Source: Chrysophaeum taylorii
Lineage: Eukaryota; Sar; Pelagophyceae; Pelagomonadales; Pelagomonadaceae
DNA: 64,000 bases
Direction: 5' to 3'
Assembly (NCBI GenBank): GCA_029834535.1
Contig: JAQMWT010000096.1
Coordinates: forward strand, 62,001 to 126,000
In this document: in pieces, positions 1 through 64,000 of the stretch
How positions within the stretch are numbered: the stretch's first letter is position 1
How the letters are laid out: every line of letters starts with the position of its first letter
Program-made: the position numbers and the translations under genes
The notes under the pieces: generated by a model
What the model saw: the letters and a program-made list of their open reading frames with translations, nothing else
Databases searched by the model: none
Told to the model about the DNA's origin: nothing

Positions 1-1
1 T

Positions 2-1135
2 CACCAAATTCTCCGCTTCAAGTACCCCCCAAGCTTGCTTGACTCCCGCGCCCCAACACACATCAAGGGCTTTGCACGTCTTGCTAACTGTCTGCGCAAT
101 CACAACGACTCGCTGTTACTCGACGAAGACGAGGAAGCCATCCACCACCTTCCTAAGCTCATCGCTCACATCACCGTCATTTCAACGTTTGAGCGCAACT
201 TTTGGGCTCACCTCAAGCCTCACCCCACTCTCAACTTCAGGCCTTTGCGCTTCGTTAAGGACTTTGGTCGTCTGCCAACAAAGTACAAAGACAACCCCAG
301 CTTTCGCTCCCGCCGTCATGGTCTCCACCTCACCGAAGACGATGATGACACCTCTCCCTCTGAAGACGACACCCCACCGGACCCCGTTGAAGACACCGAC
401 CCCGTCGCTGTTTTTCTCACGGAGGCCAATCTTGATCAAGAGGAAGACAATGACCTTATTCACCAACTACACGCATACCGCAAGAAGCAAATTTCGCGGC
501 ACGTCAAAAGGCCCCCTCCAGGCAAAAAGCCTCCTAATCCTCGCTCCCTGTCTTACTACGACGTCAATGACAGTCCTAAGCCCAAGGCCACCCCTGTCAC
601 CCCACCGAAGAACAAGCACCGTCCCCGCGCTCCTCCTGTCACCCCTGACAAACGCGAGCACCCACATCTTCGCAAGGTCACCTTCCCCACACAACCTCAT
701 CCACCCAAACCATCCACTCCCGACCAACGCTTCAAGGTCCCCCTTCGTGAAGTCCGTCGCAAGCTCCAAACCATACGGAATCTTAGCCAAGCCGGTCGCC
801 AACATACGTCCAGCTCCGAGCGTATGAACAAGCTAATCAACCTCATCACCACCATTTCCGATGAGATACTTCTTTCCGAAGCCGAAAACGACGCCGCCGA
901 ATTCCTCCAGATGTTAACGTCCGATCCCCAAGACGATCAACCTGATGAGGGCGAAGCCGAAACCGATGAACAAGACGACAACGGACATCTCGGTTTCTAC
1001 GACGACAACGGTCAGATAAACCTCTACGACGATACCGTTCCCGAAACCACTGATGAAGATGACTCCGCCGAAGACTACGCCAAACGTCACAGTGACTACA
1101 TGCGTGCTCTCCACCAGAGTCGGCTTTTTCGCTGA
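2..1135 (+). CDS. Gag-like ORF of the Copia element (5' partial)
   Basis: The frame is open from the first bases of the window, so the true start is upstream. The visible ~377 residues have a short helical N-terminal part, then a long hydrophilic region rich in Pro, Lys and His (roughly residues 165-255), then a strongly acidic C-terminal tail. I see no CCHC zinc knuckle, the usual retroviral-type nucleocapsid mark. The gag assignment therefore rests on position directly upstream of the protease and on composition. The stop codon (1133-1135) shares one base with the ATG of pol (TGATG), and pol is in a different frame. Translation of pol could use stop-restart coupling or ribosomal frameshifting. 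Confidence 0.6.
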   Translation, partial: HQILRFKYPPSLLDSRAPTHIKGFARLANCLRNHNDSLLLDEDEEAIHHLPKLIAHITVISTFERNFWAHLKPHPTLNFRPLRFVKDFGRLPTKYKDNPSFRSRRHGLHLTEDDDDTSPSEDDTPPDPVEDTDPVAVFLTEANLDQEEDNDLIHQLHAYRKKQISRHVKRPPPGKKPPNPRSLSYYDVNDSPKPKATPVTPPKNKHRPRAPPVTPDKREHPHLRKVTFPTQPHPPKPSTPDQRFKVPLREVRRKLQTIRNLSQAGRQHTSSSERMNKLINLITTISDEILLSEAENDAAEFLQMLTSDPQDDQPDEGEAETDEQDDNGHLGFYDDNGQINLYDDTVPETTDEDDSAEDYAKRHSDYMRALHQSRLFR

Positions 1136-4100
1136 TGGTTGCCGACGACGCCTGTGCCGCCAACCACACCTTACTTCATCAGGCACCAAACCTCCAGATG
1201 ACGAATTTCCCGACCTCATCAACTATTTCCACAAGAGTCGCAGATTTTCTTTGTGCAGCTTACACCCCAGAAAAGACCTCAAAGAAGACTAGCTCACTGC
1301 ACGGATGCAATGGCCCCGGCACCGAAACCTCATTGATTGACGGTGGCGCATCTTTTTGCTTTACGCGCACAATTCAAAATTTTGTTCCCGAGACCATACG
1401 CCGAATTCCCGAACACACCATTCATATGGGACGAGGCACCCTCACCAGCCACTTCATCGGTGTTAAACCGTTGTATCTGCAGGCTGCAGGTCTCTCTTCA
1501 AAGGATACAAAAGACAAAACCGGTTACGCTTTATATCTCGTATTTATGGTCGTCCCGCAATTCAGGCAAGGTCTTCAAGTTATCGCAACATCTCAGCTCA
1601 AAGCTCTGCATGTACAAGCAACAGACCCGCCACTGCCCCACGAGCCCTACCTTTATGAGCTTCTAAAGTCCTCAACCTCAGACCCCCACAATTATGCAAC
1701 ACTTCTAGGAAAGACCGCCGTCGTACTTGCCACTCGCAAGCCTAACGGCCTGTTGTCCCTGCCATCCCACCCAAAGCAAACATTCGCCACTGTGGTCAGC
1801 TTTCACACAAGAAAACGAATGTCACTCAAGGATGAGATTGCACACATCACACAGCATGTCGCAAAGACACGCTCACAATCGCACACGCTTGACTTCGCGA
1901 AGTTACAAAATCATTCACTGTATCTCAACGAACTGCTCAACCTCCAATCTCCTGTCGTCCACTACGCCTTCAATGGCTCAGCAGACCTCTCTGCGCAGTC
2001 GCAAACCCCTCTGCTCAAAACAGCCATTATTGCAGGTGGACTCCACCAGGAAGGTTTCGACACTTTTCGCAAACGATTCGACAAACGCCTTACTGTCGTG
2101 GTCACCTGCGAAATCAACGATATCCTGCGCACCCGTGCGCAACAACTCTTTCCGCACGCCCAGCACTATGCGGACCTCAGAAAACTCAATGCCGCACTCC
2201 AAACCGGCAAAATACGACTCCCTACATTCGACCTGGCAGTTTTTACATTGCCCTGCCAACATCTGAGTGTAATGCAAGAATACGACGGCTATGCCACTCC
2301 GGTCACCGCCGACCTTTTCGTCAAAGAACAAATCCGCTTCGTTCGTTGCACGCTCCCGACCTATGCCATTGTCGAGAACGTACCTCCCAACCCCCGAACT
2401 CACCACGAGTATGCTCAACTCGCTAAAGGTTATCAGCGCTTAGGCTACTTCCGCCACTCCGGCGTCTACAATGCCTCTGCCTTTGGTGACGTCATCAGCA
2501 AGACACGCTATCTCGCTGTGTATGCCCGGCACCCGCTCACCGGCTACAACCTCGAGAAAACCGCCTCTCCTTGGTTAACCTCGCCTCCGAGCATGGTTCC
2601 TCTTCTGGACCCCAGTCACACCATCCCTGACGATCTATGGATCGCCAAACCCGCCCTTCACGGTACCGTGCCCCGCTCCACATTGGACTACTACCAGCAC
2701 AAGGCTACCTACTCCTACAAGCCCGCCAACGCCTCGAAACTCTCGATTTCCGAGAATGCCCGCATCTGCCAAATGCTCGCACGTCTCACCAAGCCCTTCA
2801 CGGATCTCGGTCTAGATGCCGACGGCACCCCCTACGCCACAATGGCGTCCATTTCCCACCTCCTGGTTTTCACGCTCCTGCACAACCATTTGTCGCAACA
2901 CCCCACTCTCGCCGCTTGGAACACCATCCGCTGTTTTCATGCCTCAGAGTCTCAATGTGCTTACCATTTGGATGGAGCCATCACCGGCACCGCCGCTACT
3001 GCCGTCGCATGTGGATACTTCTCGCGCGCCTCCCTCACACAACATTCCAGGCCCCCTCAGATTTTGGACTGTTCCCATCAACCCGCAGTCTTCTCCCCAA
3101 CGCACTCCTTTTCCCTGGATGTTCCCAAGGGCACCGCCTTTCTGGTCGTCGCTTACACCACCTCCTTGGCCGCCGCTCACAGCTGTTCGCGCCCGTCCAC
3201 TTGGGTCCACTATATGAATCGTTCGCATCCTGGCTTTGCCGCGATCGACTCACAAGGGCGAATTGCTCTCGATGACCCCAAGGGACTCCTAATGTCCAAA
3301 GCACGTCCCACTTACGCGGACTATGTCGGCCACATCGGAGACACGCTTCAGAAGAGCACCAAGTGCTACTCGGTCACTGGCTCGTACCCCACCAACACGA
3401 GCTACTCCAATGCCTTGCTGCTGATCTCTCCAGACCACATTCGCTACGCGACCCTCAACGAAATCGCAAAATTTGGACACCACTCGGACCCGGAACTGCT
3501 CCGACTATTCAAACAGCACCCGCCGTACTTCGCGTTCAAGGCACTGGCCAACGCCGTCCCGCACCACATGTTGCAGGCAAAGTACAGCGCTGTCCTCGCA
3601 TTCCACGAATCGCACCACCACGTGAACCTTCACGTCGAATGGGCCACAATACGCCATGGCATCCCCAGCCCCGGAGACATCAACCAGGTTGCAGAATTCT
3701 TCTCGGCCATCTCCAGCCGTCTCTTAGCAGAGGAAGACCTGAACCTCACCTCCCTCTTCAATGCCGTTGCAGATGCTCACCATGATGCGATCCGCAAACC
3801 AAGCAAATCGACAAGCCTCGAGACGCTTCTTGCCGAGGCAACCGTTGCTAAAATCCGAGTCGACAAGCGACCCAGCCCCCCCAGCGCTTCGACTGCCGCT
3901 CTGCCTCCCTTGCACCAGCCCGGCACCACTCAGCACGCCAAAAGAGTGCTTTTGGTCACTCGCTGGCACCGCATACACCACCAGCAACCAGAGATTCTTC
4001 GCCGCACGATTGCCGCTAATGTAACGAATCTCCGCCCAGGTGATGATCGGTATCTGCAAGACTGCAGTGAATGCAAGCGCTGCCAATCGCATGTAAGCTT

Positions 4101-6954
4101 CAGTCACAAAAACAATTCCTGGTCACAGGATGAACTGGCCTATGCTCCTGGCCAACACCTCCACATGGATGTGTCATACCCGAGCATCCGCAAGTGCTAC
4201 GGCGGATTTCGCTATATCATGCACTTCGTGTGTATTATCTCAGCACACAAATGGGTCTATTTCCTACGGAAATTAGACGCACAGGATGTTCTGGCCGGCA
4301 TCCTCTATGTGGTCAATGTGATTAAAGTCGAATTCGATGTCCATGTGAAGATCATATCCTCTGACGCATTCTCAACTTTTCGCTCTGAAGCCTTCCACCC
4401 TCTCAAGGTGCAGCTTGGTCTCCAATTCCAAATCCTTGGTCGCCACCTCCACCAGCGGAACTTTGCTGAAAACATTATCAAGGAAAACACCCGAGGCACC
4501 GTAGTTCGTCTCCTCAACCTTCGCAGTGTACGCATCGAAGGAAAGTCTATTGCCGCTGAGTATTATCACCCATTTGCTCTCCTGCATAAGATCCAAGCCG
4601 ACAACCAGCGCTCTCATGGACTGCCCTCGCGCACACACATGCCATGCACCGTTCCCCGGCGTATCATGTCACCCATGGCACCGCTCTTGAAGCTTCTCCC
4701 CTTTGGCGAACCTGTCACTTTTGTCTACCCTCAAAGTCACAAGCTGGAACCCTCCAGCGTCTCCGCCTCTTACTTTCATAGTAACAACTATCTCCCGAAC
4801 CTCCCCGGAACGGACCGATTTATCCGAGATGTTCACAGCTCTATCTTGCTTGTACATCAAGGGCGATATGGAAAAATCGTCACCTCAAACGACTTTCATG
4901 TCGACGCAGACATGCCAGTCAACCGTAACAAGGAGATCGAACGGATCAAAGCACTCGCACAGATCCCAACAAAGGCACGACAAGAGGACCCGCTACCAGC
5001 TATAAGCGAACAGCAAATGCCGGAAGTTAGACAGGAATCAAAAAATGAGGGCGAGACTCACGAAGACGAGCACGATGATAAACCTAGCGATGACGACGAA
5101 CACAAAGAACCGGATCCAACTCCCGCTGCTGATTCAAGTCCCGTCAGCGACGCGACACCTGAACAGGATTTTTCGTTCCTCAACCGGCCACCTCCGCCGG
5201 ATGGTAGCATTCCGATGCCCAAACGAAAAGATCGCCTAGAGGTTGTTCTCGACGATTCAGGTTTTACTCCAGTTCTCGTGCATCGCAACCAGAGCGATAA
5301 GCTCAAAGCAGATCTCAATGACGAACGTGGATTCCGCATCCCTAAGGATCAACTCTACATCGTGAAACGTGTTGACGATGGAAAACTCTTCACCAGACGC
5401 ATTATCGCCTCAGAGTATGGTCGCAACTGGAAATACCAGCAGGAGCAATCCACGGCTCACGCCACAGCCAACATGTCCAGCACATTGATGTTCCTCATCA
5501 GTGTCAGCGCTCTGCACCAGGGCCACGCCGCCAGCATCGCCTCTGCTCTCAACATTCGAAGAGATGCTAAGCCGCCTAATGATGTCCCGAAAGGATGTCT
5601 CCTAGCAAGTACCACACAAGACTATGGTATCATGGGCGGCACCGCACTGGATTTGCAGAGAGAAACCGACGCGGAACTCTTGTACGTTGACTTCCCCAGG
5701 AAGCCATACCACTCATCTGTGTTGGTTGACCACCTTGATAACGACAATTCTGTTCTCGAGAACTACGTGTGCCATGACGAAATGTCACCGGCAGAGTACT
5801 ATGCGCGTCAATGGAATCAAGAATTCTGTTGTATGGGTTCCTCTCTTTTGTGGGACATCTCCGCGCATCAACACTACCATCTAGCTTCTCGTCACAGGCA
5901 TGCCTTCATGCATGATTCTGGCGAACTCGGACACCTCTTCCTAAGTCAAAGTGATCCGAATCAAGATATTCTACAAGAAGTCATGGACTATGATTTGCAG
6001 CACATCGATCACGTCGTGTTACAGCTTGTGACCGCTGAAGATATTGTCTATGAGCCTGAAAAGATTGTCGAACTCAAAGGACTCAGCGAAGAAGATAAGT
6101 TAAAGCATATCGCTTCGATTCGCAAGGAAATTGAGGGATTGTGCTCCAATGGTGTCTTCAAGCTTGAGCCTTTACCTCCAGACCGTTCGTCTATCTCGAC
6201 GAAGCTCGTGCTGAAGATCAAGTATTTTGCTGACGGCACTCCAGACCGCTATAAAGCTCGTCTAGTCGCCCGAGGTTTCTTGGCACGTGTAGGCATTGAC
6301 TTTTATGCCACATCCTCCCCAACCGCAATGCTCGCTACCAACCGGCTACTGCTCGCCATCGCTGTGAAGCACAAGCTCCCGGTCGCGCACGCGGACATTC
6401 CTCAGGCATTCATCCAATCGGCACTCGATCGCCCAGTATGGATCGACTTTCCTCGAGGAATACGTGTCTCGCCAAATCTTATCCAGCAGATACAGAAGAA
6501 CCATCCAGAGTCGAAGCTCGCTCTCCGACTCGTCAAGGCTCTCTATGGCCTCAAACAGCCAGCTTTGTTGTGGAACATGAAGCTCGACTCATTTCTTCGA
6601 CAACATGAGTTCGAACGCTCACAAGTCGATACTTGCCTCTATATCAATTGGGATCGACCTATCAACAAATGGGTACTACTATCCGTTTCAGTCGATGGCC
6701 TATTGATCACTGGTACCAACACTGCCAAAATTGCGTCTCTTCGCACCGCTCTGGAGACCGAATATGGCAAGGGTACATGGCATGACAACATCAGATCCTT
6801 TCTTGGCATCGATGTCCACTACATTGTCTCCGCTAGTCATCTCACTATGAATGTAGCAGCGAAGATCAACAAGATGCTTGCTGAGCATAAGCTCAACCTA
6901 CATAGCCTAGACGTCCCCTATTCGGACATCCTCTCCCAAAAACCTTCTACTTAA
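1135..6954 (+). CDS. Pol polyprotein: protease, C5-cytosine methyltransferase, integrase, reverse transcriptase (ends at a premature stop)
   Basis: 1,939 residues. The protease motif is DGGAS at residue 69, a variant of Copia DSGAS. Residues ~295-812 form a C5 DNA methyltransferase (separate entry). The integrase zinc-binding region is near residues 945-985 (H...H...CSECKRC). The catalytic triad is D1012, D1077, E1112, and 34 residues between the last two is normal for a DDE integrase. An acidic linker covers ~1290-1370. Reverse transcriptase begins near residue 1660, with YKARLVARGF at 1706 and motif A aspartate D1754 in HADIPQAF. The catalytic box, normally YVDD, reads SVDG at 1852-1855, so the second aspartate is lost. 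Translation stops just before the RNase H connection, where a Copia polyprotein should continue. Without read-through this copy makes no RNase H, and the altered box should abolish polymerisation. Confidence 0.92.
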   Translation: MVADDACAANHTLLHQAPNLQMTNFPTSSTISTRVADFLCAAYTPEKTSKKTSSLHGCNGPGTETSLIDGGASFCFTRTIQNFVPETIRRIPEHTIHMGRGTLTSHFIGVKPLYLQAAGLSSKDTKDKTGYALYLVFMVVPQFRQGLQVIATSQLKALHVQATDPPLPHEPYLYELLKSSTSDPHNYATLLGKTAVVLATRKPNGLLSLPSHPKQTFATVVSFHTRKRMSLKDEIAHITQHVAKTRSQSHTLDFAKLQNHSLYLNELLNLQSPVVHYAFNGSADLSAQSQTPLLKTAIIAGGLHQEGFDTFRKRFDKRLTVVVTCEINDILRTRAQQLFPHAQHYADLRKLNAALQTGKIRLPTFDLAVFTLPCQHLSVMQEYDGYATPVTADLFVKEQIRFVRCTLPTYAIVENVPPNPRTHHEYAQLAKGYQRLGYFRHSGVYNASAFGDVISKTRYLAVYARHPLTGYNLEKTASPWLTSPPSMVPLLDPSHTIPDDLWIAKPALHGTVPRSTLDYYQHKATYSYKPANASKLSISENARICQMLARLTKPFTDLGLDADGTPYATMASISHLLVFTLLHNHLSQHPTLAAWNTIRCFHASESQCAYHLDGAITGTAATAVACGYFSRASLTQHSRPPQILDCSHQPAVFSPTHSFSLDVPKGTAFLVVAYTTSLAAAHSCSRPSTWVHYMNRSHPGFAAIDSQGRIALDDPKGLLMSKARPTYADYVGHIGDTLQKSTKCYSVTGSYPTNTSYSNALLLISPDHIRYATLNEIAKFGHHSDPELLRLFKQHPPYFAFKALANAVPHHMLQAKYSAVLAFHESHHHVNLHVEWATIRHGIPSPGDINQVAEFFSAISSRLLAEEDLNLTSLFNAVADAHHDAIRKPSKSTSLETLLAEATVAKIRVDKRPSPPSASTAALPPLHQPGTTQHAKRVLLVTRWHRIHHQQPEILRRTIAANVTNLRPGDDRYLQDCSECKRCQSHVSFSHKNNSWSQDELAYAPGQHLHMDVSYPSIRKCYGGFRYIMHFVCIISAHKWVYFLRKLDAQDVLAGILYVVNVIKVEFDVHVKIISSDAFSTFRSEAFHPLKVQLGLQFQILGRHLHQRNFAENIIKENTRGTVVRLLNLRSVRIEGKSIAAEYYHPFALLHKIQADNQRSHGLPSRTHMPCTVPRRIMSPMAPLLKLLPFGEPVTFVYPQSHKLEPSSVSASYFHSNNYLPNLPGTDRFIRDVHSSILLVHQGRYGKIVTSNDFHVDADMPVNRNKEIERIKALAQIPTKARQEDPLPAISEQQMPEVRQESKNEGETHEDEHDDKPSDDDEHKEPDPTPAADSSPVSDATPEQDFSFLNRPPPPDGSIPMPKRKDRLEVVLDDSGFTPVLVHRNQSDKLKADLNDERGFRIPKDQLYIVKRVDDGKLFTRRIIASEYGRNWKYQQEQSTAHATANMSSTLMFLISVSALHQGHAASIASALNIRRDAKPPNDVPKGCLLASTTQDYGIMGGTALDLQRETDAELLYVDFPRKPYHSSVLVDHLDNDNSVLENYVCHDEMSPAEYYARQWNQEFCCMGSSLLWDISAHQHYHLASRHRHAFMHDSGELGHLFLSQSDPNQDILQEVMDYDLQHIDHVVLQLVTAEDIVYEPEKIVELKGLSEEDKLKHIASIRKEIEGLCSNGVFKLEPLPPDRSSISTKLVLKIKYFADGTPDRYKARLVARGFLARVGIDFYATSSPTAMLATNRLLLAIAVKHKLPVAHADIPQAFIQSALDRPVWIDFPRGIRVSPNLIQQIQKNHPESKLALRLVKALYGLKQPALLWNMKLDSFLRQHEFERSQVDTCLYINWDRPINKWVLLSVSVDGLLITGTNTAKIASLRTALETEYGKGTWHDNIRSFLGIDVHYIVSASHLTMNVAAKINKMLAEHKLNLHSLDVPYSDILSQKPST
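2002..3600 (+). other. C5-cytosine DNA methyltransferase domain inside Copia pol
   Basis: Conserved C5-MTase blocks appear in the canonical order. Motif I-like glycine loop is AIIAGGLHQEGF (residues 297-308). Motif II acidic strand end is VVTCEIN (322-328), followed by the usual AxxLFPxAxxxxDLR-type run. Motif IV is LPCQHLS with catalytic Cys374. Motif VI is ENV (414-416). Motif VIII-like is SKTRY with Arg458. The FGHHSDPELLRLF stretch resembles motif IX, and ALANAVPHHML (803-813) is motif X, matching the family GNAVP signature. The ~330 residues between VIII and IX occupy the target-recognition position and are unusually long. All catalytic residues look present, so unlike the reverse transcriptase this domain may be functional. 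The likely role is methylating the element's own DNA or host DNA after integration; that role is inference. Confidence 0.85.
2905..3190 (+). other. Possible 2-oxoglutarate/Fe(II) dioxygenase-like segment within the methyltransferase
   Basis: Within the long insert between methyltransferase motifs VIII and IX, residues ~590-680 read like a double-stranded beta-helix dioxygenase. There is an H-x-D pair (H611, D613 in YHLDG), a GYFSRASL strand like the F-x-G-G-x-L strand of this fold, a distal histidine H657 in SPTHSF, and PKGTAFLVVAYT, where the family often has a G-x-R-hydrophobic run ending in YT. The expected 2-oxoglutarate-binding arginine appears as Lys665. Similar HxD...H stretches are, as I recall, seen in dinoflagellate Copia polyproteins. 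The assignment is pattern-based and uncertain. The segment could simply be a diverged DNA-recognition region. Confidence 0.35.
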
Positions 6955-7845
6955 CTTCTCTCAGACTTGGCTACTACCTTAGACGTATTACGCCAAAACT
7001 CCCCTTTCTATTGTGGCACCAGCATTTATTTGTCTGTCACATGTCGGCCGGACATCACCACCTTGTGCAACAAATGCTGCAAAGGGATGCACAACCCCGA
7101 CCAAACACACCTTCTCTACTTATATGTTTTTCCTCGCTACTTAAAGGGCACTCTGAATGACTCCCTTGACTATTCATCCGACAGCCCGTCTATTACCCCC
7201 TTTATTCAGCATCTGATCGCCCGCTATCCTGAACTGCATCACCTTCGTTCACCTATTATCTGTTTTACTGATGCAAGCTTTGCTGACCGTTCTGACCCTC
7301 GCTTACGATCCAATTCTGGTGTATGTATATTCGTCTTTGGCAATCTCGTATTTTGGTCTAGCAAACGACAGACGCTTACTGCCAAGAGCACCATGGACGC
7401 TGAACTCATCGCCGCCAGCGCAGCCGCTGATGATTGTCACTGGTTCCACAAACTCTTCTCCTCTCACCCTTATTTGTTTTCATCTGATCAAGCTCACGAT
7501 ATTCCCCTGCTTATTGATAACGCTAGCGCATTACATGTCGCTAATCACCCTAAAGTCAGTGCTCCCTCTCGTAATATCAACTTACGAGAATTTCGCATTC
7601 GTGACTACCAAGCCAACTCGGTCATTCGTCCTCTCTGGTGTCCTACTCACTACCAGGTCGCTGATCATTTTTCGAAGCTCCTTCCACGCAACTTGTTTCA
7701 CAAGTTCAAAAACGCCTACGGCGTTCACTCCACTTCATCCTCCCCACCATCACATCAAGTTGCTCTTTCGGCTACTCTTCCACCATACGACTCTGTCCAG
7801 AACACTCTTTACATTCTTGTCGTTGGTAAGACGCTCCCTGCTTAG
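6955..7845 (+). pseudogene. RNase H domain of Copia pol, cut off by the stop at 6952-6954
   Basis: The reading frame after the TAA is the same as that of pol and stays open for ~296 codons. The connection segment around YCGTSIYLSVTCRPDI matches the Copia region where YRxxVGSLxYLxxTRPDI is usual. RNase H acidic residues are intact: Asp in CFTDAS (codon 7270), Glu in MDAELIAAS (7402) and Asp in LIDNASAL (7516). The C-terminal VADHFSKLLPR matches the Copia end motif (AD-x-x-TKxL). One nonsense change therefore separates two intact parts. Whether the first ATG after the stop is ever used is unknown. Confidence 0.85.
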
Positions 7846-7992
7846 TTTGATCCAGATTTCGGTCACCGCATTCAATCTGTGAGGGCGTAGAGATAGAAAA
7901 TCCGAACTAGGGTTAGTACCCCCCATTCTAGGGTTAGTTCACTTAACTTTGCTACCTTTCGATTTAAGAAAACGCTGTGTTATTCACACCAG

Positions 7993-8025
7993 CTGTCCTC
8001 GACTAAGAGACAGAGTCGAGGACAG
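7993..8025. other. Perfect 12-bp inverted repeat (stem-loop) in the presumed 3' LTR
   Basis: Arms CTGTCCTCGACT (7993-8004) and AGTCGAGGACAG (8014-8025) are exact complements around a 9-base loop. The hairpin lies ~150 bp after the RNase H stop, where an LTR is expected. It could be an RNA stem in the R region or a transcription-end signal. No function can be shown from one LTR copy. Confidence 0.55.
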
Positions 8026-8060
8026 ACTACCACTGTTCTCACGCTCTGCTGAAGGGTAAC

Positions 8061-8929
8061 ACAGTTGTGATTACTGTTCTCTACTCACCCCGCTCTGCTC
8101 TCGCCTCTCTCACCTCGCCCCAATCTGCCGCTCTGCCCTTCCACGACCTCCCTGCCCTTGACCTAAAACCTAAACGTAATTAAAAAACTCTCTCGCTCAC
8201 CCCGCTCTGCTCTCACCCCGCTCCGATCGAGTTCTTCCATCAGTCTTCCGTGGCCGCCCTGCCATGACCCTCTCGAGAGACTTTCGACGCACTTCCATCC
8301 GCGCCGCAGCGAGACTTGTGGCAGTCGATTGCTTTTTCGGATCCCTCGCCGGCACATATCACAGCCCTCTAAATCGAAGCTGGCAATGAAGCCGCTCAGG
8401 TGACTCGGCATGCCGGGCACGTGCGGCGCGTGCGACACGAAGAAACCCTTGTCTTCGCGCTCGTGAACCGTCGGCGCGACTCACGGCGACGCGCAGCAAC
8501 GTCTATCGTTGGCTGAGCTCGTGAAACATCTCTCTTTGAAGGAGAATGGTTCGAGATTGTGTTTCTTGGTCACAACAACCCAGCGCCCTCAGGCTTGATA
8601 GTCGCCACAATGACACAAACTCTCGTATGTGAAGTACTCGGGTGGTTCCTGCCGGAAGGCCGACTGGGCAGGATGATTTCACGTGCTGCTGTCGTGGGCA
8701 TCAGATCTTCCGCGCCGGCGTTCTTCCGCAAGCGTCTGAGAGGAAAGGGGCGGTCGCGCGAAGGCCCCCACGACTGAGGCTCCATGTGTCGCCCACGCCA
8801 CTGACGCCACGTTCGTTTGAGAAAGCGAAGAAAATGCCGAATATACGTGAAAACAAAAAGTGTCGATGGTGGATCGACGGTTGTCAGGGTTGGTGGCGCG
8901 CACAACGCTCCATCATACGAGAACGATGG
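8061..8929. other. Gene-free stretch with pyrimidine-rich short repeats
   Basis: No convincing coding region. The 9-mer CCCGCTCTG occurs at 8089-8097 and 8201-8209, with near copies in between, inside C/T-rich text resembling Copia LTR or leader sequence. Its complement recurs at 28.8-29.0 kb. The open frames around 8570-8940 on both strands show no recognisable domain. Confidence 0.4.
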
Positions 8930-9480
8930 GAAAAGCACACAGCTTGCGCTCTATATCTTTTTGTCTGCCTAGTAATGTGGAAATCTAAGCTTCAGCCTAT
9001 CACTGTTACATCCGCTCATGAGAGTGAGTTGATTGCGCTCAATATGTGCGCCGACGACGTGGTTTGGGTACGTACGCTCCTGACTGAGATTGCTTTTGCC
9101 GTCAATCTATCTGCAACAACAACCCGAAGGCAAAGACCGCCTTATACTGGACTATGACATCCACGACAGCCCATTGCCGTCGGAAATGTCATTCATCCGG
9201 AATAGGCCTATATTGGTGACTCAGCCTCAGCTACCCACCTTTCAAACGACCCGGACAGTGCTACTAAGGCGAGCACGCGCTGGTTCAAAAACCGAGACTA
9301 TATTCGGCTCAAACGCATCCCGCTACACCATATATCCGGCAACACTTGTATTGCCGATGGCTTTACGAAGCCTCTTGGTGCTCCCCCCTTTTCTTCGTTT
9401 CGGACTCTACTTGGTCTACAACAACCCATATCGCTGCAAGATACTTAACCTGCTGTGTCCGCAACGAGCCTCGAGATGGC
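8930..9480 (+). pseudogene. Remnant of a second Copia element: RNase H and pol C-terminus
   Basis: One frame reads VMWKSKLQPITVTSAHESELIAL and then VWVRTLLTEI, the hallmark Copia RNase H sequence (W-x-S-K-x-Q with S-x-x-E-x-E-x-x-AL). After frame breaks it continues with STRWFKNRDYIRLKR and ADGFTKPLGAPPF, matching the terminal Copia HID-x-R-x-H and ADxxTKPL motifs. At least two frameshifts are needed to follow the protein. The sequence differs from the 1-8 kb element (which has FSKLLP here), so it belongs to a different Copia lineage. Only the 3' few hundred bases survive. Confidence 0.75.
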
Positions 9481-9702
9481 AGAGCGCACTTGAGGAGCAG
9501 AACAACCAGCCAATAGACCTCAACCACTACTGAAAGTCCGGGTACCAGGACATTTTCGTATTAAAAAACATACAGGTTTTAAACTCCACGGCAGCGTGTG
9601 GCGAAGACCCGTTGTGCACAGATATTGAGGACCGTTGATTAGTGTCTGGGTTTCAAGGTGTCTCATGAATCGCTTTTTGCGATTTTATTTTTTCGTCCAG
9701 TC

Positions 9703-9900
9703 TAGCCGTTGACAATTATGTTATTATATGATACACAAAAGCTTGGTATGTTTAATACGCTTTTTGCTGAGCCGTTGACAAAAACAACACGCACACAAAA
9801 TTTCGGTATGTTTGTACGCCTTCCGCGATATTATTTTTTTTTTCGTGCGTACGCGATGAGTCGTTGATAATTCTGAAGTAGTACAAAGAAAGTGCACAAG
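9703..9900 (+). repeat. Three imperfect tandem repeats starting AGYCGTTGAYAA
   Basis: Related units begin near 9703, 9771 and 9859. The first two share AGCCGTTGACAA, then an ACACAAAA run, then GGTATGTTT and a short pyrimidine-rich end. The third starts AGTCGTTGATAA and decays. Unit length is ~68-88 bp. The repeats follow the Copia remnant and may derive from its LTR. Confidence 0.5.
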
Positions 9901-11244
9901 TGGTCTGTGATGCTAGTCGTTGTCTGCTTCGACATGTAGCTGCAGGACATCAGCACTTCCTCCAAGCGAGACGAGATGCTTATAGTGGATCGCAATAGTT
10001 TTCGACGATCGAGGGAGTGGAACTCCAACAGAATCGGCCGCAAATTAAATAGACCATCCGCCCGTGATTTCTGGACCGTCGCCCTGCGGGTTCGCGGACA
10101 ACAGAAAGGTGCACAGGAGCGTGAACCTGAACGAGTCGGGCCGCCAAACTTAAAAGGAAGGGCCCGATAAACAAGTGTCAAATGGACCCATGGTGATGCA
10201 GAGAAGCGCGCGAAGGTACCAGCAGAACCGAGCGCAGTTCGTGCTCGCGGAACTCTTGACGATCCCCGTGAATAACTTCCACCCGCTGTGTACCCGTGAG
10301 TCTCTGACCTCTCCAGCCACTCACACCACGTCGCGCGCTGTCTAACCGCCCCCCCCGCATGTCTTTCTTGCCATAACAATTCCCGATAATGATTCCCGAT
10401 AATGTTAGTCTATGACAAGAAGACTGTGTACTACGACACCACCATCGACAAAATGACATACGCGTTCCAGCCGCGGCAGCAGTACAAGGTCGAGCGCCTG
10501 ATCGTCGAGTACTGGGAGTCGATACTTGGGGCGCACTTTTAACGTGGGCGCCAGCAGCTCGGTCTTGCGCTTCGACGACGACGTGCGCGAAGCCGTGATC
10601 CCGGCATTTCGGGAGCTCCCCGACCTCGTCGACTCGACGATCCCGAGTGGCTCGGCAGCTGAATTCGCCGCCGCGGTCGCCTGGCTCATCCAAAACACGG
10701 AACTGCCGGAGCTGCGGGCTTGCGTCATATGGGCGAGGTGACACGTGTTGAGCATGGTCCATCTCGCTGGTCGCGCGAGGGCCCATTTGCCTTCCAGCTG
10801 GCGACGGCACTCCCGGCTTCGGCACGAGCCTGGTGGTACTGGGTGGAGGCGTTCAGCGAAGAATCCCAACGCCGTTGGGCCGACGGCGCGACCTCCGACA
10901 ACACGGATCTGCGTTTCTCGCCTGGCTCTTCGGCGTTACGGACTGGCAGGAATATACGCGTAGCCGTGCCGACGGCACTGCTGTCCTCTAGATCCCGTCG
11001 CCGCCGAGCGTCGTCTCCGCCCACCGCCTTCGCCATCAGCTCGACGGCGGCGTGTCGCGACCGGCAAGCTAAGCACCCGAGAGCGGGAGCCCATTCCCTC
11101 GACCGCTCGTCAAGGCCAGGCGAAACAGGACAAACGCTCAAGCCCCTGCCCATACTCCGACATCTCCTGCGCCGACGTTGCCATTGCCCGCCCAGTACGT
11201 CCTGGCAGAAGTTGCCAGCTTTTCGACAGTCGATTCCTTGAATT
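9901..11244. other. No supported gene; decayed coding-like sequence
   Basis: Composition from ~10400 on looks coding-like (GC-rich, triplet periodic). Plus-strand frames such as 10402-10542 and 10526-10741 give protein-like text in adjacent frames with breaks. No domain is recognisable. The best reading is the 5' part of the transposon debris that becomes recognisable after ~11.9 kb. Confidence 0.3.
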
Positions 11245-13160
11245 GTGTCACGAGACAGGGCGACCTTTGTAATCTGGAAGCCAGCTGCGATGCAAGTCGG
11301 TCGTGCCGCTCGCTTCGAAATCGCCGGCGACGCCGTGCGATTCGAACCACGCATCGGCGGGAGACTGGCCAACATGGATTCGGCCGAAAAGCCGATTGCC
11401 TCGATCGACGAACACCCGAGCGGTCCTCACCGAGGCGGCCAAGGTAAGGCCTTTCCCCGGGTTGACGACGATGGCGACTTCACAGCCGGCTTCACGGTGA
11501 TGGTGCCGAAGGCGATGCGGTATGCCGCGATGTTGGTTCGGGGTGGCCGGCCTCTCGAGAATCAGTTTGTGGGTGCCCTTCCTGGCCAACGTCGCGACGT
11601 CGGCGACAGCGCCGACAACGATGTAGATGTTGACATGGACGGGGTGGATTATACGACCAGCGCCGACTTTGACGCTGCTACTCGGGCTCGCATCTTGCAA
11701 GAGCCTCTGAGCCTCTATCTTGAGCGCGCGGCCGGCCACTTCACGTTCACATCTTTCGATTGCCTTGCCTTGCCGTCGCAGCGCCCAAAGGGAAGCGTCC
11801 AAGCCGCGCGCTAAACACGGTACCGCCGTCGATGACGGCGAGCAAAACGACCGCCTCGCCAAGCTTTTTTGATGACAAATGAGCAGGCCCTTAGCATCTT
11901 TCCGAGAGACTCGGTTATTAGTGCCATCTGGGGGGACCAGGTCGAGAACTTCCACTGGAGGATGAAGAAGAGCTGTGGGAACCGACAGGTTTTTACAGCC
12001 CGATGACGATCAAGGCCGCAGTCCTCCTCTCGGAAAAGCTAGGCAAGGAGTCCTAAGACAAAGCACGCCAGGTCTTGTTCTGGCCGACGCAGTGCTGCGT
12101 TCGCGACTTCACAGGCTTCCCCTCTGAGGACGACGACGGCATCTTTCCTGGCATGTGCGCGCGATGTGGAAGTCGGCGAACGAGCGCGTGCTCGATCACG
12201 GGTGGCAGCGCTGTGGCTGTATTGCGTTCGACGCGATGTCCTTCAAGGGCGGGTCTTCTTCCAGTACCACACTAGACAGATTCTTGGCTTCCCGTTCACA
12301 GACAAAGCCCGCGGCGCCATCTCGAACGAGCTCGTGACCAAGGCCACCATCGACCCCAACGCCAATCCACACGAGGCCGAACTCGCCAAGCACTACCTGG
12401 TCTTCTACTTCGTTCGCCTCGGTGTCGACGACGCTGCCTTTTCCATCTCAAGATTCGTCCTCATTTAGAGATTACGGCATCATTTCTCGTTAACGTCTCA
12501 ACAACGTCGTCATCGAACTGGAGCGCCTCTCCTTCCTAGTGGTCGCCGCAGCCTTCGACGGCGCCGCCGGGGCTTTGCCAAGACGCTACTTACGCTGCCA
12601 GCGTCGAGATCCCTGATCGGCGAGACTGTCGGTTTCGACGCGACGACGCTTGTCGCGATGCCTCATCCCGTCCTTGGCGAAGCTTTTCCCGTCGTTCTCC
12701 TCTCTGATCCGCCGCACGCCTGGAAGAAGATAGTCAGCGCGCTCGAGTCATCCAACCCCAATGATAAGAAGCGCCAATTGCAGAAGGTGGCGGGTGACGC
12801 GTGGCACGACCGCTTTGCCGCGAGATGGCCTAGGAGGCTAAGTTCGACTTCGAGGTTATCGCCGGTCGGGCCTCTGCCATCAGCGGCGAAGGTGCGCTCA
12901 AGCACTGCAAGTTGACTTGGGAAGATTTTCAAAAGAGCGCCTTCAATCGTATGCGTGTCAGTCTCGCCGTTCAGGTTGTTAGCGGCGGAACCTTGGCGAA
13001 CATCATAGATAAGATATGTGGTGACGACATGTCTCGAGCCCACTTCTACGAACCGCTCCTGGACCTCTGCTGGCGTGGATGGAACGCTTCGTTGACGTCT
13101 GTAATGGTTGTCGCGACGCGGAGTTCGATAACATTCGGAACCTAGACGCAAAGGAACTCA
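11245..13160 (+). pseudogene. Decayed P-element/THAP9-like transposase core
   Basis: Recognition comes from ordered fragments in different plus-strand frames. Near 12190-12300, CGCIAFDAMSFKG then YHTRQILGF fits the P-family strand where a catalytic Asp sits in F-D-E-M with a later ...GF. At 12690-12780, LLSDPPHAWKKIVSALE fits the D-P-x-H-x-x-K-x-x-x-N motif. At 12910-13020, LTWEDFQKSAFNRMRV then LAVQVVSGGTLANII fits the M-x-V-x-x-A-x-Q-V-x-S segment that follows it in P-like transposases. Frameshifts and stops separate these blocks, so no full protein can be read. The upstream open frame 11245-11814 (189 residues) carries no recognised domain and may be the N-terminal part. The family call is moderately supported; inactivity is clear. 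Confidence 0.5.
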
Positions 13161-13564
13161 CAGACTGGACGATTTCATCATCTGGTTGGAATCGTGGCAA
13201 CGCACCAGTAGTTTCAACATTTTGATGACGAGCAGCGGAAGAATGCGTTCTTACTAGAGGAGTGTTTGCATGACGCTCAGCTGATCACGAAGGGTACCAT
13301 CGCCATGGCTCGCCACTACTTGCGAAAGTCCCCGACGGCCATTCTTGTCCAGCGTCGTCTCATGCAGGACATCATCGTCCAGCTCCACTTTGCTTGCTCA
13401 CGTGCGGATCGACGCAGAAACCCGACGTCCGTCGGTGTTGGGGCGCACAGAGCACCGCCGGCGCTCACCGGGTTTTACAAGGCGACAACAGCAACTCAGG
13501 CCAGGCGCCACTTGGCGTGAGTCCAAATGCCTCGGTTCCCCCCAAACAGCGGTGTAATGCGTAA
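13161..13564. other. Short gene-free stretch between opposing transposase-like sequences
   Basis: Short open frames on both strands only, none recognised. This spacer separates the plus-strand transposase debris from the minus-strand intact ORF. Confidence 0.3.
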
Positions 13565-15049
13565 TTAGCGCGTCTCGCCCGCGGCTGCTTCCTCCTCATC
13601 ATCGAAGTAGTTTTGCCAGGCGTTGGCATCGTCCTCGGCATCTTCAGCGCGGGTGTGTTTGCGACCTTTCGCGGCATCGGACGCTGCTCGAGCCACCGCC
13701 GCAATGCGGTCGCGGGGCATGTTTTGGTTTTGGTCAGCCGCAGTTGACCGAAGGTTGGACATAAGGACCTTAACAAAGTCGCGACCGCGCATACGATGGT
13801 ATGCTTGGAGTACGAAAAGGACGAGCGCTTCGATCATCTTGTCAGAAATATCGAGGCGATAATTTTGGTCTTCGGGGATTGTAGCCTTGAAGAGATCCAG
13901 CGTAGGTGCGTGCGAGGCGACGACGTCGCGGAAGAGCGTGACGAGGGAAGAAATGTAGGCGAGGACGTTGGCAGTCGTCACGAGCTTGGCGTAGTTGGCC
14001 TCGAGAGCCCAAACAAAATGGAAGAGTTCGGCCGATACGTAAGTGACGAGCTGCCCTTGACCCGAGAAACGACGATCGCTCCAATCAGCGCGCTTCGCGG
14101 CTAGTTCGATTGGAAGGTTGCGTCGTAGAGCCTCGACGCTCGTCAGCTCGTTGTAGCCGACCCACTCCTTCCAGAACTCGCAACGTCCAGATTGCTTGGC
14201 CGTTCGCTTGACTTCGGAGCAGAGCCAGCCTGCGAGGTAGTAGACGAGACCGGCGCGGCAATCATCGAGGTCTGGGCGAGCTGGCGGATTGACGGCGGCG
14301 ACGTCCGGGCGCTCGTGGTCGGCGAGCATCTGCATGATGGTCTTATAGGTGTCACGCTCGATGAACGAGAACAGCAACGCCGCGCCCGGATATTCGGGAC
14401 CGTAGTACTGCGACGTGTGCTCCGAGATCAGCCGATCAGCGGTGAAATCGCTGCGGAATTTCGCCTGGAGTTCGATGCGCTTGGCTGTTGTCAGTTGGGT
14501 CACCATCGTATCGGCGTCGCGCCACGACTTCGCAGAGCACTCGGCGATGGCCTGGACGTACGATCTGAAGAGTTCGGTCAGGTGCGGCACGACGAACTCG
14601 CAGCACGCCTCGAACATGGAGAGCGCAGGCCCGTCGCAGCCGGGTAGGCGAGGATCGTCGGTGCAGAAATTGCTGCAAGCAAAGCCATCGCGGACCATCT
14701 CAACAACAGACTCCGTGTCGCCGAGCCTGGCGAAAAGGCTGTTCAAGACCTTATCAGTGTCGACATCGAAGGATACGGTGACCAGGTTGGGTCTCGTCTT
14801 CTTGTAGGCTTGTAGCTGTCTTGACGCCCGAGAACGCTTGAGGCCATGCTTGCCGATGAGGCCGTCGAGTTCGGTGTCAATGCCAGCCCTGGGGAGGTTC
14901 GTCGATGTCCACGAGTCAAACTTATGACGAAACAGCTCGGCGAGTTCGGCCTTGGCGGCGGGCGTGATCTGCTGACATGCTCGACCGGAGCTCGACACAG
15001 CCAGGTCGGTGTTCCGGGCCGGCGAAGATGGGTCGGTGCCGGTAGCCAT
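13565..15049 (-). CDS. Transposon-associated protein, resembles the C-terminal part of P-element-like transposases
   Basis: An uninterrupted 494-codon frame. I chose the ATG at 15049 (start MATGTDPSS) because the frame above it looks non-coding. Residues ~300-330 contain AGLVYYLAGWLC, like the Y-x-AG-Y/W strand seen near the end of P/THAP9-type transposases. About 60 residues later GQGQLVTYVSAELFHFVWALE fits the GGL-x-YPS-x-x-L-x-x-F-V-x-x-LE segment of the same family. A Lys/Arg-rich, then acidic tail ends the protein. No catalytic Asp pair is evident, so it lacks the core seen, broken, on the other strand at 11.2-13.2 kb. It may be a host-domesticated fragment, a second subunit-like ORF, or the intact tail of another copy in opposite orientation. 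It stands out because everything around it is decayed. Confidence 0.5.
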   Translation of the reverse strand: MATGTDPSSPARNTDLAVSSSGRACQQITPAAKAELAELFRHKFDSWTSTNLPRAGIDTELDGLIGKHGLKRSRASRQLQAYKKTRPNLVTVSFDVDTDKVLNSLFARLGDTESVVEMVRDGFACSNFCTDDPRLPGCDGPALSMFEACCEFVVPHLTELFRSYVQAIAECSAKSWRDADTMVTQLTTAKRIELQAKFRSDFTADRLISEHTSQYYGPEYPGAALLFSFIERDTYKTIMQMLADHERPDVAAVNPPARPDLDDCRAGLVYYLAGWLCSEVKRTAKQSGRCEFWKEWVGYNELTSVEALRRNLPIELAAKRADWSDRRFSGQGQLVTYVSAELFHFVWALEANYAKLVTTANVLAYISSLVTLFRDVVASHAPTLDLFKATIPEDQNYRLDISDKMIEALVLFVLQAYHRMRGRDFVKVLMSNLRSTAADQNQNMPRDRIAAVARAASDAAKGRKHTRAEDAEDDANAWQNYFDDEEEAAAGETR

Positions 15050-15865
15050 AGCTACCCGAAGGTATAGGCAACGTGTGACCGCTTCGGTGGTCCCCGATCT
15101 GTCGAATGCGTGACACCGCCGCGGATCGCGATACCGCCCGCGACCCGACCGCTCCCGCTGCAAGAAGCCAAATCGGCTCGGACAAGGTCTAGGCCTATCA
15201 ACCTTGATTCAACCTTGAGCTCACGCCGTCGGGCATCCGGTCTCCGCCGTAGGGCCCATGGAGGCCGTCCAAACGTGCCCGGGGGCGGTTTCGCACCCAT
15301 CCATCGGGAAACCACGCGGGTACATCTGACCGGGCAGAGTCGGCGCCGAAATCCCAACTGGCGAAAGCCTGTCGGTATGCGCGAACTGCGCAACGATTTG
15401 GTTGACGGCGAGAGCGCATGCTGCGTGAAGACTCTTTCTGATAAACGGGCGGCACCCCATGGATCTCAAACGGTTCTTGTGCATATCGGGCGTTTTGCCG
15501 ATCCGATTTTATATCTTCTCTTCGGAGTGTCGCGCAGGGGTGTAGCGCCAAAGAATCGAGAAAAAAGGACCGATTCGAGCAAATCATCCGTCGGATCTCG
15601 GACGCTCTCACGCGGCACTTGAAGACGCCGCTCGTCCTGGCGACTCGGCTGAGGTCGTCCAGGACTTCTCGGCGGGGCGGAATGTCCAAGGATGTGCTGG
15701 GACTGTCGAACGACGCCAACGCCGGGACTACTTTGCGAATCGAGATGATCACCCAGACTGTCACCGTCGGGCTCAAGAGCATCGTGGCGGGCGACGCTGA
15801 GAATCGCGTCCCGCGTCTGGCGATCCGAGCGACGAGCCGAGAGCCCCTTTGGTCGATTAGTTCGT
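15050..15865. other. No supported gene
   Basis: Open frames exist on both strands (up to ~220 codons on the minus strand, 15466-16137), but none shows a domain and they overlap each other. GC-rich sequence alone can explain them. The 5' flank of the minus-strand ORF at 13565-15049, and so any promoter, would lie here. Confidence 0.3.
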
Positions 15866-17223
15866 GTGCTCATAGAGTCCTCACAACCGTTGTCGTCATC
15901 ACCCCAGCTTCGACGAGCGCTCGCGCTAGGAGACAACCAGATCCAGCAGCTCAAGACAGCCAAGGTAGCGCATGAAGGGTGCGCTGCAGCAGTCGAGCGG
16001 AACCTGGCCCACGCCGAGGCTCTCGATGCCGTGACGAAGTTTTGTAAGGCCGAGGTGGGGTGTCTCGAGGCTGAACGAAAGCGAAACAACAAGGTTTTGG
16101 ATTCCGTACGTCGGGAGGCATGGCAACAGGTCGTCATCGAACGCCGCTAGGCCTCCAAGGAGAAGCAGCACAAGCGCGGCTTGCCGAAGCAGCACAATAG
16201 ACGAGTTAGAAGCGGCGAAGGCGGCGGCGAAGTAGGATGCCAAGGCAGTGGCGGCCTAGCTGGGGAACGAAAGAGCGTTGTGGGGGTGTGACCATCAAAA
16301 GCTCTTCCGTCTCGAGGAACGCCACGCCGCCGTTCAGCGCGACACTAAGCGAATGACACTCGAACTCGCCGCTGCCGAGGACGGCCTCGAGTTCAAGGGC
16401 AAGGAAGTCGAGCGACTCCAAGCGCGCATTGAGGAGCTCGAGGCGGAACGTGCTGCGGTCTGGGTGCCGCAGAAACCGTCGGGCAAGAGCGCCGGCACAG
16501 GGGCGCCGTGGGGGCCTAAGATGCGCCGGGTGTGCATGAAGCTTCTCGCCTTACGCGAGGCGCCGAGCGAAGTGCCCAAGGTTTAGCTGCAGTTGTCACT
16601 GCGGTTGTCGGCCCAGAGCGTTCGAGCAAAATGCAACTACCAACGGATCTCTCTCTCTATTCGCAGCCCTCGCGCCGAGATGGGAGTCCTCCACGAGGTC
16701 CTTGCCGCTCTCGATCTCGGCTTCGGCGAGCTTGTCGACGCCGCCACGGATGCCTCGCTCCTCGACGGCGTCCAGCTGGCGACGACGGCGCAATTTTGTG
16801 TCAGTCGCGACCGCTTGAAACGCGAATTGGCGGCTCAGCGATCAAACCGCGGCTGGCGAGGCCAAGGCGATGTAGACCAGTTCCGGGATATGCTCGGTGG
16901 CGCGCAGATTTTTCGAGGAGCGCCATGGAGCCGCTACCGCCGTCAAGGCCCTCCTGGCTGCCAGCAGCGCGGGCGTCCAGAATCTCGCCGGCCTGGGCTG
17001 TTGTGACCAACGGCGCGTTGACGGCGATCGCCTCCGTCGGCGAGCTCCAGAAGCATGTCAAGGCGGCGGTACGCAACAAAGTCGGCGATGAAAAGTGGGA
17101 ATCGTTGTCAACAATTGAGCGCGCCAACCTCCTCGAGGTCTACATCGCTTACTTCTTCCGTCACCTCGGAGTTATAGACAGGCTTTGTTATGCTGCCTTC
17201 GCGGTTGCGTGCGTGTTCAAGTG
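15866..17223 (+). pseudogene. Decayed transposon ORF with coiled-coil segments
   Basis: Successive plus-strand frames read as one eroded protein. Residues from 15931-16150 and 16350-16450 are alpha-helical and heptad-like (for example LQARIEELEAER). A helix-turn-helix-like GAPWGPKMRRVCMKLLAL follows, then LAALDLGFGELV and TDASLLDGVQLATTA at 16710-16790, then SPAWAVVTNGALTAIASV and YIAYFFRHLGVID at 16980-17190. Stops at 16148, 16290 and 16584 and frame changes break it. Coiled coil followed by a D-x-(T/S)S segment is plausible for the N-terminal half of a cut-and-paste transposase. That identity is inference. Confidence 0.35.
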
Positions 17224-17239
17224 ACACCTTCCTCGACGG

Positions 17240-17660
17240 CGGCGAAAGCCGAGACCGAGCTCCTCGAGGACCTGCTGAAAGACTCTCTCTGCAACCGCGA
17301 GGCCAAGCACTTCACCACCTCGAGACTGCCGCATCGAGGAGAAAAAAAAAAATCACACGGCTGCACAAAATGTTTGACGACAACGCGGAACTCAAGCGAG
17401 TGTACTTGGGAAGAATGAATGGACGCGCATTCTTGCAGTTCAGGGTGGTCAGTCGCTCGAGATCCTCGAGTGAGCTCGTGCCAACGGGGTACTACTACTG
17501 CGCGCGGAATTATGGTCACCTGGAGGTCCTCAAATTAGCGCGCACCAGCGAGTGCCCGTTGGACGAGGGGACATGATTGAGCGCAGCAGTTGACGGCCAC
17601 ATGGTGGTGCTCAAGTGGGAGCTCGCTCGCTTTCTTTCGGTCCGCGCGTTCCAACCATCA
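17240..17660 (+). pseudogene. Ankyrin-repeat protein remnant (GHLEVLK type)
   Basis: The frame up to 17576 ends in YYYCARNYGHLEVLKLARTS then ECPLDEGT and a stop. After the stop the text continues SAAVDGHMVVLKWELA. This is the A-A-x-x-GHLEVLKWAR-x-x-G-C-PWD repeat typical of large ankyrin families in stramenopiles and giant viruses. One stop splits two consecutive repeats and flanking repeats are unrecognisable. It is a fragment, probably not expressed. Confidence 0.55.
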
Positions 17661-17862
17661 GCTCCCCAAGTAAGCGGACTAGAAGAATGGGTGGCCGTTA
17701 TTTTGGCAAGCGAGAGCAATTCGAATTAGGTGTTGGCCAATGGATGGATTCAAAACCATGGTGGGTTTTCTTTGCAACGCAAACGCAGAAGAAGATGAGA
17801 ATGCGAAGATAATAAAAATAATATAACGTGCTGAAAAGCGCGCTTCGTGAGAAGGAGGGCGA

Positions 17863-18045
17863 GGAGCACACCGCAATTTGGACCGTGATGTTGACGACCC
17901 TACTACTGACACTCAATCCACTCGGAGCACACCGCAATTTGGACCGTGATGTTGACGACCCTACTACTGACACTCAATCCACTCGGAGCACACCGCAATT
18001 TGGACCCTGATGTTGACGACCCTACTACTGACACTCAATCCACTC
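17863..18045. repeat. Three tandem copies of a 61-bp unit
   Basis: Units start at 17863, 17924 and 17985 (GGAGCACACCGCAATTTG...), each exactly 61 bp and nearly identical (for example GACCGTGATG versus GACCCTGATG in the third). A partial fourth begins at 18046. Near-identity implies recent amplification. The array lies ~130-300 bp past the 3' end of the minus-strand gene at 18179-19104. Confidence 0.9.
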
Positions 18046-18118
18046 GGAGCGCGCCGAACACGCCTTCTCGAAACAACAATCACGAGAGAATAGAAGAGCA
18101 CTTAATACAAAATACGGC

Positions 18119-18186
18119 GTCCGCAAGATTATCGTCCATCCACATCTACTCGTCCGCAAGATTATCGCCCATCCACATCTACTCGG
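18119..18186. repeat. Direct duplication of 33 bp overlapping the 3' end of the neighbouring gene
   Basis: CCGCAAGATTATCG(T/C)CCATC... occurs at 18121-18153 and 18154-18186. The second copy covers the stop codon (18179-18181) of the minus-strand secreted-protein gene, so the duplication extends or resets its 3' end and UTR. Confidence 0.85.
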
Positions 18187-19104
18187 TGGCGAGGAAAGAA
18201 GTGGAGTGGTGGTCGGTCCAGGAGGTGGTGGTATAAGTCTGGGACCCGCTGCAGGAGGTCGAGCCGGTGGCGTCTTTCCAGACGGGGACGAGGGCTTTGC
18301 CGTCTTGGTCCTTGGAGCTCATCTTGTCGATGGTCGCATCCGAGGCGGCGAAGTCCGCACAGGAGTCGACCGTATAGACTTCGAGCGTAACGTCCATCCA
18401 GTTAAAGGTGCGGAGCTCGCCGGTGATGGTGAGGGTGACATCTTTCCCGCTGTAGCTGGAGACGACGGTCGCAGAGTCCGAGTCGTAGTCGACGGTGATA
18501 TTGCCATAGGCCGTGGTGCCGGCCTCGAGGCCCGTGAGGAAGTCCGAGGTGGTCGGTTCGCCGGCGGGGCAGCAGTTCCAGCTGGCCATGTTCCAGTCGC
18601 GATGGCCGTTCCCCCACGTCAGTACCGGCTGAAGGATCGTCGTCGAGAGGAAGTCGCGACCTTTTTCCGCCCCGAGATTTTCGGTCCCGATGAAATAGAA
18701 GAGAGTTTGGCCATCCATCCCAGCGGGCGGGGAGTCCGGGATGGTGTAGGTGCCCTCAAAGAAGCCGAGGTATGTGTCCGTCGGGGTGTAGTGTTCGACG
18801 TAATCGAGCCAGCCGTCGCGAACGACGCTGCGGGCGCCGAGCGTTTTGTTTGCGTGCTCGACGCAGTGGGGCTTGGGGTGCTGGACCTCGACCTCGTCAC
18901 CGCGCACCACCTCGACGGCGCCGTCGGTGCGTTGGCGCACGTAGCTCCCCTCAGGAACGCGCCGGATGCAGTCCTTGGGGAAGTACCCAAACCTGAGGCT
19001 ATGTCTAGGGGGCACCGAACGAAGAGAACTCACGGCGTTAGCTCGAGGTCCGCATCGAGGAACGTGGCATCGACAGGGAGGAGCCACAACAACGCGGAGA
19101 GCAT
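18179..19104 (-). CDS. Predicted secreted protein of unknown function, two exons with a 29-nt intron
   Basis: Exon 1 is 19104-19034 and exon 2 is 19004-18179; joined they give 298 residues. Exon 1 encodes a signal-peptide-like start (MLSALLWLLPVDA), which makes this start and this intron convincing. Without splicing the exon-2 frame begins with unlikely Arg/Cys-rich text. The mature part includes YLGFFEGTYTIPDSP, then ILQPVLTWGNG, WNMASWNCCPAG and LTGLEAGTTAYGNITV, a beta-rich, Trp/Cys-containing pattern reminiscent of extracellular beta-sandwich proteins (G1/eqolisin-like or lectin-like). The C-terminus is Ser/Thr-rich. I cannot name the family. It may act in or on the cell covering or extracellular matrix. 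A duplicated ~155-bp segment lies just upstream. Confidence 0.65.
19005..19033 (-). other. 29-nt GT-AG micro-intron
   Basis: On the minus strand the intron starts GTGAGT and ends CCCCTAG. Splicing joins ACG CC to A CAT AGC and links a signal peptide to the exon-2 frame. Its length (29) is not a multiple of three, so retention shifts the frame. It is well below the usual spliceosomal minimum. Confidence 0.55.
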
Positions 19105-19181
19105 CTTTTGAGGCAACTCGCTCGCAGCCAATAGTATTTAAGGAGACCGACCGACTGGGATGACTCCTGAAAGTAAACCCC

Positions 19182-19341
19182 GTCCGTAGACGGTTAGGCT
19201 AGCGCGCGCTTGGCCGTCCGCCGGATATATTGCGTCAACGTCTTCCTTCTACTCACCACACTGCTCTCATTTCCCCTCGACGCTCGGACTCACACGCCAA
19301 TCCAATGAGCTGCTTTTCTTCAGCGCACGCTCCGCCCTTTA
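19182..19341. repeat. Diverged direct repeat, copy A
   Basis: Shares with copy B (19473-19627) the blocks ACGGTTAGGCTAGCGCG, TTGCGTCAA, CACTCACC/CACTCACCCC, CGACGCTCGGAC, GAGCTGCTTT/AAGCTGCTTT and CACGCTCCGCCCTTTA in the same order. Copy A sits directly upstream of the secreted-protein gene at 18179-19104 and may contain its promoter. Confidence 0.8.
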
Positions 19342-19472
19342 TCCTCGCTGAGTTTACTCCAAAACCCCGTAGTAGCACATTACGCGCAGGCTCACTTCAT
19401 GGAGCGCGCCAAGACGCTTACAGAAACGCCAACGGCCCCTACGTCTCTCGGCCGCCGGGTCCCTGGCGCGGC

Positions 19473-19627
19473 GTCCGGACGGTTAGGCTAGCGCGTGGCC
19501 GTCCCCTATAATCGGCTTGCGTCAATCAACGTCCTTCCTTCCACTCACCCCAGTTCTCGTTTCCGTCGACGCTCGGACCCCCGCCAATCTACTAAGCTGC
19601 TTTCATCAGCACACGCTCCGCCCTTTA
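19473..19627. repeat. Diverged direct repeat, copy B
   Basis: Second copy of the segment at 19182-19341, ~290 bp downstream and ending at an AT-rich stretch (AAATAAATAAAA). It lies beyond the 3' end of the PA-IL-like gene (19685-20533, minus). A tandem promoter duplication, or a duplicated and lost gene between the copies, would explain it. Confidence 0.8.
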
Positions 19628-19684
19628 AATAAATAAAATAAAACCTTTAATTTTACTCCTACCACACCCTCACCCTGGCGTTTA

Positions 19685-20533
19685 TTACGAACCCTGTAAG
19701 AAATATCGGTACGATGTCCGGGGGGTTGCGGGCCAGGAGGTGCGCTCGACGCGGACCTCGATGGCGCCGCCATTGTCGAAATAGAGGGTGTCCGCGTCGT
19801 TAGCGAAGCAGATGAGCTCGCCCGTGTGGTTGGCGGTGAAGTGGGCCCCCGCGCCGACGGCGAAGAGGGTCTGGGAGACCTCGTCCTCTAGGATCGGGAG
19901 GTACCGCGGGTTCAGAGCGTCCTCCTGGAGGAGCCAGACGAAGTCGCCGATGGCGCACACGAGTTCGAACCACCGCGCTGTTCGGAGCCGGGGTCTGGCG
20001 TGCGCGAGGGGAGGCCTGCAAAGCCCGGCGGCAACCCAACACCGGGACAACGCGTCGTAGTGCGCGTCGTAGCCCGTCGCGTCTATCTTTATGGTTCCGT
20101 CGTACCAAAACCCCTCGACCACGGTCACGCTGTAGTTCTCGCCGCGCTGCACAGCAAAGGCTGTGGGGTTCCACCGCCTCGACGCGTTGACCGCGAACTG
20201 CTTGGCCGGTGCCGAGCCCCGGGCGTCGGGGCTCGTCGCGCGTTGCTCGCTCACGTACTCGCCGTCCCGCTTGCCCGCGACGCCCTGAGCCTTTTCGGAC
20301 GCCAATTTTTCGGCTGCGTGAGCCCTGCGTTGCGCCGTTGGGCTCACCTCGCCCTCGTACAACGGAAACGCCGGCGACGTCGCCGTCAGCGGCGAAATGC
20401 TTGAGACGCCGTCGGATTCGCGGTTCGCGTCTACGCTAAAGGGAATGTTTGGGACTCCTTTCGTCGCCCCGGGCAACTCCTCGTGCGCGTACTCGCTGTA
20501 TTCCGACAGCGAGTACATCATCAACAATAGCAT
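19685..20533 (-). CDS. PA-IL (LecA)-like lectin-domain protein
   Basis: 282 residues from the first ATG in frame (20533). The first ~115 residues are low in complexity and look disordered, with many Ala, Glu and Ser. From ~residue 115 onward: RRWNPTAFAVQRGENYSVTV, then GFWYDGTIKIDATGYDA, then a charged stretch and finally FTANHTGELICFANDADTLY and DNGGAIEVRVER. The paired strands W-x-x-T-x-x-x-V-x-x-G-x-x-Y and GEL-x-x-F-x-ND...Y-x-(D/N)N-x-G-x-I-x-V-x-V are the signature of PA-IL-type galactose-binding beta-sandwiches, mostly bacterial and also found in algae and fungi. No clear signal peptide is seen (start MLLLMMYS is short), so a 5' exon may be missing. Carbohydrate binding is inferred from the family. 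Confidence 0.5.
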   Translation of the reverse strand: MLLLMMYSLSEYSEYAHEELPGATKGVPNIPFSVDANRESDGVSSISPLTATSPAFPLYEGEVSPTAQRRAHAAEKLASEKAQGVAGKRDGEYVSEQRATSPDARGSAPAKQFAVNASRRWNPTAFAVQRGENYSVTVVEGFWYDGTIKIDATGYDAHYDALSRCWVAAGLCRPPLAHARPRLRTARWFELVCAIGDFVWLLQEDALNPRYLPILEDEVSQTLFAVGAGAHFTANHTGELICFANDADTLYFDNGGAIEVRVERTSWPATPRTSYRYFLQGS

Positions 20534-21346
20534 CCTCCTCGGTACCGTCGTTAAATCTATCTCAACGGACCTGAAGAACACACGTGGGTTGTCGGCAGAT
20601 GTGAATCATTGTGATGTACCCCTCTTGGGCTCAAAGACCATGCCCCTCCTTGGGCCTGGCATGCTGTGGAACGGCCCGGCGCCGATGCTCTCACGAGAGC
20701 TCGGTCGAGCTTGCTGGTCGGGGCGAGTGCACTTGATTCCCCCCCTATCCTCGCCACACGCCGCCCTCTTCGTGGTCTCACGTCTGCTGCCCCAGGACTG
20801 GAGGTCCCCAGACGGCCCCCCTTCCGTATGTGCGCCGCGGGACCAGGAGCGTCGTCGCGAGAGACGTTCGTCATGCTGTCGGCGAATTTCCCTTTTCGAG
20901 CACCCCCCCCCCCAAAAAAAAGTCAGTAGCGGCCTGGCTCTGTTGGAAGACGAGATCCGCCTCCGGGTTCATAGCAGTATCTGTGATGGCAGCAGATGTC
21001 GGCCGCTTGAGAGACGCGAGCCGCCGGCGTGGTTTTGGGTATGCGAGTCTTTAAATGTCGACTGCTAAGAGGGGGGGGTGTGTGTGGGGAGCATGAAGGA
21101 TATGGGTGGGTTTGTGGGGTATGAGGGATGTGCCTGACGGGCGGAGATAAGTACGCGGGACCTAGTCGGGGTCATCGCCGAGGCGTGGGGCAGGCGAAGA
21201 GAGGACGGGCCCCGCCCGTAGGTCGTACGCATGCTGCCGCCGGACAATTCGAGTCTTAGGAGAGAGAAGAAGTCCGTAAAATAATAATAGGTTGTTCTTG
21301 GGTGGTAGGTATTATTATTAGTCTCGAAAAAAGTAGTATAGGGGCG
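20534..21346. other. Intergenic region between divergent PA-IL-like and RCC1-fusion genes
   Basis: No supported gene. Plus-strand open sequence 20397-21068 overlaps the PA-IL gene antisense and then becomes C-rich text without a domain. Poly-C/poly-A runs occur near 20905-20925. TAATAATA-type triplets appear just before the fusion gene start (21281-21320), as in front of several other genes here. Confidence 0.35.
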
Positions 21347-24300
21347 ATGCTCCGCAATGGAGAAAGAGGAATGGAAGTGGTGTACAGCGTGCGGTGCGAG
21401 GAGGAAGGTTTTGAGGACAAGATGGTGGGTGCGTTGAGCGAGGTGGGTGTGTCGCGCGTGGTGGGGCCTTGCGTCGTGGAGGTGAGGTCGGCGGGGTCGT
21501 TCGAGTTGCGGAACCGCGTGCTGGGGGGCGAGATGGACAGAGTGGTGTCGCGGAAGGTAGGGGCGGCGTGCGTGGCGGACCGCACGCAGTTTGCCGTGGC
21601 GTTCGAGGCGTGCGCTGGGGCTCAGGAGCTGACCCCGCACCAGCTCGAGAAGCTGGGCGGGCTGGGCGAGGACGAGAGCGCTCACGTGAGGGGTCCGGCT
21701 GGCGCGGGAAAAACGTCGTGCGCCCTGCACCGGATGCTCGGGGCGGCGCGGCGGGGGCGGAGCGTGCTGTTCGTGGGTCGAGGTCGCGCGCTGGTGATGA
21801 TGGTATCGCGGTGGATTTTGTCGCGCGGCGGAACGATCGAGGTGCTGGATTTGACTCGGGGTCGGAGGATAGAGCGGCCGCGGCTGGAGAACGGTCGGGT
21901 CGAGACGGAGGCGTGCAAACGCTGCTCCTCCTACGACCTCGTCGTGGTGGACGAGGCGCACCACGTGTACTCGTGTAGCGCGGCGCGCGAGGAGGTAGAA
22001 GCAATCGAAGCGTCGACGCTGTTGCTCTTGAGCGACGCGTCTCAGGCGGCTAAATCGCCGCACGTCCCGTTCCCTTCGGGGTTGACCGAGGTGGAGCTGA
22101 CCGAGGTGGTGCGATGTTCGCAGCGCGTGGCGGCGGGGGCGACGGCCTTTCAGCTGGGGGGCGACGCCAAGCTAGCGACGCGGTGCGCGCACGGCTTCGC
22201 GGGACCTCCTCTCAAGACCTTGGTATTTTCGTCGTCGTCCTCGAAACAAACGTACGCGACGACCGTCGGGCGCGCGCTCCAATACCTCCGCGACGCGTTT
22301 CCCGGGCTCGAGCTCGAGGGTCGGGTCGCGCTTTGCGCGCCGTCGAAAGAGTTCCTCGAGGCTCTGGTCCCCGAGTTGGGGTTCGACGTGATTTCTGCGG
22401 CAGATTCGTTCGTTTTTGTGGACGAAAAGAAGAAGAAGATAGTGGCCGACGTCGTCGACGCGCTGGACGGTCTCGAGTGGCCGTTCGCGGTGCTGGTGGG
22501 TCTCGACGGCACGGGTCCCGAGGCGCGATCGATGCTGTACCGCGGCCTGACGCGCGCCCAGCTCGCGGCCGTTGTGGTGAACGAGTTCGTGAGCGATGGT
22601 TGGCTGGAATTTTTGTCTACGGTCCGTTTCGAGGGCGAGTTCGACGCGGATAGGGAGGCGCGGCGGGCGGCACCCCTCGCGGCCGACGAGGCCGTCACGT
22701 CGCGGCGGCGCATGGAGCTCGCTGACGCCGCGGCGGCCCGCGGCGTCCGGCTCGGGGAAAAAGAGGTTCTTCTTCTTCTCGCGGAGGACGACGTACCGGC
22801 GGAAGAGGCGCTCGATCGATGGGAGGCGGAGGTGCGGCTCGCGACCTCGCGGCTCGCGAGCTTGGCGGCGCCGGGCTCATCATCGTGCTGCAGCAGCTGC
22901 CGCTGCGAGGGGCTGGCGCGGCGCGCGGTCCTCGAGATGCGGCGTGGATTAGACCTCGACGCGTCGCTGCGCGCGGGGCTGCGCGAGCGCGCCGTCGCGG
23001 AGCGCCGGAGGGCGATCCGCGCGGACATCCCCTTGGACGAAGAACCCTGGGCATCGTTCGTGGTGGAGCGGGCGCTCCTGATGGACGACGGCGGGACGGC
23101 GCGGGCACTGGAGGAGTGGCTCGAAATCAAGGCCGAGCTCGAGGCGCGAGTACCGCCCGCGTATTTGAAAGAAGCCGCAGAGCTCGTCGCGGCCGGCGAG
23201 GCCGTCTCGACGGCCGCCGAAAAGTGCGCGGCGCGGGCCCGCGCCGAGGACCTCGAGCGGAAGCGCCGCGCCGCGCTGCTTGCTGCCTTTAATAATAAAA
23301 GTTGTAGTGGAGCGAAAGAGCCGCCGCCGCCGCCTTCTCCGTGTTTGGATGTTTTGGTGTCGAGCGACCTGGCCCCGGCAGCCGCGGTGGCTCGGTGGCG
23401 CGAGCTCTACGCGGCCGCGCGACTTTGCTTGTCGCGGGAAATGAACGACGTAGAAAAGTCGTTGTCGATCGACGAGCTCGCCGCGCAGGTCGCCGCCGCG
23501 GCGTTTCCCCTCCTCCGGCGGGACTCGATGTCGTCGTCAGCATCGGAGTGCGCGCGGGAAGTCCTCGAACTTCGGAGGCGCGCCCAGCGGCGCGAGGTTG
23601 AGATTTCGGCGGCGATCGAAGACGAAGCTCGCGCGCAGCGGCTCGTGCTGACGGACGCGGCGTTAAGCAAGCTCCAACGTCGGCTCGCCGCGACGTGGCG
23701 CGGCGACAAAGAGGATGCGAAAAGAGCGGTCGCCGAGCTCAAGGCTCAAATCGTCCGGCGCCAGGTCGAGCAGTCGATATGGGACGCGTCCGAGAACGAG
23801 ATTCGGTGCGGTTCGGGCAGTTCGGTCAAGTTCATGCCGTTCGATGCCGACGCCAACAAGCGGCTCGAAGGGGACGCGCTGCTGGAGATTTTCGGGTGGC
23901 TGCGGCTCGAGGCCATCGGCGCACTCTCGGTCGTCTGCAAGCGGTGGCGAGCGGTCTCGGCCGACCCGGCCTGGTTGCCGACGCGAGTAGCTTACGCGTG
24001 GGGGAGTGCCGGCGCCTCGGGCCTCCGCGAGGACCGCCCGAGCAACCCCGCGATCCTGCCGTTTTCGTTGAAGCACGAGGTCCTGCAGCTCGCGTGCGCA
24101 AACCACGCGACCCTCGCTCTCGTGGCCTCGGGTGGCGTCTACCACTGGGGCGAATCGTGGGGTCGAGAGACCGTCTCCGAACCGACTAGAATCGAGGGAC
24201 TTTCGGACGTCGTGGAAATTTCATGTACGCCGCCGGGCTACTTCCACCAGCGACGCAACCTGGAGGGCTTTTCCTGCGCGGCCGTCGACCGGAGGGGCGG

Positions 24301-25150
24301 CCTCTATCAGTGGGGCTCGAATCTCGCGAGACAGCTACTAGCCGACGACGGGTCTCGCCGATTAATAATCTCCGCGCCGCGCCGCGTGACGACCTTCTTC
24401 GCCCCAAACGACGCGTCGCGGTGCGAGGTCCTGCGCGCTGCCTGCGGCCTCGACTTCGTCGCCGTCCACCTCCGAATCGATAACGATCAACTCGTCACGT
24501 GCACGCGCGGCACCTTCAACGAAGAGCGCCCGCACCGGCTACGCGCGTGGTCGGACTGGGACGGGCTCGCGCTGCGGCGCCTCGTCGCCGGCGCCTTCCA
24601 TCTGGCGGCACTCACGGTCGACGGCCACCTCTGGACCCTTGGCTCGAAGCGCGGCCGCGACATCAGCAACGGCAACCTCCTCGGAACGGGTCCGCCCGGA
24701 AACGACGTCGAAGTGTTCCGTCCAGCGCGCGTCGGCAACAACAACAACAACAACGATGATTTGGTATTCAGAGATGTCGCCGCCTCCACCTACGCCACCC
24801 TGGCCATCACGCACGACGGCCGGGCATTGACCTGGGGCGACAGCGACGGCTTTGCGCTCGGCCACGGCGTCTACAACTGCGACGCGCCCGCCCAAGTTGC
24901 GGCGCTAAGGGGCGTCCACGTCGCCCGCGGCGCCCTCTCCTACACCAACGGCGCCGTCGCCACCGCCGACGGCCGCCTCTACGTCTGGGGCGGCGCCGAC
25001 TGGGAAGGCGGGATCGCCGCCTTTTCCTCGGGAGACCGCCCCGTGCCCCTCGACCTCTGCGTAGCCCCGTGCTACAAGTGCACCCACGTTGCCCTCGGCC
25101 ACGACCACGGCTTCCTCCTTTTCACGCGGGGGGATGATTCCTACTTTTAA
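21347..25150 (+). CDS. Superfamily-1 helicase/NTPase domain fused to F-box and RCC1-repeat domains
   Basis: 1,267 residues from the ATG at 21347. The N-terminal third is an SF1 helicase-like NTPase: Walker A GPAGAGKT (116-123), Walker B VVVDEAHH (D202-E203), a motif III-like LLLLSDASQ, ELTEVVRCSQ, and the C-terminal UvrD-type motif YRGLTRAQLAAVVV near residues 397-412. Residues ~450-830 are a long helical, Glu/Arg/Ala-rich region. An F-box follows at ~838-885 (LLEIFGWLRLEAIGALSVVCKRWRAV cut by me to its core LRLEAIGALSVVCKRW). The rest to the C-terminus is a set of RCC1 (beta-propeller) repeats, each with Y-x-WG-type strands (VYHWGESWG, LYQWGSN, LTWGDSDG, LYVWGGAD). F-box-RCC1 suggests an SCF substrate adaptor. 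The helicase fusion is unusual. Its 3' end is 39 bp from the convergent pinin gene. Confidence 0.85.
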   Translation: MLRNGERGMEVVYSVRCEEEGFEDKMVGALSEVGVSRVVGPCVVEVRSAGSFELRNRVLGGEMDRVVSRKVGAACVADRTQFAVAFEACAGAQELTPHQLEKLGGLGEDESAHVRGPAGAGKTSCALHRMLGAARRGRSVLFVGRGRALVMMVSRWILSRGGTIEVLDLTRGRRIERPRLENGRVETEACKRCSSYDLVVVDEAHHVYSCSAAREEVEAIEASTLLLLSDASQAAKSPHVPFPSGLTEVELTEVVRCSQRVAAGATAFQLGGDAKLATRCAHGFAGPPLKTLVFSSSSSKQTYATTVGRALQYLRDAFPGLELEGRVALCAPSKEFLEALVPELGFDVISAADSFVFVDEKKKKIVADVVDALDGLEWPFAVLVGLDGTGPEARSMLYRGLTRAQLAAVVVNEFVSDGWLEFLSTVRFEGEFDADREARRAAPLAADEAVTSRRRMELADAAAARGVRLGEKEVLLLLAEDDVPAEEALDRWEAEVRLATSRLASLAAPGSSSCCSSCRCEGLARRAVLEMRRGLDLDASLRAGLRERAVAERRRAIRADIPLDEEPWASFVVERALLMDDGGTARALEEWLEIKAELEARVPPAYLKEAAELVAAGEAVSTAAEKCAARARAEDLERKRRAALLAAFNNKSCSGAKEPPPPPSPCLDVLVSSDLAPAAAVARWRELYAAARLCLSREMNDVEKSLSIDELAAQVAAAAFPLLRRDSMSSSASECAREVLELRRRAQRREVEISAAIEDEARAQRLVLTDAALSKLQRRLAATWRGDKEDAKRAVAELKAQIVRRQVEQSIWDASENEIRCGSGSSVKFMPFDADANKRLEGDALLEIFGWLRLEAIGALSVVCKRWRAVSADPAWLPTRVAYAWGSAGASGLREDRPSNPAILPFSLKHEVLQLACANHATLALVASGGVYHWGESWGRETVSEPTRIEGLSDVVEISCTPPGYFHQRRNLEGFSCAAVDRRGGLYQWGSNLARQLLADDGSRRLIISAPRRVTTFFAPNDASRCEVLRAACGLDFVAVHLRIDNDQLVTCTRGTFNEERPHRLRAWSDWDGLALRRLVAGAFHLAALTVDGHLWTLGSKRGRDISNGNLLGTGPPGNDVEVFRPARVGNNNNNNDDLVFRDVAASTYATLAITHDGRALTWGDSDGFALGHGVYNCDAPAQVAALRGVHVARGALSYTNGAVATADGRLYVWGGADWEGGIAAFSSGDRPVPLDLCVAPCYKCTHVALGHDHGFLLFTRGDDSYF

Positions 25151-25189
25151 ATCCTTTCTTTTTTCAACTCTTCCTCCTCCTCCTCCTCC

Positions 25190-26074
25190 TTAAGACTCCC
25201 CTTCGTAGTCGACCGGTTCCTCCTCGACGACGACCTCCCGCCGAAGAGGGGGCGATCCTGCGTCCTCCTCCTCCTCCTCCTCCTCCTCCTCCTCCTCCTC
25301 CTCGGGCGGCGGCGGCGGCGGCGGCACCATCGTAGGGGCGGCATCGAGGGCGGCGAGGTAGGCCGCGTTGCGGTCGGCCGCCGCCTTGCGCCTGAGCTTG
25401 CGCTCGTCGCAAACCCTCTGCACGTCGCGCTCGTAGGCGTCGTGCTCGGCCGACCGCGCCGCGATCTCGGCCTCGACCGCGTCCCGCGACGCTTCGAGAA
25501 GCGCCTGGGTCGCTGGGGTGTGCCGCCGCGGCAGCCAGCACAGCTGCGGCTCGGCCTTGGTCCTGATAAACTTTGCGAGCTGGGAACGACTCTTCGACCA
25601 CGTGACGCGCAGCAACCGGTGCTCCGCAACCCGCAGCGACGACAGCACCTCGTCGCGCCGATCCAGCTCGCGCCCGCGCGCGGCCTTGTACTCGCCGTCC
25701 TTCTTTTTCAAGAACGTTCTCTTCTCCGCCTCGATTTTCGCCACCGCCTCGCGCTGCTTCGACTGCTGACGGTCCAACACGCCCTGGTCCCGCTCGAGAC
25801 CCCGCTGCGCGCGCCCAAGGTGACCCATCAACGCCCCAAACATACGCTTCGACCGCGCCTTGACCACCTCGTTCTCGTACGCCGACTGCAAAAAAGGCTT
25901 GGACGGCTCGGGGGGTTCTGACACCTGCCGTCGCTTCGCCGCGGGCTCCTCCTCCCGAAAAGTCGCCGGGGCCACCCGCTTCGCTTTCGGACGCAGATCG
26001 CGGAGCCGCGCCTCCACGTCCACGCGCTCCTTGTTCAGCTTCTCCCACTCACGCCGCAGCCGCCGCTCCTCCAT
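25190..26074 (-). CDS. PNN: Pinin/SDK/memA domain protein
   Basis: 294 residues from the ATG at 26074. Residues ~60-180 hold the pinin core, recognisable by KRMFGALMGHLGRAQ (the family reads RRxFGxLMGTLxxF) followed by a long charged helix with RQQSKQREAVAKIEAEKR. The N-terminus is a basic coiled-coil. The C-terminus has a proline run and a poly-Glu tract encoded by a (TCC)n repeat on the plus strand (25262-25301). Pinin is a nuclear protein of the exon-junction/splicing machinery; nuclear function is inferred from the family. It is divergent from the EGF-repeat gene across 212 bp and convergent with the RCC1 fusion. Confidence 0.75.
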   Translation of the reverse strand: MEERRLRREWEKLNKERVDVEARLRDLRPKAKRVAPATFREEEPAAKRRQVSEPPEPSKPFLQSAYENEVVKARSKRMFGALMGHLGRAQRGLERDQGVLDRQQSKQREAVAKIEAEKRTFLKKKDGEYKAARGRELDRRDEVLSSLRVAEHRLLRVTWSKSRSQLAKFIRTKAEPQLCWLPRRHTPATQALLEASRDAVEAEIAARSAEHDAYERDVQRVCDERKLRRKAAADRNAAYLAALDAAPTMVPPPPPPPEEEEEEEEEEEEEDAGSPPLRREVVVEEEPVDYEGES

Positions 26075-26286
26075 CACGACAACATTGCAACAACACCTAC
26101 CTGTATGTAGGGTTATTATTATTATTATTACTCAAGGGGTATTAATTATATGCGTATTGCTCACAAAGGGGAAGAATAAGGGTTAGTGGACGTCAAACAT
26201 AAATCCTAACCCTTATTATATTGAGGAGGGGTTAGAATAATAATAATAAAAAACATCATCACACCGCCGTAGTAATTAACGCCGTG
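26075..26286. promoter_or_regulatory. Divergent promoter region between pinin and the EGF-repeat gene
   Basis: 212 bp. Contains (TTA)n/(TAA)n runs at 26115-26131 and 26237-26250 near each start, and a perfect 12-bp inverted repeat AATAAGGGTTAG (26175-26186) / CTAACCCTTATT (26206-26217) with a 19-base loop. The arms contain a telobox-like AACCCT core. AGGGTTA/AGGGTAA also occurs near 26107 and in the divergent regions at 55137 and 63522, so it may be a shared promoter element. Confidence 0.45.
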
Positions 26287-27558
26287 ATGTTGCTGTTGTT
26301 GTTGTTGGTATTGGGTTGCGTCCGAGGTGCGGACTTTTCGAATAGCTACCTCAAGGTGTCGCCCGCGCGGACGCAGATCATCGTGGAGCTCGAAATAAGC
26401 TTCAAGACGGACGTTGTCCTCAACGCGAGCGATCGAGTTTGGGTCCAGCTCCCCAAGGTCACGAGCGGTCGCGGCACCAAGGAGCCCGGCGCCGACAAGG
26501 CCGTCCACCTCGCGCCGTCCATTTACTTTGAAGGAACGTGGCGCGAAGGCGAGTTTAGGTCAGTCGAGCGTCCCTTTTTGAACTCGACCCTCGAGCTGAA
26601 AGTACGGGCGGGCGTACGGCTCGAGCGCGGCGAGGATGTCACGGTAAAAGTGTACAAAACAAACGAGCTCCGCGTGTATTGCGGGTTCGACCGGGCGAGC
26701 AACACCAACGACCCCCTGACGCTCCGTACGAACGCGACCCTCGCGACGGGGTCGCCCGCGAGGTTCGACGATTCCGACGTCGTCGGCAACGGGTGCTCGA
26801 GGTTGCTCGACTGCCTCGAGCGCGGTACGTGCGACTACTGCACGGAACGGTGCGCGTGCTACGAGAAACTCGGGGATGGCGACGACATATCGAGAACCAG
26901 GAGTTATGACTGCAGTTTGTCGAATTGCCCGACGGGCCTCGCGTGGGTCGACGTGCCCGATCCGCGCCGCCCGAATATTCGGAGAGAAGTCGAGTGCTCC
27001 AACGCCGGAGTGTGCGAGACCCAGCGAGGGGAATGCGCGTGCTTCGACGGATTCACGGGCGACGCGTGCCAGCGCCGCACCTTGTGCATCGACGCGAGCG
27101 CGGGCGGCGGCGACGAAGATTGCGCGGGCCGCGGCGCGTGCGTGACCATGCGCGAGACGGCGCGCGTCGATCACGCGCTCCCATTGACGGAGGAAAACTA
27201 CACGTACGGAGTCGGACCCGAAGCCTGGGACGCCGACGCGATCCAGCACTGCGTCTGCGACTCTTCGTGGGAGGTTGGCCTCGACCCCCGCGAAACCCAG
27301 AGCCCAGAGTACTTTGGTCCGCGATGCTCCCTCAAGCGCTGCCCGACCGGGGACGACCCCGCCACCGTCGGAGACGAGACCGACTGCACCAACGTGACCG
27401 CGGCCGGCGGCCAGGCCCGCGGGCAGCCGGGAAACAAGTGTCACGTCGAATGTTCGAACCGCGGCACCTGCGACTACGCGTTCGGCCGGTGCACCTGCTT
27501 CTCCGGCTTCTACGGCGCAGCCTGCGACAAGCTCATCAAAAACGCGGGGGTGGTCTGA
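26287..27558 (+). CDS. Secreted EGF-like repeat protein
   Basis: 423 residues from the ATG at 26287, directly after an in-frame GTG. The first ~15 residues are a Leu-rich signal peptide (MLLLLLLVLGCVRGA). Residues 16-150 form a domain without recognised homology. From ~165 on there are Cys-rich modules: CERGTCDYCTERCACY, then CPTGLAWVDVPDP, ECSNAGVCETQRGECACF, DGFTGDACQ, CPTGDDP with DETDC, and a final ECSNRGTCDYAFGRCTCF. The C-S-x-x-G-x-C...C-x-C-x-x-G-(F/Y)-x-G-x-x-C pattern is tenascin/teneurin-type EGF, and CPTGxDP inserts are characteristic of stramenopile and other algal versions. No C-terminal TM is seen, so the protein is probably secreted to the wall or matrix. The gene ends 1.57 kb before the next plus-strand gene. 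Confidence 0.8.
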   Translation: MLLLLLLVLGCVRGADFSNSYLKVSPARTQIIVELEISFKTDVVLNASDRVWVQLPKVTSGRGTKEPGADKAVHLAPSIYFEGTWREGEFRSVERPFLNSTLELKVRAGVRLERGEDVTVKVYKTNELRVYCGFDRASNTNDPLTLRTNATLATGSPARFDDSDVVGNGCSRLLDCLERGTCDYCTERCACYEKLGDGDDISRTRSYDCSLSNCPTGLAWVDVPDPRRPNIRREVECSNAGVCETQRGECACFDGFTGDACQRRTLCIDASAGGGDEDCAGRGACVTMRETARVDHALPLTEENYTYGVGPEAWDADAIQHCVCDSSWEVGLDPRETQSPEYFGPRCSLKRCPTGDDPATVGDETDCTNVTAAGGQARGQPGNKCHVECSNRGTCDYAFGRCTCFSGFYGAACDKLIKNAGVV

Positions 27559-29125
27559 GATCTCTTCGCTACCCACGGCGCCTTGAAAATTCCCGATTTG
27601 CTCGCTCGCCAAAAGATTGCTTGCCTCCGAGGCGATGGCCTGTTCGGCGCGAGGCGCGAACGTCATATCGTTGCTCTAACTGACGGCGAGGACGAGCCGC
27701 GCCCTTCGAAATTACTTGGGACGCGCTGGTGCAGTGGCTGTCGAATCACGACGCACCGAGCGAGGCCGTGCACACCGACCCGAAAGGCGGGGATTCGGCT
27801 CCGGAGCGCGCAGAGTCTCGTGCTTCTCGTCCGCAGGCGTCGCGCTCTCTCTGACTGCCAGGTCGAATAGCACCAAGAGGCTGGTTGGTGAGCGTCCGTG
27901 ACAAACAACTGCGGGATGACATGCTCCGTCGGAACCAGACGGCATCGCGGGGCGCACTGGACGCCGAATACGCCGACTGCTTTTTTCTGGAAGAAGGCAG
28001 CCCTCGCCTTCGACCGAGAGCCCGGATTGTGCATCCAGATGCAACAAACATCCGCCGGGTGGGACACCTGGACGAGACTTTTCTCGGCAAACTAAACTGC
28101 CTCTCCATCCGTCGGAGCTCATCCTCCTCATCTACAATAGCGGGAACTTCTTGACAGGAAAATCCGATTTGATCCTGTAAATGACACGCCACGCCGATCG
28201 ATAGTTCAGCCGACTGTGACACGCCCAAGTTCGAGCAGCGGAAGTCCTCCAACTAACCACTTGTAAGGAATCGCAGAGTCATGGCAACGCGAACTACCTC
28301 GGCGCAGACTTCCAAGCCAGCCAAGCGGAGCGACAGACATCCTGCGGGGACGAATACAAACACGGTAGAGATGATTGTTGAACGTCGCCAGATACATCCG
28401 ATACATATTATTCGTCGGAAGGCGTACGGCCGCTCTCGGCGAACGTGCTCATCCCAGTCTCTTCGCGGTAAATTGAACGCCTGTGGTCCGGTCGCGCGGC
28501 GCCAGGTCCAACGGGTGCGCCAACAGGTGGGCAAGAGAAAGAAAGACCTTAGTATTTCACAATCTGCGCCATGAGACAGATTTTTTTGTTCAGCCGCTCG
28601 GCCCCGTCATCGCTGCTTGACACAGAGTCAGTCGCCTATCATATTCCACGGTAAAGACTAATAATAGGCTATAGTTTATTAGTTGACGACGACGGCTTAT
28701 TATTGTTAGTTAGTGAGTTAGATATCATTAATAGGGTTTCTTTTTTAGAGCACGGGGAGCTACTGCCCCGCGAAGATTAAGGGGCGAGGGGGAGAGTAGT
28801 AAACTCAAAGGTTGAGGACAGAGCGGGCGCGGAAGGAGGTGCGCATCAGAACGGCCGACCAGAGCGTCGAGCTAAAGGTAGGCGGGATGATAAGTGGAAA
28901 AGGGGCAAAAAAGACGGGGACGCAAGCTGCTTGAGGGGGCGCGGACTTTGGGTTTATTAGGTGTAAACTACTCAAAGGGCAGAGCGGTAAAAGAACAGAG
29001 CGGGCGGAACGGAGAGGTGGGGTGGAAGAGTAAACTCAAAAAGGGGTGAGTGGTTAGCTTTTTGGCCCTTATTAGAAAACGGGCCTCTGAAACTTCGACT
29101 ATCTGCTGACGTCATAAGTTGCGTC
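27559..29125. other. 1.57-kb gene-poor region
   Basis: Overlapping open frames on both strands (for example minus 27746-28252) give no recognisable domains and lack consistent frame. 28560-28790 is AT-rich. 28797-29050 holds short repeats (separate entry). Confidence 0.35.
28797..29050. repeat. Cluster of short interspersed repeats upstream of the FSH hydrolase
   Basis: TAAACTCAAA occurs at 28800-28809 and 29031-29040. CAGAGCGGGCG occurs at 28819-28829 and 28996-29006, with an extra CAGAGCGG at 28980-28987 and GAGGTGGGGTGG between. The CCCGCTCTG complement is found at 8.1-8.2 kb. Confidence 0.5.
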
Positions 29126-29944
29126 ATGACGACGTTGTTCTTCGACGCCTCCAACTACATCGCACGGCTCCTCGGCGGCGGAGGAGTGAAAGAGAACGAA
29201 ACGACGATGTTTCCGGGTATCGAGGAGGCCCTCGACCTCGACGTATATGCGGATATGCTTGATCCCAATTTGGCGATAAAACGGAACGGGCGTCCCCTCC
29301 GGCTGTTGTGCCTCCACGGGCACGGCTCGAACAACGACATCACCGCAATCCAGATGTGCAGCCTGGGGCTCCACTCGCGGTGTTCGGTGGATTTGCTCCA
29401 CGGGGCCCAGCCGTGCGCGCCGCAAGCCTGGACCTTCACGCAGCTGAGCGCGCGGCCGTTTAAGAGTTGGTGGGATATGCGGGGCGGTGGTCTCGAGGCC
29501 GCGCTGCGCCGCGTGCTGCTTGCGGTCGAAGAACATGGCCCCTACGACGGTCTCTACGGCTTTTCCCAGGGCTCGGCGGTGGCCTCGTGGCTCTCGCTGC
29601 CAGGTGTTGCGGAGAGCCTCGGCGCCAAGCGAACTTGGCGCTTTGTTGTGTGTGCTGGTGGCGTTGACATCGGTCTCGACGAGGCAATGGCCCTCCTCGA
29701 CGGGGATCATGGGTCCGACGACAATACAAACGCCCGGAAGACGACGACGTCGAAGAAAATCGACCTCCCCTCGCTCCATATTATTGGACGCAAGGACTCC
29801 TATATCACCCTCAGTCGACGCCTCGTCGCCCTCTACGATAACCCCGTCGTCCTCTCCCACCCCCACGCCCACGAGGTTCCGGTCTCTCTGCGCCGCGACG
29901 CTCCCTTCCAGGCCGCCGTCCACGACTTCCTCAAATCCCACTAG
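29126..29944 (+). CDS. FSH1/OVCA2-family serine hydrolase
   Basis: 272 residues. An alpha/beta-hydrolase of the FSH type: LLCLHGHGSN near residue 60 (beta-strand and oxyanion region), nucleophile elbow GFSQGS with Ser147, acid residue D224 in IIGRKDSY, and the histidine in SHPHAHEVP (H247 or H249). FSH proteins are small esterases of ~210-280 residues acting on acyl esters; the substrate is unknown. The first 55 residues are not part of the fold. No signal or TM is seen, so it is probably cytosolic. Long open frames on the opposite strand are a by-product of codon use. Confidence 0.85.
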   Translation: MTTLFFDASNYIARLLGGGGVKENETTMFPGIEEALDLDVYADMLDPNLAIKRNGRPLRLLCLHGHGSNNDITAIQMCSLGLHSRCSVDLLHGAQPCAPQAWTFTQLSARPFKSWWDMRGGGLEAALRRVLLAVEEHGPYDGLYGFSQGSAVASWLSLPGVAESLGAKRTWRFVVCAGGVDIGLDEAMALLDGDHGSDDNTNARKTTTSKKIDLPSLHIIGRKDSYITLSRRLVALYDNPVVLSHPHAHEVPVSLRRDAPFQAAVHDFLKSH

Positions 29945-30473
29945 CCCTGTACAGTTTTTTTCTGAGGTGAAGCGGAAAATTCTGGCGACTCGATCGGCGG
30001 GTCCGACGTGGCCTTCAACATCGACCGAGCTCACACGGATGCTCCCGTTGCAGTCCAACCCAGGCGCCTACGCACGCCTTCTTGAGGTTGAAGCTCAAAA
30101 TATTTTTCATACGCGAGTAAAGAAGAATCAATAGATTCTGGGAAATCCAAGCAAGATATTATAGGATATGCAGGTGTTTAGGAAATGAGTTCCAAAGTAA
30201 TAAAGGCAACAACAACAACAACAACAACAGGAGATTCTTCTTCGTCGAGTATCAAAAAGTTCAAGGCGAGATAATAGGGGTTTTATATAAGGAGAAATAG
30301 TGCGGGAACGGCGTTATCGCCACAACACCGTCGTCGGCCTTTATGTACACAGCAGGGGGGCACACTTCGTCTCAAGGTCGGCCCCGTCGTCAACGCCCCT
30401 GAGAAGCGCGAGCGCGTCCTTGTCGATGATTATTAGCATCCGCAACACACGTGGATTTGATTAATTAAGCCAT
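29945..30473. other. Gene-free region with (CAA)n
   Basis: A (CAA/ACA)n microsatellite lies at 30207-30228. The rest shows no gene. Confidence 0.4.
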
Positions 30474-31140
30474 ATGGTTGTTCGTCCTGGCTCGCTCCAG
30501 TGGTTCATCTCCCGTCCTTGGGGTTCTTTCTTCGATGTGCTCGACGGCAACTCGGAGGCCGCCCTCTTTACGCTGGCTGAGAAGAGCAGCACAACGCTAT
30601 TCCACCTCGACAAAAGCTCGAAACACTTTGACGAGGTGGGCGTCGACGAGCTTGTCAACAATTTCGCGAGCTGGTGCTGATGATGGTGCCCTCGGATGGC
30701 TACGATCCCAAGATGGCGACGACAACGTCCGGTTGCCGCCGAGTGGTATAGGGCCGGGGGAACGAGGAGGAGCTGAAGGATTTTTTCGGCATTTTCGAGT
30801 GGATCGACTGGCTCCTCTCCTTCTACGGGCATCTCCGGGATAATGTGTGAATTTTGGGTTGCCGCTCAGGCCGGCCATCTAGAATTCCTCTAGTGGGCCT
30901 GCGATCACGGGTACCGGTGGGATACGTGCTCCGAAGCATCTAGCGGCGGCCATCTATCGAGAGGGCGCGTGCCAGTCCGTAGGACGACGAGAGTGCTCCA
31001 TCGCAGCTCGCAGCGACCACGGTCCTCGAGCGGGCGCGTGCCGAACGGCGTCCGTGTGATAAACGGACGTGTTCCGAAGCAGCTAGCGGCGGCCATCTCG
31101 AGGTTCTCGCGTGAGCGCGCCCCAACGAGTGTCGTCGGGA
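30474..31140 (+). pseudogene. Ankyrin-repeat protein remnant
   Basis: A first frame (30474-30680) reads as an acidic helical stretch ending NNFASWC and a stop. After frame changes the text includes FFGIFEWIDWLLSFYGHL, then FWVAAQAGHLEFL-stop-WACDHGYRWDTCSEA, and at 31068-31110 EAASGGHLEVLA-stop-AR. These are the AA-x-x-GHLEVLxWA repeats also seen at 17.2-17.6 kb, here with at least two stops and frameshifts. The gene is dead. Confidence 0.5.
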
Positions 31141-31182
31141 CTCAGTAAAGTGCCTCAGCGCAGTTGGCTGCGGCCATCTTGA

Positions 31183-31206
31183 GGTCGGTCGGTCGGTCGG
31201 TCGGTC
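31183..31206. repeat. (GGTC)6 microsatellite
   Basis: Six uninterrupted GGTC units within the end of the ankyrin remnant. Confidence 0.9.
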
Positions 31207-31646
31207 CCTAAGTGGGAGGATGCCAACGGACGTCCGTGAACCCTGAGGATGTGCAGCTCCTACCTATATCCCCGCAGTCACCTCGAGCCTCGTCTTCTGG
31301 CTCGAGTGGGCAAGCGAAAACGGCCCGGCACGTTACCCCTGGAGGTTGAGGTGAGACGACTTCCTTTTAAAATGCCTCCTAGACCGTACAAGTTCGCTGC
31401 ATCTACCGACACCAATGCCTTGGGCCGGGCACGGTGGTTCCTCACTGGCCTGAGCCACGTCGTCGCCTCGGGCAGCCAGGCCGCCCAGCAGGACGCTACA
31501 CTCCGTCGCACATAGTCTGTCCGGCAGCAGGACGCGTACGCCCTGCAGGCTTGGCGATTGATTACCCCGATTGGGCTCGGGATACCCCACACCCGCCTTC
31601 CATGCACCGCCACCCATCATCTGCGTCAATTTCCCCCCCAAAACCC
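31207..31646. other. No supported gene
   Basis: Short frames on both strands (31249-31515 plus, 31278-31641 minus) have no recognisable domain. Confidence 0.3.
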
Positions 31647-31903
31647 AGGGTCGGATAAGAAAGTTCGTTCGAGCCGTTAACTATGTTTCAGTTTGTACTA
31701 AGACATACTCAACGGATCGCTGAGCTATGTTCATTTGTACTCAAGCAGTATGTGCCGCCACGCCGCGAGATCGTCGCGATGGAACTAGTCCCCATAGTGA
31801 AGTCGGCATCCTTTCGTCCCCTCACGCAAAAAAAGGAAAAAGCCCACGCGTTGTAGGACCCGTCGTTGCGGCGCGGGCTAGTCTCGTTTTCTTATCCGAC
31901 CCT
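31647..31903. mobile_element. MITE-like element with 16-bp perfect terminal inverted repeats
   Basis: AGGGTCGGATAAGAAA at 31647-31662 is the exact reverse complement of 31888-31903, bounding 257 bp. Inside, a ~45-bp direct repeat begins at 31681 and 31725 (CTATGTT(T)CA...TTTGTACT). No ORF for a transposase. No unambiguous target-site duplication is visible, so the exact ends may extend or shift. The element sits ~120 bp before the EFHB-like gene. Confidence 0.6.
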
Positions 31904-32024
31904 ACTGGCAAACCCCTTCTCGCTTTTTATTAGCCAACTTTTATAAAGCCCTGAACGGGATGGGATACCCCTCCGCCTTTCCAAAAGTGTCGACCTTCAA
32001 AAACCGTAGACCGTTTAAAAGAAG

Positions 32025-33167
32025 ATGGAGGCGCCAACAGCCGGCGTCCGTACAAGGGTCGGCACCGAGACGACGTCGGTGTGCCTGCGGCTCGAGGAGC
32101 GGCCACCAACGCCGCCGCACGTGCGGCGGTGGCGCAAGTCCCAGTTCCGCGAGCCCGGAAAACGCGTGGTGCACCCTGGCAGCCAGCTAGATCGCATCGA
32201 GGCGCGCTTGTTTGGGCGGGTCAAGGTAGCCTCGGACCACGTCGAGGACGTCTGGGGGCACAGGTCCGACGAGCGAGGCGAGGAGATATACGCTTCGCGG
32301 AAGCGCGAGCCCCTCGGCCGTTCGTCGGTTCGCGGCGACGACGACGTGCCTTCAAACGCGGTCTTTGGCCGACGCTCGGCGAACCCGGCAGAGGACGCTA
32401 AGAGTCTCGTGTGTCCTCCTCATGTCGAGGAGACCCACAAAGATCTCTACAAAATCTCTCACGGAGCCTCGGACCCGGGAGAGCAACGGCGACGACGGTA
32501 CGCGTGGAACGTCGATCCGTCGTCGCACCGGTTTGGCGCCGGCGTCGGCTCCCACGTCGCTCTCAACGGATCCTCGAGCCAGGTCGCTGCTGCGCTCCGC
32601 CTAAACGATCCACCGCGTCTCGAGGCGACGGCGATTTCGAGTCGCCGCGTCGACGTCGTGGGACGGCCCCGGGACCTCGGGGTCTCGAACAAGCCGCCCG
32701 GTCGCGTCTACGGCAAGAAGTCAATCCGCGGGGAAAGCGACTGGGATGCGCGTCAATGCATCCAGGGCGCTGCCCCCCAGACACGTGATGATGATGATGA
32801 TGATCTGGGCACGTCGCTGACCCCAGGCTACCGCAACTTTCCCACCTCGCGACCCTTTGGCATACCCTCGGTTCGCTCCGACGTTCCAAAATACGCGCGC
32901 CGCTCAATCGCCGATTCGCAAAACTACGGCGACGACCCTTCCGCCGGCACCTTGATCTACCCGACCGCGCTTCCCTGTTGCGACCACCTCACCAAACCCC
33001 GGCCCAAATCCGAACTCAGAGAGATCCTGCGGAAGGCCATCGACCCCGCCGCGTGGACCGACGGCGACTTCGACGCCGCATTCGATCGCGCCGCCGCCGC
33101 AAATGATGGCCAAGTCAATCTCCGCGATCTCCATCAGGCCCTCATCCACCTCCGCACCGCCAACTAG
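32025..33167 (+). CDS. EFHB/CFAP21-like ciliary EF-hand protein
   Basis: 380 residues from the ATG at 32025. The diagnostic stretch is at ~275-315: FPTSRPFGIPSVRSDVPKY, then SIADSQNYGDDP. It aligns in my reading with EFHB, where FGxPSIRTDxPAP and the NYGDE segment are conserved. KPRPKSELREIL follows, as in the family. Residues ~345-375 (WTDGDFDAAFDRAAAAND then GQVNLRDLHQAL) look like one C-terminal EF-hand, lacking some canonical Ca-ligands. EFHB is a microtubule inner protein of ciliary doublets, so the host should build cilia. The N-terminal ~130 residues are basic and poorly conserved. A poly-Asp tract is encoded near 32787. Confidence 0.7.
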   Translation: MEAPTAGVRTRVGTETTSVCLRLEERPPTPPHVRRWRKSQFREPGKRVVHPGSQLDRIEARLFGRVKVASDHVEDVWGHRSDERGEEIYASRKREPLGRSSVRGDDDVPSNAVFGRRSANPAEDAKSLVCPPHVEETHKDLYKISHGASDPGEQRRRRYAWNVDPSSHRFGAGVGSHVALNGSSSQVAAALRLNDPPRLEATAISSRRVDVVGRPRDLGVSNKPPGRVYGKKSIRGESDWDARQCIQGAAPQTRDDDDDDLGTSLTPGYRNFPTSRPFGIPSVRSDVPKYARRSIADSQNYGDDPSAGTLIYPTALPCCDHLTKPRPKSELREILRKAIDPAAWTDGDFDAAFDRAAAANDGQVNLRDLHQALIHLRTAN

Positions 33168-35553
33168 ACTTGGGACGCCCCTTTGAATGATGAAATGGGG
33201 GTCCATTCTGCGCGGGGCTCCTCTCAATTCTTCAACATCGAAATCGACAGGGGGGTGGGGGCTCCTCGCCCTGGAGCCTTCGTGATGGTACGACCACGAA
33301 CCTTCGTGTCGGACGGGCCCACACGATGATGATTATTGGCGCATACGATATAAATTTTTTTCCGCATTCTTTTTTCGTAGATTACATTTTCGGGGTCGAT
33401 CCGGAGCGAGCGTGGGGGCCACCATCTCATCGTGCATGTCTGCAAGGGACCTCGCACCATCACCGATTGGCCCGCTTTCGTCGCGCCTTATGTGCTGTCA
33501 TTCTGCCACAAACGGAAGTTCATTCCTTCCTTCCTTCCTTCCTTCCTTCCTTCCTGGCGCGCCAGTTTGTTTCTCCGTTCGTGCTTGGTCTGAATCGCCA
33601 GCCTATGCTTCCGAGTGATTACACGTTGATAAGCGCAACTGATCGTATTCTGCCTCGATCTCGAGCGGACGTTCTCGCAGCAGAACAAAAGCTAGACTTT
33701 CAGTACTACTCTCGTGTTGTCGCCGACGCTCGCGCCATATAGCTTAAACCAAACAAACGCGTGCTTGCTTATGACGCCGCCGGATGTTGACGTTGCGTAC
33801 GCTGTCGGTTCACGCGTGCTACTCTACATTCCCCTAAGGCCCTGAATGAATAGCGCGGGCCTTTCGTTATTATTCGGCAGCTTTCTTCCCGTTTCTTATC
33901 GTATGGAGTCTCTTCAAGACCCGCCCTGTGTCGGTATTTTCAGCAGAAAACATGCCTTTCGATGCCTCCGATTTTGGATCGCGCTTTTGGACGCGTCTTT
34001 TCGCGATCGCTTTGAACGAGGTAAGTTCGTTGTATATTTCGTATTCGTATTAGCACGCATGATCTCGAGTGGCGCGTAAGAAAACTTATGTGGCCAAACT
34101 CTATTCTTCCCTTCGATGGCGTCCTGAAGCATGCGCACGAGCGTTCCTTGAGAATGGACAACGTCGAGCGGATCTGCCTACATCGACAAATTAATAATAA
34201 CGGAATATCATCGGCGCCCAAGATTTCCTCTCGCTTGGGAGGTTCAAGCGCGGCTGCTCGTGTGTCGGATTGCGACGCGTCTGAGTTGCCCCTAAGACGC
34301 ACAATTTATTTGGAGTGCGAGGTTGCCAGGTGAAAAGAAGCCGATCGAGCCGCGGCGGCACTGGCAATGACGAAGGCCTGATTGTTCTCTTTGCGTCGCC
34401 GGCTGCAGCGCTCCGAGCGCCGGGCACGTGCCGTCGTCCCAAACAGCGCACGCAGCTCTTATCCCGCACAAGTTGCGGCGTAACTAAAGGCAGACCAATC
34501 GCAACTTTGCTTTTGAAAAGCCGGCGGAAGCTGCGGCGATCACACGCAAGGCCGAAAATGACGCCGCAAAGCGCGATGCCTTGATGGTCGAAGAAGCATC
34601 GCACGAGAACGAGGAGCGCCGACCTGCCCTAGGTGGCGAGACGCAGCACTTTGACGGCGAAAAAAACGCAGAGATTGCGAATTCGCGTGTCAGAAACGCG
34701 AGCGCGATAGAGCTATATTTGTGCGCGAGATTGGTGCGAAGGGTCGTCCGAGAAGCAACAATCGAGCTCCTCGAAGAATAGCACGAGAACGCTCGCGAAG
34801 TAATTTGCTTTTTTTTTAACTCGTTGGTGCACGATGCGCAAGACCGCGGCCTTCCAGCTACGACAAGATCGCTCGGGTGCGTGCGAAAGCACTCGCACGC
34901 AGATTTGCCAGACCGCCGGCGGTGCCTTCTTGAGCGAGCGTACACAGCGGTATCATGTATTTGATTTGGAGCCGGGTGTTGACCGCCGGACAGACTCCGC
35001 TGATTACTGATATTATGTCAGTCTGATAAGCTTCGCGCCCAAGACTAGCACAAATCAAAGCGCCGCGACATCCCAAAGTCGAAAGAAAAGACGGCACTAC
35101 GACACAAAATGCAGACAGACCAAGCCAACTCGCGGTTCAGCATTATAGCGCCATTCTGGCTCACCTCATCTAGTCATCTCAGTCACCGTCACCACTAGTC
35201 GCAGCGGACTGTGATACGTAGGCAAAAAAGTCCACGAAGTTGAACCAAGCAAGACGATACCTATCGACGTGAACCCGAATTTCGTCCTAATCCCAATTCA
35301 CAAGAAGCCTTTCTGTCACAGGTAACTGCAGCACTCAGCAACGAGCGCTCTTTTTTTTCCATGCACATTCTTCGGGCTCAGTTCATTGAGAATATGGAGG
35401 CACTGACCAGTCCGGTAATTACTCAACTGGAGGAAAAAAAAAACGCGCTATCAGAGAACCTCCGAGATAACCGCGACACTGCTCCGGCTCGTCGTTCATC
35501 TTCCGTCAACGCATTCTCAGGCGAGGGTTACTTACACCCAAGACAACAGCAAC
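33168..35553. other. 2.4-kb region without a supported gene
   Basis: From ~33.3 kb composition becomes more AT-rich. (TTCC)8 lies at 33523-33554. A charged, helical open frame (about 34497-34781, EKPAEAAAITRKAEND...) is the only coding-like text and lacks a domain. Short frames at 35361-35561 may belong to the gag end of the eroded Copia copy that follows. Confidence 0.35.
33523..33554. repeat. (TTCC)8 microsatellite
   Basis: Eight uninterrupted TTCC units. Confidence 0.9.
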
Positions 35554-38500
35554 ATGTCTAAACTAGACACGCGTCACAACCACCCTGGCCTTCTACGTCT
35601 ACCAGTGTACGAACGAAAATGCCATTGGGTCGCACTTGGTACTCTCTTCTACTTTGGTGTCTACGAATCTTATTTGGCCAAGGACTCTCATCTCGTGGAG
35701 CTGCAGTTTTTCACCTACTCCAGGCGCATCATCACTAGGCCAGCTCGCCGTCCTGTAATCCCTTCAAAAAAATCCGCGGCCACATCTGACACGGGCGCCA
35801 CGTTCTGCCACAATTCGTCTCAGCACGTCATAGCAGGACACACGTAGAAGTCCCCAAACCGGCGAAGTTTACATAGGGCTCAACTCGACCAATCAACGCG
35901 CGTTGCCCTGACTCTCGTAGTCGTTGCTTTCGCTCGCAGACCGAACGAACGAACGCAGGGCTCGTCTATCTCACTCCAGTCTCCTCATGGACAAGTTTCC
36001 TGATGACCTGTTTTTGCTGTCGTCAACCACCGGCCGGCCATTGTGTTCAACATATTGATGCTCCACGTCCAAACGCTCCTTATGGAGGAACCCATTGCAC
36101 GTCAAAACATAACGCTCTTCCACTTTATCAACGGTTCGAAGTCACTTGCGCGGTCTTTACGTGCAACAAGTCATCCATGGCCTAATCCAAGTGCCGTTTA
36201 AGTCGGTCATCAGAGTTCCAATACGTGACCATTGATCACAGATGAGATATCTTTCTTCTCTCGTGATCTCGCTCGAATCCATGGCGTAGACTCGAAACAT
36301 TTTCGGAAGTCATACCTTTCTGGCTTTCCATCTTCCTTCCTGATAGTACAGGACTTTTGTACTGCTCGATGTCGTCGGCCGGAAACATCATCAGCAATCT
36401 TTCAATCTGGTACATGGCAATCATATGTGCCGGCATCTCCACCGAAGGTTCAGCGCTCTACGAAAACACTAACGGCCACGTTCACGGCAATTTTTTGCGT
36501 GGTGCAAGTGCGTGAGAACCAGAAGCTTTTGCTCACGCTGTCTCGAGAGCAATCTGCTTGCGACATCATCACAAAATCCCGCAAAGGCAGGCTAGCTCAA
36601 TGTTATAGCTGATGTCATCATTGATGTCGTCCGAAACGAATGCACCACGGAGACCGCGCTTAATGATCTCATCGACTATCCAGGCGCTCAATGTGCCTGG
36701 ATAATTCGATCCGATTAGCGTTTCCGGATCACCAAAGCCCTGCAATCCTGACACATCCTTGGAAAGCTTCACCCCATCTTCTCCGGAAAACCGTCAGCAC
36801 CATCAAGAGGTCATCACCATTTTCCAACGTTTCGGTTTCTATTCTGCCGCAACAAGTTGTGATGCAGCCTCAATCCCTGAGATTCTACATGAAAGATACG
36901 GTGGTTCGCCATACACAGCATATCTACACTGCCTTTCCGCGACATACCTCCTTTGTTTGGCATTTCGTTTTCGATAACGCCCATGCAGTTATTCTTCATG
37001 GCTGACGACCCTGTGTCTCCACAGCTTGTTGTTCCCTGCCCAGGCCCCCCCTTGCACGACGCCATTTACCGCGAATGTCGACTTTTCTCCGAGCGGGCGC
37101 GATTTCTTTGACGCTCAGTGAGCCCATCGGGACTACTCACCTGGCTATGTGGTCCCTCCACACCCAGTCATATTATTGCTCAATTCGTTTATCGGCTGCA
37201 AAGTCGCTCGTTAGTCGCTGATGACAGGGGTCGGAAAATTGCTTCGCGCTGAAATCAGTGCAATATCATTGATGCTTTGCGTCGTGACAACTCTAACAAC
37301 ATGCTCGGATGAGCCCCCGATCTGTGTTCTCAGACTGATATCACGAAATCGTCGTGTCGACGCTCTCACGCTGCACTTAAGGCATGATCACTACTATGAG
37401 AGGCATTTTTCGGCGATGGTATTCATTCCGGACTTTTTATTGTCCACTCGCTACACGAGAGACTCTGCGTGGCTTCTTCGGAATACGCCAGCCTCAAACC
37501 TCAAGCCGTCATGTCCCTCGGATTCTTTTGAGCAGGTCGACTGACACTTATTCCACCTAATGCATCAACAAGTCGACACACCTAAGGCACCAAAGGCAAG
37601 ACAACATTGCTATATGGTCATCATGCCCAGATGTCATGAAACACCAAAAAAAAATGATCACTCCACTGGCCTGGAATCCGTACCGTCCAGAGACCTCAAA
37701 CCTCTCACTTGACGTGAGAGTGCGCGTCGCTCAACTCATAAAAAATGCACAGAAAGGTGACTTATTCACGCGCAACCATGCGACTAAGTCGGTCACTTTT
37801 AGGCCGTAACGACCCGCGTAGTACCTTATACTCCCAAGTGAAGATGTCCTGAGCACATCGTGATGGTCTTTGGGTGCACTCACGCTGCAAATTCGTACAG
37901 GTTGTCTTAACCTACTTTCCCAATGGACTTTTGCGAAAGTTAACATCGGATGCCTAGTACTCGGGCGCAAAGTACTTGGTACTGATGCGCATGATTAAAG
38001 ATGGACGCTATCGATACATTACCCCGGACAACGCCGCGTGACTCTGTGCGGTCGATGAAGTTTCTCTATAAAACCGCTGGCGGCGGCGCTTGGGTCCTCT
38101 CAGACATTCAAAGAGGAATCCTCCATAGTCGCTCCTCGCCAGCTACTAGCACTTCACCTCACATGTAATCACGCATATGCTAAACGCCTAGTGTCATGTG
38201 ATCTTACTGGCCACATCGTATGACTAGTCTGAATTGAAAGCCATCTGTGATTTTGAAAATCGGTGAACGCTCTTCGACGTTGCACGGGACTGTGCTGACC
38301 AAATCCTCATTGCTCTCTAAGATCCTGTGAGTCATACAGCTATCGGAACAATCTCAAGTTCTTCAACAAACACCGCCCAAGTGGAAGTCCGACTTCAAGA
38401 ATAAGACGATTCGCTTCGCTATCGATGCGGCGTAGTCCAACGATACCGGCAGCATTCCGAAATCTGAATGGCCGCCGGAGCTGCCTCCATCACTGTCTTC

Positions 38501-41500
38501 CCGGCTATACTATTCGAGACTCGCCTGTAACGCTCATGCTCCATACACTAGCCTGATACCGTGGAACGCAATAGCAACATCAGAACAAACCCAAGCCTTG
38601 TGGTCTCCAGCCGGTGACTCACGATATTTGAGATATTTGGTTCCAGATGAAAGGACGTCCAAAATAAGTGGATAGCCTATCATGGTCTGACAGCATTCAG
38701 ACCTACAACCCCAACGAGCTCAATTTTGATGATGTTTGGTCTGGTCTTAGCCGTGGATGTGGCAGAGCCTAAGTTTTCTTCGGGTATGGTCAGAATCAAT
38801 GCCTGCGCGTGCTTCTGTGCGTCAAATGCGACTTTAGTTTGGTTTACCCGGCGCAACGCCTTGACGCAAAGACTGCTCTCGCTGCTACACTGTAACCAGC
38901 ATATTCGGTATGTCGGTCGTGTAAGAGTAATGCTTACCAATGCTGCCACTTAATTACGAGCCCACGAAGTGAAAAATTGAAAGTGGAATTATCACTGTGG
39001 ATTGAAACTCTTGGTCGCTAAAACCCACCACTGCACTTTGGCAATCCAAGCGAGCACTTCATTGGACGCCTCACCAAGTTTGTCATTATGCGAAAGAATG
39101 TTTTTGTGGTATACTTGTGGAAGATGATCAAGTCTACCCTTCGACGAACAGAGCCAGTCTGTTTCACGACAATCGTCACAATTCCAGCGCTCCCACCTCA
39201 TCTCCCGCGGGCACCACGTCGAGAGCACGCCCCACACAATTTCGTCGCGCCAGCAGGAGCTGAATACACGTCTATATATTTTGGTTATATGGGCTCGCGT
39301 GAACTCTGCACGGTAACCGCACCGGAACAAGCTTGAACCCAAGACTATACGAGGTCGGTAGTTTCGTAGTGCGGACATACTGCCACTCTCAGCACACGAC
39401 ATCGCGAATCGCCGCGAGTCGCTCATATTACTCGTTGGCACTGGTCACGTCATCAAAAGTGGTGTGTTCCAAATGGAGGATCACCGTGTAGACTGGCGTG
39501 GCGCTGGACTCAAAAACTCACAAATCAGGTAACTTGCACCAATAAACTCATAGGAGACCCGCAATTCATCCCAAACACATCCTTTGCCTACTGACGACTC
39601 TTCGTCACGCGCCGAACCGAGTACATTGGCCACACCTTGACTCACCATGAGCCGATGTCTGAGACTCTGTGGCTTTCGAACAGCTCCAGATAACATCGCT
39701 AGCGATGATGACGATTACGATGAGCGCATCCCCCGACTCCGATCCGTCACGTCCGCACCCGTCGTCGTCGTCGCTATAGGCCACTACCGACAATCCAACC
39801 CAGGACATAGCCGCGTCATCTCCCGCTTCTCCCGACTCCCTAGATTCTGATGACGAAAACGACGACCCCAAGGTCCCACCGAAATCCAATGGCAACGCTG
39901 CACGGTGTGTCATCGTGTTTCACATGCACTTGACGTCATCTAGGTGCGCTGGACTGGCACAGATGGCACAGATATTTGGTCAGACGTTATCATCACGCCA
40001 AATCAATGCTACAAGGTCGCAGTCGAACACGACAATGCAAAGTCGGATCCCGCCCGAGGAAACTCGTGTCGATCTCACATATCTAACGTGGACAAGATTT
40101 CCCAAACGCCTGTCAGTTAGCCTCCACGATGATACCTGGCTGTAGTACAAAGGCAATGCACCATCACGCACCCGCAAAAGGACAAAACTTAGCACTTCTC
40201 TCCACACAGTCAGCTATGGACAGTATTGCCACCACCCACCCCGAATGAGGCATCCATCAACACCGCCTATGAATCTCTGCTATCTTAGTACATTCGACTT
40301 GAGGGGTGCATTTTTCTCCCACGTCACGAAGACTCGACAACGAAGGTGCCTAACGCAATGCCTCACGCAACGGTCCTGATTGTGACCAGCAATTTAAACA
40401 CTCAGAAGGCCAAGCCTAAGCATACGCTGCTTTTCAAGCGCAAGAGTACGCTAACTAAAACTAACTTCAGACCTATCCCGAGCATGGGAGCCAGGCCGGA
40501 CCGGCAGGAGCCGGTACGGAATCACAGTGGAAAATCACGCAGTTGGGGCAGAGGCGAGGGACGAGGACGGACTTGTTGATGGTGGACCCCCACTGCGCGC
40601 GTTATTGTGCGAGGTCGTGCAAAAGCGTCGCAGGCCACGGACGTGTTGGTCCACGAACTTTCAAGCGCAAGAGTACGCAACGGCCGCAAATACCAGCAAG
40701 CTCTCACGTTGGCTTGGAGGAACAGCCTAAGACCTGCGGAACTGCATTCATAACCAATTCTTGAAACTGCATCTCACCTTCGCAGATGGTACTGATATGA
40801 TGGAACAACTGGTTGCGCTCTAGCCGAGTGGAAGGGCAGCTATAAACAGTAGACTCGTTGTCATAGCAGCCAGGAGCTGGCCCGGGCATTAAGACCTGGA
40901 ATATCCCCCTTACCAACTTCTAGAAGTGCATTGTAGCTCAGCTGATGAGAGACGGAGACACCTCGAAGGTATCATCCGCGAATTCGACAGTATCATAGAC
41001 AGAGGAGTCATATTACTTACTCGCCATTCTCAAGCAAGGCGAGTCTGCCCTTCCTACTCGCTTGGTTAGGACTTCGAGTGAAAACCGAAAATGGCGCCTC
41101 ACCTGAAGCACAAACTTAGAACATTGTCTAGGCCTTCTTAGCCGGTGTTGGATTGGGCTTCTACATTTCCTATAGTCCAAAAACTATAGTAGCAACTCGC
41201 AGCAGACTCCTGAGAGTCACTACACACCCAATCAATTACCAGTGCGTCACGCTGATGTACCTCAAGCCTTAATTGAAATCCTATATGGGTCAACCTAATT
41301 TAGCCAAACCTACTAGCATCGAATAACTCGGGTACGGCGATTCCAAGGGCAAAATGGCCCTCAGTCTCAATACAACCCGGTATGGACTTCAATTCCCCTT
41401 AGTTGTTCCTAAAAGTTCTTCTACAACCTAGACTTTGCATGCAGCTGGAATATGCAACCCCATGTATGCAACACACCCCGACACTTAAAAGCGGCGTGCT

Positions 41501-42535
41501 GTCTCTGCGTTTGTCAACGACCTCGTAATCACAGACACAAAAGTCATACAGGAGGTCAAAGACACACTCAGCGGAGAGTTCGGCAATAGAGTGAAATGGG
41601 CTGAATACGTTGAGTCGCCTCTTGATCTCAATTGTAAATGTGCGCTGGCCCGTGGTGTTTTACCTTATCAACTGGAGACAATATCAAAGAACTGCTCACA
41701 AAGTTCAATCTTGGTCAACCGCGTGCCTTTCTCCGAGGAAGAATGTGATCTCGTCACGCATATATCTCTAAGTCGTCGACCTGCAAGTTCAAATCAAAGG
41801 TGCTTTTGTATGAGGCCCACCTAATTACTGAGAATCACAGTCCCCCTGGACATCATGGCAAATTTTAAATTGTGTTCAGAAGGGCATGCATGGGCCACAG
41901 CGCCTGGTTGGAAGCCGCATCACGCTATCTATACACGAACGCCGAATATGGTCTCGTTTACCGATGTGGTGGCAAGCTACTATCCTCTAAAATTGTGAGT
42001 GTTATTATATGTTTTAAGTATCCCAAGCTCAAGACCCTGCTATTACGTCTCCTATTACCCTTAACTGATCCCTACTTCGCTCATTTGTCCAATAAGATAC
42101 TCAGATCCACATCCGAGTACTGCGATTTGCATTTGCGGATCCATCATCTCCTAGTCGTAAAACGACTAACAATCGAAGTCTACTCTCCAGGCAAAGCGAA
42201 TTGCTGCTACATCTACAGCCGATGAGGCTGCTATAATAGAGACGGTGAGTAAACCGAAGGGGTTAAGGAAGGTGTGAGTGGACGTATGGCTCTTCAGCCC
42301 GACACAGTCTGCACCATACATTTTCAACTACCAGTCATGTGATGACGTAATTCCAGTACCGCTGCTGGTCGACAACGAGGGTGCTTTGTCGACTGCAAGC
42401 CGTCCTAAGACAGCCCGTTAGAGAAAACACATCGACATGCATTTGAATCCGCGATTACCAAAATGTTCACACCCATCGCATTCGTTGCAATTTGTTCCCA
42501 ACCAAGCTCAACGATGTGTTTTTTTCTCGAGGCCT
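35554..42535 (+). pseudogene. Highly eroded Copia retrotransposon, related to the 1-8 kb element
   Basis: Landmarks in order on the plus strand, in changing frames. Protease-like SDTGATFCHNSSQHV is at ~35785-35830. RT start-like LEGIIREFDSIIDRGVIL is at ~40961-41015, matching the IASIRKEIEGLCSNGVFKL position of the first element. RT motif A remnant LPVRHADVPQALIEI is at ~41238-41282 (first element: LPVAHADIPQAFIQ). RT motif C remnant FVNDLVITDTKVIQEVKD is at ~41508-41560. RNase H QAKRIAATSTADEAAIIET is at ~42190-42245, and PLLVDNEGALSTA then KHIDMH at ~42360-42440. Stops and frameshifts are everywhere. I could not find the methyltransferase motifs in the 36-38.5 kb interval, either because it never had them or because they are too decayed. 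Confidence 0.7.
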
Positions 42536-42678
42536 TTACCTAGTATGGGTTTCCCGCGTACGTCTGGCTCGGTTTCTAGTCAACATTGACTATAACGAAA
42601 TGGTAGATCACAACCACCACGGCAATGAAGGCTCTTTAGTTCGGTTAGCAACTCCCAGGCTCATAGAGCGATCGCAGA

Positions 42679-42807
<129 letters not shown>

Positions 42808-42886
42808 AGAAAAGGCTACAGACGACCGCAGAGGACGGCGAAACAACAGTGGAGAGGCAGGAGAAGAAGAAAGAGAAGGGCAACGA

Positions 42887-43025
42887 AAAAAGAGCACGCA
42901 GCGTGAGGGCGCAGGGAGTGTAGTGCAGAGCAATGGGAACGGGGGAAGCAGCTTGCGAAAAGAGCTTGCTTCGTGAGAGCGCAAGGAGGTTGGTGCAGTA
43001 CGCAGGGGGTGGTAGAAGCAAGCAG
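42887..43025. repeat. Imperfect tandem duplication of ~68 bp in purine-rich DNA
   Basis: AAAAAGAGCACGC...GTGAGGGCGCAGGGAG...GTGCAG and AAAAGAGCTTGC...GTGAGAGCGCAAGGAG...GTGCAG are successive related units, each ending in a GGGGG(A/T)AGnAGC-like stretch. Confidence 0.55.
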
Positions 43026-44769
43026 GGAGAGAAGGTAACAGCGCAACGAGAAAGAGGGGTGTTGCTTGGTTCAGTAAAAGAGAGGAAGGGACTTGGCTCA
43101 GAGGCAGGGCCGTCACAACCGGCTTACCTTGTCTTCTCCTGTGATATTTCTCCTCCCTCCAAGTAAAAGTTTATTCATTGGTGTGTCATCGTCTGTTCGG
43201 CAAACCCACTTTGATCGTCACTCGGAATCGATGTCGGAGTATTGTGCGGGTAGGTGGGGTGCCTCGATAAGCTGGAGAGGTACCTCGGCGGTGGTCGACC
43301 CCAGTCGATGTTTCGGTCGGTCCTTGGCGAGAGTTTTGTCCGAGTACATGGAACCAGCAGCCTATCATAAGCGCCCAACGTCCGCGTCTTAAGTAGGTTT
43401 CAATGGCTTGGGCGGGCTCACAGGGTCAAGGAACTCGAAGGAGAAGTTGACGGAGACCATGGTCACCGTCTCGAGACGAGACCCGGGTTTGAGCGACCTC
43501 GGTACACGTTTGCGCGACCTACTCCACCGTCACCGAGCAGCTCCCGCGGCCGCACGGCATTGCTCGCACGGGGGGGTGGCGTGCGCCCACGGCTTCTCTT
43601 GCGTCGCAGCCTGAATTAACGGATCGATGAAAACGACCATTTGACACAGCATCGATGGTTTTACGACGCGAGTCGGCTGCGGTGGTACAAGTCATCGATA
43701 AAATCGCGTTCAAAGGGTCCATTCCAAAAACCGGCGCGACGTCCTACTCACGAAGAAACTCCACAAATGGCAAAGCGCGCGAAGCAAAAAAATTATGAGG
43801 TGGCGCGTCCATGGATGCGGCAACATTCTTGAGGAGCTATCGCGACGAGACGTGCTCCTTGGGGGTACCATCCAACGCACTCTCTTCAATGAAAAACAAC
43901 TTTGCATCCTTACATTTTACGTGCTCTTGAAGTGCAAGAAGTCTCCTGAAGGCAAGCCCCAAAATCCGTGGGAATGCTCGAATGCTTCGATTGCTCGAAT
44001 GCTAGTGACTGCAGGTATGGGGCGTGGGCTAATTATCCCAACGCTGTAGCGCGTAGGATCAGGATCAGAATCTCGAGACGAGGGGTGCTGAAAGGAGCGT
44101 CGTCGTGGGGGGAGTTGACGCCTGTCGCCATGCGACGCGGAGACCGCGATTAGACTGACACAACAGTCTCGTCGTCAACTTTACCTCCTTCTTTGTCCCC
44201 CGGCCTAACCCGTCCCACTGCGAACGTACCTGCTTCCAACCGGCCCGCTCGGACGACGAATAGGTGCCACAACCCACAACGGGAGGACGGGGATGGCCTC
44301 GGCAAGGCGCTCATTTTTCTCAGAAGGCACCGTCCTCCAGTGTGGTTAGCGATTAGGGGTCTGGATGCTACAGACTTTTTCTGATGCGTTTGTGCACAGT
44401 AGCTTGTTTCAGCAAATGTTCAGCATGTATTCGAAGAGAATCAGCATAATTTCGGCTTTTTATTGCTATATTCGGCAAATTTAGAGTCAACCATGATATC
44501 GTAGTTGATTGCAGGGAAGACAAAAAGAAAGACCTTGAAGTTCCTTCAGCTCCCTCTCGAAGAAAGCAAGCCGTGGTGGCGGCTCGAAGCCATACTCGAG
44601 AGCAACTGCCGTGTCAAGCACCAGAGAATTTCATAGGCTCATCACGAGGCCACTCGACACGACGCCCGCGAACCAGCCACTGGTTGGTCGTGTAAGGTTT
44701 ATCGTGTGTCCCGTAATAAAAGGGGGTTGTGTTGGCAGGCAACTGGCCAACGCTAGGACTCATGGTCAT
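43026..44769. other. 1.7-kb region without a supported gene
   Basis: Short frames only. Plus-strand text near 43880-44040 (FNEKQLCILTFYVLLKCK then ECSNASIARMLVTAG) has the spacing of a transposase N-terminal DNA-binding region, but the match is weak. Frames at 43.2-43.6 kb are not conserved-looking on either strand. Confidence 0.3.
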
Positions 44770-47484
44770 TTATCTCCTCCGGTCGTTGTCGTTCGACAAG
44801 GTCTCGCCAAAGATGCAGTGTGGGGAGCAAGGGGTATGCTCACTGGGGACAGCGATAGGTGGAGCCGTGCCTTTCACAGGCGCAAAGGCGGTGATGGCGA
44901 AACCGTCAACAAAGGTAACGTGGTCGCTGCTCCCATAGTTGAACCGTGAGGAGGACGCGCGGCGTCTCAGGCGTTCAGAGACAGGAGCATCGCCATCGGC
45001 ACGCCGTTCGGCGTGTTCATCGCGAAGCGCGCGAAGCGGCGGCGGCGATGGCATGTTGTCGGGCGCGCTGTCGTCATCGTCGGCAGCGCCGTCGTCGCTG
45101 CCTTCGTTGCTTAGCGAGGGTTCGCGACGACTCAGGCGGCGGATTTTGGTTGCGCGGGTAGCCTCCACGTCGTCGCCGCTTCCGTAATTGGCGTCGTTGT
45201 CGAGGGTGTTGTTTTTGGGGCGGTAGCGGGGGCGGTCCTCTGGCAGCGGGCGGCTAGGCTTTCGCGAGTTTGGGCGGGGCTTGGGACGCGTGATTCGAAC
45301 GCGCACTTGGCCAGGCGGCGGCGCGGGCGCACACGGCATCACAAGCCGCGCCTCGCGGCCGGGTCTTGATGAAGAGGATGAGTGCGGGGACACCGGCGGT
45401 AGCTCTGGCAAGCGCTCGGGGTCCATCGTCGAGGCCGCGAGCTCGGGCTGTTCCGAGGCGCGGACGAAGACACCCATCAAGGCGGCGATCTCATCCGTCG
45501 CGGCCGACCATTGCTCGCTGCGCTTTTCGGCGTTCTCGGTGTTCTGGTCTGGGATCGAGCGCGAGTAGTCGACTGCGTCTCGAAGGTTGCTCGCGATGAC
45601 TTGGGAAGATGGCAGCTCGCCCGTGTTGCCGGAGACAGCCGCCGCGAGCGCCGCAATATCCTCGGCTAGCGACGTTCGCGCTCGCCGCGCCGCCTGTGCC
45701 GCCATCTCGGCATCTCGTTCGTCCATGTGCGTAGCGCGCTCAATCGCAACGCTCGCACGCCGAGCCGCATGCGCCAGGATGCTTGCCGCGCGTGAGCGAG
45801 AATCGTCGCGCGTTTCGGCAAACGGTGACTGAGATCCTGGAAGGCACGCAACGTTCCGGAGCTGGGAAATGGACGACACGCCGTGCGCAGCAGCAAGACG
45901 CTGTGCCGCCACCTCTTGGATGTGCCGCTGAAACGAGTTCGTCGCCGGCATATCCGATGGGCATCGGCCGAACGTCATGCGCGGTCGACGCGTCGAACCA
46001 TCGAGGCGATGGTTCGCTAGCGGGTGGGCGCGGTCGTTGGTGAGCTCGGAAGTCGCCACGTCGTATAGCATCGAGAGTCCGCTGCTCGTCTTGGATGCCA
46101 GTCGTCTCTCATCCCGTGTGTCTCTGTCGTACGCGGCGCGGTCGGGACTCTCGAGGACCTCGTCGCGACGGGCTGGCGTTGATCCAGTTTCCTCGTCGTG
46201 CCCATTACCACCCGGGGCCAACGGTACGTTGTCGGGCAAGAGAAGATCGCGCGCCTTGGGACTCAGGTCGGCCTCCGAATCGCGGTCGCCCGCCGAGTCC
46301 GGGCAGCTGCTGCACGTGTCCTTGGGTCGATCTTCGATCGGGACGCGAAACTTAAGCAGGAGCCTACTTGATGCGGCGGCGTCCTCCTCCTCCTCTTGCG
46401 AAGTCGTGGCCGCCTCGCCGGAGAGCTGGCCATTTTCCGCCGCACGCCTCGACGACGACTTTTCGTCGAAGCCCTGGCTCTTGGCCAGTTTGCCAAGCGG
46501 CCCTCCTCCTCGGCGCAGTTGGTGGTGATGTTTCGAGGCCGAGGCCGCGTTGTGGGTGGTCGACGAGGTAGTGCTGTTCGCAGCAGAAAGGAGCTGTCGT
46601 CGACAGCCGGCGCGAGCGAGGGCGCTGCCCAACTTGACCTTGCGCTGCGACCCAAACAGGGACGACACCCTTAGGTAGGGGCGCTCGGTTTCTCCAGTCG
46701 TTGATATTTGTTCGAGACGCGGGTGGCGTTGCTCGACCCTCGCGCGATTCGTCCGTGGCGGTAGCGGTGGTGCTCCTATTTCTGGTGGCGGTGACCTTGC
46801 AACAACAGGAATCGTTGGGGGGAGTTTGTCGTCGTCGTCGCTCTCGTCGTCGGCACCGTCGACACCACCACTCGACGAGGCAGTCGCGAGATCGACGGGA
46901 GCCTGGGGAGTTCCCGAGGGTATCATCCTTGCCGCCGAAGAAGACACAGCTGCCGTTGCAGACGGAGACGCGAGCGATCGAGTCTCGGTAGCGGCGGCAG
47001 TAGCAGCAGCCTCTGCCCCTGGCGAACAAGGTCCCGAGCTAACGTTGTTTGGTCCGCGCGCGGCGCGGGGCTGCGGTGGCATCCTCTCTCTTCCGGGCGG
47101 CGGCATCGGCGGTTCGACGCTGCGAGCACCGACGAGCTGGCGCTTGAGGGTGGCGCCCCCCGGCGCAAGTTGTCTTTGTCGTTGTTGCTGTTGTTGCTGT
47201 TGTTGGTAGAAGGCGGCGTGCGAGAGGCTGAGGACGGCGGTAGGCGGAACCGAGAGGGGAGGTTTGGACATCGCCGAAGCAGCAGGAGTGGTCGTCGTCG
47301 TCGTCGTCGTAGGAGCGAGTTCCGACGGGGAGTGGTTTGAGGAGGACGAGGCGGCGACGTCAGGGTTGGTCGTCGCGAGGTAGGAAGCAGCCGATGCGAC
47401 GTCATTTTGTTGAAATGGTAATCCGCGACATGTGGGCCAGGTGGCGCGCATGTCGGGAATTGTGAGCGTTTCCCCTTGCGACAT
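44770..47484 (-). CDS. Large, mostly disordered protein of unknown function
   Basis: 904 residues from the first ATG (47484, MSQGETLTIPDM). No known domain was recognised. The protein is rich in Ser, Ala, Pro, Arg and acidic residues, with a Thr run, a Gln run ((CAA/TTG)n near 47175-47205), several poly-Asp patches and many Arg-Pro segments. A more ordered, helical section at roughly residues 540-680 includes SFQRHIQEVAAQRLAAAHG and AASILAHAARRASVAIE. KIRRLSRRE and similar basic clusters could be nuclear-localisation signals. An uninterrupted 2.7-kb frame in GC-rich DNA next to the AT-rich island, with consistent composition, argues for a real gene. GC-rich chance ORFs of this length are possible but less likely. 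Divergent from TTLL across 415 bp. Confidence 0.55.
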   Translation of the reverse strand: MSQGETLTIPDMRATWPTCRGLPFQQNDVASAASYLATTNPDVAASSSSNHSPSELAPTTTTTTTTPAASAMSKPPLSVPPTAVLSLSHAAFYQQQQQQQQRQRQLAPGGATLKRQLVGARSVEPPMPPPGRERMPPQPRAARGPNNVSSGPCSPGAEAAATAAATETRSLASPSATAAVSSSAARMIPSGTPQAPVDLATASSSGGVDGADDESDDDDKLPPTIPVVARSPPPEIGAPPLPPRTNRARVEQRHPRLEQISTTGETERPYLRVSSLFGSQRKVKLGSALARAGCRRQLLSAANSTTSSTTHNAASASKHHHQLRRGGGPLGKLAKSQGFDEKSSSRRAAENGQLSGEAATTSQEEEEDAAASSRLLLKFRVPIEDRPKDTCSSCPDSAGDRDSEADLSPKARDLLLPDNVPLAPGGNGHDEETGSTPARRDEVLESPDRAAYDRDTRDERRLASKTSSGLSMLYDVATSELTNDRAHPLANHRLDGSTRRPRMTFGRCPSDMPATNSFQRHIQEVAAQRLAAAHGVSSISQLRNVACLPGSQSPFAETRDDSRSRAASILAHAARRASVAIERATHMDERDAEMAAQAARRARTSLAEDIAALAAAVSGNTGELPSSQVIASNLRDAVDYSRSIPDQNTENAEKRSEQWSAATDEIAALMGVFVRASEQPELAASTMDPERLPELPPVSPHSSSSSRPGREARLVMPCAPAPPPGQVRVRITRPKPRPNSRKPSRPLPEDRPRYRPKNNTLDNDANYGSGDDVEATRATKIRRLSRREPSLSNEGSDDGAADDDDSAPDNMPSPPPLRALRDEHAERRADGDAPVSERLRRRASSSRFNYGSSDHVTFVDGFAITAFAPVKGTAPPIAVPSEHTPCSPHCIFGETLSNDNDRRR

Positions 47485-47899
47485 TGTTATGGTCTCGAGA
47501 GACCGACCAGAGCCCTCTGACCCCTCGCCGTCGTCGGCGAAGGAGTTGGTTTCCAAAAAAGACCAGCCTCGGTCCTTATTAATCAATCAGATCAAGTCTC
47601 AGAGGTCCGGTGCGCACGTGATTCGAGAACAGTTTCCGCCGATTGAATCAATGAAGGAACAATAGGCAGTTTACTGCCCAGTCCTGGAATCCCAATCACG
47701 TATTTCGCGAGGCGGTTCACGGAAGGCAAGAAGTGCAACTCTGGACTGCAACTAAAAGATGTCAATAATTCATGAAAGCCACCTGGCGGCCCACCCCGCT
47801 TTCCCCAAAAAAGGCGACCTCAGTAAGTTCCTTTTAGGAGTAGCACCGGACGGTGGGAAAAAAAAAAGTCTAGCAGCAATGTTGACGAGATGAAATATT
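47485..47899. promoter_or_regulatory. Divergent intergenic region between the disordered-protein gene and TTLL
   Basis: 415 bp, AT-richer than its flanks, containing AATCAATCAG and ATTAATCAAT stretches near 47578-47590 and a run of nine A's at 47862-47870, 30 bp before the TTLL start. No defined motif is assigned. Confidence 0.35.
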
Positions 47900-49049
47900 A
47901 TGGGTCGACGGTTCGTAGTACGAAGAGGCAGCAAGCAGGAGGTGCTGTTTTGCGCGTTCGAGTGCAAGTACGAGTGCGTGACGGAGGCCGCCCTGGAGCT
48001 CGGGTGGCGCATCGTTGGAGAAGACAACGAAGCGTGCCACGTGTACTGGGTCGACGTAGCGAACATCAACGAACGGATGAGCAAGCTCCAGCCCTGGCAG
48101 CGGATCAACCACTTTCCGGGGATGAGCAATATCGCGCGGAAGAACCGGCTCGCGCAGAATCTCGAAAAAATGCGGCGCGAATTTCCCAAAGAATACGGCT
48201 TTTACCCGCGGACGTGGGTGCTGCCGTTGGATTTCGGCGACTTTCGCGCGCAGTTCGACGCCCGGGGGAAGTCGAGCCGCTTCTTCATCGTCAAGCCCGA
48301 CTCGGGGTGCCAGGGTCGCGGGATATTCTTGACGCAGTCGATCGAGGACATCTCGCCGCTCGATGGCGTCGTCGCGCAGCACTACGTCCGCAAGCCGTTT
48401 CTTCTCGACGGCTTCAAGTTTGATTTGAGGCTCTACGTGCTGGTGACGAGCTGCAAGCCGCTGCGGATGTACCTGTGCCACGACGGCCTCGTGAGGCTGT
48501 GTACCGAGGCGTACACCAAGCCGACGCCGGAGAACGCGGGGTCGCGCCGGATGCATCTGACGAATTACGCGATTAACAAGCACAGCGACAAGTTCGAACG
48601 AAACGAGGCCGGCGACCTGGGATCCAAGCGGAGCGTCCGGTGGTTCATGGAGTTTTTGGCGCGAGAGATGGGCCAGGCGAAGGCCGACGCGTTGTGGCGG
48701 CGCATGGGCGCCATGTGCGTCAAGGTCGTCGTCGCTATCCTCCCGATTCTCGTCCGCGAGTACGAGGCGACTTTCTTCAAGGTCGCAACCGACGACGAGA
48801 TTTTGGGATCGCGGTGCGTCGAGGTGTTGGGGATCGACGTCATCATCGATCACGCCCTCAAGCCGTGGCTCGTCGAGATCAACCACCTTCCCTCGTTTTC
48901 GACGGACTCGTCGCTCGACGCCGACGTGAAGTCGCGGGTCGTCGAGCAGGCCATGTCGGTCTTCCGCGCCAAGCCGACCGACCGCGCGGTCTACGAGGCC
49001 GCCGAGCGCGCCAAGGCCGAGGACAGACTCTACGCCGCCGGGGCGTCAG

Positions 49050-49084
<35 letters not shown>

Positions 49085-50038
49085 CGCCGACGCCGCCTCG
49101 AGGAGATTTTCCAAAGGCACGACCCCGACAAGCTCGCCAAGGTCGAGGGGCTCTTGCGCAAGTACGTCGGTCGCGAGGACCGGCTCCTGCATCTCGTCGA
49201 GCGCAGGTACGAGGAGAAAGGAAAGCCGACCTCCTCGGCGCGCGGCGAGTCGCCTTCGGACGACGTCTCGGCGCGCGGCGAGTCGCCTTCGGACGACGAC
49301 GACGACGACGACGAGGAGGAAAACGTCGTCGTCGTCGACGACGAAAACGTCGACGAGCACACCGACTCGGAGGTCGAGCGCGAGGAGGCGCTGCTCTCGG
49401 ACTTTGACCGCATCTACCCGATTCCGCGCGAAAGGTCGAAACCCCACGCGGGCGTGCCGTCGTACGCGGCACAAATCAAGTTCGCGTTTTCCCAAGACGA
49501 AAAGAAGCTCAAGCGCTTATTTTGTCCCCTCCGCCACCACAAAGGCGACGAGACCCTGCCGCCCCTCGAGCCCTCCGACGGCTCGCGAGTGCCCTGGGGA
49601 AACCCCTTCAAGCGGACTCCGGCGCGTCCGGCGTCCCTCCCAGAGCGCAAGCCGCTCCCGATGCCCGGTCAGAAGCAGATCGACGCTGCAAACCGGCTCG
49701 CGAGGGGCTTCTCGAGCGCGCGGCACCGCGACGACAGTGCCATCGGGTGCGTTCGCGACGCCTACGCGGCCAAGGTCGCCTCCGTCGTCGCGCACGCCAA
49801 GGATTGGCGCCGCCGCCTCGACGACGTCAAACACCGCCGCAACGTGGCCCACGTCGCGCTCCAGCCCAAGACCTTTGTCTTTACAGACACCCCCCCCATC
49901 GTCGGCGGTGGCGGCGGCAACGATGAGGGCATCGCGGCGGCGGCGGCGTCCAAGAAGAAGCCGTCGAAGGGCTACAACGTGATGCCGCTGGACACACTCC
50001 AATCTTCTACCCCCCGACTCATGAGAAGACTCGGGTGA
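47900..50038 (+). CDS. Tubulin tyrosine ligase-like polyglutamylase
   Basis: 712 residues. The TTL core fills residues ~20-345. It starts with VYWVDVANINERMSKLQPWQ and INHFPGMSNIARKNRLAQN, the TTLL opening block. ATP-grasp residues appear in FIVKPDSGCQGRGIFL (~residue 131), then FDLRLYVLV, MHLTNYAINK and the Mg-binding VEINHLPSFSTDSSLD (E326, N328). Retention of these argues for an active ligase that adds glutamate to tubulin, probably on axonemes. The pattern is closest to TTLL6/13-type enzymes; the exact subtype is uncertain. The C-terminal half is a poly-Gln run of 11 (CAA at 49050-49084), acidic poly-Asp stretches with a duplicated ARGESPSDD segment (49239-49300), and a basic tail. Confidence 0.85.
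49050..49084. repeat. (CAA)n encoding poly-Gln in TTLL
   Basis: Uninterrupted CAA codons encode ~11 Gln directly after the TTL core. Length variation between strains would alter the linker. Confidence 0.9.
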
Positions 50039-50173
50039 AGCACACATTGGGGCATGTTCGAAGCATGCCCCCCTTGATAATTAATTAGAATAACAGTTAA
50101 TAGTTACCCCCTCCTTGCATCATGCAGCTGCTCGAATTTTGAGTTGAACGACAACCGTCGTCGTCGTCGCTGC

Positions 50174-51493
50174 ATGCGGGTGGTACTGGTGGTGCTGTTG
50201 CCCGGCACGTCGTCGTGGGTGGCCCCCGTGTGGCGCGCGGGCCGACGGCTCGAGGCCGTGTCGGACGATGAGTTGGTGGGGAACGCGTTGATTCCCCCTC
50301 TCGCGAATGGGAAGGAGGTCCCCTCGCAGGTGAACGGCTTTGAAGAAGAATGGAAGGCGCATGTGGTGCGGGCGGTGGGCAAGCAGCCGCGACGGGCGCC
50401 GCTGGGGGCTCTGGCGGCCTCGAAGGAGGACGACTACGAGGAGTGGATCTCGGGGCAGCTGCGACTGAATCGCATCCAATCCTGCGCGGAAAACGTCAAG
50501 TCCGACGTGGTCTCGCGGCTCGACAGCCTCCAGGTCGATGGCGTCGACGGAATGCTCCGGCAGCTCGTCGACACGAGCAACGGCGTGCGCGACCGCGCGC
50601 AAACATCGCTCCTGACCGGAGTATGGCGCGAGCTGTTGCCCGCGCGCGCGATCGAGTGGAGAAATCACTTCTTCGAACCTTCCCCGCGACGCCTCGGCCG
50701 GATGCGGCGCTCGCGGTACCCCGGAAGCCCCAAATGGATCGTCGAACGGGAGCGCCGCTGGTTGGGACCCCTCCTTAGCACGGCCTTTGTCTACGAGGGT
50801 CGAGCCCTCAGCACCGATATCCTCCGACTTCGCCGGGTCACGTGGGGTGGGACCCACCTTAAGCTCCTCAGCTTCATCAAGCTCCCGCTCGTTTCGTTTC
50901 GCCAGCAGTTTTTTGACCTCAAGCTACTTTTCGTCGACACTGACTTTGTCGTCGCCGCGAAATCATCGTCGGGACTCCTCGTCTGGGCAAAACCCAGCCT
51001 CGCCCGGGTCAAGCAGCCCTTCTTTCGCCGCGCCCTCTTCGTGCGCAACCACAACCGAAAGCACAACAAAAACGACAACAGCCTCTTCGGGGCCCTGCGG
51101 TGGGCCGCGCCGAACGCCACGGCCGCGACGACCAAGCCCGAGGACACGGTCCTCAGCATCGGGGACCCCCTCTGGGCGGTCGACACGGCCATGGATATCG
51201 ACGACGACCAGATGCAGGTGTTTTTGGACAAGCCCGAACATATCAAGAGCACCGTCAGCGTCCAGGACCTCCTCGACGGCAACATCCCGGCCTCGGCCTC
51301 CCGCCCGAACTACCTCTCCCCGTTTGCTGCGACCAAGCTGAAAAAAACCTTTCGCCGCCGCCGCAGCAGCACCAGTCGCCGTCGTCGCCGCCGCCGCCAC
51401 CTTGGCGATTCCACTCTGAATCGGGAGGAAGAGGAAGAGCCCCCGCAACCACCGCAACGAAAAAAAAGTCACTATCATAACCCCGAAGATTGA
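50174..51493 (+). CDS. Probable plastid protein, plastid-lipid-associated (fibrillin)-like
   Basis: 439 residues from the first ATG (50174). The N-terminus MRVVLVVLLPGTSSWVAP is a signal peptide with Trp flanked by small residues and AP, resembling the ASA-F-AP bipartite plastid-targeting junction of stramenopiles. A basic transit-like stretch (VWRAGRRLEA) follows. Residues ~140-290 include LLTGVWRELL, LSTAFVYEGRAL, then FFDLKLLFVDTDFVVAA and GLLVWAKP. This resembles the fibrillin/PAP ending (Y-L-D-x-x-L-R-I-x-R-G-x-x-G-x-x-F-V), but without a strict motif, so family assignment is tentative. The C-terminal 100 residues are basic and low-complexity. The stop lies only 21 bp before the ATG of the next gene, which is also plastid-like. 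Confidence 0.55.
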   Translation: MRVVLVVLLPGTSSWVAPVWRAGRRLEAVSDDELVGNALIPPLANGKEVPSQVNGFEEEWKAHVVRAVGKQPRRAPLGALAASKEDDYEEWISGQLRLNRIQSCAENVKSDVVSRLDSLQVDGVDGMLRQLVDTSNGVRDRAQTSLLTGVWRELLPARAIEWRNHFFEPSPRRLGRMRRSRYPGSPKWIVERERRWLGPLLSTAFVYEGRALSTDILRLRRVTWGGTHLKLLSFIKLPLVSFRQQFFDLKLLFVDTDFVVAAKSSSGLLVWAKPSLARVKQPFFRRALFVRNHNRKHNKNDNSLFGALRWAAPNATAATTKPEDTVLSIGDPLWAVDTAMDIDDDQMQVFLDKPEHIKSTVSVQDLLDGNIPASASRPNYLSPFAATKLKKTFRRRRSSTSRRRRRRRHLGDSTLNREEEEEPPQPPQRKKSHYHNPED

Positions 51494-51514
51494 AGATTGA
51501 ACACAAAAACTGGG

Positions 51515-52798
51515 ATGTTTTTGCTGGTGCCTGTCGCCGTCGTCTTCGGGCTGAGGCCGACGATCGTCGTCCCGAAGGCGCCCCAGATGACGATGAAGAG
51601 GCGGAGGATCCCGATGCGCGGGGGTGTTCGAACGCGGCAAACCGTCTTCTCGCTCGTCCGCGTGGCGATCCCGACAATGCTCGCTGCGGGACTAGGGGTG
51701 GGTTACTACGACAATCTCAGCAAATACATAAACGAGAACTTTCTCGACCAGACCTCGATTAGCTTCCTGTCGAGCGACGACATCCAGTTCATTCCGTCGT
51801 TTCTGACAGTGTTGTCGCTGCTGTTCTCGATCTTGGCCGGAAACGCGTACTCGTCGCTTTACTCGCAGCAAGAAGATATATATCTCGCGCTGTACCGCGA
51901 AGTGTCGGATGCCAAGAGCCTCCTCGAGCAACTCGGCCTCGTGTGCTCCGGGAGGCCGTTTTACAACGACGCGCTCCGGATGCTCCAGATATATATCAAG
52001 ACGGATCTTCGGCGTCTCGACGTCCCGCCCGCCGAGCTCATTTCGAGGTCACCGAGCGAAGATCCGCTCGAAAGCATCATGTTCCTCACGTCTATTGGCG
52101 TCCCGAGCGTCGTCTACGAGACGGTCCGCGACCTTCGCCAGTCGCGGGGCCAGCGCCTCGGCACGATGCAGCGAAAATTTCCGTTTTTGGGTATCGTTCT
52201 CCTCTACATTCTCGCCATCCTCGAACTCGCCGCCTTTCCCTTGTTGGGCGCTGGCACCGCCGTTGGCGCTGCCGACTCGATATTCAAGGTCCAGGGGGCC
52301 CTCTTTGGGGGTCTCTGCGGCGCGACCATGCTCGTCCTCCAGGTAATCCAAGAGCTCTGGCGCACGTCGGGCGGCGCTTTTAACGTCGACGCCGTCCTCG
52401 CCAAGATGGTCAAGGGCCTCACCGAGGAGCTCGACCTCCGTGCGAGCGGCGCCAACCCGCGCAACGTCGACTTGTCCCTCCCGACCGTCTTGATCGAGCA
52501 GCGGGAAAAGGAGAAGGACATCGAGCTCGAGGCCCTCCGGCGTCAAGTCAGGGACCTCCAAAGCAAACTCGATGATGATGATGATGATGATGATGATGTT
52601 CGAGAGGGCGACAAAAACACCACCCCTTCTCCTGCTGCAAATGCTGCTGCTGCTGCTGCTTATGCTGCTGCCGAGAAGGAGCACCGCCGTCGATTAGGTG
52701 ATGATGGTGCGCCCGCCGCCTGGCACCGGCGCCTCCTGCGATCTCTCCTCTTCTTCACACCTCTCCTCCGGAGATCGGTAAAGCAAAAACCACCTTAG
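51515..52798 (+). CDS. DUF4239/bestrophin-like membrane protein, probably plastid-targeted
   Basis: 427 residues from the ATG at 51515. N-terminal MFLLVPVAVVFGLRPT is a short signal with Phe before a basic region, again bipartite plastid-targeting-like. TM segments are near residues 43-63 (VFSLVRVAIPTMLAAGLGVG), 94-113 (FIPSFLTVLSLLFSILAG), and a pair near 212-262 (GIVLLYILAILELAAFPLLG and ALFGGLCGATMLVLQVI). LYSQQEDIYLALYREVSDAK after TM2 is characteristic of DUF4239 proteins of algae, plants and cyanobacteria, proposed to be bestrophin-like anion channels. The C-terminal third is cytosolic/stromal, with an alpha-helical stretch, a poly-Asp tract ((GAT)n at 52572-52599) and a poly-Ala run. 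Its stop codon overlaps the stop of the opposing gene by the shared bases TTAG (52795-52798). Confidence 0.7.
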   Translation: MFLLVPVAVVFGLRPTIVVPKAPQMTMKRRRIPMRGGVRTRQTVFSLVRVAIPTMLAAGLGVGYYDNLSKYINENFLDQTSISFLSSDDIQFIPSFLTVLSLLFSILAGNAYSSLYSQQEDIYLALYREVSDAKSLLEQLGLVCSGRPFYNDALRMLQIYIKTDLRRLDVPPAELISRSPSEDPLESIMFLTSIGVPSVVYETVRDLRQSRGQRLGTMQRKFPFLGIVLLYILAILELAAFPLLGAGTAVGAADSIFKVQGALFGGLCGATMLVLQVIQELWRTSGGAFNVDAVLAKMVKGLTEELDLRASGANPRNVDLSLPTVLIEQREKEKDIELEALRRQVRDLQSKLDDDDDDDDDVREGDKNTTPSPAANAAAAAAYAAAEKEHRRRLGDDGAPAAWHRRLLRSLLFFTPLLRRSVKQKPP

Positions 52799-54186
52799 CG
52801 AAAGAAGGTGCGCCGGGGCTCGGGAATAGGCAGGGGGGTGCTACGGTTCTTCTTCTTCTCCTCTTTGTCGTCATCTTTCGAAATTGGATGCGCTTCTTGT
52901 TCGTCCTTGTTGTTGCGGTAGCGTTCGTGGGCGGCCGCAACACCGTCGAAGGGGGACGGGGGCTTCCACCTGCAGTCGGCCTCCCTCGCTCGCCGTCTGT
53001 ACGCGTCGAGCTTTTCCGCGTTCTCGGCGCTGTAAAACATGGGCATTGAGCCGGGCGGCGGCAAGTAATGCTTTTCCTTATCAGGATTCTTGAGCCGCGA
53101 GGTCGCGGCGGACAGCATTCTGCGCAGATCCGGCGCGCCGTCGGTAATCGCCTCGGGAGGACGACGGACGACCACGTTGAGCTTGAGCATGATATCTTTG
53201 GCCCGGTCGCATCCGAGGTAGGCAGCCGTCCCGATCCAGTCTATTCCCATTTGGGAGTTTTTTGGTCGCCCGACGCCCTTCATGAAGATGACGGCCAGCC
53301 GACCCATAGCGTCCGTGTTCCCTTGTCTGGCGGACTCGAGGTAGGCGTCGTAGGCCTTTTCGTAGTCCTCGGCATCGTAAAGCTTGTGCGCAATCCGAAG
53401 CCAGGCCTCGGCGTGCTTCGGGTCTGTGGCGACGCACCGGTGGTAATAGGCGTGATCTCCCGTGACGTCGCCGAGCTTGAACAGCGCGGCCGCGCACTTC
53501 TTCTCGGCCGCTTTACGTAGCCATCGCTCGCCGTCGGAACTAAAGCCGTTCTCGAGGCACTGGCTGGCGACCAACAAGATTGGTTCCGCGTACCCGAGCT
53601 CCACCAGGGCTAAGATGAGCCGGGACGCTTCGAGGAGTCCCACCGCCGGCTCGGGCGGCCCCTCCTCGTTTTCGTCTTTTCCGAACAGCGGATTCTGCTT
53701 GGGCAAGAAGTGGACCGACGCGAGGGCCAGGAAGGCCCGGGGTTCGCCGCGACTCACGTGGTTCCGCAGTGCCGCGGCCGCCTCCTTCGGAGCCCGCTTC
53801 GTGGGCTTGCGGCAGAACTCGCACGTCTCGCCGTGGCACGCCAGACAAACCGACTCGCCGCATTCCACGCAAAACGGCGACAAAATACCTAACGATGTCT
53901 CCTTGCAAATCGGGCAGCTCCCGAGGTCGTAGTCACCCTTCTCCGTGACGCGGTACGACGCGAGCTTCGCGAGGGCCGTTGCGCTTATTAACTTTTTCGG
54001 CGCCGCCGCAGCCTTGAGCTTGGAAGCCCCGAGCGCGAACGCCTTGCCCGACAACGCCGCCACGACCCTCACCTTCTTCCCGTCCCACCCGGTCACAATC
54101 CCCCGCGTCCCGTTCATCTCGGCGCGTTTCTCCAACCCCGTGATCTCCACGATATCCCACAGCGAATACCCGCACGACGACGCCAT
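52795..54186 (-). CDS. Zinc-finger and Sel1/TPR-repeat protein
   Basis: 463 residues from the ATG at 54186. The N-terminus (~10-55) has a KOW-like strand with NGTRGIVTGWDGKKVRVV. Residues ~90-135 hold Cys pairs CPICKETS, CVECGESVCLACH and CEFCRKP, a RING-like or related zinc-binding unit. Residues ~150-340 are helical Sel1/TPR-type repeats, for example WLRKAAEKKCAAALFKLGDV and YDAYLESARQGNTDAMGRLA, then FMKGVGRPKNSQMGIDWI. NG-x-x-G plus zinc finger plus Sel1 is common in stramenopile and green-algal proteins. Functions proposed for such proteins are scaffold or ubiquitin-ligase adaptor; no catalytic evidence here. Ends in a Lys/Glu-rich tail. Confidence 0.65.
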   Translation of the reverse strand: MASSCGYSLWDIVEITGLEKRAEMNGTRGIVTGWDGKKVRVVAALSGKAFALGASKLKAAAAPKKLISATALAKLASYRVTEKGDYDLGSCPICKETSLGILSPFCVECGESVCLACHGETCEFCRKPTKRAPKEAAAALRNHVSRGEPRAFLALASVHFLPKQNPLFGKDENEEGPPEPAVGLLEASRLILALVELGYAEPILLVASQCLENGFSSDGERWLRKAAEKKCAAALFKLGDVTGDHAYYHRCVATDPKHAEAWLRIAHKLYDAEDYEKAYDAYLESARQGNTDAMGRLAVIFMKGVGRPKNSQMGIDWIGTAAYLGCDRAKDIMLKLNVVVRRPPEAITDGAPDLRRMLSAATSRLKNPDKEKHYLPPPGSMPMFYSAENAEKLDAYRRRAREADCRWKPPSPFDGVAAAHERYRNNKDEQEAHPISKDDDKEEKKKNRSTPLPIPEPRRTFFR

Positions 54187-54272
54187 CAAAATTCGAAGTC
54201 GTCGTCGTCGTCGTCGTCAACACTTGTTTTAGTATTGTGGGGGAAAAGGACAACCAACAACAAGGGCTATTA

Positions 54273-55031
54273 TTACATCGTCGTCGTCGTCGCCGACTTG
54301 TTGCTTTCCTCCTCTGCATCCTCCGGGGGGGCGAAGATGTCCGCCAAGTCGCGGAAGGCGGATCCTCCTCTCGGGGGCGCGTATTCTGGCTTGAAGCCGG
54401 TGCGAAAATGGGCGCTGTACTTGCGGTCGTCGAAGAGATTCATCTTGGGGTCCTCGCGCATGCGGACCTGGTTGAGGTGCTCCAACAGGTCCGCGTCCTC
54501 GGGATCGTGGATTCGTCTCTCTCGCACGACGTTTTCTTGCATGATCTCCTCGGCGCGCAGCTTGAAGGCGACTTCACTGATGCACCCCTCGCTCGTCACC
54601 TTGGACGGGTCGAAGGTGGTCTTCAAAAGGTACGCGTCGCGCTCCATCCCGATCGCCTTGAGGAAGTCGCTCACGATGTCGGCCGAATCGGCCGCCGCGC
54701 GCTGCGCCGCCGCGTCTTCTTCGATCTCTTGCTTCGTCTTCGACCGCGTCGCTGCCCGCTTCCGCCGCGGTCCCGGCGGCGGCTTCCGTTGTTCAAACTC
54801 CGCAACCACCCTGTCAATGTTGGCCTCGGTCTTGAAGCTGAAACCGGCCTTATTCGCGAGCTCCTCCGTCTTCTTCTCGATCACGGCGATGGTCTCGTCG
54901 AACACCGAGTCGTCCAGCTCAAAAATCTCCGACGCCGGCACCATCTCATCCTCCTCGTCTTTCTTCGCGACGGGCTCGCTGCACAGCGAATCCGTCGCCC
55001 GCAATTCTTTTTCCTCCTCCTCCTCCTCCAT
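54273..55031 (-). CDS. Small acidic helical protein of unknown function
   Basis: 252 residues from the ATG at 55031 (start MEEEEEEKELRATD). Acidic N-terminus, a Lys/Arg-rich patch near 80-95, then a helical region with SADIVSDFLKAIGMERDAYL, ENVVRERRIHDPEDADLLEHL and YSAHFRTGFKPEYAPPRGG, which looks well conserved in style. No domain is identified. A plus-strand antisense frame of similar length (54235-55146) exists, but its Arg/Ser-rich translation is less protein-like. The gene is 86 bp upstream of the zinc-finger/Sel1 gene on the same strand. Confidence 0.5.
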   Translation of the reverse strand: MEEEEEEKELRATDSLCSEPVAKKDEEDEMVPASEIFELDDSVFDETIAVIEKKTEELANKAGFSFKTEANIDRVVAEFEQRKPPPGPRRKRAATRSKTKQEIEEDAAAQRAAADSADIVSDFLKAIGMERDAYLLKTTFDPSKVTSEGCISEVAFKLRAEEIMQENVVRERRIHDPEDADLLEHLNQVRMREDPKMNLFDDRKYSAHFRTGFKPEYAPPRGGSAFRDLADIFAPPEDAEEESNKSATTTTM

Positions 55032-55213
55032 CGGGGCTGAGTTCTCGACCCTACACTCAACGGACCGCACACAAACTCATTATGACCTAGGACAGTCTCT
55101 CGTCGAGATCTTAAAAAGTTCTTATTATTATTATTATGTAGGGTAATCATCTTCTGAACATATTGTAAAAAGGGTATAGTAGGTTCTTCTGGGACGCAGT
55201 GCAGTCGGCGGTG
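55032..55213. promoter_or_regulatory. Divergent intergenic region
   Basis: 182 bp between the ATGs of the acidic protein (55031, minus) and the six-TM protein (55214, plus). Contains (TTA)n at 55122-55136 followed by TGTAGGGTAATC, similar to the TTA/AGGGTTA features at 26.1 kb. Confidence 0.4.
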
Positions 55214-56170
55214 ATGGCGACGGTGCCGGTTTCGGCGGTCGCAATGCGGCGGCGGCGGGCTGGCCTGTGCATCGACACCGACACGCGGTCATTCGGTGGT
55301 CTGTCATCGGGGGACGCGACCGTGACGAACTACGTCAGCACGAAACGGTCGCAGCGGCTGCGACGAGGGACGTGGTCCCAGGCGGCGTGCATGGTGCTCA
55401 TCATGGGCTCGCTGTGGGTCCTGCGTTGCGTGGAGGTGTACTCGCACGCCTACTACCTCGCGTACGCGGTCGCGTTCGGATCGTTCGCGCTGATGCTGCC
55501 CGCGGCGTTGCCTACCGACAACACGAAAGTGAAGCGCGTTTTGTACTTCACCGCGCTGTGTGCTTGTGGGGTCCTGACGCTCGCGCTGACGTTTGCGCGG
55601 CGGCGGTGGATCGCCCTCCGGACCTCGAGGTGTCAGAAGGCGTACGGTCTGCCGTTCTGGTACTGCTGTTGGAACGTCTTTTTTTGGATCGCCGTAGTCC
55701 CGCCGTCGGTATGGCTTTGCGTAACCTTGGTACGCGCTGCGAGGGAAATGCCGATCGAAGGATTGAACCGGTTTTGGTTCGCCTCGGGGGTGTACCTGGT
55801 GATGCTCGGCGCGCACAATTGCGCGGATACGGTCGTCGCGTACCGAGCCGGGCTCTTCTTGAGGACGGGGTTCACAAAAATTGTATGGCGACTCGTCCTG
55901 ACGGTCGAGATCGTGACGCTCGGGTTGTTGTGTTGCTCCAACCAGTTCAAGCTGCGGACCTGGAAGTTCATGGCGCGCTTGGCCTCGATCAAGACGGTCG
56001 CGACCGTCACCGCGACCACCACCGCGACCACCACGTTCTCATCATCCTGCGTCGTAGTAGAGGATTATCCGGAGGACCCGCGGGACCGCCGCCGCCGCCG
56101 CCGCCGCCGCGGCGGCGGACCCCTCCTACTCCAGCCGCGGCGGCGCCGGAGCGTGTCGCCGCCGAGTTAG
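55214..56170 (+). CDS. Membrane protein with about six TM segments, unknown family
   Basis: 318 residues from the ATG at 55214, shortly after an in-frame GTG. Hydrophobic segments sit near residues 58-75 (ACMVLIMGSLWVLR), 82-98 (YAVAFGSFALMLPAA), 108-126, 144-168 (FWYCCWNVFFWIAVVPPSV), 186-208 (SGVYLVMLGAHNCADTVV) and 222-240 (WRLVLTVEIVTLGLLCC). No family was recognised. The N-terminus is Arg-rich; the C-terminus ends in a Thr-rich and Arg/Pro low-complexity tail, which reads TTTATTTF and then an Arg run. The stop (56168-56170) lies in the same TTAG as the stop of the opposing gene. Confidence 0.6.
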   Translation: MATVPVSAVAMRRRRAGLCIDTDTRSFGGLSSGDATVTNYVSTKRSQRLRRGTWSQAACMVLIMGSLWVLRCVEVYSHAYYLAYAVAFGSFALMLPAALPTDNTKVKRVLYFTALCACGVLTLALTFARRRWIALRTSRCQKAYGLPFWYCCWNVFFWIAVVPPSVWLCVTLVRAAREMPIEGLNRFWFASGVYLVMLGAHNCADTVVAYRAGLFLRTGFTKIVWRLVLTVEIVTLGLLCCSNQFKLRTWKFMARLASIKTVATVTATTTATTTFSSSCVVVEDYPEDPRDRRRRRRRRGGGPLLLQPRRRRSVSPPS

Positions 56171-57810
56171 GAGGATGAGGAGGTCGTAGTATTATTAAGA
56201 TCTTGGAGGAGGTAGTCGAGGTTTTCGGCGACGAGGTTGAGGAGGAAGCGGCCGTGGGTTTCTTCGCCGCGGTGGATGGCGGCCTCGCCTTTGGTGCTGA
56301 CGGCGGGCCGGGGGTCTGGGGTTTGGGTTTTTCGAGCGGCTTCTCGCGGTCTGCGAAGGCGTCTGCGCAGCACGTCGGCGAGATTCCCGAGCCGCGTCTC
56401 GCGGTCGAGGATGGTGTTGCGGTGCTGGGGAGTCTGCGGCGGCGGCGGCGCCAACAAAACGCGGCGCGCGAGCGCGAGGGCCGCGAGGTGGGCGTCGAGG
56501 TTGGCGTGGAGAGCGTCGTAGCCGACGCGGCCGTCGGCCAAGAGCGCGTCGAGGCGCGTCGCGAGGGCTTGGGCGACGATATCGCCGTCGTCGGGGCGCA
56601 GACAGTCGAGGACGCAACCCGCACTGGGGCCCGCGGCGTCGGCGAGGGCGGCGGCTTCGCCGCGGCTCGCGAAGTGCCGTTCCCTCTCCGCCGCCGGCAC
56701 GAGCGAGCCGGTCGAGTCTAGGAGAGCGCGAAGAATATCTTCGCGAATTCTCGGGTTCGCCGTCGAGCCCAAAACCGCCATCAAGGCTTTCCGCGCCAGC
56801 GCCCTTGCTTGGGGGTCCGAATATGCCGTCGCGACGCGCAGGATGCGACGCGCGAGGCGTCCGCGGAGCGCGGCGTCCTGCGGCGCGCTCGGCGCGACTT
56901 TTAGAGCCAGGTCGGCGCCGTCTCTCGCGCAGCCGAAACAGCCTTCCCTGGCGGCACCGCGCGTCAGCAGCCTCGCGGCGTGAGAAGCGAGGCGGCCGCG
57001 GCGCGCGGGCGACCAGACCGCCGGCAAAGCCGCTTCTAATTCCAGACGAGCGAAGAGCCGAGACGCGCCCGTCGAGCTCCAAGACGTTTCCTCCTCGGAG
57101 GACGCCGAGTCGGCGCTCTCGGAGACGTCGTCGGGGAGAGGGTCGTCGTCCTCGTCCTCCTCCTTCATGGCGCGCAGCTCGGCCTTGGCGGCGCGGTACT
57201 TGTCGAGGTGAACGCGGTGTTTCGCCGCGACTTCCGCTCTAGTTTCGCGAGTTTCTCTCGACCGTCGCTCGAGGGCGTCGAGGTCGAGGCCTGCCGTGGC
57301 GAGGACGCGAACCAACCGTCGCGCATCGGAACCGTCGCGCCGCGCGACTCGCACGGCGAGCCGCGCGCCGCACTCGGAGGTTTCCGCGCGCCGAGCTAAA
57401 CTCTCGGCGAGCGTAGATAGAGCCTCGCAGACACCGCCGCCGGCAGCGCCGCGCGCGGCCGCCATCGCGCGCGCGGCCGCCGGGGGCCCGGCGTGCATCG
57501 CGGCCCGCGCCGACATCGCCGACAGGCCGCGCGCCATCTCCCGCACGACCCACGCGAAGCCTGATGATGACGATTCTTGTGCGGCGCCGCCATCGTTATT
57601 ATTATTATTATTATTATCACCACCACCACCACCACCAAGGCCGGACTCGAGGAGCAACACGTAGTCGCGCGGACCCAGGGCCTCGAAGAGCCGCGCGGCC
57701 ACGGCGAGGGCTTTGTCGTCCCCAGCCCCCGCGCCCGAAACCACCTCCCCGATCGCCTCCCAGCTCGCGTCGCATAGGTCGTCATCCTCCAAAACTAAAA
57801 GTCGATCCAT
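56167..57810 (-). CDS. Helical-repeat protein, possibly glomulin/ALF4-like
   Basis: 547 residues from the ATG at 57810 (MDRLLVLEDDDLCDASWEA). Almost entirely alpha-helical, Ala/Arg/Leu-rich, with ARM/HEAT-like periodicity. A Gly/Asn run (residues ~58-72) is encoded by (GGT)n/(AAT)n, complement at 57598-57640. An acidic insert lies near 215-245. The C-terminal GRFLLNLVAENLDYLLQDL resembles the terminal helix of some HEAT-type proteins; the glomulin suggestion is weak. The 3' end overlaps its convergent neighbour by 4 bp. The 5' end is 41 bp from the divergent CPSF100 start. Confidence 0.6.
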   Translation of the reverse strand: MDRLLVLEDDDLCDASWEAIGEVVSGAGAGDDKALAVAARLFEALGPRDYVLLLESGLGGGGGGDNNNNNNNDGGAAQESSSSGFAWVVREMARGLSAMSARAAMHAGPPAAARAMAAARGAAGGGVCEALSTLAESLARRAETSECGARLAVRVARRDGSDARRLVRVLATAGLDLDALERRSRETRETRAEVAAKHRVHLDKYRAAKAELRAMKEEDEDDDPLPDDVSESADSASSEEETSWSSTGASRLFARLELEAALPAVWSPARRGRLASHAARLLTRGAAREGCFGCARDGADLALKVAPSAPQDAALRGRLARRILRVATAYSDPQARALARKALMAVLGSTANPRIREDILRALLDSTGSLVPAAERERHFASRGEAAALADAAGPSAGCVLDCLRPDDGDIVAQALATRLDALLADGRVGYDALHANLDAHLAALALARRVLLAPPPPQTPQHRNTILDRETRLGNLADVLRRRLRRPREAARKTQTPDPRPAVSTKGEAAIHRGEETHGRFLLNLVAENLDYLLQDLNNTTTSSSS

Positions 57811-57851
57811 ACTACTACTACTACTACTACTTTGAAGTAATAATAATAATA
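57811..57851. promoter_or_regulatory. 41-bp divergent spacer between two start codons
   Basis: The entire intergenic space is (ACT)n followed by TTTGAAG and (TAA)n, ending directly at the CPSF100 ATG. Both 5' UTRs and core promoters must fit here or within the coding regions. Triplet runs may be nucleosome-excluding or initiator-like. Confidence 0.5.
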
Positions 57852-60308
57852 ATGAGCAGCAGCAGCTTCTTCTCGTGGGTGTCGCTGCATGGCGCCGAAA
57901 GCGACGACGCGCCCTACGGCTCGGTGCTGGAGGTGGGGGGCGTGCGGATCCTGTTGGACTGCGGGAGCGACGGCGCCTTCTCCCCCGAAATCGCCGCGCG
58001 GATCGCCGAGGTCTCTGCGTCGATCGACGTGGTCCTCATCTCGCACCACGACTTGAGGCATATCGGAAACCTCGCATTGAGCCACGCGCGGCTCGGGCTC
58101 CGGGCCCCCGTGTTCGCGACGCTCCCCTGCGTCAAGCTCGGGACCATGACGCTCTACGAGACGTGGCTTGGGTTGAGGTGCGCCAAGGGCAGAGAAGAAG
58201 CGGCCGCGAGGATCGGAACCCTCGACGAGATCGACGAGGCGGTGCAGCGGATCAGGACTCTGAGGTTCGAACAGCCCCTCGAGCTGCGCGGGAAGGGCGC
58301 GGGCATCGTGATCACGGCGCACCGGGCGGGCTACTCGATCGGGGGCTCCGCGTGGCGCGTCGCGCGCGCGGGCGCCGACGTCGTTTATCTCGTCGACGCG
58401 CGACACGCGACCGAGCGTCACGCTCCAGCGGCTGCTATAGTCGAGCGGCCCGCCGTGTTGGTGGTGGACGCGCGGGCCCTCGACCGCGGCGTTTCGTCGG
58501 TTCCGAAGCGCGAGGCCGAGGAAAAGCTCGTTTCCAAGGCGTTGGAACGGTTGCGCGCCGGCGGCACCGTCTTGCTGCCGGTAGACGCGACGACGCGTCT
58601 CGTCGAACTCGCTCTCGTTTTCGACGAGGCGTGGAGGGATAAGAAGTTAGGCGGTGCCTACGACCTCGTGATCGTCCACGCGATGGCGCGAACTGTGTTG
58701 GAATTGGCGCGCACGCAGCTCGAATGGATGGCTCCGAGCGTCCAGAAACTCGACGTCACCAAGACGAGGCCGCTCGGCCTCCTCGAGGCCCGCGTCGTGA
58801 CCTCTGTCGAGGAAGCTCTGCAGGTGAACGCGGCCTTCCCAAAGTGCATCCTCGCGGCGCGCGCCGAGCTCGACTACGGCGCCTCGGCGGCGATTTTGCG
58901 GTTTCTCGCCGCTGACAAAAACGCGCTCGTCTTGTCGACGAGCCGACGGTTCGCGTCTCCGACAGATATTTCGTGGCGGCTCCCGCGGCGCTGGGACCGG
59001 GGGATCTCGACCCCCCTCTCGGGTCCCGAGCTCGAGGCCTACGTGGCGTCGCGGGAGGCGGCCCGCGAGCAGCAGGAGCGCGAGGACGACCTTCGGAGGC
59101 GCGCGGCCGAGCTCGCCGACGACCTCGACGTACTCCGAAGAAAAACCGAAGAAGAGAGCGAGGAGGTTCCTCCTCCTTCTTCTTCTTCAAAACAGCAGCC
59201 ACTGCCGTCGGTGGTGGAGCAGCAAGATAATGATGATGATGGCGGAGAGGACCGCGATTCGATCGCCAAGAAGAAACGACGAGTGGAGTCGCTGATGCAC
59301 AACCCCTGGTTCGAGATGAGCCGCGAAGAGCGCGCTAAGGCGCACCCGGCAATCGTTTGGATGGACCTCTTTCCGCCGCGACCCCCCGAGCCCCCGAGCG
59401 ACGAGTACGGCCAGCCGATCCCCACCGTTGTCCTCGAGGCGATCGAGGCAGCGAAATCCACTCATCTCGGCCTCGAAACTCGAGAGGGCTTCGACTACCT
59501 CCTCGAGGAAGGCGAGGGACGGCCGCCGCCGCCGCAAAAAAAGGAAGAAGAAGAGGAAAGGATGGTGTCGCGCGAGGGCGATTGCGCCTACGACGAGGGC
59601 GACGACAACTACGATCCCTCGCGCTGGGAGCGCGGGCTGGTGGAAATTCCAGAGCCGGCGTGCGCGGTAGCGAGGGTCGACGGTCTCGACGGCCTCTGCG
59701 ACGCGAGGTCCTTAAAAAACCTCCTCGCCAGAATACGCCCGCGCGCCGTCGTGGTCGCGCCCTCGCCATCATCTCGAGCCCTCGCGGCCTTCGTCGCCGA
59801 CAAAATCACCCCCGTCTCGCACGCCCCCGACCCCCTCGTCCCGGTCGACCTCTCGGACGTCCTCGGCCGCGCGCCGCTCGTCGACGCCCACCTCTCCTGG
59901 GCCCTCGTCGACAAAGTCAACAAGCACCAGCTCCACCTCGGGGATGGCTTTACGGTGGCGCGCATCAACGACGCTGTCCTCATCGACGAGGACGACAATA
60001 AAAAGGTTCTCGTCTCGGTCGACGAAATCGACGACGCGGATTTGTTTTTTGGCGACGACAACGAATTGCCCCCGCCGCCCCTTTGGGTGTCGAGCAAGGA
60101 CCTCGTGCTCCCCGCACTCAAGGAGAAGCTCGAGGCCGTGGGGGTCCGCGCCGAGTTTCGCGCGGGGACCCTCGTCTGTGCGGGCTCGGTGCTCGTGCGC
60201 AAGGTCGACGCGGGGAACAAGCGCCAGCACGTCCGCATCGACGGCCCCCTCTGCCCGGAGTACTTCCAGGTCGCGGCCGTCCTCAAGACGGCGCTCACCT
60301 TAGTCTAA
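57852..60308 (+). CDS. CPSF2: Cleavage and polyadenylation specificity factor subunit 2 (CPSF100)
   Basis: 818 residues from the ATG at 57852. A metallo-beta-lactamase/beta-CASP protein whose metal site reads SHHDLRHIGNL (H65, D67, H70) instead of active H-x-H-x-D-H. This degenerate SHxDxxHxG pattern is the CPSF100 hallmark and separates it from the active nuclease CPSF73. Start VSLHGAESDDAP then GVRILLDCGSDG is the family N-terminus. The beta-CASP part follows (LLPVDATTRLVELALV; WRLPRRWD in the region with PxR). Residues ~400-530 are a low-complexity acidic insert. The C-terminal ~200 residues are also CPSF100-like (VDGLDGLCDARSLKNLLARI then PRAVVVAPSP). It is a scaffold in the 3'-end processing complex, nuclear. 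Its stop abuts the stop of the convergent RidA gene (TAATTA at 60306-60311). Confidence 0.88.
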   Translation: MSSSSFFSWVSLHGAESDDAPYGSVLEVGGVRILLDCGSDGAFSPEIAARIAEVSASIDVVLISHHDLRHIGNLALSHARLGLRAPVFATLPCVKLGTMTLYETWLGLRCAKGREEAAARIGTLDEIDEAVQRIRTLRFEQPLELRGKGAGIVITAHRAGYSIGGSAWRVARAGADVVYLVDARHATERHAPAAAIVERPAVLVVDARALDRGVSSVPKREAEEKLVSKALERLRAGGTVLLPVDATTRLVELALVFDEAWRDKKLGGAYDLVIVHAMARTVLELARTQLEWMAPSVQKLDVTKTRPLGLLEARVVTSVEEALQVNAAFPKCILAARAELDYGASAAILRFLAADKNALVLSTSRRFASPTDISWRLPRRWDRGISTPLSGPELEAYVASREAAREQQEREDDLRRRAAELADDLDVLRRKTEEESEEVPPPSSSSKQQPLPSVVEQQDNDDDGGEDRDSIAKKKRRVESLMHNPWFEMSREERAKAHPAIVWMDLFPPRPPEPPSDEYGQPIPTVVLEAIEAAKSTHLGLETREGFDYLLEEGEGRPPPPQKKEEEEERMVSREGDCAYDEGDDNYDPSRWERGLVEIPEPACAVARVDGLDGLCDARSLKNLLARIRPRAVVVAPSPSSRALAAFVADKITPVSHAPDPLVPVDLSDVLGRAPLVDAHLSWALVDKVNKHQLHLGDGFTVARINDAVLIDEDDNKKVLVSVDEIDDADLFFGDDNELPPPPLWVSSKDLVLPALKEKLEAVGVRAEFRAGTLVCAGSVLVRKVDAGNKRQHVRIDGPLCPEYFQVAAVLKTALTLV

Positions 60309-60894
60309 TTATGAAGAAGGAGCTAGTTCCACGATGGCCTCGATCTCGACGGGGACGTCGAGGGGGAGAGCGTTCGTCCCGACGGCGGAGCGCGCGTGCC
60401 GCCCCTTCTCCCCGAAGACCGCGAGCATGAGGTCGGAGCAGCCGTTCACGACAGCGGGCTGAGAGGCGAATCCGTCCACGCAATTCACAAAGCCGACCAG
60501 TTTGTGGATTTTTAAAACGCGGTCGAGATCCCCCGCCTCCGCCTTGATGGTCGAGATCAAATTCAGTCCGACCCACTTGGCCGCCTCGGTCGCCTCCTCG
60601 ACCGACACCTCCGCGCCGACCTTGCCGGTGATGAGGGGGGCGTCGATGGGCTGGGGGAGGTGCCCCGAGAGAAAGAGGAGGTCTCCGCAGCGACTCGTCA
60701 GCGCGTAGGACCCCTTGGGCGACCCGAGCGGCGGCAGCGATAGCCCGAGCTCGGCGAGCCGCGCCTAAATCATGGGATCTCTGTCGCGAGACACCGACGA
60801 AGGAAATCAGCACCTCGGCCTGCACGCCGCGAACCACCACAAGCCGACGCGACGCGGCGCGCAAGGACGTGCTGGTCAGCAACCCCAGAAACAT
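60309..60894 (-). CDS. RidA/YjgF/UK114 family protein, two exons
   Basis: Exon 1 is 60894-60814 and exon 2 is 60764-60309; together 178 residues. Exon 1 encodes MFLGLLTSTSLRAASRRLVV, an Arg/Ser-rich amphipathic start fitting mitochondrial (or plastid) import. Exon 2 begins ARLAELGLSLPPLGSPKGSY, the RidA opening, with LLFLSGHLPQ, KWVGLNLISTIKAEAGDLD, and VNGCSDLMLAVFGEKGRHARSAV near the end, where the catalytic-site Arg and the family Gly-R-x-x-R-(S/T)-A-V motif appear intact. RidA hydrolyses reactive 2-aminoacrylate and related imines. A 49-nt intron is required: exon 2's frame has a TAG just upstream, and exon 1 joins it without a frame change. It runs 45 bp downstream of the RING-PHD gene on the same strand. 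Confidence 0.8.
60765..60813 (-). other. 49-nt GT-AG intron in the RidA gene
   Basis: On the minus strand the intron starts GTGCTGATTT and ends CATGATTTAG. Splicing joins GAG to GCG in phase 0. A GT 20 bp further in (GTGTCTCG) is a possible alternative donor. Confidence 0.6.
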
Positions 60895-60939
60895 GATGAT
60901 GGAAATAAATTATTATAGATTACGTCGTCGTGTTGTTTG

Positions 60940-61917
60940 TCAACCCCCGTCTCGGAGCAACCGAAGGAGGGGGGAGTCCTCGGTGCGCCGCTGGCGCCGC
61001 CGAGGAGTCGCCGCCGCGTCCCTCGGTTGTTGTTGCTGCTGCGCCGGCCTCTTGTTGCGGTGATTCCCAACGAGAAAGGCGGGAGCGAGGGCGTGGCGCG
61101 GGCCGAGGACGTTGGCCGCGAAGTGGCGCTTCAGGTCGGGGTCTGGCACGTGGGGCGCCGCCTGGGCAAGAAAATGGAGGACAAGGTCCGCATCGCGGGA
61201 CTGGGAACCCACGACGCGCCGGGTTACGGGGGAACGGAGGAGCTGGGCAGCGACGCGTCCGCCAACGTCGGGCGGAAGTCGCGAGCACGCGGTGGCCGCC
61301 GCCGCGACGCTAAACGTCGGATACCCTCGGCTCGCGCGGCGCGCGTCCTGTTCGACGGCCGCCTCGAACCGCGCCGCGAAGTCCCTGACGGCCCTCCGTC
61401 GCACCATAGTGCGCCGAGCCGCGTTCGTCCCGCCCCCGCGAGTTTGGGGGATCGCCTCGGCCGTCGCGACCGGCTCCGCCTCACCGAGGTACCGGCGCGC
61501 GACGCGCAGGTAGTCGTCGCGCGACAATTCCCACGACACGACGGCCTCGCGCGCCGCGCGCCGCGCCGTCGCGCTCTGCCGACTCTCGGCGCACGCCCGG
61601 CAGAACCACTCGCCGCGCGGTACCCGCCGCAGCCCCACGCAGGCCAGGTGGGCCACCCTCTCGCATCCGTCGCAGATCACCACCTCGCCACCCCCCTCGC
61701 ACACGAGGCACGCCTCTTCCTCGCTCCTCGGGACCGCCTCGACACCATCCCTGCGCTGGATGCCCGCGAAATCGCGCTTGCAAAGCGGACACTTGGCGCA
61801 GATAGCGGCCCACTCTTTGAGACACTTGGCGTGGAACACGTGCGTGCACGCATCCGGACGCCCCGCATCCTCGGCAGCGATACCCTCCAAACAGATCCCA
61901 CACTCCTCCTCCATCAT
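60940..61917 (-). CDS. RING-finger plus PHD-finger protein (PHRF1-like)
   Basis: 325 residues from the ATG at 61917 (a second ATG follows at once). An N-terminal RING-H2 at residues 5-50: CGICLEG, then CTHVFHAKCLKEWAAICAKCPLC. A PHD finger follows at ~70-112: CLVCEGGGEVVICDGCERV, then HLACVGL and WFCRACAES. RING followed directly by PHD is the arrangement of PHRF1 and plant homologues, which link E3 ubiquitin ligase activity to histone reading. The remaining 200 residues are Arg/Ala-rich and helical, ending in Gln and Arg runs. Nuclear location is inferred. Confidence 0.85.
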   Translation of the reverse strand: MMEEECGICLEGIAAEDAGRPDACTHVFHAKCLKEWAAICAKCPLCKRDFAGIQRRDGVEAVPRSEEEACLVCEGGGEVVICDGCERVAHLACVGLRRVPRGEWFCRACAESRQSATARRAAREAVVSWELSRDDYLRVARRYLGEAEPVATAEAIPQTRGGGTNAARRTMVRRRAVRDFAARFEAAVEQDARRASRGYPTFSVAAAATACSRLPPDVGGRVAAQLLRSPVTRRVVGSQSRDADLVLHFLAQAAPHVPDPDLKRHFAANVLGPRHALAPAFLVGNHRNKRPAQQQQQPRDAAATPRRRQRRTEDSPLLRLLRDGG

Positions 61918-62864
61918 CTAGTGTGTGTGTGGTGTTCGCCCGTACGTCCGTTAAAAAATCTTGCTGATGATAAACGTCCTGCTCTGCCTCGGAACGGAAA
62001 CAAAGTTGAGCTAGAGCGAGTTATTATTAGAAAAGCTTTTGCGGAAAGAACTACTCCCGCTCGTTTCTGTGCGTCGATGACGTATGAGCGCTTCCTTTTT
62101 CTTTGCACCAGCCGCGGCATGGCTCCATCATCACTGGGAGCGCAACATTTATAACTACTACTACGTTAAGTGTTGGGAAGGCGGCGGCCAATGGAAAAAT
62201 AACAAACAACGCGAAATAACTAACTAACTTCGTCCACACAGTCCGTGTGGACTCTAATTATCCGCTCGTGGCGCAGTCACGCGCACTCAATCTATGTGGT
62301 CTTGCTTTTCCGCGCGTGTGTTTGGTCTTCTTACCCACTCGGCTCGTGCGGCTGCCGAGCCAAACTGCACCTCCTTGCTCTTCGCGTGCACCACCAAATA
62401 AACTAAATTTAAGGCCGAGGGGGGAGCTTTTATTAGCAGCAGCCTCGAGTTTTGATGCCGAGGGTTCCATTGATAAACAAATGCTCGATTCGGACCCTCC
62501 GCAAATTGGGAAGGAGCTTTGCTTTCCTGTCTTGTTGTCCTTGATGTCGTCGTCTTCGCGGTCGTGCTCCTCTTCGCGGTCGTGCTCGCGTCTTTTGCAG
62601 CAGCAGCATGCCCTTCCTTGCGCTCGTGGTCGATCCATCTCCTCCATTTGTTGCGCACGCTGTTCTCGTTTCTTCAGCTGCTGCGTTTAAATCCGACAAC
62701 AAAACAAAGCCACGCCTAGGAGATATGTGCGCCACATTATACGTAGGAAAAAAGTCATCGGCTGGGTTCTAAGACCCGCCATTGCGAGCCGGGAAATTTT
62801 CGCGTAATGTAACTCGTCGCAACATACATAACTAGGAGATCACCGCACCGATGAAAAAAGGAAT
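61918..62864. other. 950-bp intergenic region
   Basis: No gene is firmly supported. A minus-strand frame 62258-62647 (129 codons, ATG start, Cys/Arg/Glu-rich) and the opposing plus frame 62247-62690 overlap each other; neither has a domain. AT-rich stretches lie at 62005-62060 and 62140-62230. Confidence 0.35.
62232..62252. other. 8-bp perfect hairpin
   Basis: GTCCACAC (62232-62239) and GTGTGGAC (62245-62252) around a 5-base loop. Could be structured RNA or a binding site for a dimeric factor. Confidence 0.4.
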
Positions 62865-63494
62865 TTAGGATGGAGCGGTCTCGAAATCGCCGAACTCCGC
62901 CTCCTCCTCCTCGTCGTCGTCGTCGTCGGCAGGCTTTGAGGGCGGCGGCGTCGAGGGCGGCGGGGGGAGGCGAAGCGGCGTCGAGGAGATCTGGCGAGGG
63001 CGAGGGGCGCGTCCGGCGAGTTGAAGCTTTATCGTCCCTTTGAGGGCGAGATCAACCACGGGTTCGGGGTCGTGATCACGCTCGCGGACCGTCTGATCCG
63101 CCTTGTGCTGGCGGTCGACCGACTTCTTGAAGTCGTGAATAGCCGCCTTGAAGTCGTAAGCCGTTTCTCGCTCGCGGAAGCCGCACCCGACGTAGGCGTG
63201 CTTATTGTTCTCTTCGCACCGCAGCACGAAGTACCTGCTCGAGTCGACGACGGGGTCGACGACGCTGTCGATCGGGGGCGCGCCTACGGCGCACCGCACG
63301 GGGCACACGGCGACTTGTGTCTCGCCCTCGAACACGCGAATTTCGAGCACATCGTCGACTGCAATCATTTCTATTCTTGCCGTCATCGACGGACTCCCGA
63401 GGCCCCACTCCTCGGCGCGGTGCCCGCTCGTTGATCGCAGCGGCGGCACGCGGTACAAAAATGCTTCGTTTATGCTCAACACCCGTTGTTCCAT
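62865..63494 (-). CDS. NECAP-like adaptin-ear-binding coat-associated protein
   Basis: 209 residues. Residues ~10-150 form the NECAP PHear domain: EAFLYRVPPLRSTSGHRAEE (the family reads V-x-x-Y-(R/K)-I-P-P-R-x-S...G-x-R-A-x-x-W), then RYFVLRCEENNKHAYVG and GFRERETAYDFKAAIHDFKK. The latter matches the F-x-(E/D)-R-x-x-A-F-D-F-x-x-x-L-x-D hallmark. The C-terminus is Pro-rich and acidic, ending EFGDFETAPS, which contains an F-G-D-F/W-x-x-F-like adaptin-ear motif. NECAPs regulate AP-2 in clathrin coats. Divergent with the next gene across 42 bp. Confidence 0.85.
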   Translation of the reverse strand: MEQRVLSINEAFLYRVPPLRSTSGHRAEEWGLGSPSMTARIEMIAVDDVLEIRVFEGETQVAVCPVRCAVGAPPIDSVVDPVVDSSRYFVLRCEENNKHAYVGCGFRERETAYDFKAAIHDFKKSVDRQHKADQTVRERDHDPEPVVDLALKGTIKLQLAGRAPRPRQISSTPLRLPPPPSTPPPSKPADDDDDEEEEAEFGDFETAPS

Positions 63495-63536
63495 AACAAC
63501 AACATAATTAATAAGTGTGAAGGGTAAGTAAACAAA
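63495..63536. promoter_or_regulatory. 42-bp divergent spacer between NECAP and desaturase start codons
   Basis: Contains AACAACAACATAATTAATAAG then GAAGGGTAAGTAAAC, an AT-rich stretch plus an AGGGTAA element like those at 26107 and 55137. A second case, after 57811-57851, of ATGs less than 45 bp apart. Confidence 0.45.
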
Positions 63537-64000
63537 ATGTTTCTTCTATTCCTGCTCATCCCAGCCGTCGTTGCCCTGGGGGATAGCGGGGCCGCGGCCG
63601 CGTGGCACGCGAAGCGGCGGCGCGCGATTACGCGCGAGGTGGGCCGCGAGACGATCGATGCCTTGTGCGTTCCGCGGCCCGGGCTCACGCTGGGTTCTCT
63701 CGTCGCCGTCGACGCCGCGCAGATGCTGATCGCAGCCAACGCGGGCGACTGGTGGGCCCCGGTCGCGCTCACGGCGGGCGCCTGGCTCTCGCTCGCGCAG
63801 TTTTCCCTCCTTCACGACGTCCTCCACAGCGGCGCGAAGCATCGCAGCAAACTCCTCTTCGCGCTCTCGATGCCGGCCGCCTTCGGCGTTTGGCTCTACC
63901 TCGACCGCGGCCATCTCAACCATCACAAGTTCACGGGGGACTCGACCATCCGCGAGCTCTTCGAGTCCTCCGAGCCCGACTTCGAGGACGGCGACCTCTT
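63537..64000 (+). CDS. Membrane fatty-acid desaturase-type protein (3' partial)
   Basis: 154 codons visible, then cut by the window end. N-terminal MFLLFLLIPAVVALGDSG is a hydrophobic leader. Two histidine boxes of the desaturase/hydroxylase superfamily are present: HDVLHSG (H93-D94...H97) and HLNHHK (H126...H129, H130), separated by a short hydrophobic span (FALSMPAAFGVWLYL) where TM helices are expected. The third box (H-x-x-HH or Q-x-x-HH) lies beyond the window. The spacing fits membrane-bound di-iron desaturases; substrate (acyl-lipid or sphingolipid) cannot be told. Confidence 0.8.
   Translation, partial: MFLLFLLIPAVVALGDSGAAAAWHAKRRRAITREVGRETIDALCVPRPGLTLGSLVAVDAAQMLIAANAGDWWAPVALTAGAWLSLAQFSLLHDVLHSGAKHRSKLLFALSMPAAFGVWLYLDRGHLNHHKFTGDSTIRELFESSEPDFEDGDL

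Follow-up and report, generated by a model that had tools for sequence, protein, structure and literature searches.

The window analysed here is the 64,000-nt stretch of contig JAQMWT010000096.1 from 62,001 to 126,000, and all coordinates refer to it unless a locus is named. At its left end lies one copy of an LTR retrotransposon, which we assign to family A and whose pol polyprotein contains a C5-cytosine methyltransferase (MTase) domain. The features of this copy are:

-1541 to -1334, left of the window: 5' LTR, 208 bp
2..1135, + strand: gag-like frame, extending leftward out of the window, with its stop overlapping the start of pol in TGATG
1135..6954, + strand: pol polyprotein, an open reading frame of 1939 aa
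1135..2001, + strand: protease region, with the aspartate motif IDGGAS recognised by eye near 1336-1353
2002..3600, + strand: C5-cytosine methyltransferase domain, from Pfam, NCBIfam, PHROG, profile and motif alignments
2248..2268, + strand: motif IV with catalytic Cys374, aligned with M.HhaI and phage enzymes and compared among loci
2371..2391, + strand: motif VI with Glu414, from the same alignment and comparison
2494..2520, + strand: motif VIII with Arg458, from the loci comparison and phage alignment
2560..3450, + strand: long region from motif VIII to motif IX, presumed from its position to be for target recognition
3451..3564, + strand: motif IX (3451-3474) and motif X (3541-3564), seen by eye and from their co-linearity with families C and F
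4141..4425, + strand: integrase core, a weak match (rve, E=0.006) with homology to the integrase of families B, C and F
6151..6894, + strand: Copia reverse transcriptase (RVT_2), its aspartate pair altered in this copy
6967..7845, + strand: RNase H part, downstream of the stop at 6952-6954 and in frame with pol; a family F reverse transcriptase-region query aligns over 6028-7683
7888..8083, + strand: 3' LTR, 196 bp, from LTR comparison
8084..8088, strand not applicable: 5-bp target-site duplication CTCAC, with the same 5 bp left of the 5' LTR

The element belongs to the Ty1/Copia superfamily. Its integrase (aa 1003-1097 of pol, the rve match being below its Pfam cut-off) precedes its reverse transcriptase (aa 1673-1920, RVT_2 E=1.5e-38), and the RVT_2 match is accompanied by LTRs with a target-site duplication; the two LTRs are identical at 185 of 196 aligned bases and have the ends TAGAGA...TCTCTA. 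The original prediction, made from the sequence of the window, was of a Copia polyprotein in which protease and integrase are separated by a C5-MTase whose Cys and Glu are where they should be, and this is confirmed by the Pfam matches to PF00145 (E=1.1e-7) and RVT_2; the uninterrupted frame that it described over 2002-3600 is part of one open from 1135 to 6954. Pfam gives no match for the gag-like frame or the protease region and no convincing match for the RNase H part. The protease motif IDGGAS is co-linear with DTGAT of family B, one of three related families taken up below.

The TGATG overlap between gag stop and pol start (1133-1137) is kept in 25 of 30 loci and looks like a stop-restart arrangement. 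The window copy itself is old and broken, as seen in the left part of its gag, scattered across three frames, in the stop at 6952-6954 and in the altered reverse transcriptase box. This broken polymerase box had been picked out from the start, and indeed all 12 of the other reverse transcriptase copies read have the usual aspartate pair. Just past the 3' LTR, 8909-9412 holds a fragment of an RNase H region of family F/C type, with 44% identity to family F. A second Copia element, of family B type and decayed, occupies 36587-41662, with an MTase piece at 36587-37036 and integrase and reverse transcriptase pieces at 38361-41662.

The PF00145 match of the window copy scores 32.1 bits against a cut-off of 22 and spans only aa 336-462 (motifs II-VIII), and the residues of motifs IV and VI align to the catalytic sites, as the original prediction implied. 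The domain also matches NCBIfam TIGR00675 (E=2.4e-8; 34 bits, below the cut-off of 100.65) and two PHROG MTase families (8.1e-9 and 9.2e-8). A profile (A1) of 16 of the 30 family A loci, picked as stop-free and near full length, matches the set of seven phage C5-MTases plus the host DNMT2-like protein at 95.7% probability (E=9e-9). Among solved structures, the single sequence found no match at E up to 1, and the 16-copy profile found seven weak ones (0.056 to 0.17), six of them M.HhaI, with the PCQ and ENV of family A aligned to the PCQ and ENV of that enzyme.

The motifs lie at aa 297-308 (I), 324-329 (II), 372-378 (IV), 413-419 (VI), 454-462 (VIII), 773-780 (IX) and 803-810 (X), the last two lying outside the Pfam match and having been identified visually and from the alignment, co-linear throughout, with C and F. 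Motif I of family A (AIIAGGLHQEGF) is the least regular, off the usual glycine pattern; families C and F have LLCSG(M/L)S. Among the 30 genomic loci, Cys374, Glu414 and Asn415 are each kept in 29 of 29 readable ones, Arg458 in 29/30 and Asn806 in 27/30, so the predicted catalytic cysteine stands, aligned as it is with M.HhaI and the phage enzymes. The broader claim that all key residues are intact is right for motifs IV and VI in family A, but not for the divergent motif I, nor for family B, which is changed in motifs IV and X. M.HhaI and the phage enzymes (L063, L066-L071) have motifs IV, VI and VIII in the same order with Cys and Glu aligned; they differ in that about a quarter of core residues are identical, and in being stand-alone enzymes with a regular motif I.

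The stretch of about 300 residues that separates motif VIII from motif IX aligns co-linearly among families A, C and F (window 2560-3450, L058 and L064), and in the window this long region fits no Pfam family. A pattern recalling 2-oxoglutarate oxygenases was considered there and dropped, the HxD-like residues of family A being absent in C and F. Searches for relatives of the domain in other collections returned little. In the protein collection, neither the polyprotein region nor the domain nor the profile of 16 rows found a relative among proteins of like length (candidates were limited by length and shared words); viral contigs gave none for A1, A3 or the integrase-reverse transcriptase part, and a plasmid search found nothing. 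The phage search gave one virus in two records, at 24.7% identity and E=1e-3.

The host is most likely the marine pelagophyte alga Chrysophaeum taylorii, which agrees with the stramenopile host supposed in the original prediction. Within its genome (70.8 Mb in 697 contigs) the further copies for which the original prediction had proposed a search are abundant. We found at least 91 matches to the MTase domain, a lower bound on copy number since 81 were scored of 773 first-look candidates; 17 of the 30 matches covering at least 520 of 533 residues have no stop. For variants in family A we used 30 of the at least 91 matches, skipping codons with fewer than 15 loci and leaving variants in 2-3 copies unclassed, and scaled the ratios of non-synonymous to synonymous changes by the neutral expectation. 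For variants shared by at least four copies the ratio is 0.18 (64/141) in the MTase, 0.20 (71/144) on the protease side and 0.13 (52/149) on the integrase side. For singletons, presumably acquired mostly after insertion, it is 0.70, 0.94 and 1.31, respectively. In 13 copies of the reverse transcriptase, variants shared by at least three give 0.09 (8/34) and single ones 0.31 (74/94), with variants present in two copies unclassed. For one pair of copies in family C, dN is 0.046 and dS 0.894 over 590 codons, a ratio of 0.052; in this pair the catalytic core is the most constrained part (0.028), and the value for the recognition region is 0.072. In active lineages the MTase therefore seems to be under constraint about as strict as that on the other enzymes, and the proposal that the MTase is under selection is borne out by the shared variants of family A and the ratio of family C. 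A chance open frame is ruled out, as the motif residues are kept across 30 loci and the shared variants are mostly synonymous.

The same genome contains three further Copia families, B, C and F, which are 33-40% identical to family A in the reverse transcriptase and carry a related MTase domain co-linearly at the same place; their better-preserved copies retain the Cys and the Glu. The reverse transcriptase search gave relatives at 42-44% identity. One of these, L041 of family B, has the related MTase at the same place, at 24% identity and 1e-20 over a stretch that takes in part of the protease region. L064 (F), L065 (C) and L084 (F) were likewise chosen, by reverse transcriptase alone, and have the domain or part of it (L065 matches from motif VIII on only, and the front of L084 is broken). 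Thus all four regions chosen by reverse transcriptase carry at least part of the domain, a small sample of the at least 150 matches (the best 150 of 1670 candidates). L058 (family C) was selected on the strength of its MTase match, and so provides no independent test of how prevalent the domain is in Copia.

At motif IV, family A has PCQ and family B ECT, while families C and F share PCT. At motif VI the sequences are ENVPP (A), EEMTPP (B) and EMTPP (C and F). The Arg of motif VIII is retained across families. Motif X is NAVP in family A, NAIP in family C and NALP in family F, whereas family B has a changed version (the family F residues are those of one copy, read in two frames). In family B the Cys is kept in 11 of 13 readable places, the losses being in the decayed L045 and L054, and the Glu in 8 of 11, the remaining three being broken there. 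Over the MTase core L058 1268-1900, at least 12 family C rows, query included, are 100% identical in amino acids among the best 150 of 915 candidates, which indicates recent activity of family C.

Pairwise identities of reverse transcriptase, integrase and MTase rank in the same order: 40/31/25% for A-B and 50/50/45-53% for C-F, with 33-36% and 21-25% for reverse transcriptase and integrase between these two pairs. The MTase of B and C is 23% identical over the core, and the A-C and A-F MTases match (22-23%) only in stretches that start ahead of motif IX and end in the integrase. The core of A has no direct blastp match to that of C at 1e-3, direct profile matches are weak (C to phage enzymes, E 0.011; A to C, E 0.24, in the motif IX-X part) and PF00145 scores family C alone at 11.2 bits, below its cut-off of 22. 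The homology of C and F to A accordingly rests on family B as a bridge, on the shared position and on the 22-23% stretches. In a tree of the core, with long-branch warnings, ten retrotransposon rows fall on one side (98/99) and seven phage and two host enzymes on the other.

The host enzymes are a DNMT2-like (L033) and a DNMT5-like (L034) protein, labels that we assigned from motifs; the DNMT5-like gene (L034 1024-3537) has an open frame of 2086 aa. Both came from the eight of 57 PF00145 genome matches that were inspected, the other six being retroelement copies. The retrotransposon domain groups with neither host protein (98/99), a weak test given the long branches of the host rows. Bacterial contamination is ruled out as the source of the domain, which sits inside an LTR-flanked Copia pol with a target-site duplication; the genome around it also gives 84 light-harvesting family matches.

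Judged from these comparisons, the acquisition of the MTase is old, rather than a recent event in one copy: it predates families A, B, C and F, since a related domain occupies the same place in elements with reverse transcriptase identities of 33-40%. The recent origin offered in the original prediction as an alternative to selection must consequently be given up. The way in which the copies have changed suggests that the MTase was long kept because it is useful to copies of the element. What we observe is the gene order, the catalytic residues, a high number of copies, purifying selection and, in four families, a related domain that is co-linear; the reading that we favour, at a probability of roughly 0.6, is that a C5-MTase gained in pol before the families split is an active m5C enzyme, released in the particle and acting on the element's own nucleic acid. 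The domain would be produced within the polyprotein as an active enzyme and probably freed by the element's protease within the virus-like particle. Its substrate there would be nucleic acid of the element itself, most likely freshly made cDNA that has yet to integrate or is integrating; the element could profit in that the cDNA is hidden or protected, or in that the state of the new insertion is set. For DIRS elements, de Mendoza et al. put forward such methylation of the element's own cDNA in the particle (PMC5890265). Against this reading we count the irregular motif I of family A, the changes of motifs IV and X in family B, the losses of Cys in two family B places, the weak direct profile matches of C to phage enzymes and of A to C, the lack of a C-to-T excess given below and the mean pLDDT of 30.3 given by AlphaFold on the single sequence.

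A possible objection is that an active m5C enzyme may have an RNA substrate, either the genomic RNA of the element or, in the particle, the tRNA primer; de Mendoza et al. raised RNA as a substrate for LINE-borne enzymes (PMC5890265). The DNA of old copies has no methylation scar: C-to-T singletons number 119/11666 in CG and 298/33387 in other contexts, without excess, nor do they exceed A:T-to-G:C changes, so these old copies hold no trace of lasting methylation in any context. We nevertheless regard an RNA substrate as unlikely, because family A has PCQ and ENV like the phage DNA enzymes and, on long branches, the tree does not group it with the host DNMT2-like protein. From CpG observed/expected ratios we draw no inference, since the elements differ in base composition too; they are 1.01 in the window copy, 1.04 on average in A loci, 0.80-0.92 in C/F loci, 1.07 in a B locus, 1.24-1.38 for the host in five window stretches and 1.02 in the stretch 36-44 kb, which contains another Copia.

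The irregular motif I of family A, and the ECT in motif IV and changed motif X of family B, would also fit a non-catalytic fold kept for nucleic-acid binding or polyprotein structure. This too seems improbable to us, as Cys and Glu are found in 29/29 readable A loci and in the C and F copies read, and constraint in family C is strongest on the catalytic core. That a functionless domain was recently captured by chance in one copy or subfamily is hardly credible: the lack of relatives in the protein collection (proteins of like length) and in viral contigs might speak for it, but against it stand the purifying selection and the presence of the related domain, in one and the same position, in four Copia families that have diverged. 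Recent capture by a single copy is ruled out by the four-family domain together with the selection ratios of families A and C.

Returning to an active enzyme acquired before the split, we also put forward, tentatively and with more doubt than belief, that the MTase is an ancestral, required pol domain of a whole Copia lineage in pelagophytes, and that de novo cytosine methylation of the genome could be mainly the work of retrotransposon enzymes. This bolder proposal would have the Cys-Glu pair kept through the split, in at least four families and hundreds of copies, and would go with the host's other C5-MTases seen so far being DNMT2-like or DNMT5-like.

Published retrotransposon carriers of a DNMT are LINE, DIRS and Gypsy elements, and Symbiodinium Copia elements are stated to lack one (de Mendoza et al. 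2018, PMC5890265). In the closest case, KnitGypsy-Dnmt3 of Klebsormidium nitens, an LTR retrotransposon likewise has a C5-MTase in Pol, with purifying selection and conserved key residues as in family A; it differs as a Gypsy rather than Copia element, of the green lineage (PMC5890265). The MTase of KnitGypsy-Dnmt3 is placed with Dnmt3. SymbioDIRS-Dnmt3 and SymbioLINE-Dnmt of Symbiodinium also combine a retrotransposon-borne C5-MTase with many copies and purifying selection, but are DIRS and LINE elements of dinoflagellate hosts; in SymbioDIRS-Dnmt3 the domain is within Pol, as here (PMC5890265). According to the same source, DIRS domains methylated CG in yeast, and results for the LINE and Gypsy domains were inconclusive (PMC5890265). 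One sentence in PMC12344493 lists LTR Copia among DNMT3 carriers, citing de Mendoza et al. for streptophytes and dinoflagellates. The diatom CoDi elements are, like family A, Copia elements of stramenopiles; passages describing them mention a chromodomain for CoDi-I and no MTase (PMC9998398, PMC3145265, PMC5348765). The open-licence literature, to which our search was confined, yielded no recognisable description of a Copia element with a cytosine MTase. The suggestion of an independent capture is sustained solely by the type of carrier, which is Copia here and LINE, DIRS or Gypsy in the published cases.

Hosts usually turn cytosine methylation against transposons, as a weapon. In this case a further retrotransposon superfamily, Copia, in a probable stramenopile, has held a C5-MTase across deep divergence, and retrotransposon-owned methylation would be a recurrent strategy rather than two oddities. 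With four diverged families and many near-identical copies, this genome offers a test bed for what use an MTase is to a retrotransposon.
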